Below, piece after piece: positions 1-42,559 of a stretch of DNA of 42,559 bases. Source of the DNA: a bacterium (lineage in GTDB: Bacteria > Patescibacteriota > 4484-211 > GCA-002791395); NCBI GenBank assembly GCA_027002475.1, contig JALWZS010000039.1, forward strand, positions 1 to 42,559, written 5' to 3'. The notes beneath the pieces are model-generated. The model was given only the letters and a program-made list of their open reading frames with translations, was not told where the DNA came from and did not search any database. The translations under genes and the position numbers were made by a program. Numbering within the stretch: the first letter of the stretch is position 1; every line of letters starts with the position of its first letter.

Positions 1-1
1 G

Positions 2-262
2 AACAAGCCTAAAAAGATAAGAGAAGGAACCGTAAGATACGAGGTCGAAAAGGTGCGCCTTTCTATTGTCCGAATCTTGCTACACGCAATAAAAGATAGG
101 ATTATCACCCGCAACGAGTTGCGTCAAATAGCAAAAGACGTTTTAGAAATAACAGATACTGTTTCAAAACATGCTCAAATCGATGAAGCATTAGCGCAGC
201 TAGCGAAAAAGTATCCCCTGCTTATGGGAGTAAAAGTTGAAAGAGCAACAAATAAAAAATGA
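2..262 (+). CDS. Small helical protein, 5' end cut by window edge (tandem paralogue 1)
   Basis: The frame is open from base 2 with no stop upstream, so the gene starts outside the window. A GTG at 53 could be a start, but the residues before it (REGTVRYEVEK) match the N-terminus of the next protein (EKGTLRYEIER), so they are coding. The product is short, charged and predicted helical, with no membrane segment. It matches the next gene along its whole length, including ELRQIAKDVL versus DLQIIARDVL and LAKKYPLL versus LAKKYPVL, so the two are a tandem duplication. Its TGA overlaps the next ATG (ATGA), which suggests translational coupling. I do not recognise the family. Confidence 0.75.
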   Translation, partial: NKPKKIREGTVRYEVEKVRLSIVRILLHAIKDRIITRNELRQIAKDVLEITDTVSKHAQIDEALAQLAKKYPLLMGVKVERATNKK

Positions 263-612
263 TAGAGAAAGGAACTCTACGATACGAAATAGAAAGAATA
301 AGACTTTATATTACACAGGCACTACTAGATCGTGTGCAAGGGAAAGAGATATCGCGTGAGGATCTGCAGATAATAGCTAGAGATGTTTTGGACATGACCA
401 ATAAGATTACAGATAAGTCTCAAATAGACTCGGTTCTAGATAGTCTTGCTAAAAAGTACCCTGTTCTTGAGCCCGCGCTTGTTAAACAGCTTTCATATGA
501 AGAGGATCAACTAAGGGCTGCAGCTGCAAGTAAAGTGACAGAGCTATTAAAGCAAGGTAAGATAGAGGAAGCGGGCATGCTAGCCCATAAATATAACGAG
601 CAAAGGATATGA
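259..612 (+). CDS. Small helical protein (tandem paralogue 2)
   Basis: A 117-residue soluble, helix-rich protein with no signal peptide. Residues 1-75 repeat the preceding protein, and a 40-residue charged C-terminal extension (about 76-117) is unique to this copy. It overlaps the gene before and the gene after by ATGA, so the cluster is probably one translationally coupled operon. I do not recognise the family. The context suggests that it works with the two large coiled-coil proteins that follow, perhaps as small subunits of one assembly; that is inference from gene order only. Confidence 0.8.
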   Translation: MIEKGTLRYEIERIRLYITQALLDRVQGKEISREDLQIIARDVLDMTNKITDKSQIDSVLDSLAKKYPVLEPALVKQLSYEEDQLRAAAASKVTELLKQGKIEEAGMLAHKYNEQRI

Positions 613-2357
613 CTGCCCAGGCAGAATTACTTCAACAAATACCGGCTAAAGAATCCGGGGGGGAAGTACAGGCAACACCAGAAGCGATATTAGATTCAGA
701 GACCCAGCAGCAGCTTGACGCTACGCTCAATGAAATATTTGGTGGAGTTTCCGGGGAAGTTCCGGAACAGCAAATATTACAGGAAGGTAAGGCTACGGAG
801 GTAATAGATGCACTAGCGCGGCTTGAGGCTTTTGATACAGCAGGAGAACCACAGGACGTTTCTAAGACTGAAGCAGCTACAACAAGCGGTGAATCTGCAA
901 TTGAACAAGAAGGTGAAGCAGTAGAATCGCAAGCCCCTGAAACCGAGATTCAATTTATGGCAGAAACGTTGCCTGAACTTTACGAACAGATAGACTCTGC
1001 TCTTGGGAGTACTGGAGTTCTTAAAGGAACACAGAAAGAATACACTGCTGCAGAGTTAAAGCAGTTGATTGCAGAAGTTCATGATGATCCATCAAGGATA
1101 CGAGAGATAACAAGAGCTGGCGGACTAAGGTCTCAGGTTCGCAGGATTTTAAGGACTGAATTAGCGTTAGAGGGGAAGGAAATCCCTGGCGCTCTTAAAA
1201 CAGAATCAGAATTAGCGCAGGAGTCTAATCAACCGGTGGAAGGTTCGGGTAAAGAACAAGAACCTTCCAATCAAGAGTTGTTAACACCGGAGCAACAAAG
1301 GATAGCTGATGCAATAAAGTCTAGGGATGAAATAAAGGTGGCATTAGGGGAAATAGATAGTGATGATGCTCGTGAATATTTACATGATATCGATGCAGGC
1401 GAACTAACTTCTGCACACGTCGAGGCTGTTAGGGATGTTTTCCGCATAGAAGTGGCCAATATCCAAGCCGCAATAGCCGAGAAAAAGAGAAGTATAGAGC
1501 TGATTAACTTAGATATTAGTGAAGCTAGTGTCCCTGCTACTGCTGAAAATACAATGGCCGGAAAAAGTCCTGAAGAACGAGCTAAGTTGCATAAAGAAAA
1601 TATAGCTAGAGAGAAGCAGATAAATGCTTTGAGGCAAAAGCGAGAAAAGATTGAGACCGAAATTGCAGATCTAGAGCAGCGCATCTCGAAATTGAATCAG
1701 TTAATAAATGACGCTGGAGCGATAGAGGTGCTAAGAAACATGGATCCTCAGGAGGTTGCTAAAGTAGAAGAGCTCTTGGTTGAGGAAGAGATGCAGAAGG
1801 CTCAGGGTGAGAAAACAGGAGAGGAGCTAACGGAAGCTCAGCAAGAAGCTACAGAAGGAGTTGAGCAAACACAACGCGAAAAGCTATTCGCGGAGGCAAA
1901 AAACATTGAAAACTTTACTCTAGATGAGTTAAAGGCTGAGAGAGCTCGAGCGGAGACAATGATTAGAATCACCGAGGGATCTATTGCACTTATGAAAATG
2001 ACTGTTAAAGCTTTGGAGATGGCGAGCTCGTCTGTTGATGATGAGGCAAAGGTTGGGCTCGAAAAGGGTATAGAAAGAATAAACGCAGGAATAGACTTAT
2101 TAACCGAAATTGTGGAAGAAGCCAAGGACTACCTAGATGTTGTTAATGGTGAAATAAACAGGCGGGAAAATGCCTTAAAGGAGGGGGAAAAGAAGTTAGA
2201 TATCCCCGCCGCGTTAAATGAAATGGTTGATCGTTACCCTGGACTGATGGATATTTTAGAGCAGAGGGTTCAAGAAGGGAGGAAGCCACAAACTTTCCTT
2301 GAATGGCTATCATTAATTTTTGAATCGTTCTTAGCTCAGTCGTCTAAGGAAGACTAA
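609..2357 (+). CDS. Large acidic coiled-coil protein (paralogue A)
   Basis: A 582-residue protein of unknown family. Residues 1-115 are acidic, low in hydrophobic residues and probably disordered. Residues about 121-187 form a compact module containing YTAAELKQLI, ITRAGGLR and VRRILRTELA. The rest is dominated by coiled coil (about 285-375 and 425-530). No signal peptide or clear transmembrane segment is seen; the last 20 residues are hydrophobic but too short to be sure. The 121-187 module and the C-terminal helical part (ending GEINRREN) recur in the next protein, so the two are diverged paralogues. Start is the ATG in the ATGA overlap with the upstream gene. Confidence 0.8.
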   Translation: MTAQAELLQQIPAKESGGEVQATPEAILDSETQQQLDATLNEIFGGVSGEVPEQQILQEGKATEVIDALARLEAFDTAGEPQDVSKTEAATTSGESAIEQEGEAVESQAPETEIQFMAETLPELYEQIDSALGSTGVLKGTQKEYTAAELKQLIAEVHDDPSRIREITRAGGLRSQVRRILRTELALEGKEIPGALKTESELAQESNQPVEGSGKEQEPSNQELLTPEQQRIADAIKSRDEIKVALGEIDSDDAREYLHDIDAGELTSAHVEAVRDVFRIEVANIQAAIAEKKRSIELINLDISEASVPATAENTMAGKSPEERAKLHKENIAREKQINALRQKREKIETEIADLEQRISKLNQLINDAGAIEVLRNMDPQEVAKVEELLVEEEMQKAQGEKTGEELTEAQQEATEGVEQTQREKLFAEAKNIENFTLDELKAERARAETMIRITEGSIALMKMTVKALEMASSSVDDEAKVGLEKGIERINAGIDLLTEIVEEAKDYLDVVNGEINRRENALKEGEKKLDIPAALNEMVDRYPGLMDILEQRVQEGRKPQTFLEWLSLIFESFLAQSSKED

Positions 2358-2362
2358 TAGTT

Positions 2363-3505
2363 GTGATTATGGCTAAAGAAGGTTTGTCTCAGGAACAAAG
2401 AAAATATGCGCTTGCTGGGGGAACTAACGCTCCGGAGAGGATCTCGCAGGTAAGTAATGAAAGCTTTTTCATAGGGGCATATTCGTGGGATGAGTTGTAT
2501 CGTAGGCTTGTTACATATGAAGCTCATCAGGGCATGCTTGAGGGCTCAAAGATGTTGTACTCCGCGGAGGATTTAAAAGAAATAATAGATCTTGTTCGAC
2601 AAGGTCGTCTTCCATTAACTTATGTAACACGCACCGGTGGGCTTAGGGCGGTTGTTGGAGAGCTCTTGGCTAAAGAAAGAGCAACACGTATGGCAGAAAC
2701 TATTGTCAATACGGATGCAAAAGGACGTCCAGCAAAGGATAAATCTGCAGAACCGTTTGCTTGGGTGCATGGAGATCCTCTCGATGGTTTCTCATGGGTA
2801 ACAGCTGGAGAGGTCGGCAATCCTGACCAAGTAATTGATAGTTTAGTCAGTGAGCGCTTAGCGAATATCGAAAAAGAGTTGAATACACTGAAGGGGCAAC
2901 TTAATAAAAAACAAGAGCAGTTAAGGGTTTTAGAGGAAAAATTAAGGTCGGAGGGAATAAAGTTCCATGAAAATAACCACTGGTTAGAGCTAAGTGCACA
3001 GATAACTATTCTTGAGTTGCAGGTTTTTGGACTAGAGAAAGAGTTAAACGCTGCGGGAGAGGGAGCGCCCACAGGTGAAAGTTATTTATACGAGGAATCC
3101 GCGTTTGAGTTTACTAGGGTTGAGACTCTTATCGATTTAGCTAAAAGGGTTGAAAACCTGGACTCGAAGAAACTTCGCTCAATTGTGCATGAGCTAACGT
3201 GGAATTTGATTTTACTAAGTGAGGCTTTAGCTCAAATACAGATGGAGTTAACTCAATTTCAGCAAAAAGGGAATGGAAAGCTTGTTGAAAGACTACAGCA
3301 AGACGTACAAAAGTTAAAGGATGTTATTGAACAGGTTAATACAGCTGTTTGGAAGGTACATAATGAAATTGCACGTAGAGATCAGCTCGCGCTTGGTGGG
3401 ATTGAACAGAGTGCATCTAGTGCGAAAAAGGGCGATGGAGAACGTACTGCCTCAAGGTTTCGTAGGGTTTTACTAGAAAAGGTTGGCGAATTGTTTAGCC
3501 TCTAA
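2363..3505 (+). CDS. Coiled-coil protein (paralogue B)
   Basis: A 380-residue paralogue of the preceding protein. Residues about 41-108 carry the shared module (YSAEDLKEII, VTRTGGLR, LLAKERA). A coiled coil follows at about 160-235, then a C-terminal helical domain (about 245-345) ending HNEIARRDQ, which aligns with GEINRREN in the upstream protein. The GTG at 2363 lies 9 nt after an AAGGAAGA ribosome site; an ATG two codons later is the alternative start. It follows the upstream stop by 5 nt. The family is unknown; no membrane segment is visible, and no catalytic motif can be recognised. Confidence 0.8.
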   Translation: MIMAKEGLSQEQRKYALAGGTNAPERISQVSNESFFIGAYSWDELYRRLVTYEAHQGMLEGSKMLYSAEDLKEIIDLVRQGRLPLTYVTRTGGLRAVVGELLAKERATRMAETIVNTDAKGRPAKDKSAEPFAWVHGDPLDGFSWVTAGEVGNPDQVIDSLVSERLANIEKELNTLKGQLNKKQEQLRVLEEKLRSEGIKFHENNHWLELSAQITILELQVFGLEKELNAAGEGAPTGESYLYEESAFEFTRVETLIDLAKRVENLDSKKLRSIVHELTWNLILLSEALAQIQMELTQFQQKGNGKLVERLQQDVQKLKDVIEQVNTAVWKVHNEIARRDQLALGGIEQSASSAKKGDGERTASRFRRVLLEKVGELFSL

Positions 3506-3588
3506 ATTAAAAGAGGCTGTGGGGTTTCTTGTGTTAGTTCTTTTTTAGTCTTGCAGTCTCATGTTTTGTTAGCTAGAATAATTAGGTA

Positions 3589-4524
3589 ATGATTTTAGGT
3601 ACCACAAATTCAGCACAGGCATTTATTCGTGGAATTGTTGGGATTGTCGTCTTTATTTTCCTATCGTTGCTTTTATTTCCTTTGATTATGATGATGTTGC
3701 CTACTGGGATGTGGATGTTTGCTTTAAGTTTTGTGCTTGTATTTAATGTTTGGCTTGCTGCAGTTGTAGCAAAAATGTTTTATGTTTTACCTGAATGGGA
3801 AAGGTTAGTGCTTTTGAGATTGGGGCATTTTGTGGGGGTTAAAGGTCCTGGTCTTTTTGTAATTCCGCCTTTTATTTATTCTGTTGCGAACATTGTAGAT
3901 ATTCGTGTTGTCACAAGACAAGTAGAAGCAACTGCGACCCTGACAAAAGATAACGTACCAACTAAGGTTACCGCTGCATTGGAGTTTGAGATAGAGGATG
4001 CACAAAAGGCTGTGCTTAAAGTGCAAAATTACTTAGCAACCATTACTTGGATTTCTACAGAGGCATTAAAAAACACAATTGGCAGCTTAGACTTAAAAGA
4101 ACTACTTAGCAACAGAGACCAAATAGCACAAGCCCTTCAAGCCCAAATAGACGAGGCAGCATCAGCATATGGAATTAATGTTCGGGCTGTTCGAATTACA
4201 GATATTGATACTCCTCCGACATTAGTCGAAGAGCTAGCTGTTATCGCAAGGGCGCGTCGAGCTGCTCAGGCTAAGCAGATTCAAGCCCAGGCAGAGGTCG
4301 AGGTCGCTCAAAAGATGGCAGAAGCGAGTGGGATCCTAAAAGGACAAGAAGGCGCGTTTCGTTTAAGAGAAATTCAAAATATTTCTGAGATTGCTAAAGA
4401 AGAATCCTCAATGATTATAATTTACCCATATGAATCTTCTGCTGGAGCAGATATTGCTCATTCAGCAGTACCCATTGCTGCTTCTAAGGCACAGGATCGG
4501 AAACGTTTTAACATTAAGAAGTAA
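3589..4524 (+). CDS. SPFH/Band 7 stomatin-like membrane protein (slipin type)
   Basis: A 311-residue protein with two N-terminal hydrophobic segments (about 13-35 and 43-63), then a Band 7 domain. The domain starts at VLPEWERLVLLRLGHF and includes GPGLFVIPPF, VDIRV, TKDNVPT and the basic ARARRAAQAK helix that leads into the oligomerisation coiled coil. This is the arrangement of prokaryotic slipins, which form large ring or cage assemblies on the membrane and often work with NfeD-type partners; no NfeD gene is seen next to it. The ATG at 3589 has a TAGAAT hexamer 9 nt upstream. The prenyl synthase gene begins 25 nt after its stop, so they may be cotranscribed. Confidence 0.92.
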   Translation: MILGTTNSAQAFIRGIVGIVVFIFLSLLLFPLIMMMLPTGMWMFALSFVLVFNVWLAAVVAKMFYVLPEWERLVLLRLGHFVGVKGPGLFVIPPFIYSVANIVDIRVVTRQVEATATLTKDNVPTKVTAALEFEIEDAQKAVLKVQNYLATITWISTEALKNTIGSLDLKELLSNRDQIAQALQAQIDEAASAYGINVRAVRITDIDTPPTLVEELAVIARARRAAQAKQIQAQAEVEVAQKMAEASGILKGQEGAFRLREIQNISEIAKEESSMIIIYPYESSAGADIAHSAVPIAASKAQDRKRFNIKK

Positions 4525-4549
4525 GCTAAGCGGCTTGTATAATAACTTT

Positions 4550-5629
4550 GTGAAAGAAGAGATTGCTAAAGAGTATTTAACTGAATACGCAAATTCCACG
4601 AAAGATATCTTCCTTGCCTTTTTAAAGGAGCAAAACCAAAAGTACTCTCAGATTGATCCACTAGTGGATCTAATTTTTAACCGATTCGCTAAATTAGCGG
4701 CTAAGGGAAAGCGGTTCAGGGGAGCACTCACCCAGTTGGGTTATGAGTTGGGGGGAGGCGAGGATATTGATGCGATAAGGGATGTAAGTATCTTTATAGA
4801 GCTACTTCATGCAGGGCTTCTTGTTCACGATGATGTCATGGACAGGGATGAATTCCGTAGAGGTCTTCCCACAATGCATAAACAATTCAAGCTTGACGCT
4901 ATAAATGCAGGGCTAGATGAAAGTAATGCTAGTCACTATGGGGAGTCAATGGCAATAGATGTTGGAGATCTCGCGTTTTATTTGTCGTGGGACTCCTTGA
5001 TGCAAAGTAACTTTAGTGATTCAGTGAAGATAGCGGTGGCAAGGCACTATAGTGAGTATGTAATTAGAACAGCTTTCGGGCAAGCGCTTGATGTAACTGC
5101 GAATTTGCGAAACGATGTAGCTGCCGATCTTGCAAATAAAATTTTACAGTTAAAAACTGCAGAATACACAGGTGTTATGCCTCTTGTTATTGGTGCGGTT
5201 TTGGCGGGAAAGTATGATGACGAGTTTTTGCAGTTGTTACGTCAGTATGGTTTGGCGCTAGGTTGGGTGTTTCAAGTTCAAGATGATATTTTGGGATTGT
5301 TTGGAGACGAGCAAGCTTTAGGAAAGCCCGTTGGTTCTGATTTAGAAGAAGGCAAGATGACGCTTTTAATGTTGAAGTTCTTTGAAGTGGCAAGAGATGA
5401 AGATAAAAAGATTGTACAGTCAATTCTTGGAAAAAGTCCTGTGACTAGAAGCGAGGTAAATAAGGTTCGAGAACTAATTAAAAAATCTGGTGTATATGAT
5501 TTGGTGGTCAAAATGGGTAAGGAACAAACCACTAAAGCATTGCAGTTAATACCACAAATTACAAGGAATAAGAGGTTGCAAGACATACTTGAGGGGATGT
5601 TACAGTTTGTTTTTAATCGAATTAACTAG
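4550..5629 (+). CDS. Trans-isoprenyl (polyprenyl) diphosphate synthase
   Basis: Condenses isopentenyl diphosphate onto an allylic diphosphate to make prenyl diphosphates for lipid carriers or quinones. The first aspartate-rich motif is HDDVMDRDEFRRG (DDxxD plus the following arginines), and the second is FQVQDDILGLFGD (DDxxD). GKRFRGAL near the N-terminus supplies the conserved substrate-binding basic residues. At about 359 residues, length is normal for the family. The frame extends upstream into the SPFH gene, but the GTG at 4550, just after that gene's stop, is the sensible start because the longer form adds unrelated residues. Chain length cannot be read with confidence from the residues before the first motif. 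Confidence 0.92.
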   Translation: MKEEIAKEYLTEYANSTKDIFLAFLKEQNQKYSQIDPLVDLIFNRFAKLAAKGKRFRGALTQLGYELGGGEDIDAIRDVSIFIELLHAGLLVHDDVMDRDEFRRGLPTMHKQFKLDAINAGLDESNASHYGESMAIDVGDLAFYLSWDSLMQSNFSDSVKIAVARHYSEYVIRTAFGQALDVTANLRNDVAADLANKILQLKTAEYTGVMPLVIGAVLAGKYDDEFLQLLRQYGLALGWVFQVQDDILGLFGDEQALGKPVGSDLEEGKMTLLMLKFFEVARDEDKKIVQSILGKSPVTRSEVNKVRELIKKSGVYDLVVKMGKEQTTKALQLIPQITRNKRLQDILEGMLQFVFNRIN

Positions 5630-5647
5630 GGACTTGGTATTAAAGCA

Positions 5648-5683
5648 TTTACATTTTTCTGAAATTTATATATTCTTATTATT
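5648..5683 (+). promoter_or_regulatory. Promoter of protease-cohesin unit, apparently leaderless
   Basis: TTTACA (5648-5653), a 17-bp spacer and TATTCT (5671-5676), ending 7 nt before the GTG start at 5684. No Shine-Dalgarno sequence lies between, so transcription would begin at or next to the start codon. Seen directly; promoter activity is inferred. Confidence 0.5.
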
Positions 5684-8506
5684 GTGAGAGTCCGCAAACA
5701 TATATCATTAGTTCTTTTCTTGTTCGCGACAATTCTTCTTTTAGGGAGTCTGGTTTCAACTGAGCCTAGTTTAGGAAAAACAAATAACAAAGGAGTACTT
5801 CCAATGCCGTCCGTCGGAGGAATTAAATTTGCGCCAAACTCTTCGGACTTAAAAGATGCAATTGATGAGTACAGGAGAACGCACCAGGTAAAGTATCCTG
5901 AAGAAGAGAAGGTTTCGGTCTCATTGCGCAGCTATATTCGAGAGGATTTAGATAAAAAGAGCGTTTTGTCTGGCGTTGGGCGCTTTTTTAAACGAATTGG
6001 ACAAGGTGTCATTGATACTGTTAGGGCTGTTATAGATAGTAGAGCCGTACCAAGCGAGTCCGTTTTTGTTGATATTAGTTACAAGGAAGGATCCGATACT
6101 ACTCCAATAGCCAAGTATTTAACTAAAGTAATAAACCATAATACGAAAGTCAATGTAATTTATGCATATGTCAGGACATATGACTTAGCGGCATTGTCCC
6201 AATTGGGCAACGTAACCACAATAAGAGAACACGTAAATCCTGTTATATGGAGTGGTTCCGTTACGACAGAAGGAGATACAATTCTTAGAACGTATGACGC
6301 AAGACAGGATGTAACGTCTGGTGGCTATGCTCAAGATGGTACCGGCATGAAAATTGGTGTAATTTCAGATGGCGTAGATAGCCTTACCGATTCTGTGAAT
6401 AGTGGGGATCTTCCAAGCAACGTCACGGTGCTTGATAACTCTTACGGAGGAGACGAAGGGACTGCGATGTTGGAGATAGTATACGACATGGTGCCTGGGG
6501 CACAGCTTTATTTTGCAGCGGGAGCACCGACGGAGCAAGATTTTATGAATGCTGTTGATAGCCTTGTGAGTGCAGGATGTAATGTGATTGTTGATGATAT
6601 TGGGTACATAACACAGCCGTTTTTTGAGGAGACAACAGACTCTATCGCGGCTCATGTTAGAAGTGTGATAGCAAGTAATGACATTATATACGTGTCGGCA
6701 GCAGGAAACTCTGGGCGTGCGCATTACCAAGGAATGTACTACGATGATGCTAGCGCACCGGGTCAGCATGATTTTAGTGAAGGGGACACTACAGATGGTG
6801 GGTCAAATGAGCTTTACTTTCAGGCGGGGGCGGGGCCCGTGTCTGTTGTTCTTGAGTGGGATGATATTTGGGGTGCATCTGGTAATGACTACAACTTATA
6901 CATAGTTGACTTGAGCACAAATAACACCGTTGCTGCGTCGGAGTATGTCCAAAGCGGAGCGGAAACACCCCTTGAGGTAATTCAAACATATCTAACAGAT
7001 GGCCAAGATTACGCAGTCGTGGTAACAAAAGGTTCGACAGCTGCAAGTAAAACTTTAGAGGTCTTTATATATGGTGCAAATCAAACCTACACAAATAATA
7101 TCGTTCCCGATGATGCGATTTTTGGGCACGCAGCTGTTGACACTGCGGTTGCGGTTGCGGCAATTGATCAAGCAGAAACCGGGAACGACAATGTGGAATG
7201 GTTTTCTAGCCGTGGACCGTCCACATTTATAAATCCGTCGCATGTAGTAGACAAACCTGATATTAGTGGCATAGATGGTGTCTTAATTACTGGTGCCGGT
7301 GGGTTTGGTATTTTTGATGGATCTAACTACCGCTTTTACGGTACTAGCGCAGCTGCACCACATGTTGCAGCGCTAATGGCACAGGTTTGGGCTCAGTTTC
7401 CTGGTAAAACTGGTGATGAGGTTAGGGATATTGTGTTGGCACAAACCATTGACGTTGAAACATCAGGGTACGACTACTTGTCAGGGAATGGTCGTGCTGA
7501 TGCAATGAATTCGCTGAATTCTATCGCGGGTACGCCAGTTGCCGATCCACCAGGTGGTACATATTCATCATCGCAAACTGTAACTCTTTCGTCTAGGAAC
7601 GAAACGGAGATTAGGTACACTCTTGACGGTAGTGATCCAACCAGCGGATCGACCCTTTATACCGGACCCATTACGATTGACGCAGATGCGACTCTAAAGG
7701 CATTGGCTTTTGGTACGTATAACTCCGATATTATGACGGAAACCTATGTCATTAACTCAACTACTCCCACTCCCACGCCGACAGGTACATTAACACCAAG
7801 CCCAACACCTACAAACACCCCAACCCCAACCGGAACATTAACACCAAGTCCAACGCCCACAAATACGCCGACACCGACCGTAACCCCTACACCAACATCC
7901 ACTCCTACACCAACGCCCAATGGCACTCCTACTCCTACGCCAAGTCCGACTCCAACTACAATCCCAACACCAACTCCTACGCCAACGCCCGTGGAGTTAG
8001 TTGATCCAGAAAGGGAACCAATCGACACTCCCGAACCAGTAGATTCGACTCAGCCTAACATGGAGGTGCAGTTCGATTTAGAGGTGCTGGGAAGTGATGA
8101 TAATCCAAGTATAAGAGTGGTAGTAATTGACACAGGTGGGAATATTGTAGTTGATTTGCCATTTGTTGGTACTGGAGGAATAACACCTAATAAAGTTCTA
8201 GACGGTCTCGCAGCTGATAGTTATGATGTTTGGGTTAAACCATCGGGATATCTTTCAAGAATGGCTACTAGTGCCCTTGATCTTGGTGAAAATATTGTAA
8301 ACATTCCAGATAGTTTCCTCGCTGGTGATGTCTTTAGTGGTGATGGTAGTTTCGACATAATAAATAGTTTGGATTACTCCGCGTTTGTGTCAGGCTATGG
8401 AACCCCTTCGCAGATATCAGACTTTGATGGAAGTGGAACGGTTAACTCTTTGGACTACAGTATTTTTGTTAGAAATTACGGCTTAGTAGGAGCAACTTAT
8501 GAATAA
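5684..8506 (+). CDS. Secreted subtilase-like peptidase with chitobiase-like, Pro/Thr linker and dockerin-like modules
   Basis: A 940-residue multidomain exoprotein. Residues 1-31 form a signal peptide, followed by a propeptide-like region to about 200. The peptidase domain (about 215-605) has Asp229 in VISDGVD, Asn342 in SAAGNSG and Ser555 in YGTSAAAPH. At the usual catalytic histidine place it reads DEGTAM (Glu258), the Glu-containing variant of some S8/S53-like enzymes. A PPC-like beta domain is inserted at about 375-455. Next come a chitobiase/hexosaminidase C-terminal-like module (about 615-690, [12 protein letters not shown]), a Pro/Thr linker (about 693-770), a beta domain (about 790-875), and a C-terminal dockerin-like repeat pair (about 880-936, [16 protein letters not shown] and [14 protein letters not shown]). 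The stop overlaps the cohesin-like gene by 8 nt. The target of the protease is unknown. Confidence 0.88.
7781..7876 (+). repeat. Tandem 48-nt repeat in Pro/Thr linker
   Basis: Two consecutive copies encode the same 16-residue unit [16 protein letters not shown] (residues 700-715 and 716-731), followed by further less regular TPTP units to about 7992. It serves as an extended linker between the protease part and the dockerin-like end. Copy number could vary between strains. Confidence 0.85.
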
Positions 8507-9155
8507 GTATTTAAGAAAAACTATACTAGCGTTGACAGTGATTGTGTTGTTGGTGCTGCCCTTAAGGTTTGGAGATATAGTGTCTGCACAGTCTGTTACA
8601 TCTGCAAGGTTGTCGCTTATTCCAGCCCAAGAAGATGCGTTGCTTCCAGGCTCAATACTTACAGTAAGTGTTTTGTTTGAGTCTGGTGGGCATGATGTGG
8701 ATGCGGTAGATGTCGTAATTGCATACGACGCAAATAAAATCGATGTGCAAAACATACATGGAAGTGATTTATTTGCAAGCTACCCGCTTACTTCTGCAGA
8801 AAATGGGACGATTAGGATTTCAGGTCTTGCTGCAATAAACGAACCTGTTAACGGCAATGGCACTTTTGCCACGTTTGATATACACGTGAAGGATGGCGCC
8901 ACAGGCTCTACCAGTTTGGCGGTAATTGATAGTGGTGATACTGGGTCGCATGTAGCAGAGCATGGCACTGCAGCGGATGTTCTAGGAGAGACGGTTGGGG
9001 CTACGTATAATATTGGTGCGGCAAGTCCTAGTGCAACGCCGACTCCTACTCCGATTGTAGACGCATTGCCGAGCACAGGGGTTGTATGGCCAACATACAT
9101 GATTGTGTTTTTGGTATTAATCACCACCACTTTTGGATTTGTGGTCCTGCGTTAA
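8499..9155 (+). CDS. Cohesin-like surface protein with LPSTG sortase anchor
   Basis: A 218-residue protein: signal peptide 1-30 (ending VSAQ), cohesin-like beta domain about 35-172 ([49 protein letters not shown]), short Pro/Thr linker, LPSTG at 190-194, a hydrophobic helix and a terminal Arg. This is the standard layout of a cell-wall anchored cohesin carrier. The gene overlaps the dockerin-bearing protease by 8 nt and has an AGGAG ribosome site 8 nt upstream, so the two proteins are made together. I infer that the cohesin binds the protease's dockerin and a sortase fixes the complex to the surface. The positively charged tail is unusually short. The 3' end overlaps the opposing gene by 39 nt. 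Confidence 0.85.
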
Positions 9156-10148
9156 TGCAGTCTTAGGTAGGGGGCTATTCCGTCTAATAACATAATCTAT
9201 CCCTAGCACCAACATACCTATTACTAGCACCCCACATGAAATATAGCTTAGGTTTATGAGGTACTGGTGAAGGAGTGAACCGATGATGCTTTGTAAGGCT
9301 TTTTGCACCTGCTCTGGTATCACGTTACTACTTGAGTGCAGTGTTATGTTTTGAACGAAGTCCCTGTATTGTAAAAGCCCAGAGATGGCAAAGATTAAGT
9401 TGATCCCAGATGGGATAGATAAGATTGCGCTAAGGATCTTTGCAAAATGCTGCTTTTTGCTAAGAATGTATACTAGCAAAGCCAATGGTAGTGCAGATAC
9501 AATAAAGATGATTGGGGCGTTTCTATAAATAGAATATAAGCGCTGCGCTTTGGTTGTTGTCTCGGGCTGTATTGGTAGGAGCTTTGGGTCTATCATTCCT
9601 TTGTCTAGGAAGTCTTTAAGACCATCTACCCCCTCGGTGTTTTTAAGCGGTTCTATTACTTGTTCGCTTGATAGCATTGTTGTTGGTCGGCACTGTGGGG
9701 GGATCGAAAAGTCTGTTGTTGATTGCTGTTGTAGACATGCAGGCAATGACGTGGTTGCTTCTTGTATGACCAGGTTTATAAAGGACAACAAGTCGTTTGG
9801 GTATTCTACTACTTGTATTGTGGGGACTGGCGATGTTGCGTCTCCCTGTAACCATAAGAAAATTTGATCTACAATAGCCGACACATCGCTTTCAACTCTA
9901 CTTGGTGGCAATAGTCTGTCAATTGATTCCGCGATGTTTTTTCTGTTTGGTGAGGAGTCGCTTGTGACAAGTGCGTCGGCAAGAAGTTTAGGTGCAGCGT
10001 CGTATATACCGCTGCTACTAAGCGCTTCCTTTAGGGTGCTTGGCGTTGTTGTAGTGGTGAGCGCACTAAAGATAGTGCCGACCCAGACAAGGAGCACAAA
10101 GCTTAGCGCCGTAGAAAGTAGCAAAGTGTTCTTCAAAAGTTTCGTCAC
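9117..10148 (-). CDS. Membrane protein of unknown function
   Basis: About 343 residues. There is one N-terminal membrane helix (LLLSTALSFVLLVWVGTIF), an outside region of about 190 residues rich in Thr, Ser and Pro, and three more helices in the C-terminal third (IIFIVSALPLALLVYIL, AILSIPSGINLIFAISGLL, YISCGVLVIGMLVLGI). I choose the GTG at 10148 (VTKLLKN), because TATAAT lies 7 nt before it; an ATG at 10175 would place that hexamer inside the gene. Two Cys in the outside region (ACLQQQ and PQCRP) could form a disulfide. The family is not recognised. It is divergent from the HTH-PEP gene and convergent with the cohesin-like gene. Confidence 0.72.
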   Translation of the reverse strand: MTKLLKNTLLLSTALSFVLLVWVGTIFSALTTTTTPSTLKEALSSSGIYDAAPKLLADALVTSDSSPNRKNIAESIDRLLPPSRVESDVSAIVDQIFLWLQGDATSPVPTIQVVEYPNDLLSFINLVIQEATTSLPACLQQQSTTDFSIPPQCRPTTMLSSEQVIEPLKNTEGVDGLKDFLDKGMIDPKLLPIQPETTTKAQRLYSIYRNAPIIFIVSALPLALLVYILSKKQHFAKILSAILSIPSGINLIFAISGLLQYRDFVQNITLHSSSNVIPEQVQKALQSIIGSLLHQYLINLSYISCGVLVIGMLVLGIDYVIRRNSPLPKTALTQDHKSKSGGD

Positions 10149-10155
10149 GCAAACA

Positions 10156-10161
10156 ATTATA
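10156..10161 (-). promoter_or_regulatory. -10 element of the minus-strand membrane protein gene
   Basis: On the minus strand this reads TATAAT, preceded by TG (TGTATAAT), and ends 7 nt before the GTG at 10148. There is no ribosome site, so the mRNA is probably leaderless. This element decides the start codon chosen for that gene. Confidence 0.5.
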
Positions 10162-10194
10162 CATGCGGCACGCATCGCCGGGAGTGCTTGCAGG

Positions 10195-10216
10195 TTTATA
10201 CAATTTATTGTATAAA
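10195..10216. promoter_or_regulatory. Perfect 10-bp inverted repeat (probable operator) in divergent promoter region
   Basis: The half-sites TTTATACAAT (10195-10204) and ATTGTATAAA (10207-10216) are exact reverse complements separated by TT. The right half contains the plus-strand -10 (TGTATAAAT), 8 nt before the GTG at 10225. A winged-helix regulator encoded by that very gene is the obvious candidate to bind it, repressing itself and possibly the divergent gene. The palindrome is seen directly; the binding partner is inferred. Confidence 0.65.
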
Positions 10217-10224
10217 TAAGCCAG

Positions 10225-12258
10225 GTGACAAAAAAAGTGCTGTCTCCAACGGTTGCTCAACGCATCGTGGGTGCTTTAAAAGAGTGTCCAGCAAGTGGGT
10301 GCTACGTTAACGAGCTAGTAAGAAAACTGAATGTTTACCCTAACTCGATAACGCAGGCACTCACTTCGCTTAAGAAGGCTAATGTAGTCGTTGGTGTAAA
10401 AAGAAAAAATAAGATATTTTATTACCTGTCTCCCAACTATAACGCCAGAAACTCGTTAGGGGCAAAGCCTAGCGAGTTTGGGTGGATTAAGCTATTAACG
10501 AGACGTACATCGTTTAGTCTGAATGCTGCTCTTTTGAAGGCGAATAGCGATCACTTAAATAGGGTCTTTGGTGTTGTATTAAAGCGCTTTTGGTACAACT
10601 CTATAACTGGTGGGGTTTATTTTGACTCCGATGAGTTAAATGGCTTGGGAGAGGCTATTGCAAGCAGCATTAAAAAGGACCCATCTTTTGTAGGAGAGAA
10701 TGCGTTGCTTTGTAGAAGGCGTGGCGAGGCTCTCGTTAAATTTGCTCGCACGATAGATCGTAGACTAAAGAGCGATCCTTCGAGTAAAAATGTTTTGGGC
10801 TTGTTGGTGCATTTTTACGAATATTATTTAAACGCACTGGTGTTTATGTTGGTCCCTCATTCTATAGAGAGATATTTAGTCCGTGAAATAGAATCAAGGG
10901 TTACCGATGAAGATGCTAGGCGAATTTTTTTAGAGCCTTCGGACGCATATGATGAACAAACAGAAAGTGCGTTAAGGATTGCGTTGCATATTGTTAGGCA
11001 TGGTAAAGATGCTACATATGAACACATGTTAGAAAAGCACGCACGTTCGTATGCGTTTCTGCCCATGTGGGCACTCGAGAACAAGCCGTACGACAAGTCT
11101 TATTTTAAGGAACAAATAGACTCGCTTTTAAGTAACGCGAAGTCTCTTGCTCCTCGGTTAGAAGACATGTTGTCTATGGCTAAAAGGAGAAAAGCGTTGA
11201 TTGCAAAGGAAATGAAACGGCTAAAGCTGGATAGGGTGACGCGTGATTATATTTTCATGATGCAAGAATATATTTCATTAAGAACATACAGACGAATTGC
11301 ACTAACTAAATCGCACTACTTAATACAGCCATTGTTAGATCAAATTGCGCAGCAGTTATCCTTGTCCATGTCTCAGGTATATTTGCTTTCTTTCGAGGAG
11401 ATGATTGCTGGACTTAAGGGCAGTATACAACCAGACGAGCTTGCTTTAAGGTCTAATAAACGAAAAAACGGGTGGGCTCTACTATTGTTAGACGGTACGC
11501 CACTCGAGTTTAATGGTCCAGAAGAGATTATTGCTGCAATAGAAAGATATAGGATTATGGGTAATTCGGTTCGTGAAACCGATAATAGTATTTCAGGGCG
11601 AAGCGTTTCAAAAGGTGTAGTTAAAGGTGTTGCGCGAATTGTTCTAGATGCAAGAGATCTTGACAGGGTTCAGGATGGGGATATTCTGGTTACTAAAATG
11701 ACAACTCCCGAGTTTGTTCCTGCCATGAATAGGGCGGCAGGTATTATAACTGACGAAGGTGGAGTAACATGTCATGCCGCAATAGTTAGCCGCGAGCTTG
11801 GCGTTCCCTGCATTGTTGGGACAAAGGATGCAACGGCGAAGTTAAAAGATGGGGACTTGGTACAGCTAGATGCTAACTCCGGTATTGTGAGGGTACTTTC
11901 TCGTACTACTGTTGGTACGACAGATAAGGTAGTTGGGAAGAAGGCATATGCTGGTAAGGTGTTTGGAAGGGCGCATGTCGCTTTTGATGCAACAGATTTT
12001 AAACGCATTAAAGATGGAGATGTTCTGATTGCGAAATCCATAACACCTGAATTTCTAACCATCTTGCATAGGGTTAGTGGGATAGTCGTAGAGGAAGACT
12101 CGTTAACGTCTCATACCGCTTTGTATTCCAAAGCGCTTAAAATTCCAGCGATCATAGCCGCAAAAGATGCAACTCAGATCTTTAAAGATGATGACAACAT
12201 ATATCTAAATGCCACGCAAGGGTACGCGAGAAAAGATAAGAGGCATACTACGACGTAG
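10225..12258 (+). CDS. Winged-helix protein fused to two PEP-utiliser swivelling domains
   Basis: A 677-residue protein. Residues 1-72 are an ArsR/MarR-like winged helix (CYVNELVRKL, NSITQALTSLKKANVV, wing KRKNKIFYY). Residues about 90-440 are helical; the stretch RDYIFMMQEYISLR to YLLSFEEMIAGLKG resembles the linker that precedes the swivelling domain in PEP synthase-like phosphotransferases. Two swivelling domains follow (about 453-560 and 575-670), with phosphorylatable His517 in TCHAAI and His630 in TSHTAL. Neither an ATP-grasp domain nor a PEP/pyruvate TIM barrel is present, so it cannot be a complete dikinase. A phosphohistidine-controlled DNA-binding switch is a plausible inference. 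GTG start, with a -10 8 nt upstream. Confidence 0.85.
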   Translation: MTKKVLSPTVAQRIVGALKECPASGCYVNELVRKLNVYPNSITQALTSLKKANVVVGVKRKNKIFYYLSPNYNARNSLGAKPSEFGWIKLLTRRTSFSLNAALLKANSDHLNRVFGVVLKRFWYNSITGGVYFDSDELNGLGEAIASSIKKDPSFVGENALLCRRRGEALVKFARTIDRRLKSDPSSKNVLGLLVHFYEYYLNALVFMLVPHSIERYLVREIESRVTDEDARRIFLEPSDAYDEQTESALRIALHIVRHGKDATYEHMLEKHARSYAFLPMWALENKPYDKSYFKEQIDSLLSNAKSLAPRLEDMLSMAKRRKALIAKEMKRLKLDRVTRDYIFMMQEYISLRTYRRIALTKSHYLIQPLLDQIAQQLSLSMSQVYLLSFEEMIAGLKGSIQPDELALRSNKRKNGWALLLLDGTPLEFNGPEEIIAAIERYRIMGNSVRETDNSISGRSVSKGVVKGVARIVLDARDLDRVQDGDILVTKMTTPEFVPAMNRAAGIITDEGGVTCHAAIVSRELGVPCIVGTKDATAKLKDGDLVQLDANSGIVRVLSRTTVGTTDKVVGKKAYAGKVFGRAHVAFDATDFKRIKDGDVLIAKSITPEFLTILHRVSGIVVEEDSLTSHTALYSKALKIPAIIAAKDATQIFKDDDNIYLNATQGYARKDKRHTTT

Positions 12259-12270
12259 CACGCCTCTTTT
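12238..12270. terminator. Bidirectional terminator between convergent genes
   Basis: Stem AAGAGGC (12238-12244) pairs with GCCTCTT (12262-12268), the inner arms CTACG/CGTAG extend it, and TTTT follows on the plus side. The minus side ends in a weaker T-rich stretch. It sits over the 3' ends of the HTH-PEP gene (+) and the sigma factor gene (-). Confidence 0.7.
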
Positions 12271-12271
12271 G

Positions 12272-12832
12272 TTACATGTAAACGAATAACTCCTCTCGGA
12301 GTTGTCTCAATGCCCTGTGGTACAGAGACTTAACCGAGCTTTCACTCTTACCAAGGATTGTCCCAATCTCTCGATTGGTAAAACCTTGAAGCTTTAGAAT
12401 GACAACTTCCTGTTGGGTCGGTCTTAGTCGTTGTATGGCCGAGATTAACGCGTCCGTGAGTTCGGCATCTTCAGCTTGATGGACTGGAGAGTTGCCTCCG
12501 GACTCATGGGTTTTTTCTAGGAGTTGGCTGATTGGGTGTCGAGACAGACTCCTCAAGTGATTTGCAGTCTCATTATGGGCTATCCGAAATAGCCACGCTC
12601 TGAATGGTACGTTCGCTTTAGGTTTATATGTCTGAATGCTTTTTAGCGCCTTGAAAAACACTTGGGCAGTAACATCCTCTGCGTCTTCTCTAGAACTGGT
12701 TCGTCGAAAGACATAATTGTAAATCCTATCGACGTACCGGTTATAAAGCTCGCCGAATGCTTCTGCGTTACCTTCTTGTGCCAAGGCAACAAGTTGTGCA
12801 TCCGACATGGCGGGATAATTTAAGACTGGCAT
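12272..12832 (-). CDS. ECF-type RNA polymerase sigma-70 factor
   Basis: A 186-residue sigma factor with region 2 (AFGELYNRYVDRIYNYVFRR, then EDAEDVTAQVFFKAL and FRAWLFRIAHN) and region 4 (LRPTQQEVVILKLQGFTNREIG, then SESSVKSLYHRALRQL). There is no region 1.1 or 3, as expected for the extracytoplasmic-function class. The ATG at 12832 follows a strong AGGAGG at short spacing, one of the few clear Shine-Dalgarno sites in this window; MSDAQ eight codons later is an alternative start. No recognisable anti-sigma gene is adjacent, although the DUF4349 protein 3 kb upstream belongs to a family that sometimes carries such roles. It is the last gene of the minus-strand block. Confidence 0.93.
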   Translation of the reverse strand: MPVLNYPAMSDAQLVALAQEGNAEAFGELYNRYVDRIYNYVFRRTSSREDAEDVTAQVFFKALKSIQTYKPKANVPFRAWLFRIAHNETANHLRSLSRHPISQLLEKTHESGGNSPVHQAEDAELTDALISAIQRLRPTQQEVVILKLQGFTNREIGTILGKSESSVKSLYHRALRQLREELFVYM

Positions 12833-12874
12833 GATGCCTCCTATTTTTTGAATGTGCTTAGTTTAGGGTAAAGT

Positions 12875-13636
12875 TTATTTAATAGTGCTCTGTCCTAAAT
12901 ATCGTATCTTTTGATACCAGTAGTAACTTGCAATAGTAAGACCCTCAAAAGTTCCGACGTCAATCCAAAAAGAATCAATTACGCGTGCTTTCAGGTGGTT
13001 TTGCTTTAGATACATTTTGTTAACGTCTGTTAAGTAGTATTCTCCGTCTGGGGCAGGCTGTAACCTATCAATGTATCCAAATAGAGATTTGTCGTATATA
13101 TGCAGTATCGGTACGGCAAGATTACTTTTAGGGAACTTAGGCTTTTCTTCAAGGCTTAATACGTTTCCATCTTCGTCAATTTCTGCGATCCCAAACTGTG
13201 TGGGGTCTGCAACTTTTTTAGCAAAAATTTTTGCTCCCGATTTAAACTCAGCGAGGTCTTTCGATATATCTATGTCAAAAATATTATCTGCAGCAACAAC
13301 AACTGTATTAAAATCTTGAGCAAAATCTTTTGCAAATGCAACAGCTTGGGCTGGTCCCTTTTTTGCGTCGGTGTCTGCAAAATAGCGTAGATTAACGTTA
13401 ATCGCTGAACCATTTCCTATTACGACCTTAAAGTCATCAATATAGCGTTGTTCTGCAACAATGGCGATGTCTTTAATTCCAGCATTGCGTAGCAGTTCTA
13501 TTGAGTACTGGATTGCAGGTTTGTTGTATACCGGCAATAAGTTTTTGTTTAGTACTTTTGTGATGGGGCTGAGCCTTGAGCCTGTGCCGCCAGCAATAAT
13601 AATTCCTCTAAATTGTTTTGAGATGATATTTTCCAT
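12875..13636 (-). CDS. Sugar-1-phosphate nucleotidyltransferase (RmlA-like)
   Basis: Transfers a nucleotide from NTP to a sugar 1-phosphate to make an NDP-sugar for surface polysaccharides. The N-terminal signature is IIIAGGTGSRLSPITKVLNK, followed by LLPVYNKPAIQYSIELL, the usual NTP and sugar-phosphate binding residues of glucose-1-phosphate thymidylyltransferases. VVAADNIFD carries the metal-binding aspartate, and LEEKPKFPKSNLA is the second conserved lysine loop. At 253 residues it is shorter than RmlA (about 290), lacking most of the C-terminal tail. No other dTDP-sugar gene is in the window, so the exact nucleotide and sugar stay open. Confidence 0.88.
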   Translation of the reverse strand: MENIISKQFRGIIIAGGTGSRLSPITKVLNKNLLPVYNKPAIQYSIELLRNAGIKDIAIVAEQRYIDDFKVVIGNGSAINVNLRYFADTDAKKGPAQAVAFAKDFAQDFNTVVVAADNIFDIDISKDLAEFKSGAKIFAKKVADPTQFGIAEIDEDGNVLSLEEKPKFPKSNLAVPILHIYDKSLFGYIDRLQPAPDGEYYLTDVNKMYLKQNHLKARVIDSFWIDVGTFEGLTIASYYWYQKIRYLGQSTIK

Positions 13637-13692
13637 GAGCGAGTCGAAATATTACCACGCTTTCCTATCTGGTACAAAGCACTATAGTGTGA

Positions 13693-15987
13693 TTACTTCT
13701 TGGGCTGAGTATATATTTTCTCGTGCTTGTCATCTTTTGCTATTGGCAAGCTAAAGCTAAATACAGACCCAACTCCTTCTTCTGAATCTACCCAAATTTC
13801 ACCGTTATGCAAAGTTACAATCGCTTTAGTTATATATAGACCAAGACCTGTTCCTTTAGACCCTTGCTCTAATACTCCTGAGATTCTAAAGAACTTTTCA
13901 AACATTCGAGGGAGCGACTCTTTGGGTATTCCTTGTCCTGTATCTTGTATATGAGTAATGACCATCTCTTGCTTGGGGTCATATTCTACTGATACTGTGA
14001 TGCTGCCTTTTGGAGTGTACTTAATTGCGTTAGAGATTAAGTTGTTTAACACTTCAGTAATACGTAGAGGATCTGCATAAACCAATGGAATTTCTTCTTG
14101 TGGTGGGGTCCAATTAAGCTTTAGCCCTCTATCTTTTGCTTCTGGTTGGAATACCTCGACCTGATTCGTTACTGTTTTTATCCAATCCACAGGTTCTAAT
14201 GAGAGTTTGTATGTACCTTTTTCTATTCTTGAAACAGAAAGCAAATTTTCCATTAGGTCTGTTAGCTGTTGAGTTGCAATACCGATTCTATTTAAAAATG
14301 TCTTTTCTTGTTCGGTTAGTTTATTTGTGCTTTCTTGGTTAAGAATATCCATGTATCCACGTATGGTTGTTAGAGGAGTGCGTAATTCGTGTGCTGCCAT
14401 TGAAACAAAGTCGATCTTCATCTTCTCAAGTTCTCGTTCTCTGCTTGTGTCGTGTAGTGTGATAATGCAGCCAAGGTTTGCTTTTACGCTTTCGGCAATT
14501 TTGCTTGAAGTGATATTTACGTGAATGTCTTTGTCGTTTGTGCGAAGCCTTAAGTCTTCGGCCTGATACGTAATTCCTTCAAAGTCGTCATATCGCAGTG
14601 GGCAGTATTGGTGCGGGGAGATAAGGTTATTGTCTTTATCAAAGAGGGTTAAAACTCGCTCGATTACGTGCCCTAGAACCTCATCTGCCAAAAAGCCGGT
14701 TAGCTTTTCAGCGGCGTTATTGAATATGACTATAGTGCGGTCATAATCTACGGCAATTATTGGGTCTGTGACGCCTTGCAATACGACCGACACCTTATTC
14801 CGCTCAGCAACCAACTGTGCCTTTTCTTCAAGTAGTTCTTTATTGATTTTTTGTAGTTTTTTGTCTTGTTCTCGTAACTGCTTGCGGTCCACGTCGAGCT
14901 CCTTTTTCTGTTGCTCTAACAGGGTAATCTTTTCTGACAGTTGGTCGATAAGTTCATTAAAGGCTTGAGATAATTCTCCTACTTCGTCCTTACTCTTGAC
15001 TTGAACACGAATATCATAGTTACCTTCAAGCATCTTTTTTACCTCTTTAGTCAGACCTCGAATGTCTTTAGTGAAAACGTAACTAATATAGGCAGCAAGG
15101 ACAATGAGTAGTGTCATTGCAGATCCTATGGCCATATGTGTTGCTTTTTTGAGTGAATAAAATTGTGCAAATGCGACCGATTTCGGTTCTTTAAAGATAA
15201 CTAGCCAGTCTAAGTTAGGGATTTGGGTAGAACTAGCAATAAACCCATCATCTTTCCCGCCATATTCATATCCGACTAGCGGGGTAGTTGCGACATTTTG
15301 GTTTAAGACAATGCTTTGCTGCGGGTCTTTTTTAGATGTTGCTATGAGCTTGTGGCTTCGATCTAATATGAAAAATGTACCGCTATAACTAAGACCTACT
15401 TGTGATAACCATCTGGAAATCTCGTCTATGGTGATTTCGGATTTGATAACAATAATTACGTCGGAGTCTTCTAATACGGGGTAGTATAGGGTAAAAACCT
15501 TTTGGGAGTTAGAGTTTAGTCGCAAGTTGGCAGTGGTGATAACGTTATCGTTAATAGCTGTTTGAAGCTCTTTGGAGTTATCAAAAGAGAAAAATGAAAC
15601 ATCGGTCCCTGTTGCGGGATACTTTTCTGCTCTTGCTAACACGTCTTGCTGACTAACCCCGAGTATGGCAGTCCTTGTGATAAATGGCGCCTGATCTAAT
15701 ATAGAGTTGACCTCATTCACAAAGCTGACGTAATCAGCAGTGTTAATTGCCTCGTTTTTACTTAAGTTGTATGTAGTTGTGAGTTGTGCTATCGACTTAA
15801 GAGGACCTAAGGTGTTGTTTTCTAGGGATTTACTTACGCTGGATATATGTTCTGAGTGGCTGGCTTCAATTTGTTCCACAGAATATTGCTGAACGATTGA
15901 GGTTATCAAGAATGTTGTGCTGTATGTTAACAGTAGAATTAGTATGAAGGCTAAAAATATCTTGGTGCGGACACTGATTTTAAACAT
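13693..15987 (-). CDS. Membrane sensor histidine kinase with extracellular sensor, HAMP and PAS domains
   Basis: Two transmembrane helices (about 8-30 and 285-307) flank a large outside sensor region that looks like a double-Cache fold (SYSGTFFILDRSHKLIATS, PNLDWLVIFKEP). A HAMP domain, a coiled coil, a PAS domain (GVTDPIIAVDYDRTIVIFNNAAEKLTGF), HisKA with the phosphoacceptor His in AAHELRTPL, and an HATPase domain (NNLISNAIKYT, DTGQGIP, GTGLGLYI) follow. I prefer the ATG at 15987 to a TTG at 16002, because MFKISVRTKIFL begins a normal membrane anchor. No response regulator is adjacent, so its partner lies elsewhere; the nearest one belongs to the copper island with its own kinase. Confidence 0.93.
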   Translation of the reverse strand: MFKISVRTKIFLAFILILLLTYSTTFLITSIVQQYSVEQIEASHSEHISSVSKSLENNTLGPLKSIAQLTTTYNLSKNEAINTADYVSFVNEVNSILDQAPFITRTAILGVSQQDVLARAEKYPATGTDVSFFSFDNSKELQTAINDNVITTANLRLNSNSQKVFTLYYPVLEDSDVIIVIKSEITIDEISRWLSQVGLSYSGTFFILDRSHKLIATSKKDPQQSIVLNQNVATTPLVGYEYGGKDDGFIASSTQIPNLDWLVIFKEPKSVAFAQFYSLKKATHMAIGSAMTLLIVLAAYISYVFTKDIRGLTKEVKKMLEGNYDIRVQVKSKDEVGELSQAFNELIDQLSEKITLLEQQKKELDVDRKQLREQDKKLQKINKELLEEKAQLVAERNKVSVVLQGVTDPIIAVDYDRTIVIFNNAAEKLTGFLADEVLGHVIERVLTLFDKDNNLISPHQYCPLRYDDFEGITYQAEDLRLRTNDKDIHVNITSSKIAESVKANLGCIITLHDTSRERELEKMKIDFVSMAAHELRTPLTTIRGYMDILNQESTNKLTEQEKTFLNRIGIATQQLTDLMENLLSVSRIEKGTYKLSLEPVDWIKTVTNQVEVFQPEAKDRGLKLNWTPPQEEIPLVYADPLRITEVLNNLISNAIKYTPKGSITVSVEYDPKQEMVITHIQDTGQGIPKESLPRMFEKFFRISGVLEQGSKGTGLGLYITKAIVTLHNGEIWVDSEEGVGSVFSFSLPIAKDDKHEKIYTQPKK

Positions 15988-16033
15988 ATGGCAGTACTTC
16001 AATAATAGCGAGCTTTTGCCTTATAGGCAATGG

Positions 16034-16978
16034 TTAATTAGAGGCTTGAGGCGTTTGAGGTGGTTTTCTGCCTACCCTTTTTTTAATTACCAATACTACC
16101 AACAAAGCTGGTACCCAAAAGACACCATAAACTGCAAGCCAAATTAGCGCTTGACCTATTTTGTAAAGGTTTTTGACTAAAGACCTAACGGCTAGGGTGA
16201 ATATAACTTTGGGTCTAAAGGTTTCACTTGGGGTGTAAGGTAGTGCTATTTCATCTTCAGCAATGTAGATAGTAACTTTTGAATACTTAGATATTTGCTC
16301 TAAGTATTGCTGTTGACCCTTAAGTGAATCTATTTGGCGTTGTAGGTTGGTTAGTTCTCTTTGAACATTAAGTAACTCATTTACGGTTTTGGCTTTATCT
16401 CGAATCTCTTCGTAGCGAGCCTTCGTTTTTCCAAGAAGGTTTAAATGCTCGGCGATGTCGGTGTATTGGTCTGTTACATCGCGACCAGAGATCTCTTCGC
16501 TCGTTACTCTTATTGCAAGCTCCTTAAATCTTTTTGTGGCGGTTTCAAGCTTGTCGGTTGGGATTCTCACCACAATGGTTGCAGTAGGGGAATCAGGGTC
16601 TAGAGCTTTTGAGGTGTTAACCATGTAGCCGCTCATGCTATTGGTGGTAGAAATAATCTGTTCTACTGTTTTATTGACATCTTTAACAAGTAAAGATAGG
16701 TATGAGTTGTAGCTGACCATTCGGTTGCTTGAGGGGTGTGGGGGATAGTCTTGAGCTATTGGATCTATGCTGTCGCCTCCATATCCGGTCTCGCTTCTAA
16801 CCATATCTGCTGGGTATTCGCCTTTGTTACTAATTGCGCCGTATTCTTTGTAGCTATCGTAAGAAGAAATCGTTGGTAGTGAGTACTTTACTCGAGGCCA
16901 CAATAAAAACGCAATTAAAAGAATGAGGAAAGACGCAAGCTTATGTTCCTTAATCCAATTTATAGATTTATTTAGCAT
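16034..16978 (-). CDS. DUF4349 membrane protein
   Basis: A 314-residue protein with an N-terminal membrane anchor (LASFLILLIAFLLWP), a DUF4349 domain (SYNSYLSLLVKDVNKTVEQI, GYMVNTSKAL, ATIVVRIPTDKLETA, ISGRDVTDQYTDI), a coiled coil (about 190-235), and a C-terminal membrane helix followed by a basic tail. Members of this family sit in the envelope; the function is not established, though some have been linked to anti-sigma activity. Its ATG is preceded by TATAGT exactly 6 nt upstream and by no ribosome site, so it appears to be transcribed leaderless from its own promoter, separate from the sortase gene 48 nt upstream. Confidence 0.85.
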   Translation of the reverse strand: MLNKSINWIKEHKLASFLILLIAFLLWPRVKYSLPTISSYDSYKEYGAISNKGEYPADMVRSETGYGGDSIDPIAQDYPPHPSSNRMVSYNSYLSLLVKDVNKTVEQIISTTNSMSGYMVNTSKALDPDSPTATIVVRIPTDKLETATKRFKELAIRVTSEEISGRDVTDQYTDIAEHLNLLGKTKARYEEIRDKAKTVNELLNVQRELTNLQRQIDSLKGQQQYLEQISKYSKVTIYIAEDEIALPYTPSETFRPKVIFTLAVRSLVKNLYKIGQALIWLAVYGVFWVPALLVVLVIKKRVGRKPPQTPQASN

Positions 16979-16990
16979 ACTTTAACTATA
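16979..16990 (-). promoter_or_regulatory. -10 element, leaderless start of DUF4349 gene
   Basis: The minus strand reads TATAGT, then TAAAGT, then the ATG at 16978. The 6-nt spacing puts the expected transcription start on the A of the start codon. Confidence 0.45.
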
Positions 16991-17026
16991 TAACTACTTA
17001 GTAAGTATGCGCAAGTGTACATCCGC

Positions 17027-17725
17027 CTATTTGTCATTATTGTTAGCGGGTGTTGCGTCGACTAGCTTGGCGTAAATAAGTCGTCTTTTTAGGCTCATAT
17101 CCCCGTTACATGTAAGCAAGGTTAAACGTGGGATATCCTTGGTTTGAAAGACGCTGGAGTTTTCTGGAGAAACGATTTCATCGTCGAAGTATTCATAAGT
17201 AAGCTGGCTGCCATCTTCTAGCGTCAAGATGATAAGGTCACCCTTTTTCATGTTTTTGGTGTAATAGAACGCATCAGTTCTGTTGTGGGCGTATATTAAA
17301 GTGTTCCCTTTTAAGTTTGATGGTAGGTCAGATAAGTTTGCCCAGAATGCAACCCCGTCATCGATTGTCCACTCTTTACTGTCATTGTCGTAGCTGCCTT
17401 CTAAAACATTTAGATCTATTCCTACGCTGGGGATGCTAATTTGGACGGCTTTCCCATAAATCGTTTCTTCATCGTCGACTAGTGGTTGCGTAAAATCTTT
17501 CGTGTAGTTGGGTGAGCTGCGTTTTTGGAATGCATGTATACGTCCTTTTGCTTGGGCAGATAGGTATGATATGTCTGCCTTTATTTCGTTTGCGTTTGGC
17601 ATGTACAGAGGGGAGTTGTGTTCAAGGTGATTTGCTGCTACTGCTATGAATACTAAGACGGATAGGAAGGCTAAGAGGCTTAGTATTGTTTTAGTTCGTT
17701 GTAGAATTTTATTCAGGGACTGCAT
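17027..17725 (-). CDS. Sortase (class D/E-like transpeptidase)
   Basis: Cleaves LPxTG-type signals and joins proteins to the cell wall. After an N-terminal membrane helix (TILSLLAFLSVLVFIAVAA), the sortase barrel shows the catalytic His in TLIYAHNR, Cys in TLLTCNGD and Arg in LKRRLIYAKL. I place the start at the ATG at 17725 (MQSLNKIL), which has AAAGGAA 7 nt upstream and overlaps the glycosyltransferase end by 17 nt; the in-frame start at 17767 has no such site. The only clear substrate in the window is the LPSTG cohesin-like protein at 8499-9155. Class assignment from sequence alone is tentative. Confidence 0.92.
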   Translation of the reverse strand: MQSLNKILQRTKTILSLLAFLSVLVFIAVAANHLEHNSPLYMPNANEIKADISYLSAQAKGRIHAFQKRSSPNYTKDFTQPLVDDEETIYGKAVQISIPSVGIDLNVLEGSYDNDSKEWTIDDGVAFWANLSDLPSNLKGNTLIYAHNRTDAFYYTKNMKKGDLIILTLEDGSQLTYEYFDDEIVSPENSSVFQTKDIPRLTLLTCNGDMSLKRRLIYAKLVDATPANNNDK

Positions 17726-18982
17726 TTTCGATTCCTTTCCGAGACCATGTTTGCCACTTAACTTCACGATTTTGTAGTAAAAGTTTTATCGATGCAAACA
17801 TCGCGTAAATTTCAGCTAATGTTATGGCTGTGTAAAGAAACACATAGGCCGGGGCGGTAATAATTGCAAGCCGATTGTTTTTCTTAGAACCAAATAAGAA
17901 CGTTATAAACAGGACCGAAGTCGTAAATAGTACCCAACTTAAGAGGGCAGCGTAGTTATGAGTTAGCCACATGTAGATACCGGAAAATATCATCATTATT
18001 GGCTCAGACAGTAATTGGATCTCGTAAAATAGAGATAACGGAAGCAGTAGGTGAGTTAAAAAGAAGCGGTGTCCGTGCTCGGTACTGAAAAACAAATGCC
18101 TGTACCTTATGAATGTGTCAAAGCGTCCCTTTTTCCAGCGTAGCCTTTGTTTAAAAAGACCGGACAGTGTAGAAGCACCTTCTGTATAGGCGATTGCGTC
18201 TTCTGCAAAAATGATTTTGCAGCCATGTATTTGTAGGCGAGTAGAAAGTTCTATGTCTTCAGTTTTGTTGGCTTCGTCGTATAAACCATATTTATCAAAA
18301 ACCTTCTTCCTAAATGCGCCAAATGCACCTCCGATTATGTATTCGCTATCAAGACTGCATGGGTTCTTTTGAAATAAAACCCCATGGTGTACTCAAGCTG
18401 TTGTAAAAAACCAATAAGTGTACGATTGTTGGCGACTTTTACATTCCCAACACCCGCATCTACTTCTGGGTTGATAAAGTATCGAACAATCTTGTAGATA
18501 GCGTCCTTTTCAAAGACGGTGTCGGCGTCAACCGTGATGATAATTTTGCCGCGGCTTCGTTTTATTCCGTAGTTGAGAGCACTTCCTTTGCCGCCGTTTT
18601 CTTTTTCATAAAAAGTGATGCGTTTGTGAGTTTTGTCGGTTGTAAGGGTAGGTAGAATTTTATCCTTGAATTCATAAACCTTCTGTGCAGTATTATCTGT
18701 AGAGCCGTCGCTAACAACTATGATCTCCATGTTGTTGTATGTGTTTAAATACAAGGACTTGAGAGTGTTTTGGATGCCAACCTCTTCATTCCACGCGGGA
18801 ACAACAACAGATACAGGTAGTTGTTGTTCTATTTGTTCTTGGGTTAGTGCCTTGCTTGGCTTTAACAACCTTGCTCGCTTTACATAATAAAATGGGGCGC
18901 TGATCAAGTATATAACGTACTTGACCAAAGAAATCCCTGCAAGGCTAACCAGTATGTAGAGTAAAATTGTGTAAATACTCAT
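17709..18982 (-). pseudogene. GT2 processive glycosyltransferase (PgaC/IcaA-like), split by a frameshift
   Basis: Frame 1 (18982 to the stop at 18335) gives an N-terminal membrane helix and the GT2 motifs VVVPAWNEE, VSDGSTDNT, NGGKGSALNYG and VDADT, then ends at HAVLIANT. From about 18350 a second frame stays open to 17709: DSEYIIGGAFGAFRKKVF, TEDIELSTRL, QRLRWKKG, then membrane helices. Together they make a complete processive beta-glycosyltransferase of about 424 residues. A shift of -1 at TTG ATA (about 18348-18352), equal to one lost base, rejoins HAVL to DSEYIIGG. No slippery heptamer is evident. It is either a sequencing or assembly error or a recent inactivation; the intact downstream motifs favour an error or very recent loss. 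It probably made an extracellular polysaccharide with the neighbouring genes. Confidence 0.88.
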
Positions 18983-18990
18983 AACTTCTT

Positions 18991-19164
18991 TTATTTGTTG
19001 TAGTATTTAGCGGCTAGGCGCATTGCAATGTTTAGCATTACAATAAAAAGCACAAATCCTGTAAGTAAATACAAGAAGTTTATGCCTGTTGCCTTGCTTA
19101 TAGCTGCTGGTAATACAATACCAGCGGTTGATGCACCTAGGACTTGTCCTGTTGAATCGCTCAT
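18991..19164 (-). CDS. Small single-pass membrane protein, 57 residues
   Basis: The ATG at 19164 lies 3 nt after the stop of the upstream hydrolase gene, and the TAA at 18991 lies 8 nt before the glycosyltransferase start. The product begins MSDSTGQVLGASTAG and has a hydrophobic helix (GINFLYLLTGFVLFIVMLNIA) and a basic tail ending AAKYYNK. The tight packing between a polysaccharide synthase and a putative glycan hydrolase suggests an accessory subunit of the synthase, comparable in position to PgaD, but no sequence similarity is claimed. Confidence 0.7.
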   Translation of the reverse strand: MSDSTGQVLGASTAGIVLPAAISKATGINFLYLLTGFVLFIVMLNIAMRLAAKYYNK

Positions 19165-19167
19165 AGT

Positions 19168-20373
19168 TTATAGACCGAAAATGGTTACTTCGACACCTCC
19201 TTCCGTTAGTTTGTAGACAGATTCAAATAAAACAAATTGGTCGTCATACCCGTTGTTTTGATTGGGCAAGAACGACCAGTCTGTAGCTTCTGCCTTTTGG
19301 CTTTTGTCTTCAGCAAAGTAATTTACTAAGACAGTGTCGTACTTTTCTTTGAATTTTAAGATTTGGCTAGTTATCGATTGCATAATCGAGTCTCTTTCTT
19401 TGACCTTGAGGGTGATTTTGTCTTTAGCTACGTTAACGTATTTGCTTTTGAAAACGCCGGTGTTAACAAATAGATAGTTTGTTTCTAAGTAATCCATGGC
19501 CTCTTCTACGAATTTAACGGCAAGAAAAGTTTGAGCATCTGTGATTGCGGATACGTTTCTTTGTTTGGCCCGAGGAAGCCAAGGAAATCCCTGTATTCCA
19601 AAGAAGTCGATTTGGTTTGCATCCAGTTTCTGCAGGTACGGCATGAAACTAACAAACCTTCCATTGTTCCAGTTCGTATCGTTTGGCTTGTAAGACATCG
19701 AGTTTAATAAAATGCCAGCTTTCGCACTTGGGTATACACTCTTCATTGCAGAGACATACAGGTTTACGGCTAGGGCATAGTCTTCTGGGGTAGAGTCTTG
19801 TGTGTTCCAGTGTGGAACATTAGGCTCCGGGAATGGAATCCATAACCCCAAGGCCTCTTCTTCAACCCCTCGTAATTTAAGAATCTCAAAGTACCGAGAG
19901 ATTCCTTTTGTGTACAAGCCGTTGGCTAGCTCTTTAAAGCTTAGAAGTCCCCATGACGAGTCTGGTTCAACAATTACTATCGGCGTTAAATCATGTTTTT
20001 CTAACTCGTGGATTTTCGCTGCCATTTTTGTTGCCATGGGAATAGCGTCGTACTCATCTACTGGCATCGTGGTGAATATCATGGCTTTATCAATGAACTC
20101 TTGCCTGTACGCTTGTTCATACTTTCCGCTTGAGTAGATCTCGTAGGTGTTTGACTTGAGTCTTTCTTGGGTCTGAGGGGTTAACGCTTCGGATCGTTCA
20201 GAGATTAGTCGCTTGATATTTAGAGGTGTTGGTGTTGGGGTAGGTGTGTCTTTGGCAGAAGGTATTGCAGTCGTTTGGGTCTTAGTAGGGTGTACGCTGA
20301 CACTACGGTATATCCCGAGCGCTGAGGCTATAATTACTGATATTGCTATGGTGAGCGAGCTTAATAAGCGCAT
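19168..20373 (-). CDS. Membrane-anchored or secreted TIM-barrel protein, probable glycoside hydrolase
   Basis: About 401 residues. A signal anchor (about 4-22), a Thr/Pro linker with TPTPTPT, then a domain that looks like a clan GH-A barrel: strand ends such as TPIVIVEPD, LGLWIPFPEPNVPHW (candidate acid/base Glu in PEPN), AGILLNSMSY, IDFFGIQGFPW and TVLVNYFAEDKS (candidate nucleophile Glu). I choose the ATG at 20373: the frame is open further upstream to 20553, but those residues overlap the divergent gene and lie upstream of a consensus promoter at 20393-20421. First gene of the minus block and next to a polysaccharide synthase, it may trim or release the polymer. Family number not assigned. 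Confidence 0.75.
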   Translation of the reverse strand: MRLLSSLTIAISVIIASALGIYRSVSVHPTKTQTTAIPSAKDTPTPTPTPLNIKRLISERSEALTPQTQERLKSNTYEIYSSGKYEQAYRQEFIDKAMIFTTMPVDEYDAIPMATKMAAKIHELEKHDLTPIVIVEPDSSWGLLSFKELANGLYTKGISRYFEILKLRGVEEEALGLWIPFPEPNVPHWNTQDSTPEDYALAVNLYVSAMKSVYPSAKAGILLNSMSYKPNDTNWNNGRFVSFMPYLQKLDANQIDFFGIQGFPWLPRAKQRNVSAITDAQTFLAVKFVEEAMDYLETNYLFVNTGVFKSKYVNVAKDKITLKVKERDSIMQSITSQILKFKEKYDTVLVNYFAEDKSQKAEATDWSFLPNQNNGYDDQFVLFESVYKLTEGGVEVTIFGL

Positions 20374-20392
20374 TTTGTCGTTTGGCTGGCGA

Positions 20393-20421
20393 ATTATAAC
20401 AATCACCATGCTATAAGTCAA
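20393..20421 (-). promoter_or_regulatory. Consensus promoter of the polysaccharide gene block
   Basis: The minus strand has TTGACT, a 17-bp spacer and TATAAT, close to the sigma-70 consensus. The -10 ends 19 nt before the ATG at 20373, so this mRNA has a short leader. It sets the start of the block that runs leftward through the hydrolase, small protein, glycosyltransferase and sortase. Confidence 0.65.
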
Positions 20422-20488
20422 ACCCATTGGTCTTGTGTGATTGTTAATTAATGCAAATAAATGAGTGTATTGTGATACCAAGTTATGG

Positions 20489-20500
20489 TAGAGTTTGTAG
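20489..20500 (+). promoter_or_regulatory. -10 element, leaderless start at 20501
   Basis: TAGAGT, then TTGTAG, then GTG. The hexamer and the 6-nt spacing equal those of the copper-island DUF1573 gene (TAGAGT at 24327). No -35 is obvious. Confidence 0.35.
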
Positions 20501-20824
20501 GTGAGGTTTTTAGCATCTTTAGCAGGGCTTGTTTTTTTATTAGCTGTAGGCATAGTTTTTGCCTATTACTTTGCGTATTTCATTCCCTACACTGCCCAGT
20601 CCGCGAAATATGAAAACGATTTATTGACGTACAGAGAAAGGTTGGCAAAATGTGAGACTGCCCATGGTGTAAAGATAGATACCGAGTTAGATAGTGGGGA
20701 GGTAGCTGGATGTTCTGATATTGAGCGCCCAGTTAAACCAAAACTGCCCTACGCTAATGTCATTCGAATGATTGGTGAGTACATGCATGTGGATTTACTA
20801 AAAGATGTTGGAGAAGATAGTTAG
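20501..20824 (+). CDS. Small membrane-anchored protein, unknown
   Basis: A 107-residue protein with one N-terminal membrane helix (LASLAGLVFLLAVGIVFAYYFAYFI) and an outside or inside soluble part with two cysteines (KCETAH and AGCSDI) and a basic-proline stretch (RPVKPKLPY). GTG start; no Shine-Dalgarno sequence, but a -10 hexamer 6 nt upstream. It ends 33 nt before the GT-C glycosyltransferase, which has its own -10. The family is not recognised. Confidence 0.65.
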   Translation: MRFLASLAGLVFLLAVGIVFAYYFAYFIPYTAQSAKYENDLLTYRERLAKCETAHGVKIDTELDSGEVAGCSDIERPVKPKLPYANVIRMIGEYMHVDLLKDVGEDS

Positions 20825-20844
20825 TTATTTTTCTCTTACATTAG

Positions 20845-20857
20845 TACAATTGCAACA
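20845..20857 (+). promoter_or_regulatory. -10 element, leaderless start at 20858
   Basis: TACAAT (20845-20850) followed by 7 nt and the ATG at 20858, with no ribosome site between. Confidence 0.4.
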
Positions 20858-22315
20858 ATGGATGTTTTGTTGACACGCAAACGACAAACGATGTTGCTTG
20901 CTGTACTTGTTCTTAGCTTGTTTGCAGTTATATTTACCCGGTGGGGTGGTGATGGATCTGTTGCTATAGGTGAGGCGCACCGCTTGTTTTTAGGGCAAAA
21001 GATGTATGTAGATTTCCACTCAATTCATATGCCATTAACGAGTTCACTTCTGGCATTACTTTTTAAGTTATTTGGACCTAACACGTGGGTGGTTGAGGCT
21101 TTGGCATCTTTAATATATGTTGCAATCATAGTTTTAGCCTTTTGGTTAGCAAGACAGTTACTAAAAAGTTCGCGGTTAGCGTTTCTTTCGATAATTGTTT
21201 TGTTTGTTGTTTCCTCTATGCCTAGCGTGAACCACAATTGGCTTGCAGTACTTTTGGCTCTAGTGGTTGTGGTTTTGTTAAACCTTGCGCGGCGTAGTGT
21301 TCACCAACGAGACTACTTGGTGGCATCAGGACTTTTCTTGGGTTTTTTGGCGCTAACGACCTTATGGCAATTTAGTGCGGTGGCACTAGGTTTGTTTCTA
21401 TATTTTGTTGCGTATAAAAGAAATCTCAAGCAATTGCTAACTATCTTTTTAGTAAGCGCTGTTATCGTTTCCCTTTTTCTATTAAAACTCAAACTCACTG
21501 GAAGCTTTAGTGCGTTTTTTGATAACGCGATAATGTTTCCATTGAGTGGATACCAAGAAGCGAATGCTCAGTTCCCCGCTAGTGTGTTGTTTTACTCGGT
21601 GGGTATTTTTTATGCATGGTACTTATTTAAAATTAGAGAAAATATTCGTAGCCTACCTAAGGATGAGTTTTTAATAGCTGCAGTGGGACTTGGCTATTGG
21701 CTGTTTTCGTTTTTGAATCCAAGTCAAGGGCATCTGGCGCTAGGTTTTGTCTTTACGGCTCCAGTCTTTATTAAGTCTGCATCTCGTTACTTCCCACGGA
21801 AGTTAGCTGACGTTAGTTTTTTGTCGCCGATTGTTATTGTCACAATAATTTTTTTAGCAGGCATATTCACCGCAGGTGTGCAAACGTTTAAAGTTATGAG
21901 CATCCCGAAGGGTTTGATAAAAACGCCCAGTGGGAGTGCATTGGTGACTACTACACAGGCGGCTGAAACAACTTTGCTAAAAGACAACATGGGGTTGTTT
22001 CAAGGGAAAAAGGTCTTGGTAGTTCCTTGGGCACCGGAGTTAGCTTTTTTTCTAGATTTATATCCTGCTGGAAGGTATGTTTATATGGGTCCAGAACATT
22101 ACTCAAAAGCTATTCAGCAAGAGGTCATATCCGACATCAAGAACAACAAAGACGTGAGAGTTGTTTACGTTGCAAGTCTAACACCAATTTTTCCATATAC
22201 CCCACGGCAAGTAGAGGGGTTTTTGGATACTCATTGTGAACAATTGTTGGCGTTTTGGGAGCAACCATACGATTTAGCCCTACGCTTTGATGGCGTCTGG
22301 GGGAATTGTAGGTAG
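20858..22315 (+). CDS. Polytopic GT-C family glycosyltransferase (GT39/ArnT-like)
   Basis: A 485-residue membrane protein with about ten hydrophobic helices up to residue about 345 and a soluble C-terminal part of 140 residues. The first loop has GDGSVAIGEAHRLFLGQKMYVDF, then HMPLTS, the pattern of lipid-phosphate-sugar dependent GT-C enzymes, in which acidic residues after helix 1 form the active site and the G-x-Y-x-D segment follows. Such enzymes move sugars from polyprenyl-phosphate carriers onto lipids, proteins or polymers outside the membrane. The carrier could come from the polyprenyl synthase in this window, but that link is speculative. A strong hairpin follows the stop. Confidence 0.82.
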   Translation: MDVLLTRKRQTMLLAVLVLSLFAVIFTRWGGDGSVAIGEAHRLFLGQKMYVDFHSIHMPLTSSLLALLFKLFGPNTWVVEALASLIYVAIIVLAFWLARQLLKSSRLAFLSIIVLFVVSSMPSVNHNWLAVLLALVVVVLLNLARRSVHQRDYLVASGLFLGFLALTTLWQFSAVALGLFLYFVAYKRNLKQLLTIFLVSAVIVSLFLLKLKLTGSFSAFFDNAIMFPLSGYQEANAQFPASVLFYSVGIFYAWYLFKIRENIRSLPKDEFLIAAVGLGYWLFSFLNPSQGHLALGFVFTAPVFIKSASRYFPRKLADVSFLSPIVIVTIIFLAGIFTAGVQTFKVMSIPKGLIKTPSGSALVTTTQAAETTLLKDNMGLFQGKKVLVVPWAPELAFFLDLYPAGRYVYMGPEHYSKAIQQEVISDIKNNKDVRVVYVASLTPIFPYTPRQVEGFLDTHCEQLLAFWEQPYDLALRFDGVWGNCR

Positions 22316-22336
22316 TGCTGCTAATGGACGGCGCCT

Positions 22337-22370
22337 GGCCCGGCGCATTGGGCCCTAATGCTTCCGGGCC
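22337..22370 (+). terminator. GC-rich composite hairpin after the GT-C gene
   Basis: GGCCCGG (22337-22343) pairs with CCGGGCC (22364-22370), and GCATT (22345-22349) with AATGC (22357-22361); the loop is GGGCCCT. It is followed by TATTATTTA rather than a clean T run, so it may work as a terminator or as an mRNA-stabilising 3' end. Confidence 0.55.
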
Positions 22371-22567
22371 TATTATTTACCCTCTGAGGGCACTTTTAAT
22401 GTATCGTATCCATTTGGGGTTTGCTTGATATGTTTTTAACATTTGAGTAATAAGATCTAATCTAGTGCTAACAAAGATGACGAATATGTAGCGAGGGCTG
22501 AACAGTAGTCACAAGATTATGTCGACTACCATTGATTGTACAAATAACATTGTTTTTGTATGGGGAA

Positions 22568-22601
22568 GCGTGGCGACTGTCAGTGCCGCCACGCGATTTT
22601 T
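22568..22601 (+). terminator. Intrinsic terminator inside the gene-free region
   Basis: GCGTGGCG (22568-22575) pairs perfectly with CGCCACGC (22587-22594), followed by GATTTTT. The orientation is plus. No gene ends just before it, so it implies either long readthrough from the GT-C gene or a small transcript that starts around 22400-22560. Confidence 0.65.
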
Positions 22602-22609
22602 GTTGGGCT

Positions 22610-22895
22610 GGTATGAGATATGTGATATATCCCATACCTAGTTAACCTGGAACACAGTAGATGCGCTTGCCCATCTATGTCTGTGCCCAGTAGGGATTTG
22701 ACTTGTCCAACGGTTTGTCCGTTGGTGGCTGAGTAGGGCAGCGCTCAGCCCTCACATGGCTTGAGTAACCCCATGAAACCCAAACCATGCTACGCCACCT
22801 GCAGCGCCCACAAGGCAGTCGTAAGCTCCTCATGGACTAGACATGCAGGTCAAGAAACTAATGAGAGTTAACTTCTTGACCTGTACGTCTTTTAG
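22610..22895. ncRNA. Candidate structured RNA, class and strand unknown
   Basis: Consecutive perfect stems: GGTATG/CATACC (22610-22638), CACAG and AGATG paired with CATCT and CTGTG (22653-22685), CCAACGG/CCGTTGG with a 5-nt loop (22707-22725), GGCTGAG/CTCAGCC (22727-22750), CATGG/CCATG (22755-22775), and CAGGTCAAGAA/TTCTTGACCTG (22846-22883), which extends with small bulges to about 22836-22895. Such density without a reading frame suggests a folded RNA of about 290 nt. It matches no RNA family that I can identify by eye. The transcript strand is not determined. Confidence 0.4.
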
Positions 22896-23020
22896 TGGGG
22901 GCATAAAATATAGGCGCTGTAGTGTCCTTATATCAATAAATATATTACCGACAATAACCCTGCAGGCTTGATGATGGTCTTACGGTTCTTTTTTAACAAC
23001 CTTACTCTTCCTGAGAATAG

Positions 23021-23049
23021 CTGACATAGTAGTTGTTTAATGCTATAGT
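23021..23049 (+). promoter_or_regulatory. Promoter of the ATPase-winged helix regulator gene
   Basis: CTGACA (23021-23026), a 17-bp spacer and TATAGT (23044-23049). Transcription would start near 23056, leaving a very short leader that contains AGAAAGG 4 nt before the ATG at 23067. Confidence 0.6.
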
Positions 23050-23066
23050 TGCGGTAGAAAGGTCAT

Positions 23067-24287
23067 ATGAAAGTGTATCCAAGAGAATGGTTTCGAAAAG
23101 AAGCAATAAACTATGCGAGACAGCGAGTCGAGGAAGGTGACTCGTTTCTTGTCATTGGCGTTCCAGGGGTCGGGAAATCCTCTTTTCTAAAAACGCTTGA
23201 TAGAAAAATTGAGCAGCTAGACTATGCCCAGTCTACGATTGTCGACCTAAATGAGGTGCAGAGATTAAGTAACGAAACGGTCATTGCTTACATGAATCAG
23301 TGCCTTACCGGTCGAAATGGTACAGATCTTTTAAAGTTTGCTCAGGAAATAAGGAGTGGGAAAACGAAACATGTTGTTTTGGTCGATAGATTCGAGAAAA
23401 CAGCTTATCGAGTTACTCGCGACTTTTTCGACTTATTGAGGGTTGCTGTTGAAAAGTCTAATCACAAGCTGATCTTTGTTTTAGTCTTAGCCCGTGAGAT
23501 TACTGATCTTTTTGATAAATGGGATATAGACCAGTTCTATTCTTTGGTTAGCCCGTTCACATATTACCTAAAGCCGTTTAATAAGAAGGAAGCAACAGAG
23601 TATACGAAGCTTATTGCTAAAAAACGCAAAGTGCTTCTAAATAATGTGGAAATAGATAGAATCGTTAGTCTTTCTGGTGGGCACAGTAGAATGATAAATG
23701 CATATGTTGCGTATCTGGACTTATTAAATAAGGACTTGCCTTCAGAAGAAAAACTTTCTCGAGCAAATGAAAGCGATGCAGTAATTTACCAGTGTGAGCG
23801 AATATTAGATCACACAACTAAGGCTGAAAATAATACACTTTCACGAATAGCGTTAGGGTTGGATTTGTACGACTCGGACGAATTCAACCTAAGACATCTT
23901 CGTAAGTTAGGTCTGGTGACTAAAGAAAATAAAATTTTTAGTGAACGGTTAGACCGTTATCTAGCAGAAAGGGAACTAAATTCACGTAGCCGCTTGTACC
24001 TTGATGCGAATACGGGAGAAATGTTTTTAGATGGGAACAGGATTGATACTAAATTATCTCCATATGAGTACCGTTTTTTGGAATACATGTACGAGAATGT
24101 AGGACAGATTGTTAGTCGGGAAGATGTCATAGAGGCGGTTTGGGGGGTTGGTAAAGATCAGGGAGTTAGTGACGAGGCGATAGATCAATTGGTCAGTAGA
24201 ATTAGGGAAAAGATAGAAGAGGACAAGAGTAACCCGAAATTTCTTTTAACTGTTAGAGGTAGAGGGTTTCAACTGAAAAAGGACTAA
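23067..24287 (+). CDS. P-loop ATPase fused to a C-terminal OmpR/PhoB-type winged helix
   Basis: A 406-residue regulator. The N-terminal ATPase has Walker A GVPGVGKSS (Lys37) and a Walker B-like KHVVLVDRFEKT, with a lid-like segment LSGGHSRMINAYVAYL near 215, as in AAA/STAND ATPases. Residues about 306-405 are a winged helix of the response-regulator type (LSPYEYRFLEYMYENVGQIVSREDVIEAVWG to LLTVRGRGFQL). No receiver domain is present, so ATP binding, not phosphorylation, would control DNA binding. The gene lies immediately upstream of the copper island; the first operator starts 12 nt after its stop, so it could be an additional or competing regulator of that island. Confidence 0.85.
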   Translation: MKVYPREWFRKEAINYARQRVEEGDSFLVIGVPGVGKSSFLKTLDRKIEQLDYAQSTIVDLNEVQRLSNETVIAYMNQCLTGRNGTDLLKFAQEIRSGKTKHVVLVDRFEKTAYRVTRDFFDLLRVAVEKSNHKLIFVLVLAREITDLFDKWDIDQFYSLVSPFTYYLKPFNKKEATEYTKLIAKKRKVLLNNVEIDRIVSLSGGHSRMINAYVAYLDLLNKDLPSEEKLSRANESDAVIYQCERILDHTTKAENNTLSRIALGLDLYDSDEFNLRHLRKLGLVTKENKIFSERLDRYLAERELNSRSRLYLDANTGEMFLDGNRIDTKLSPYEYRFLEYMYENVGQIVSREDVIEAVWGVGKDQGVSDEAIDQLVSRIREKIEEDKSNPKFLLTVRGRGFQLKKD

Positions 24288-24298
24288 CCCGCCGTTTT

Positions 24299-24332
24299 CT
24301 TAATCTTCGCTTAATCTTAATTGGGGTAGAGT
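24299..24332 (+). promoter_or_regulatory. Copper-island operator/promoter A (DUF1573 - P-type ATPase unit)
   Basis: Direct repeats CTTAATCTTCG (24299-24309) and CTTAATCTTAA (24310-24320), 6 bp, -10 TAGAGT (24327-24332), 6 bp, then the ATG at 24339. The 11-bp period and the position over the -35 region fit a tandem site for an OmpR/PhoB-family activator. The mRNA would be leaderless. Confidence 0.75.
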
Positions 24333-24338
24333 GTATTC

Positions 24339-24854
24339 ATGAAACAGCTTAGGCGTATTTTCCTTGTGATTGGTTCTACTGCGGCATTTGTGTCGCTGTT
24401 AGTTTTTTTAGCATATGCACTAACTGGTGAATCCTCTGCAAGGTCGGTAGAACCCACCCAAAACGGAAAACTAACCGTTATAGATCCCTTATACGACTTC
24501 GGTACAATTTCAATGTCTGATGGCAGTGTTTCTCACACATATAGGGTTCGAAATGATTCCAATGAGCCTGTGGCCTTGGGGAATTTTTACACTTCCTGTA
24601 TGTGCACAACTGCAAAAGCCTCTTTCTCGGACGGTAAGGAATTAGGGGTTGCTCATATGAAGGGGCATGGTGCGACCTTACGGTTGCGTCGAGTCGTGGA
24701 ACCCGGTGAAGAGTTCTTAGTGGAAGCAATTTTTGACCCAAATGCACATGGACCTGATGCAGTTGGTCCAGTCACAAGAACTGTCTATATCGACACGAAC
24801 TCGGTACAAGCACCAACAATTGAGCTAGCTTTTGAGGCTGACGTGGTTAGGTAA
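24339..24854 (+). CDS. Membrane-anchored DUF1573 protein
   Basis: A 171-residue protein with one N-terminal membrane helix (about 7-27), then an immunoglobulin-like DUF1573 domain (LYDFGTISMSDGSVSHTYRVRNDSNEPV, EAIFDPNAHGPDAVGPVTRTVYIDT). It carries YTSCMCTT, a CxC pair at the same place as the CGC of the rhodanese-DUF1573 protein at the far end of the island. Both genes have the same operator, so the domain seems to belong to the metal response; the CxC pair could bind copper. The soluble part should lie outside the membrane. No ribosome site; leaderless start. Confidence 0.85.
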   Translation: MKQLRRIFLVIGSTAAFVSLLVFLAYALTGESSARSVEPTQNGKLTVIDPLYDFGTISMSDGSVSHTYRVRNDSNEPVALGNFYTSCMCTTAKASFSDGKELGVAHMKGHGATLRLRRVVEPGEEFLVEAIFDPNAHGPDAVGPVTRTVYIDTNSVQAPTIELAFEADVVR

Positions 24855-24891
24855 GTGCGCGGATGCAATCTTTATATAATAAAAGGAAATA

Positions 24892-27228
24892 GTGGAAAAA
24901 CACAATACCGACACAAACAAGAATCTAACGGTAACTTATGTTTGCCCAATGCATCCAGAGATAAAGTCGAACTCTCCTGGAAAGTGTTCAAAATGTGGAA
25001 TGGATTTAGTTCCGTTAGACCAAAAGACGGAGAGTGCCGATGGTAGTGGGTGTAAACACTGCAATCACGATGGTAATAATACCCATCATATACATGACGA
25101 TTCTACCAGTATCCATAGCCACCACGCTGAAAGCACACATCACAGTCATGGTGAAGGACATTCCGGGCATTCTGGTCATGAAGGGCACGACCACTCATCA
25201 ATGATGGCTACACCTGGAGCAGCCAAAGACTTTTTAAAACGGTTTTATATAGTTACGGTTCTGCTGATCCCACTTATTCTAACGACAGATACGGTTTCCA
25301 AGTTTATAGGCATAGAATCTCTTGCGATTAGACCGTATATACAGTTTGGGGTAGCTACAATAATATTTTATTTCTCACTAGTCTTTTTTGAGCATGCCAA
25401 GCACGAAATTAAGGCGAAGAAGTATGGCATGATGACACTAGTTTCTGTGGCTGTTGGTGCAGGCTACGTGTTTTCTGTATTGGCGACCTTCTTACCACAA
25501 CTTGATGCACAGTTTTACGTCGAAATATCTACTCTTATATGGATTTTGTTGTTTGGGCACTACCTAGAGGCGAGATCTAGTATGGCAGCTGGGGACGCTT
25601 TGTCTGAGGTAGCTAAGCTTCTTCCGAAGAAAGCGCATCTTAAGGTTAACGGAGAGATAAAGGACGTAGATGTAACCGAGTTAAAAGAGGCAGATATAGT
25701 TGTTGTCCGTTCTGGTGAGAAGGTCCCTGCCGATGGGGAGATAGTTGAGGGTAATGCCAATATGGATGAGTCTTTAATCACCGGTGAATCGAAGCCTGTA
25801 CAAAAAGGAGTTGGCAATCTAGTTGTTTCTGGTTCTGTATGTTTGGATGGAGTTATCACTGTTAAAATCTCACGAGTTGGCGAAAACTCTACAATTGGGC
25901 AGATACAAAAGCTTATTAAAGAGGCTCAAAATTCAAAACCGAGAATACAAAAGCTTGCAGATAAAGCTGCGGGAGTTCTTACGTTTGTTGCGCTTGGGGT
26001 TGCAGTTATTACTCTTGTTATTTGGTCGGTGATTGTGGGGCAACCAATTGTATTTGGTATGACTCTTGCCATAACTGTTCTTGTTATTGCTTGTCCACAT
26101 GCTTTAGGGTTAGCAATACCTACAGTCTCAACAATAGCAACCTCTATGGCTGTAAAAAACGGACTATTTATAAAAGACTTGTCGTCTTTAGAGGTCATAA
26201 AGGATGTAGATTATGTGGTTTTTGATAAGACTGGTACGTTGACGAGTGGCGACTTCAAGGTTAGAAACTACGAGTACATGGATAATCTAAAGGCAGCAAG
26301 CGAGGCGCTTCTTGGAAATAGCGATGCTAATGAAGATGAGATTAAACACTTTATTGACTTGCTTGTATATGCACTTGAAGCACAATCGACTCACCCAATT
26401 GCAGTAGAGATAGCAAGATACATAAAAGACAAGGGGTTAGACGAGACGGTTGAGGCAAAGGATTACGAAACCGTTGTGGGCAAAGGGGTTAAGGCAAGTG
26501 TTCAGGGACACGAGGTGACAATAGGAACCAAGACTTTTATGGAAGAAAGTGGTGTGTTTTTGTGTGCACAGTTAAGTGAAAAGGCACAAAAATGGGCAGA
26601 AGATGGGCTAACTGTAGTATATGTTGCGATTGATAAAAAGCATGTGCTTTCAATCACATTGGGCGATGAGGTGAAAGAAGAGGCTATTCAAGCTGTAAAT
26701 GCTTTACATAAACTCGGTATAAAAGTTGCAATGTTAACAGGAGACTCTGAAGGTGTCGCTAGGGCGGTATCTGAAAAACTTGGTATAGACACCTACTTTG
26801 CGCAGGTGCTTCCCGAGGATAAGTTTAAGCACATAAAAAACCTTCAGGTAGATGGATATACGGTAATGATGGTTGGGGATGGGATAAATGATGCTCCGGC
26901 ATTAACTCAGGCCAACGTTGGCGTGGCAATTGGTGGCGGAACCGATGTTGCGGTAGAGTCTGGAGACGTTGTTCTAACACGCAACAATCCTTATGATGTA
27001 GTAAAACTTGTTACGCTTTCTAAACTAGTGCGCAGGAAGATGGTCGAAAACTTGGCGTGGGCGCTTGGGTACAACGTTTTTGCCATCCCGGCGGCGGCAG
27101 GTCTGTTTGCGCCATTTGGGTTTTTCTTGTCCCCTGGCGTTGGGGCATTTTTAATGAGTTTGTCGTCAGTAATTGTTGTTATTAATGCATTTAGGATGAG
27201 GTCTGCTTCCCTAACTCTTGATTCTTAA
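24892..27228 (+). CDS. Copper-transporting P1B-type ATPase (CopB-like)
   Basis: A 778-residue pump that moves copper or silver ions out of the cytoplasm with ATP. The N-terminus holds a heavy-metal-binding zinc-ribbon-like domain (CPMHPE at 18-23, KCSKCGMDLVPL at 31-42), then a histidine-rich stretch (about 55-102). Membrane helices flank the actuator domain (ITGESKPV). The ion site is C401-P402-H403 in the CPHALG motif, typical of P1B-3 pumps; D445 in DKTGTLTSG is phosphorylated, and THPIA and MVGDGINDAPAL complete the ATP domain. The GTG start is preceded by AAAGGAAAT, and the gene is 37 nt after the DUF1573 gene, presumably one transcript. The first operator repeat of the next unit covers its stop codon. 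Confidence 0.96.
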   Translation: MEKHNTDTNKNLTVTYVCPMHPEIKSNSPGKCSKCGMDLVPLDQKTESADGSGCKHCNHDGNNTHHIHDDSTSIHSHHAESTHHSHGEGHSGHSGHEGHDHSSMMATPGAAKDFLKRFYIVTVLLIPLILTTDTVSKFIGIESLAIRPYIQFGVATIIFYFSLVFFEHAKHEIKAKKYGMMTLVSVAVGAGYVFSVLATFLPQLDAQFYVEISTLIWILLFGHYLEARSSMAAGDALSEVAKLLPKKAHLKVNGEIKDVDVTELKEADIVVVRSGEKVPADGEIVEGNANMDESLITGESKPVQKGVGNLVVSGSVCLDGVITVKISRVGENSTIGQIQKLIKEAQNSKPRIQKLADKAAGVLTFVALGVAVITLVIWSVIVGQPIVFGMTLAITVLVIACPHALGLAIPTVSTIATSMAVKNGLFIKDLSSLEVIKDVDYVVFDKTGTLTSGDFKVRNYEYMDNLKAASEALLGNSDANEDEIKHFIDLLVYALEAQSTHPIAVEIARYIKDKGLDETVEAKDYETVVGKGVKASVQGHEVTIGTKTFMEESGVFLCAQLSEKAQKWAEDGLTVVYVAIDKKHVLSITLGDEVKEEAIQAVNALHKLGIKVAMLTGDSEGVARAVSEKLGIDTYFAQVLPEDKFKHIKNLQVDGYTVMMVGDGINDAPALTQANVGVAIGGGTDVAVESGDVVLTRNNPYDVVKLVTLSKLVRRKMVENLAWALGYNVFAIPAAAGLFAPFGFFLSPGVGAFLMSLSSVIVVINAFRMRSASLTLDS

Positions 27229-27257
27229 CATTCTCTTAATGTTGGAAAAAGTATATT
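27224..27257 (+). promoter_or_regulatory. Copper-island operator/promoter B
   Basis: Direct repeats CTTAACATTCT (27224-27234) and CTTAATGTTGG (27235-27245), 6 bp, -10 TATATT (27252-27257), 6 bp, then the ATG at 27264. The geometry is identical to that of sites A and C. The first repeat contains the TAA stop of the ATPase gene. Confidence 0.75.
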
Positions 27258-27263
27258 TAAGTC

Positions 27264-27839
27264 ATGAATAGGAAAAAGGCGTATGTACTTGCAACGCTAA
27301 TAATTATTGCAATTGTTTTTGGGTTCTTGCATCCCTCAGTTAAAGCACACAGTGGTCATACCGAAGGAGTAACGCCAACTAGTACCATAACGCAGGGTGC
27401 TGACCACGAAGAAACAGTTAAAGACGTCATAGAGTCTATTGCTAGTACACAAGGTGTTTCTTCTGCGGATGATATAGATTGTGATCTTATGTCAGAAGAT
27501 GATTTGGAGCGTTTGGGTGAAGCAGTGATGTCTCAGATGCACCCTGACTTAGAAGAACATGAGGCTATGGATGAGATGATGGGTGGCGAAGGCTCGTCAA
27601 CTTTAAGGGATGCCCATATTCGAATGGCAAAAGCATATCTTGGTTGCGGGGATTTTGGGATGGGAATGCTAAATCATGGTTCTATGATGACAGGTATGCA
27701 AAGTGGTTTGCCTGATTACGGTTTTACCAATATGGATTTTGGGGTGATGCGATACGCTATGGGTGGCTTACTAGTACTTATTGGGTTAAGTGTGGGTTGG
27801 ATTCTTCGAGGAGTGACTACAAAGGATGGTGAAAAATAA
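27264..27839 (+). CDS. Met/His-rich membrane protein of the copper island
   Basis: A 191-residue protein with an N-terminal signal or anchor (about 7-29, ending VKAHSGH), an acidic middle part and a Met/His/Gly-rich segment (MLNHGSMMTGMQSG, FGVMRYAMGG), then a C-terminal membrane helix (LLVLIGLSVGWILRG). Methionine clusters of this sort bind Cu(I) in periplasmic copper proteins, so it may store or pass copper outside the membrane. There are two cysteines (DIDCDLMSED and YLGCGDFG). No named family is recognised. Its TAA overlaps the next ATG by one base (TAATG). Confidence 0.72.
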   Translation: MNRKKAYVLATLIIIAIVFGFLHPSVKAHSGHTEGVTPTSTITQGADHEETVKDVIESIASTQGVSSADDIDCDLMSEDDLERLGEAVMSQMHPDLEEHEAMDEMMGGEGSSTLRDAHIRMAKAYLGCGDFGMGMLNHGSMMTGMQSGLPDYGFTNMDFGVMRYAMGGLLVLIGLSVGWILRGVTTKDGEK

Positions 27840-28225
27840 TGAATTTTGTAATCAAAAAACACGTAAAATCGAGTGTCCCTGCTACAGTGGAGAAGCTTAA
27901 GTCCTTGCTCGCACAGAAAGGTTTTGGTGTAATCTCTGAGATTGATGTGCAAGCACTTATGGCTAAAAAGTTAGGTGCAAAGTATAGACCACATGTAATT
28001 TTGGGCGCATGTAATCCGAACTTTTCAAATAGTTTGCTCTTACTAGATAAGGATGCTGGAGTGTTTTTGCCCTGCAATATAGTTGTTTACGAAACTGAGC
28101 AAGGTGAGACTACGGTGTCTGCAATAGATCCTGTAGCTGCGATGCAGCATGTGAAAGATTCGAAGGTGGCAGAAATCGCGCAATCTGTTCGAGAGGCTTT
28201 TGAGCAGATAGTAAAAAACGTTTAG
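27839..28225 (+). CDS. DUF302 family protein
   Basis: A 128-residue cytoplasmic protein of the DUF302 fold. Motifs: VEKLKSLLAQKGFGVISEIDVQ at the start, YRPHVILGACNP in the middle and FLPCNIVVYE after it, with ISAIDPVA-like SAIDPVAAM near the end. The cysteines of GACNP and LPCN are conserved in the family, and proteins of this family often sit beside metal or sulfur stress genes. A role in handling intracellular copper is therefore likely but not proven. Translationally coupled to the preceding Met/His-rich protein. Confidence 0.88.
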   Translation: MNFVIKKHVKSSVPATVEKLKSLLAQKGFGVISEIDVQALMAKKLGAKYRPHVILGACNPNFSNSLLLLDKDAGVFLPCNIVVYETEQGETTVSAIDPVAAMQHVKDSKVAEIAQSVREAFEQIVKNV

Positions 28226-28235
28226 GTCTTTTATT

Positions 28236-29171
28236 ATGAATGAATTAGGTGAAGCACAGTTAGAAATTAGACAGAGTAGTACGGCTAAGTCGTTCCTACC
28301 TGTAATAATTTTAGTGGTTTTGGTAGTGACTCTTGCGTCAGGTTATTGGCTTGGTACAAGGAGTAATGGTAGTGAACAGGTTGTAGTGGCAAATAAAGCA
28401 ACACCTCTATCTCAAAACGACATTGCCTCTGCTGTAATTCCTGCTTCGGGGGTGGTACTTCCTATAAAGTGGAATAGTTTAGGTAAAGAGTTGGTGGACA
28501 CAGGAGTGATCGATTACCAGAAGTTTGTACAACTATTTAGTGAGGGGCTTACAGATGAGGAGCAACAGATACTGTATGGCACATGGGATGGACCTATTAC
28601 TTTAACCCCAGAAAATTCTCGTTTCGTCTTAGACTTGCTTTGGGCGTTTGGGTTAGGAAATAAAAACTCAGTATTAGATGCAGGGGATATGGTCGATCCT
28701 AAATACGGTGGGGCTGATCGGTTTGCGTCCACAGGTGGGTGGAATATTGCAAAAGGAGATGTAATGGACCACTACAGTAAACACGAGTTTGTCGCTTTGA
28801 CACCCAAACAGCAAGCACTTGTTGAAGAAGTGGCAAAAGGGATTTATAGACCATGCTGTGGGAACAGTACATACTTCCCTGACTGTAACCATGGTATGGC
28901 AATGCTGGGGTTGCTAGAGTTAATGGCGGCGACTGGAGCTACAAGAGATGAGATGTTTGCAACTGCGCTTAAGGTTAATAGTATTTGGTTTCCGCAAACT
29001 TACACTGACCTAGCAGTATATTTTGCAGAGCAAGGTGTTGACTGGAAAGATGTGGACCCGGAGCTTGTACTAAGTAAAGAGTACTCGAGTGCAAGCGGGT
29101 ACTATAGTACAAGAGAAAAGATTAAAAGTCTTCCTACCCCTGCCAATAACGGCGGTAGCTGCGGCACTTAA
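28236..29171 (+). CDS. Membrane-anchored protein with CCGN...CxHGM motif
   Basis: A 311-residue protein with one N-terminal membrane helix (about 21-43) and a large helical outside part. A striking motif at 207-221 reads CCGNSTYFPDCNHGMAM, with C207, C208, C217, H219 and M221 as a likely metal site, and a second small cysteine end (GGSCGT). Position between copper genes supports copper binding. The sequence around the motif is well ordered (KQQALVEEVAKGIYRPCCG before, LGLLELMAATGATRDEMF after). I know no named domain for it. It is 10 nt after the DUF302 gene, same transcript. Confidence 0.75.
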   Translation: MNELGEAQLEIRQSSTAKSFLPVIILVVLVVTLASGYWLGTRSNGSEQVVVANKATPLSQNDIASAVIPASGVVLPIKWNSLGKELVDTGVIDYQKFVQLFSEGLTDEEQQILYGTWDGPITLTPENSRFVLDLLWAFGLGNKNSVLDAGDMVDPKYGGADRFASTGGWNIAKGDVMDHYSKHEFVALTPKQQALVEEVAKGIYRPCCGNSTYFPDCNHGMAMLGLLELMAATGATRDEMFATALKVNSIWFPQTYTDLAVYFAEQGVDWKDVDPELVLSKEYSSASGYYSTREKIKSLPTPANNGGSCGT

Positions 29172-29185
29172 GCGTTAGATTGCGA

Positions 29186-29197
29186 TACAATTACCCT
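29186..29197 (+). promoter_or_regulatory. -10 element, leaderless start of the response regulator gene
   Basis: TACAAT (29186-29191), TACCCT, then ATG at 29198. The 11-bp direct repeats of sites A-C are not present here, so the regulator genes are probably expressed constitutively. Confidence 0.45.
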
Positions 29198-29872
29198 ATG
29201 CACATTCTTGTTGTCGAGGACAATAAAGACATTTCACGAAACATAAAAGACTTTCTGGAAGGTAGAGGCTTTGCAGTAACTCAGTCGTTTGATGGAGAGG
29301 ATGCACAGTTTCAAGTGCTTGAAGGAGGCTTTGATGTTGTTGTACTTGATTTGGGCTTGCCTTACAAAAGTGGTTTTGAGGTGTTAAAGTCGGTTCGCGA
29401 TGAGGGTGTTACTACACCAATTATTGTTTTGACCGCATTCTCATCTATCGACAAAAAGATAGAGGGGCTTAACCTTGGGGCAGATGACTATTTGACGAAG
29501 CCGTTTGCAATGGAGGAGCTATTAGCGAGGGTTAATGCAGTAATTCGAAGAAGCGCTGGTCAGCCTTCTCCAGTTGTTAATATAAAGGGGCTAGAAGTAA
29601 ACCCGTCAGCGCATAAAGCGTCATATAATGGACAGCTACTAGATATTCCAGCAAAAGAATTTGCCGTTTTGGAGTTTTTGGTGCGAAACAAGGGAAATGT
29701 GGTGACGCGTTCTATGATCTTGGACCATGTGTGGGGCAGTGACTTTGAAACGCTTTCCAACGTTGTTGATGTTTATATTAATAACCTTCGTACAAAGTTA
29801 AAAAATGCTGGAATGAAAGAAGCGGTTATTGAAACTATTAGAGGAAAGGGTTACGTAATTAGAGATGAGTAG
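29198..29872 (+). CDS. OmpR/PhoB-family response regulator (copper-type)
   Basis: A 224-residue two-component regulator. The receiver domain has the acidic pair in LVVEDNKD, the phosphoacceptor Asp in VVVLDLGLPYKSG, Thr in VLTAFSS and Lys in LTKPFAMEELLAR. The C-terminal winged helix runs from LDIPAKEFAVLEFLVRNKGN to ETIRGKGYVIR. I choose the ATG at 29198 (MHILVVEDN), with its -10 6 nt upstream, over a TTG at 29180. The stop overlaps the kinase gene by 8 nt. Family members in copper islands (CopR/CusR type) bind tandem repeats with a period near 11 bp, which matches the three operators here. Confidence 0.93.
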   Translation: MHILVVEDNKDISRNIKDFLEGRGFAVTQSFDGEDAQFQVLEGGFDVVVLDLGLPYKSGFEVLKSVRDEGVTTPIIVLTAFSSIDKKIEGLNLGADDYLTKPFAMEELLARVNAVIRRSAGQPSPVVNIKGLEVNPSAHKASYNGQLLDIPAKEFAVLEFLVRNKGNVVTRSMILDHVWGSDFETLSNVVDVYINNLRTKLKNAGMKEAVIETIRGKGYVIRDE

Positions 29873-31226
29873 TACGAAATCCAGAAAAGGACTCATTTTT
29901 AAGCTAACGCTGTGGATGGTTGTTTCAATTGCCGCTGCTTTTATAGCGTTTATAGTAATATCTGTTGGCGTTTTATACTCAATTGTTAACGCACAACTAG
30001 ATCACCATGTCGAAACTGTTTTAAACGAGGCTGAGGTGCTATGGCTGAAAGAGCCTGTGGGACAAAACGATTTAATTCAAGGGTTGGTTGCGTCTCGTGG
30101 AATGGTTGTTGTTGTGCTAGCTCCTGATGGAGAGGTGTTGCTAAAAACGTCTAGTCCAGAGATTGATAGCTCGGTTGTTCATAAGATAAAAGAGCATGTA
30201 GCAACAGAGCAACACGATGAACATCAATCGCATATATTCACGTACAAAAACATGCGGTTGGGCGTTAAATTTATTGGCACTAAGACTCCAGGTGAGATTA
30301 TTGCGGTAGCATATTCTTTTTCCCCTTGGCTTCAGGCCATACGGTGGTATGTGGCGTCAATGGTCGTGTTGGCGCTACTATTTATCTTTGGGGTTGGGTA
30401 TTTCGTGCACTCGTTAATACGTCGTTCCTTAATGCCCATCACGGATGTTGTAAATACTGTTCAAAATATATCAACATCAGGCGACTTGGCTAGACGAATA
30501 CCGCTCACTAATAGGCAAGATGAAGTGGGAATGCTGATTGGTGTATTAAATGACATGCTTTCACGTTTGGAACAAAGCTTAAAGGCGCAACAAGCATTCT
30601 TATCCGGTGCCGCTCATACAATAAAAACACCATTGGCTTCAATGCGGACCCATTTGGAGAATCTTTCTTCTAATGGCTCTGACTTTAGTGATGTTACCAC
30701 TTCAATTGACCGGTTAAGTAAGGTGATAGACGATATGTTGTATGCAGTTAACGTTTCTTCGTACAAACCCAAGGAAGAGAAGGTAGATTTGAGTGGTGTT
30801 GTTAAAGATATTTGTGAATTAACAAGTACTTTGGCTAGTGCTAAGGGAGTAAAGCTACAGTGTAAGGTAAAGGAGGGGGTTTTTGTCAAAGGAGATAGAA
30901 ATCTTCTTGTTCGCGCGATACTAAATATTGTCGAAAACGCTACTTACTACACGACTAAGGGGGAGATAGAGATTGTCCTTGATTATGAACAAAAAAATGT
31001 TCGCTTAGAAGTATCTGATACAGGTGTTGGGATGTCAAAAGAGTTTTTAGAGCGTGCTTTTGAGCGGTTTTCTAGAGAAGAGAGTGAAGCAAATAACAAT
31101 GGTACAGGCCTAGGGCTTTCAATAACCAGGGATATCATAAAGGCGCATGGCGGAGAGATTTCTATTAAGTCAGAGAAAGATGTTGGGACAAGTGTTGTTA
31201 TAATTCTCCCTGGTGCACCATCATAG
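29865..31226 (+). CDS. Membrane sensor histidine kinase of the copper two-component system
   Basis: A 453-residue kinase with two membrane helices (about 16-38 and 164-186) that enclose an outside sensor region of about 125 residues with a histidine cluster (EQHDEHQSH), a plausible metal-sensing site. A HAMP linker, the HisKA domain (phosphoacceptor His in GAAHTIKTPLASM), and an HATPase domain (NIVENATYYTT, DTGVGM, NGTGLGLSI) follow. It overlaps the regulator gene, so the two form a pair. The H box reads HTIKTP where HELRTP is usual, a common variant. Confidence 0.93.
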   Translation: MSSTKSRKGLIFKLTLWMVVSIAAAFIAFIVISVGVLYSIVNAQLDHHVETVLNEAEVLWLKEPVGQNDLIQGLVASRGMVVVVLAPDGEVLLKTSSPEIDSSVVHKIKEHVATEQHDEHQSHIFTYKNMRLGVKFIGTKTPGEIIAVAYSFSPWLQAIRWYVASMVVLALLFIFGVGYFVHSLIRRSLMPITDVVNTVQNISTSGDLARRIPLTNRQDEVGMLIGVLNDMLSRLEQSLKAQQAFLSGAAHTIKTPLASMRTHLENLSSNGSDFSDVTTSIDRLSKVIDDMLYAVNVSSYKPKEEKVDLSGVVKDICELTSTLASAKGVKLQCKVKEGVFVKGDRNLLVRAILNIVENATYYTTKGEIEIVLDYEQKNVRLEVSDTGVGMSKEFLERAFERFSREESEANNNGTGLGLSITRDIIKAHGGEISIKSEKDVGTSVVIILPGAPS

Positions 31227-31252
31227 TTTTGTAATCTTTCTTTGCTAGGTTT

Positions 31253-31286
31253 CTTAATCTTTAGTTAATGTTTGTTTTGTTAAATT
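31253..31286 (+). promoter_or_regulatory. Copper-island operator/promoter C
   Basis: Direct repeats CTTAATCTTTA (31253-31263) and GTTAATGTTTG (31264-31274), 6 bp, -10 TAAATT (31281-31286), 6 bp, then the ATG at 31293. Same geometry as sites A and B. Confidence 0.75.
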
Positions 31287-31292
31287 GTCTTT

Positions 31293-32072
31293 ATGACTAA
31301 ATATATAGTTTTTGTTGGTGTGTTGGTGGGGGTTGTTGTCTTGATTCTCACAACAGGCAGTTTGAGTAGTCCTCAGGACTCACCCGCCACCGATACAACC
31401 AGTTCTGCCCCAACTAACTCTTATACAAATTTAGATCCAGCTAATTTTAAGGCTTTGGTTAACGAGGATGGTGTGTTTGTTGTGGATGTACACATTCCAG
31501 AGCAGGAACACATTGACGGTACAGATGCGTTTATTCCATATAACGAGATAGCCAATCGGCTGAATGAACTCCCGCAAGATAAGAATGCAAAGATATTAGT
31601 CTATTGTAGGAGTGGTGGCATGAGTGCGATTGCCTCGGATGTGCTTGTTAAGAATGGCTATACAAATGTTTTTAATTTAAGTGGTGGGAAAAACGCATAT
31701 GACAGGTATGAAGAGCAGTCTAGCAAGCCGGAGAAGGCGGTGTCGGACTTTGAGATTACGCCCAAAACTCAGGATTTAGGTGTGGTTGTGTTTGGTGATG
31801 TAGCTATGACGCAGTTTTTAATAAAAAACAACACGGATAAGACAATTAAGTTGGCTCGAGTTACTACATCTTGTGGGTGTACTAAGGCTTTTCCTGCAAA
31901 GGATGTTATAGTCCCCGGAGAAGAGGTTCCTATGAAGGTTACATTCGATCCTGCAGTTCATGGTGATGACACGGATTTGGGTGAGTTAACAAGAACGGTT
32001 TACGTTAAGACTGATCAAGCGGACATTCCAGTATTTGAGAACACCATTACGGCTAATGTCGTAAAGAATTAG
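31293..32072 (+). CDS. Membrane-anchored rhodanese-DUF1573 fusion protein
   Basis: A 259-residue protein: N-terminal membrane helix (about 4-24), a Ser/Thr/Pro linker, a rhodanese domain (about 45-140, active-site Cys105 in VYCRSGGMS), and a DUF1573 domain (about 148-255: KTQDLGVVVFGDVAMTQFLIKNNTDKTI, TTSCGCTKA, VTFDPAVHGDD). The rhodanese loop can carry persulfide or bind a metal, and the CGC motif lines up with SCMC in the island's other DUF1573 protein. Controlled by operator C. A role in extracytoplasmic copper or sulfur chemistry is inferred from fusion and regulation. Confidence 0.9.
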   Translation: MTKYIVFVGVLVGVVVLILTTGSLSSPQDSPATDTTSSAPTNSYTNLDPANFKALVNEDGVFVVDVHIPEQEHIDGTDAFIPYNEIANRLNELPQDKNAKILVYCRSGGMSAIASDVLVKNGYTNVFNLSGGKNAYDRYEEQSSKPEKAVSDFEITPKTQDLGVVVFGDVAMTQFLIKNNTDKTIKLARVTTSCGCTKAFPAKDVIVPGEEVPMKVTFDPAVHGDDTDLGELTRTVYVKTDQADIPVFENTITANVVKN

Positions 32073-32291
32073 TAATGTGGTGGAGAAATGGAGTCTCCGA
32101 CTAGCGTTCAGGACTAGTTGAACGAGGGCGAGGACTCGCACTAAATTTGCAGGGGCGGGTGTATAGCTTTGGACACAAACGTTCGGATAAATAGTTTAGA
32201 TAGAGGCGGTGGGAGTTAACACGATTGAGCAGTTAAGGCTTGCAGAAAAGTTGATGAACACCTCATCCTACGAAACTGTAGCAAAGTAGGG

Positions 32292-32366
32292 TGGTGCCCC
32301 TGGCGGGAGTCGAACCCACAGCTGCGGTTCCGGAAACCGCTGTTTTATCCATTAAACTACAGGGGC
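32292..32366 (-). tRNA. tRNA-Arg (anticodon CCG)
   Basis: The minus strand folds into a cloverleaf: acceptor GCCCCTG/CAGGGGC, D arm with AGTTTAATGGATAAAACA, anticodon stem GCGGT/ACCGC with loop TTCCGGA (anticodon CCG, reading CGG), T arm GTGGG-TTCGACT-CCCGC, discriminator A, and an encoded CCA end (32292-32294). Length is 75 nt with CCA. Confidence 0.95.
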
Positions 32367-32404
32367 TGGTGCTACTTACCCTTTTTGATTTTGCTGTCTC
32401 CCAT

Positions 32405-32416
32405 TATACTTACAGT
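32405..32416 (+). promoter_or_regulatory. -10 element, leaderless start at 32417
   Basis: TATACT (32405-32410), TACAGT, then the ATG at 32417. The frame stays open upstream into the tRNA gene, so this element and the tRNA fix the true start. Confidence 0.45.
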
Positions 32417-33622
32417 ATGCCTGACCCGAAGCCGCATGGTGATCCTCGCTTGCTTGGAGCAGAAAAGCGATTGCCTGCCCTACAAAATTCACTAGAAAGT
32501 GCTCGACGTGAAATTCTAGACAAGTACCCAACTGCACGCGTAATTGTTGGGCTTAAGAGTTTGGAAGACCCGAAGCTGGCCGTTGAAGTCGGGAGTATGG
32601 ACGAGGAAGTATTTTTGGCAAGCCTTGCAAAACTGTGTTGGATTGTTAGTGCAATTAAGATCGCAGAATCTAGGTATGGAGAGGATGCTCTTAGTGCTAG
32701 CATACCGGTTCATCTAAATGAGCGCATGCTATCCTCTCTATATGACTACTTGAATAGTGGTGCTCGTGGCGTAGAGATCGATGCACTTGTTAGTGAGCTA
32801 ATTGGTCCCTCTGTTGCAGCAGACGGCATGGATAACTATTCACTCGTTGAGTTGTTAGAGCTTGAAGGCATTCGCAGAAGCGTAGAGGAATCTAATGCAG
32901 TAGATCTAGAAAGACAAATCCAAGAAAAGCTAGCCAATGCACCTGTGGTTTTTACTGATGTGTCTTTAGAAGATCTTGTACGAGTTACGCTTGGACCATC
33001 AAGCAATGAGTCGATCTTGGTGATTAAAAGTTGGCTTGCTAGCGAGTTCAATATAGAAAATCCTGCCAACTATGTACAAGAACAGATGGACAGGTTATTA
33101 GAAACAGACGGATTTGCCCCCGAGGACCTGCGACTGTCTATAACGGGTTCCACTTTGCATAAGGATAGGAGTGGGAAGAATACTGGGCGCTTATCCGAGA
33201 TTACAGCAGTATATCGCATGGTCGCGGAATCCGATGCGCGGTTGGATTTAAGTGAAAGATCAGTGGCTATTGTTAAGGAAGCGATGAAAGTCCCGTATGA
33301 CGCTAGGATTGATATTCAGGCTCAGTTGCAGGAGCTTGGTCATGAAGTTTGGGGGAAGATTGGTTGGTTTCCAGATCTTGATACTGATTATTTGCAAGAG
33401 TTGGCTAATAAGAACCATTGGGACTCTATTGCAGTGCATCACTTGAGCAATGTTTTGGTGATTGATGGCAAGTGGTTGGTTGCGTTTAGTTTCGCTAGAG
33501 AAATTGATGATCAAAATGAGCGTGAGCGACCAGAGGGTGAACAAATGGAAAGAGTAAGAAACGACGTAGAGCCTATTGTAGAAGCGATATCTGACTGGCT
33601 TAAGGGTAGTACAATAAACTAA
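32417..33622 (+). CDS. Class A beta-lactamase-like serine hydrolase
   Basis: A 401-residue protein with no signal peptide. The penicillin-recognising fold is indicated by SLAK (Ser69-Lys72, the SxxK nucleophile pair), SSN at 195-197 (SxN motif, in LGPSSNESILVI) and KIGW at 314-317 (KTG-like, followed by a strand GKWLVAFSFA). About 100 residues between SxxK and SxN include a charged helix insert (EESNAVDLERQIQEKLA) that ordinary beta-lactamases lack. Without a secretion signal it would act in the cytoplasm, unlike wall-active relatives, so it may be a hydrolase of another small substrate. Assignment rests on motif order and is moderately sure. Confidence 0.65.
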   Translation: MPDPKPHGDPRLLGAEKRLPALQNSLESARREILDKYPTARVIVGLKSLEDPKLAVEVGSMDEEVFLASLAKLCWIVSAIKIAESRYGEDALSASIPVHLNERMLSSLYDYLNSGARGVEIDALVSELIGPSVAADGMDNYSLVELLELEGIRRSVEESNAVDLERQIQEKLANAPVVFTDVSLEDLVRVTLGPSSNESILVIKSWLASEFNIENPANYVQEQMDRLLETDGFAPEDLRLSITGSTLHKDRSGKNTGRLSEITAVYRMVAESDARLDLSERSVAIVKEAMKVPYDARIDIQAQLQELGHEVWGKIGWFPDLDTDYLQELANKNHWDSIAVHHLSNVLVIDGKWLVAFSFAREIDDQNERERPEGEQMERVRNDVEPIVEAISDWLKGSTIN

Positions 33623-33624
33623 AT

Positions 33625-34158
33625 ATGTCTGGGCATTCAAAGTGGCATAAGATAAAAAACCAAAAAGCGGTTAACGATCCTAAAAAGGGCAAAATATTTA
33701 CTATTCATGCAAAGGCGATAGCTTTAGCTGCGCGTCAAGGTGGTCCTGATCCAGATATGAATGCAGCTTTAAGAAAAGCAATCGATGATGCAAAGTCCGA
33801 CAATGTCCCAAACGAAAATATACAAAGAGCTATAAACAAGGGGGCTGGTATTGGTAAAGGCGCAAATTTAGAAACGTTCACTTTAGAAGGATATGGTCCC
33901 GGTGGTGTAGCGCTTTTAATCTATGTTCAAACTGATAATCGCAACAGGACTGTTGGCGAGGTCCGACACATATTGTCAAAGCATGGCGGGAGCCTTGGAG
34001 AGCCAGGGAGCGCTAAATATGTGTTTGGTAATGACCCAGAAAAACCCTCGTTTAGAACGCCCCTTGATGAAGCAACGCGTAAAACATTTGATGCAATGTT
34101 GGCGCTTCTTAATGAAAACGATGACATCGAGAAGGTCGTTCACAACCTTCAAGAGTAA
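33625..34158 (+). CDS. yebC: YebC/TACO1 family protein, shortened
   Basis: The start (MSGHSKWHKIKNQKAVNDPKKGKIF) and the centre (EGYGPGGVALLIYVQTDNRNRT, EVRHILSKHGGSLGEPGS) are clearly YebC. The family binds DNA or aids translation at the ribosome in stalling contexts. At 177 residues it is about 65 shorter than the usual 240-250: after YVFGNDPEKP it jumps to a last helix LDEATRKTFDAMLALLNENDDIEKVVHNL, so most of domain 3 is absent while the C-terminal signature stays. The reading frame is intact, so this is a genuine short form. It begins 2 nt after the upstream stop. Confidence 0.93.
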   Translation: MSGHSKWHKIKNQKAVNDPKKGKIFTIHAKAIALAARQGGPDPDMNAALRKAIDDAKSDNVPNENIQRAINKGAGIGKGANLETFTLEGYGPGGVALLIYVQTDNRNRTVGEVRHILSKHGGSLGEPGSAKYVFGNDPEKPSFRTPLDEATRKTFDAMLALLNENDDIEKVVHNLQE

Positions 34159-34233
34159 CTCGTTGTTATCGTTCTCGAAAGATATTAGTCGGCGCAAGAA
34201 GGAAAGAGTAGCTTTTTGACGAGGCGACTTCTA

Positions 34234-34374
34234 CTAAATAATAGCTATTAACATCAGAATTCCGACAATTGCAACTGTACTCCATGCTAGGAAGTTGATT
34301 ATTTTATTGGTTAGGCGCGGATTAAGAACCGAAAGTCGTATATCTTCTTTTACGATGTAAGTGTTGTTATTCAT
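34234..34374 (-). CDS. Small single-pass membrane protein, 46 residues
   Basis: The ATG at 34374 opens a frame MNNNTYIVKEDIRLSVLNPR followed by a C-terminal hydrophobic helix (INFLAWSTVAIVGILMLIAII), ending in TAG at 34234. A TATATT hexamer ends 5 nt before the ATG on the minus strand, in keeping with other leaderless starts here. It fills the gap between yebC and the zinc-ribbon gene. No homologue can be named. Confidence 0.55.
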   Translation of the reverse strand: MNNNTYIVKEDIRLSVLNPRLTNKIINFLAWSTVAIVGILMLIAII

Positions 34375-34498
34375 TAACTAATATAAAAACTCACCTAAAT
34401 TTTGTTACAGAGGAATGTTTATATAAGTAATTGCGATTTCGTCGGGAAGTTGTTTCTTATAATCGCAGCCCTAAGGGCTTGGAAGGCTATCAAAGCGC

Positions 34499-35908
34499 CT
34501 AGCTTCCTGAGGTTAATCCGTAAATGGGACTATTTTCTACGTTCTGGATTTCTTCCATAAGGGAATCTTTCTTAGCTGTCCATTCTTTAAACATTTCTCC
34601 TAAGGGAAGATCTTTCCAAAACCGTTTGGTTTTGTCTGCTGAGCTGTTCCCAAAACGCGCGGCATCTACTAAGAATTGATTAGTCGCAGTTGTTAGTTTG
34701 TTGATATCGCGTTGAATGAATGCTTCGTTCATATTCTCAAACAGCTGCGTAACAATTCTTAGGGACTCATTCGTATCTTCTACAACTTCCTCCGAGCCCC
34801 CTGGCTTGGGCAGTAATGTGAATTCCTGTTGCAACTTTTTTAAGTCCTTTGCAGAGGCGCTAAGTGCGGATGCGATAATGTCTGGATCATCGCTTAAAAA
34901 TGCCATCTCAAGTCCGGCTCCAATATCATCTACTCGTTTGGTTAGTTTGATGTTAAATTTTTGGAATTCTATTACCGTTTCTATTTCGTTAAGTAATTTT
35001 TCTTCAGCGGACAAAAGCTCTCGCAGGTGATCAGATACATTATCAGCAATCCAAAGATTTGACGAATAGTCTTGAATGTCAAGTAGCTCCTTGTGGGCGC
35101 TTTGTGCGCTTTTTAGTAGTTGAGCAGAGTTGTCTGTTAGATCTTCATATTGCTCGAGTACAGAGTCATACGCGAATTGCGTCCCAACAGATGCTCCTGC
35201 GACATCTCCTTGAAACAAGCTGTCAAAGCCAAAGGCCTCTTTTTCTTGTTTTTGTGGTATTCGTGTTGCAATCTCACGGCTAAACGTTTCAATTGCCCCA
35301 ATTTGATCGTTGCTTTGCATGGACTTAATCTCAAACTCACTACTTTTTTGAATTGACAGCACGGTTTCTGTAACAGCTTTTTCTTCATCAGGTAGTTTTT
35401 GTTGTATCTCATGGACAATTGGAGCAGCTTCAACGTAAGGATAAATTCCAACTAACCCACCTAAGATGAGTAAAACTATGAACGAGACTGCTGCAATTGC
35501 AAAGATTGGGCTTAAATGTTGCCGCTTTGATTGTGGATACGCGCGATTTGGGCCTATGTTTGTTGCTAAAGGTGTGGATTGCGTGGGGTGTTGTGGCCGT
35601 TGTAAGTTGGGTCTTGTTTGGGAGGGCTTGAGTGCTGATTGCTTGTTCGTTGCTGTAAGTGGTGCTGACTGGAAAGAAGATTGTTGGGTTGGTGGTGGTG
35701 TCATACTTGGCGTACGCTTTGCTATTGGGGCTTGTCTTTGATCAACTGGAGTTATTTTTGGCATTGGGTTTGTGTTGGTTTGTGGTGTTGTGGCTTTTTT
35801 GGTTGAAGTTTGCTGATCCTTAATGATGTTTTCCATTTTAGCTGCGCATATAGGGCAAAGACGGTCAGTAGGATTTGCTAATTCTGCGCCGCAGCTAATG
35901 CATTTCAT
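34499..35908 (-). CDS. Zinc-ribbon membrane protein with large helical extracytoplasmic domain
   Basis: A 469-residue protein. An N-terminal zinc ribbon has Cys3, Cys6, Cys18 and Cys21 (CISCG and CPICA). A long Thr/Pro/Gln-rich disordered part (about 28-130) follows, then one membrane helix (about 135-157), and about 310 residues of mostly helical sequence with coiled-coil character outside. Zinc-ribbon, linker, single helix is a common layout among sensors and scaffolds of uncertain role. The minus-strand start is preceded by TGTACAAT 10 nt upstream. Function unknown. Confidence 0.78.
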   Translation of the reverse strand: MKCISCGAELANPTDRLCPICAAKMENIIKDQQTSTKKATTPQTNTNPMPKITPVDQRQAPIAKRTPSMTPPPTQQSSFQSAPLTATNKQSALKPSQTRPNLQRPQHPTQSTPLATNIGPNRAYPQSKRQHLSPIFAIAAVSFIVLLILGGLVGIYPYVEAAPIVHEIQQKLPDEEKAVTETVLSIQKSSEFEIKSMQSNDQIGAIETFSREIATRIPQKQEKEAFGFDSLFQGDVAGASVGTQFAYDSVLEQYEDLTDNSAQLLKSAQSAHKELLDIQDYSSNLWIADNVSDHLRELLSAEEKLLNEIETVIEFQKFNIKLTKRVDDIGAGLEMAFLSDDPDIIASALSASAKDLKKLQQEFTLLPKPGGSEEVVEDTNESLRIVTQLFENMNEAFIQRDINKLTTATNQFLVDAARFGNSSADKTKRFWKDLPLGEMFKEWTAKKDSLMEEIQNVENSPIYGLTSGS

Positions 35909-35970
35909 TTCTTGGATTATTGTACAGTTACTTGTTAGGTTAAATCAACTACGATGTCTTAGTTTAAGGG

Positions 35971-36534
35971 TTAGCCAATTTTGCTGTGTGTTTGTTCGGC
36001 TTCGGCCTTTAGTATTTTGTCTAATTCGACGGTATTTACTAGCTCGGATTTTAGCTTATCAATAAACAAGATCCCGTTTAAATGGTCTGTTTCATGTTGT
36101 ATTAGTCTCGCGTAAAAATTGCTTGCTACTATTTCTTGCTGCTCTCCTTCTCTGTTTAAAAATTTTACCTTGATTGTTGTCGCTCTTTCTACTTGCCCCC
36201 ATTGGTCTGGAGTGCCATCTGGTCCGTTAAAACTGAGGCATCCTTCCCAGTCGATATTGGTTTGGGTTGAAAACGAGACTATCTCAGGATTTATAAAAAA
36301 CTGTTTTAAGAATTGCCCACTATCAATCTCCATGTTAATGACAAACATTCGGTATAGCGAATTAATTTGGTTGCCAGACAGTCCTGCTCCAAGCGGGTAT
36401 TCGTTTTCTAGTGTTTCCATCAGATCATCTAGTTCTTGTTGGAATTCTTTACTCTTTAGTTGTTCTATCGATACCTCCTTAGCGATTTTTCGCAGCGCTT
36501 CGTGTGGGTATTGAACTATTGTTTTTAAAGCCAT
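35971..36534 (-). CDS. def: Peptide deformylase
   Basis: Removes the formyl group from the N-terminal methionine of new proteins. The three active-site motifs are present: GAGLSGNQ (residues 49-56; the usual form is GxGLAAxQ), EGCLS with metal ligand Cys99, and HETDHLNG with His147, Glu148 and His151. Length 187 is normal. The G-S-G version of motif 1 and the long WEGCLSFNGPDGTPDQWGQ loop are unusual but compatible with activity. Leaderless: TATAAT ends 6 nt before the ATG on the minus strand. Confidence 0.95.
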   Translation of the reverse strand: MALKTIVQYPHEALRKIAKEVSIEQLKSKEFQQELDDLMETLENEYPLGAGLSGNQINSLYRMFVINMEIDSGQFLKQFFINPEIVSFSTQTNIDWEGCLSFNGPDGTPDQWGQVERATTIKVKFLNREGEQQEIVASNFYARLIQHETDHLNGILFIDKLKSELVNTVELDKILKAEAEQTHSKIG

Positions 36535-36546
36535 GCGGTCATTATA
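36535..36546 (-). promoter_or_regulatory. -10 element, leaderless start of def
   Basis: Minus strand TATAAT (36541-36546), then 6 nt GACCGC, then the ATG at 36534. It is the best -10 match among the leaderless starts in this window. Confidence 0.5.
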
Positions 36547-36555
36547 GCGTATGTA

Positions 36556-36640
36556 GGGAGTTGTAGGGTTGCGGGTTCGCGGGTTGAGAGTTCGTGGGTT
36601 GGAGAGTTGTAGGGTTGGAGAGTAAAAGAGTGGGTGTGTT
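36556..36640 (+). repeat. GT-rich degenerate repeat with G-quadruplex pattern
   Basis: Imperfect copies of GAGAGTTGTAGGGTTG and of GGGTT units between the divergent def and nth genes. The first part has four GGG tracts (36556-36558, 36566-36568, 36573-36575, 36581-36583) with loops of 7, 4 and 5 nt, which meets the usual G-quadruplex rule. It lies directly upstream of both promoters. Confidence 0.6.
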
Positions 36641-36651
36641 AGGATTTATAC
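36640..36651 (+). promoter_or_regulatory. -10-like element before nth
   Basis: TAGGAT (36640-36645), TTATAC, then the ATG at 36652. This is a weaker hexamer, but with the same 6-nt spacing; no ribosome site is present. Confidence 0.3.
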
Positions 36652-37263
36652 ATGCTTCAGGAAAAAGAGGTAGAGAAAGTACTAAAGATCTTCAGGCGGG
36701 AATTTAAACCAATCCCAATAGAAATATACAAAGAGCCATTTAAGGTATTGGTTTCTGTTTTATTGTCTGCTCGCACGAAAGATGAGGTTACATTAGAGGC
36801 ATCAAAAAGGCTTTTTAAAAAGGCGGACACGCCACGTAAGCTGTCTTGTTTAACTGTTTTGACTGTTGAGAAGCTGATTCGTCCCGTAAATTACTACAAA
36901 ACTAAAGCAAGGCACTTAAAATCTTTAGCTCAAATGTTACTTAAGGACTTTAATGGCAACGTGCCACAAACAAGAGAGGGGTTAATGCGCTTGCCTGGAG
37001 TGGGGCGCAAGAGTGCTAATCTTGTCTTACAAAGGTTAGGGTTAGAGAATGCGATAGCAGTAGATACCCACGTGCACAAAATTAGTAACTTGTTGGGTTG
37101 GGTTAACACAAAAACACCCGAACAAACTGAGAAAGAGCTGATGAAGGCGTTACCTAAAAAATATTGGAATGAGATTAACTCTTTATTTGTGTCCATTGGT
37201 CAACAGTACCGAAGCAGGAAAAAGTTAGAAGAATTTCTACGACAAAACCATTTGTTACAGTAG
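36652..37263 (+). CDS. nth: Endonuclease III-like DNA glycosylase without [4Fe-4S] cysteines
   Basis: Removes oxidised pyrimidines from DNA and cuts the abasic strand. The helix-hairpin-helix reads LPGVGRKSANLVL with catalytic Lys120, and Asp138 is in VDTHVHKISNLLGW. SARTKD stands for the usual SAQTTD. At 203 residues the protein ends LFVSIGQQYRSRKKLEEFLRQ: the four C-terminal cysteines that hold the iron-sulfur cluster in standard Nth are all missing. The catalytic core looks intact, so it is a cluster-free form, as occurs in some related glycosylases. Confidence 0.92.
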   Translation: MLQEKEVEKVLKIFRREFKPIPIEIYKEPFKVLVSVLLSARTKDEVTLEASKRLFKKADTPRKLSCLTVLTVEKLIRPVNYYKTKARHLKSLAQMLLKDFNGNVPQTREGLMRLPGVGRKSANLVLQRLGLENAIAVDTHVHKISNLLGWVNTKTPEQTEKELMKALPKKYWNEINSLFVSIGQQYRSRKKLEEFLRQNHLLQ

Positions 37264-37362
37264 GGCTGATGAGAGTGCCACCTTCATCTGGCGCATGGTT
37301 TAGCCATCTTTTGAAAAATCGGTTATACATCGGTCTTAATGAGGGGAGCTTTCATCTAGGGC

Positions 37363-37800
37363 CTAGCTGTCTAGGATTATTGTGACTGGCCCATCAAGTT
37401 TTGCGTTTATTTGCATGTGGGCACCAAATTCACCAGTTTCAACTGTTAGTCCGGATTCTTTTAGTTGTTCCGTAAATAGGTCGAAAAGTTCTTTAGCCTT
37501 TTGTGGTTTTGCTGCCGCGCCAAAATAAGGACGGTTGCCATGGTCAGTTTGTGCATAAAGCGTAAATTGTGGGATGAGTAGTATGTTTGAGTTTGTGTCA
37601 ATAACTGACAAGTTCATTTTTTGGTTCTCGTCTTCTAATATACGAAGCTTCAAGACTTTCTGGGCAAGTTTTAAGACGTCTTCGCCTTTATCTTCTTGGG
37701 CGATTGCAACTAGGATTAACACCCCTTGCGATATGCTTCCAACTACTTGATTGCCTACCGACACATCAGCTTTTTTAACACGTTGTATAACAAGGCGCAT
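37363..37800 (-). CDS. dtd: D-aminoacyl-tRNA deacylase
   Basis: Frees tRNA wrongly charged with D-amino acids or glycine. At 145 residues it is of family length. Start MRLVIQRVKKADVSVG, motif PQFTLYAQT (usually SQFTLYA) and the C-terminal LDGPVTI, the Gly-cis-Pro motif that selects chirality. I choose the ATG at 37800, because the family begins MR(L/A)V(L/I)QRV and TACAAT lies 7 nt upstream; the in-frame extension to 37845 would overlap the divergent gene. Divergent from the orphan operon at 37864. Confidence 0.95.
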   Translation of the reverse strand: MRLVIQRVKKADVSVGNQVVGSISQGVLILVAIAQEDKGEDVLKLAQKVLKLRILEDENQKMNLSVIDTNSNILLIPQFTLYAQTDHGNRPYFGAAAKPQKAKELFDLFTEQLKESGLTVETGEFGAHMQINAKLDGPVTIILDS

Positions 37801-37863
37801 ACTAAGTATTGTAGCTGACTTATTGCGTATGTCTATTTGGAGCAACTATTGTACAATCTAGTT
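37801..37863. promoter_or_regulatory. Divergent leaderless promoters of dtd and the orphan operon
   Basis: Minus strand: TACAAT (37808-37813), 7 nt before the dtd ATG at 37800. Plus strand: TACAAT (37852-37857), CTAGTT, then the ATG at 37864. Neither gene has a ribosome site. Both hexamers are identical and lie 38 bp apart, so the -35 regions of the two promoters overlap. Confidence 0.5.
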
Positions 37864-38556
37864 ATGGCTAACGATCCACTGAACACAAAGCCAGTCAATC
37901 AACCTGCGGGAGTAAAGAGGGAGCGCGAATCTGTTTTGGATGCCCTGCGAAAAAGGCGCGAAGAGGCTCCGATTGATAAGGAGAAACTCCAAAAAGCGGT
38001 AGAGGCATTTGATCATGACTTTACGAATCTGCATAAGGCAATAGAGGACTTTACTCATGTTGGGAGTGTTACTACGACCACAGACACCATGGTTTTAGAG
38101 GTTGATGGGATACTCGTTGAACGTATTACTCTTAGGAAAATTGAGCAGGTGATGAGGTTTGACGCCGCCGAAGGGTACCCACGAGAACCTCGCTATGAGG
38201 TCGTAATTGAGTACAAGTCGCATGATGGCAATATGGCAGATAAAGTGGTGGTTACGTTTGAGGAGCTATTTAAGCGACCGACCAATGAAGCTGTAGATGT
38301 TATTAGGGAGCGGATTATGGAAGCAAAGAGGGTTTCAGGTGGAGATACCAAGCGAGTTTGGGCAATTCACGATGAGATTCACAAAAAGGGTGGGGAGATA
38401 GAAAATATGATCTCTTCAGATGGCACTAGTGTTACGAAAAAGCGCGATTACGACGGTAGGGTGCGGGTTGAAATTGAAAAAGTGATTGACGCAATCAAAA
38501 GTGCTATTGCCTTAAATGAGGCGAAAAAGAAAATCGCTGATGTTGTTGGAGAATAA
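37864..38556 (+). CDS. Unknown charged soluble protein, first gene of orphan operon
   Basis: A 230-residue protein without membrane segment or signal peptide. N-terminal 60 residues are charged and probably helical (RERESVLDALRKRREEAP); the centre has beta-rich alternation (TDTMVLEVDGILVERITLRKIEQVM, YEVVIEYKSHDGNMADKVVVTFEELF), and the end is helical (VIDAIKSAIALNEAKKKIADVV). The ATG at 37864 has a -10 exactly 6 nt upstream; an in-frame TTG at 37837 lies before that element. No family recognised. 3 nt separate it from the next gene. Confidence 0.75.
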   Translation: MANDPLNTKPVNQPAGVKRERESVLDALRKRREEAPIDKEKLQKAVEAFDHDFTNLHKAIEDFTHVGSVTTTTDTMVLEVDGILVERITLRKIEQVMRFDAAEGYPREPRYEVVIEYKSHDGNMADKVVVTFEELFKRPTNEAVDVIRERIMEAKRVSGGDTKRVWAIHDEIHKKGGEIENMISSDGTSVTKKRDYDGRVRVEIEKVIDAIKSAIALNEAKKKIADVVGE

Positions 38557-38559
38557 GAA

Positions 38560-38838
38560 ATGAAACTGCCCGATGATACAAAACAATACGTTTTAAGTGA
38601 GGTATTTCTTGAAGGGGTTAACACTGAAGATCCCCAAGTCATGGAATTTCTTAACAGTGCAGCCTTGCTTTTTATTATGAGAAGTTTAGATGACTATAAA
38701 CGTCTTAGGTTCTTAGAGCTTTTGGATCTAGGTGATGCCGATGTGGCATTGGATTATGCTAAGGAGGAAATAACGGACTTTGATGAAAACTTACAGGATT
38801 TCTTGGCTAAAAAGATAAGGAAGGTGATCTCACAATGA
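38560..38838 (+). CDS. Small acidic helical protein, second gene of orphan operon
   Basis: A 92-residue acidic, all-helical protein (EFLNSAALLFIMRSLDDYKRLRFLELLDLGDADVALDYAKEEITDF) with no membrane segment. Its TGA overlaps the next ATG (ATGA), so it is coupled to the 1073-residue protein. It could be a small partner or chaperone of it; family not recognised. The presence of a short helical gene before a large coiled-coil gene resembles the arrangement at the left edge of the window. Confidence 0.7.
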   Translation: MKLPDDTKQYVLSEVFLEGVNTEDPQVMEFLNSAALLFIMRSLDDYKRLRFLELLDLGDADVALDYAKEEITDFDENLQDFLAKKIRKVISQ

Positions 38839-41800
38839 GGGGTATATCTCGTTTAAAAAAAAGATTCTTTGGTGGACCAGGTGAGTCCTCGTTTCGGTTA
38901 GAAAACAGCAGAGCAAGTCATCTTACGGAATCGCGGGAAACTAGCGCAGAAAACAATTTGGAAGAAAGCGCGTCAGTACTAGATGGTCTGTTCGAAGATT
39001 ATAGACTTAGCGATATCGTCGATATAGAGACCGATAATACGGGTGGGGTAGAGAAGGTTATTCTTAATAATAGTGGTCGAGAACTATCAGAGGAGTTGTA
39101 CAGACAGTTAATGATAGAGGCTTCCTTTAAGGTGAGTGAAAACGATGAAGCTATGTCTGACTTCGAAATAGTACGCGAGACGCTAAAAGAAAAGTATGCA
39201 TTCTATAAGAAAGAAATGCAGTCAGGGAGGATTACGAAAAATGAACTTACTGCAATCCGTCGTTTGTTTCAATCTATCCGGGCAAAGATGCAAATGGATG
39301 TTGCCTATGCATTGGCGTCCAAACAACAGGATGAACCCAGACTCTCCTTTAAAGACGCTCTCAAACTAGCACGCAAGACACGACAAGAGCTTATTGAAGG
39401 CAGTACACCCAATGCTAAGTCTGAATTTGTCTTGGATCTAGTGCAAGACACAGTTAAATCAGGGGCTGGGCATGGGGAAGAATACGAAACTGTGAGGCTT
39501 TTAGCTATAGAAAACGGAAGGGTGCGGCTTTCGATGCAAGGTAAAGAGCTCGCTCAATCCATACTAGACAAAGCGTTGAGTATGTCAGTGAATGAAGCAG
39601 GTGGTGAGAGATTGCAAAAAGCTAAGGAAATTATTGATATGGAGTTTTTGGCAATTTTAAACGATTCTGCTATCGACGAGATTGATAAACGAGCGTATCG
39701 CAGGATAAGGCAGTCTGTAGTTGCAAGGTTAGCGGCGCTTGCTAAGAAAGAAGGGGCTAAGCTCAATGTAACTCATGTCATGACAGAAGCGGGTAGGGTT
39801 TCTGAGGAGCAGCAGGCATTATTTTTAAGAGAAGCTAGCAAGGCAAAGCAAGAGCTGTCTGAAACCATGCAAACCGAGATTGCATCAATGGAAACAGAAG
39901 CGAAGAAGCTTATTGGTAGAGCGTATGCGTTGCGAAGCGAAGGTGATGTAGAAGAAGCAGCAGCTGATCTGCGTGAGAAGCTTCCACCGAAACGGAGTTT
40001 TAGAGATCGTATCTCTGGATTCGGAAGGACTGCTGCGAAGAAAGGGCTCAAGCTAGCTTACCTAACCTCCACAATGATTGCAATAGCTGGCACTCTTGCA
40101 TCGTCTAGTCATATAGAAGTATCCGCGAAGCAAGTAGCGGATGAGTTAAGAAAAAGTAAAGAACAAGGCATAGTATTGGCGTTAGACGATTTCAATGAAA
40201 GTGGTCCTGTTTATGACCAGCCACAGCTACAGTATCCTGACAACTCTATGGGAGATACTGTGCCGCAATCCGGCGCAGGTGAGACTACTCGAGAGACTGT
40301 CGCGGGGGGGGATAATAGTGAAGGTGTAGGTCAACAAAATGATTCGGAGCGATTAAGTCAAAAGGATCAAGATGTAGTGGGGGCGAGGGAGATGGCTACT
40401 GCGGACATATCGGAATTGAAGAAACAATTACACGAAGTCTCATTTATGGAGAATCAGCTTAATGAGTGGAAACATGCAGGGTTTGAGGTTGTTTCCAACA
40501 AAGAGTCAGGGGAGTTACTGCTGATTGCCCCAGAGACAGCAAATCCAATATATCCTGTCGAGCGCTATCGAGGAAAGGCAACGAATGCGAGGCTGGCTGC
40601 AGAACAGATTATGAGTAGATATCAAGAGGCAGGATTGCTTCGCCCCGGTCAAGAACGCGGACTTATACGTGATAGGTATCTTGTTATAACTGGTGATAAT
40701 TCGCCTTATGTGGACACGCATTTTGGTTTCGGTGGGGGGGTGTGCTGGACTGTTGCTACCCTAGGGAGAAACGAAGATGAGGTAAATAAGTACTCACCTA
40801 TCCCAATATTTGAATTTCCGCAACAGGATGGTTCCTGGTCCACCAAGAATACCAACCCGAAGCACACAATCAAGCATCCTTACAGGAAAGGACAGGCAGG
40901 GTATGCGACTTATACGCCACTGGATCGCAGGGGGGATCCTCGGAAATGGGATCCTGGATACACTGTCTACGAGGAAGAACCCGGGGTGCCAGGTTGGGAC
41001 TATCGTTCTAGGATAAACCCTGATTTAGCAAGAGCGTTTCCTGGCTATGAAGTCTTGGTTGAGGAAAGGGTGGAGTATCACCCTGAAGGAGATGGGGGGC
41101 CGGAACGTGTTGTCGCACGAGTGATCGTACATCTCAAACCAAAGGGACAGATGGAAGTAGCAAAAAAGGACATACAAGAGGGTACAAAGAAAGCCTTGTT
41201 CGCCCTTGCAGAAAGGTTTAGTGGCGTGTACAAGCCTGAAGCTGCGCGATTTGCTCAAGGAATAGTTGTAGGAACTCCTACAGTGGAACAGGATTCAACA
41301 TTTGTTAAGAATGCTGGCAGAATTGAGCGATTGATTACTAGCGAGGAAGCTACAGCTTCTTTCCGTGCTAAGCGCCCCACTTTTTATGCGCTTGGTGAGT
41401 GGGATAAAGTTGTTGCACGCCGGAAGAAGTTTAATCGTGGAGAGTTTTCTAGAGAAGACATGAGACTGATGGATGAAGGGGCAAGGATTGCAATCAACCC
41501 GGCTAGGGTAAGTGAGGTTTATGCTCGGCGTATGGAACAGTTATATAAAGAGTCTAACGGGAATTGGGATGTATTTATAGATAGTGTGCAAGGAGATAAA
41601 GTTCTAATACAGGAGTCAAAAAAGGTATTGGGTATGAAGGCAGTGCTTGAGTACGATGGCTCTGAGGGTAAGAAACTCGGATTGGTTGTTGTTGCGGATG
41701 TTTATCAACCCAAGCATGCGGCTGAAGATATGTATTCTAAGGATGATGGTGATAGGTTTAGTAGTAAGTTTTCTATAGATGGGGATAGCGCGTTTCTTGA

Positions 41801-42056
41801 TAAACTATACGGGAAAGATGCGCATTACGTAAAAAACAAAGGCTTTTTCTCTCCAGATGGTAAGAGAATCGACCCTCTTCCAGTAAATGTTTACATATAT
41901 CCAAGGACGTCTAAAGTGAGAACTCCTAACACGGAAGTTGCTGCTAGTCGCTCTGGCCAGACGATGGAAGGGAAGCTGAGCAAGGAAGAGGTACTACGAA
42001 GGCAAAAAGAGCAAGAAAGATTAGCAAAGGTGCGATATTCTAAATACCCGACATAG
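38835..42056 (+). CDS. 1073-residue single-pass protein with helical half and cysteine-bearing domain
   Basis: Residues 1-390 are mostly charged helices. A membrane helix lies at about 404-422 (LKLAYLTSTMIAIAGTLA), then a disordered acidic part (about 440-510), then a folded part. Residues about 625-720 contain FGFGGGVCWTVATLG (Cys637) and TIKHPYRKGQAGYATYTPLD, which faintly recall the GGGVCQ and HPHS parts of VanW-like proteins; I do not claim membership. The remaining 350 residues (about 720-1073) are mixed alpha/beta with a basic helical end (KEEVLRRQKEQERLAKVRYSK). The basic N-terminus suggests a cytoplasmic first half and the cysteine domain outside. Last gene of the operon; function unknown. 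Confidence 0.8.
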   Translation: MRGISRLKKRFFGGPGESSFRLENSRASHLTESRETSAENNLEESASVLDGLFEDYRLSDIVDIETDNTGGVEKVILNNSGRELSEELYRQLMIEASFKVSENDEAMSDFEIVRETLKEKYAFYKKEMQSGRITKNELTAIRRLFQSIRAKMQMDVAYALASKQQDEPRLSFKDALKLARKTRQELIEGSTPNAKSEFVLDLVQDTVKSGAGHGEEYETVRLLAIENGRVRLSMQGKELAQSILDKALSMSVNEAGGERLQKAKEIIDMEFLAILNDSAIDEIDKRAYRRIRQSVVARLAALAKKEGAKLNVTHVMTEAGRVSEEQQALFLREASKAKQELSETMQTEIASMETEAKKLIGRAYALRSEGDVEEAAADLREKLPPKRSFRDRISGFGRTAAKKGLKLAYLTSTMIAIAGTLASSSHIEVSAKQVADELRKSKEQGIVLALDDFNESGPVYDQPQLQYPDNSMGDTVPQSGAGETTRETVAGGDNSEGVGQQNDSERLSQKDQDVVGAREMATADISELKKQLHEVSFMENQLNEWKHAGFEVVSNKESGELLLIAPETANPIYPVERYRGKATNARLAAEQIMSRYQEAGLLRPGQERGLIRDRYLVITGDNSPYVDTHFGFGGGVCWTVATLGRNEDEVNKYSPIPIFEFPQQDGSWSTKNTNPKHTIKHPYRKGQAGYATYTPLDRRGDPRKWDPGYTVYEEEPGVPGWDYRSRINPDLARAFPGYEVLVEERVEYHPEGDGGPERVVARVIVHLKPKGQMEVAKKDIQEGTKKALFALAERFSGVYKPEAARFAQGIVVGTPTVEQDSTFVKNAGRIERLITSEEATASFRAKRPTFYALGEWDKVVARRKKFNRGEFSREDMRLMDEGARIAINPARVSEVYARRMEQLYKESNGNWDVFIDSVQGDKVLIQESKKVLGMKAVLEYDGSEGKKLGLVVVADVYQPKHAAEDMYSKDDGDRFSSKFSIDGDSAFLDKLYGKDAHYVKNKGFFSPDGKRIDPLPVNVYIYPRTSKVRTPNTEVAASRSGQTMEGKLSKEEVLRRQKEQERLAKVRYSKYPT

Positions 42057-42171
42057 TTCTTCGTTCTGTTGTTGCTGTATGTGCTTTGGCGTGTTTTACT
42101 CTGACGATTGGTTGTAGAAATATCCAGTTGGTGGTTTTTGAGAAAAGATATGAGGAGTACTTTGCGTGCAT

Positions 42172-42209
42172 AAAAAAAGCGGGTCACACACACAAGGTGC
42201 GCAACCCGC
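42172..42209 (-). terminator. Intrinsic terminator of the right-edge minus gene
   Basis: On the minus strand GCGGGT (42204-42209) pairs with ACCCGC (42179-42184), with GCGCAC/GTGTGT inner pairing, followed by seven T. It is 20 nt after the stop of the partial gene at 42230. Confidence 0.8.
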
Positions 42210-42229
42210 CGCAACCCGAGGGAGAGGTC

Positions 42230-42559
42230 TTAGCGATATATCAGCATCGCTTCTTCCTCGCCCCCGGGGTATAGTTGCCAGAGAAATTCAAGGCTGACCT
42301 CCATGCCCTCTGGCACCTGGGCATAAGAGGTTTTCCGGACTGGGTCCCAGAACCGCACGGCCTTGATCGTGCGTTCTGGGTTGAGGCTGTTTTTAACCAG
42401 CTTGAGTTCTACTAGCTGGTTAGCCTCAAAGATCCATGCCCGCTCGCCCGCTGCGGGCGAGCCTTCCGCCCGCGCCTCGATCTCAATGATCGGGCAGGGG
42501 GGGGGCCCACAATCGAGTGCCGCCCCCTCCCGGCTAATCAGCTGGACGTTCTCTTTGGG
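42230..42559 (-). CDS. Partial GC-rich gene at right edge, unknown
   Basis: The minus-strand frame is open from the window edge (42559) to TAA at 42230, giving the last 109 residues of a longer protein. Visible parts include ISREGAALDCGPPPCPIIEI, AWIFEANQLVELKLVKNSL, AVRFWDPVRKTSYAQVPEG and LEFLWQLYPGGEEEAML. Codon use is strongly G/C-ending, unlike all other genes here, and an intrinsic terminator follows. A run of nine G (about 42496-42504 on the plus strand) may affect sequence accuracy, but the frame remains open through it. No family is recognised; a recently gained gene or a contig join is possible. Confidence 0.65.
   Translation of the reverse strand, partial: PKENVQLISREGAALDCGPPPCPIIEIEARAEGSPAAGERAWIFEANQLVELKLVKNSLNPERTIKAVRFWDPVRKTSYAQVPEGMEVSLEFLWQLYPGGEEEAMLIYR

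Follow-up and report, generated by a model that had tools for sequence, protein, structure and literature searches.

A Hairpin-Rich Gap without Open Reading Frames as a Candidate Orphan RNA Gene on the Minus Strand

The gap at positions 22316-23066 of the window (the whole stretch of 42,559 nucleotides that was analysed) holds a cluster of hairpins in excess of chance, a core of raised G+C content, and G-U pairs that favour the minus strand. The best single reading is that the gap is one orphan structured noncoding RNA gene on the minus strand. We give this reading close to an even chance, and it is about as probable as all its rivals taken together. It is favoured by the low z of minus-strand folding, the G-U bias, the G+C content of the core, a promoter-like site, and the lack of a coding frame, and it is weakened by the lack of a common loop motif, by hairpin clusters of like score that lie across open reading frames (ORFs), and by G-U-biased clusters elsewhere in the genome. 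A preliminary description of this DNA had proposed a structured noncoding RNA. The proposal still stands ahead of every other single reading, and the gap is not explained by any Rfam family, repeat, or phage or plasmid record; however, the signal comes from the minus strand, and the terminator invoked in its favour does not hold.

The Gap and Its Genomic Setting

The window comes from contig 39 of a genome of 1,092,082 bases in 48 contigs, 93% complete (contigs 47 and 48 are both exactly 31,825 bases long). No ORF of at least 60 aa overlaps the gap on either strand. The longest has 55 aa, and in this the gap is as expected of a structured RNA gene, which should have no protein-coding frame. 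When TGA was read as tryptophan, the longest frame in the gap had 88 aa and contained two TGA codons; this candidate was rejected. Eighteen long ORFs of the window end in TAA or TAG and none in TGA, but TGA ends 47 of the 392 ORFs of at least 300 aa in the genome (those in overlapping pieces being counted twice), which means that the genetic code is the standard one.

The gap had been called exceptional, as 750 bp without a gene. It is indeed gene-free, but it is only the 6th longest of the 64 ORF-free stretches of at least 250 bases (no ORF of at least 60 aa) in the genome. Five stretches are longer: two are situated within or next to rRNA genes, one has a tRNA, one has a fragment of LSU rRNA, and the last (L173, 857 bases) shows neither an Rfam match nor strong structure; a long gap of this plain kind therefore also exists in the genome. 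Several other hairpin-rich gaps are the loci of the tmRNA, the RNase P candidate, tRNA, or rRNA, and an RNA gene is therefore a natural interpretation of 22316-23066 as well. A degenerate short GAGTTRGA-like repeat occurs across the gaps of the genome, at 36554-36640 of the window and at over 20 further loci, among them L188:13295-13425.

The G+C content of the core, 22562-22905, is 51.7%, compared with 42% in the window, 41.5% and 36.6% in the two flanks of the core, and 42.3% in the other 63 ORF-free gaps pooled. A core-sized stretch with at least 51.5% G+C was found in 2 of these 63 gaps, one in the 16S rRNA gene and one with the stray LSU rRNA fragment. Sorting intergenic regions by length and G+C content is also the first step of a published pipeline for the discovery of noncoding RNAs, as outlined in PMC11109978. 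The LSU rRNA fragment (L142:17405-17502, on contig 21) stands alone outside the rRNA operon in a 771-base ORF-free gap; it corresponds to positions 1071-1168 of the Rfam model with 72 bits, and over 61 bases it agrees at 95% identity with the complete 23S gene in L178.

On the left, the gap is bordered by a putative PMT_2-like glycosyltransferase gene at 20858-22315 on the plus strand (E 4.9e-5, just under the cut-off of Pfam), and on the right by a regulator gene at 23067-24287, also on the plus strand, which encodes an AAA/STAND-like ATPase with a C-terminal winged helix. PADLOC gave nothing but weak matches, those of the regulator, and the regulator had no match when used as query in viral contigs. 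The neighbourhood looks chromosomal, with a sortase, glycosyltransferases, two-component systems, and a P-type ATPase whose best named relatives are from Patescibacteria (54% identity). The class of the source genome is represented by 8 genomes in the collection, and the nearest genomes available belong to other genera. Homologues were found in 6 of the 8 for the regulator, mostly of its C-terminal domain, and in 5 of the 8 for the glycosyltransferase, the genome itself being counted in both cases. The 12 homologue loci examined offered three ORF-free gaps of at least 120 bases, of which the best z was -2.4.

A long gap with inverted repeats could be what is left of a mobile element, a phage, or a plasmid; a match to a mobile-element remnant had been named in the preliminary description as an outcome that would overturn its proposal. 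We regard this origin as very improbable, considering that the gap is single copy in the genome, that neither the 50,697 phage records nor the 72,556 plasmid records searched contain a match, and that the four small ORFs tested gave no match in NCBIfam or PHROG. Two exact patterns also gave no match in viral contigs.

Hairpins of the Gap

Hairpins were counted at a score of at least 15, with G-T and A-C mismatches scored alike so that neither strand was favoured. The gap has 10 hairpins with a summed score of 216. In 100 dinucleotide shuffles the number of hairpins averaged 2.75 and never exceeded 7, and the summed score averaged 46 and never exceeded 127. The packed stems reported from a first inspection are thus present where they had been placed, and beyond chance.

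Read on the minus strand, the row begins with hairpin a (22839-22890; 19 Watson-Crick and 3 G-U pairs with 1 mismatch), a 23-nt inverted repeat (22839-22861/22868-22890) within which the CAGGTCAAGAA stem sits. It is followed by hairpin b (22806-22837; 7 Watson-Crick and 3 G-U pairs) and hairpin c (22755-22789; 10 Watson-Crick and 2 G-U pairs), the G-U pairs of all three being those of the minus strand. Hairpin d (22727-22750) is the GGCTGAG stem, with arms at 22727-22733/22744-22750, and hairpin e (22707-22725) the CCAACGG stem, with arms at 22707-22713/22719-22725; each has 7 pairs. Hairpin f (22647-22690), a longer stem with internal loops, came from the energy fold only, while a to e, g, h, and i were seen in the hairpin count. 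The last three are hairpin g (22610-22638; 11 Watson-Crick pairs and 1 G-U pair), hairpin h (22568-22594; 9 Watson-Crick pairs and 1 G-U pair), and hairpin i (22501-22533; 8 Watson-Crick and 2 G-U pairs), which may form the 3′ end of the RNA. When the loops of the gap hairpins were compared by eye, no common motif was seen.

The cluster ranks 3rd in the genome by hairpin score over 360 nt, and the two higher clusters overlap ORFs. Clusters of like score are present elsewhere in the genome, several of them overlapping ORFs. Very long hairpins, of 16 and 24 Watson-Crick pairs, are near neighbours at L190:9601-9883, for the most part in the space between ORFs.

Strand of the Structure Signal

Folding of the whole gap gave z -8.8 for the minus strand versus -3.7 for the plus strand (20 shuffles each), and 22540-22930 on the minus strand gave z -7.3 (100 shuffles). 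The window was also scanned on both strands in pieces of 200 nt with a step of 100 bases and 20 shuffles each. The lowest z of the scan was -8.5, for 22501-22700 on the minus strand, the plus strand of the same stretch having -2.3; the next pieces on the minus strand had -5.8 and -4.7. Over most of the core, folding of the plus strand was only slightly better than chance. Other pieces of low z fall in coding sequence (e.g., 29801-30000), and z alone is therefore no proof. A structured RNA gene should fold more stably than expected by chance and do so on one strand in particular, and the gap does this on the minus strand.

In the eight hairpins of the core (22500-22905) there are 12 G-U pairs on the minus strand versus 1 on the plus strand, and 12 versus 2 in the whole gap. 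Given the local composition, 12 of 13 has a binomial probability of 0.0008, and 12 of 14, with the composition of the core, one of 0.003. Among 2713 tiles of 400 bases taken from the genome, 2 had an imbalance of at least 9 and neither of them a hairpin score of at least 120, a rough comparison, as fixed tiles split the hairpin cluster of the gap. A marked imbalance was seen in other clusters found with sliding windows, 10:2 in L202 and 1:8 in L176. The evidence that the minus strand is the strand under selection is good but not overwhelming. The G-U bias is also of use as a single-genome test for the strand of an orphan RNA without homologues.

The bias bears on the serious rival to an RNA gene, namely, that the gap is a nonfunctional spacer whose palindromes arose by quasi-palindrome mutation at the level of DNA or from decayed insertions. 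Palindromes formed in DNA should not favour G-U pairs on one strand, yet here they stand at 12 to 1, and the raised G+C is confined to the core. On the other hand, a spacer would agree with the lack of conservation found, with the lack of a terminator in the scan, and with the presence of comparable hairpin clusters at other places in the genome, some of them spanning ORFs. Weighing these points, we hold such a spacer to be somewhat unlikely.

Search for Known RNAs and Relatives

The covariance-model search against known families that a new RNA called for gave no match to the gap in Rfam 15, neither at the gathering cut-offs nor at E ≤ 5 with permissive filters; the Rfam scan covered about 438 kb of the genome, the window included. 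Motif patterns for an SRP-like or RNase P-like core also found nothing in the window. The lack of an Rfam match carries less weight than it normally would, because the RNase P RNA candidate of the same genome (L137:16-304, minus strand, contig 16), which carries a GAGGAAAGTC stretch, scores 17.4 bits against an Rfam cut-off of 100. In none of the 8 class genomes does RNase P RNA reach the cut-off, five relatives having 77-96 bits, and SRP RNA (RF00169) was found in 0 of the 8, the control being positive in 11 of 14. A possible SRP-like stretch lies at L132:3647 on the minus strand, beside a tRNA (by a motif pattern).

These scores leave some room for a very divergent member of a known family that the Rfam models would miss, which seems improbable. 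The E ≤ 5 setting that did detect the RNase P candidate found nothing in the gap, the tmRNA (L194), the RNase P candidate (L137), and a tRNA (L188) have their loci elsewhere in the genome, and the core motifs mentioned above are lacking.

Relatives were sought by DNA and by structure. The gap found only itself by blastn in 58 relatives, as did 22500-22930 in 379 genomes of the phylum. When 22550-22910 was compared with the 8 genomes of the class at E ≤ 10, it gave besides itself only short stretches at E 0.02 or worse, which were taken as noise. Two single-sequence covariance models were used, R1 with hairpins d-h (one sequence entered twice) and R2 with hairpins a-c. R1 had one match in 286 genomes, the genome itself. 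At E ≤ 10 in 38 genomes it matched two others, G001 with 12.3 bits, for the most part within a sigma-factor-like ORF, and G034 over 20 bases, and on pieces of its own genome one 12.3-bit match about 50 bases from a tRNA (L151); all three were considered noise. R2 gave three other genomes at E 4-8 among the 38, which were discarded, and no match on pieces of its own genome. The published literature that was searched held nothing on this region. With no homologue by DNA or structure there is no conservation or covariation to draw on, which counts against an RNA gene, and with no detectable relative the existence of a real RNA would not be confirmable from the sequence alone.

Transcription Signals

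A promoter-like site on the minus strand at 22907-22936 (TTGATA-18-TATATT, 10 of 12 consensus matches) suggests a start near 22900. A second, on the plus strand at 23021-23049 (CTGACA-17-TATAGT), lies just upstream of the regulator gene 23067-24287 and fits it. Three promoter-like sites were found in the gap region versus 1.5 expected, so each is weak evidence.

An intrinsic terminator had been placed at 22568 and taken to imply a transcript that is not a protein gene. What is found there is hairpin h, followed on the plus strand only by a short T-run, GATTTTTG. The terminator scan of the gap region found none on either strand, and the argument fails with it. The tmRNA of the same genome has a GC-rich hairpin and a T-run downstream; the lack of a minus-strand terminator thus disfavours a discrete RNA on that strand.

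The T-run after hairpin h agrees with another possibility, that the hairpins belong to a plus-strand 3′ UTR of 20858-22315 with terminator or insulator function, perhaps halting convergent transcription. Two weaker hairpins at 22331-22372 on the plus strand, directly after the stop codon of that gene, may be its 3′ end signal and would also suit it. Nevertheless, one or two hairpins would be enough for this role, the plus strand folds only slightly beyond chance over most of the core, and no terminator passes the scan; we consider a 3′ UTR unlikely to account for the gap.

The Candidate RNA

If the gap is an RNA gene of the minus strand, transcription would start near 22900, divergently from the regulator gene at 23067, and would run convergently towards the gene at 20858-22315. 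The product would have about 330-400 nt and possibly end at hairpin i. Its fold would be a linear series of eight or nine largely independent hairpins without a closed multibranched core. Such an anatomy would suit a regulatory or protein-binding RNA, acting through its hairpins and linkers, better than a ribozyme. The boldest form of this reading, to which we give somewhat less than even chances, is a narrowly distributed noncoding RNA of that size and of a new family, in a poorly modelled lineage of small uncultured bacteria. If it proves to be transcribed, the candidate would add a new RNA family to a lineage in which the present models detect RNAs poorly.

The gap shares with the candidate structured RNAs of long, G+C-rich bacterial intergenic regions presented in PMC11109978 its length, G+C-richness, lack of ORFs, strong predicted stems, and lack of a known family. 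It differs from them in being a single sequence, whereas the motifs presented there have several representatives and mostly covariation.

Sponge RNAs of the CsrB/RsmZ type are arrays of hairpins with a repeated GGA-type loop motif. The candidate resembles them in its linear row of independent hairpins and in a similar total length, but it has no repeated loop motif by eye and no Rfam match.

The tmRNA, RNase P candidate, and tRNA loci of the genome are likewise long, ORF-free, and hairpin-rich, but unlike the gap they are recognised by Rfam models (RNase P weakly). A 110-nt tRNA match at L142:15689-15798, probably intron-bearing, lies in a gene-poor and hairpin-rich region.
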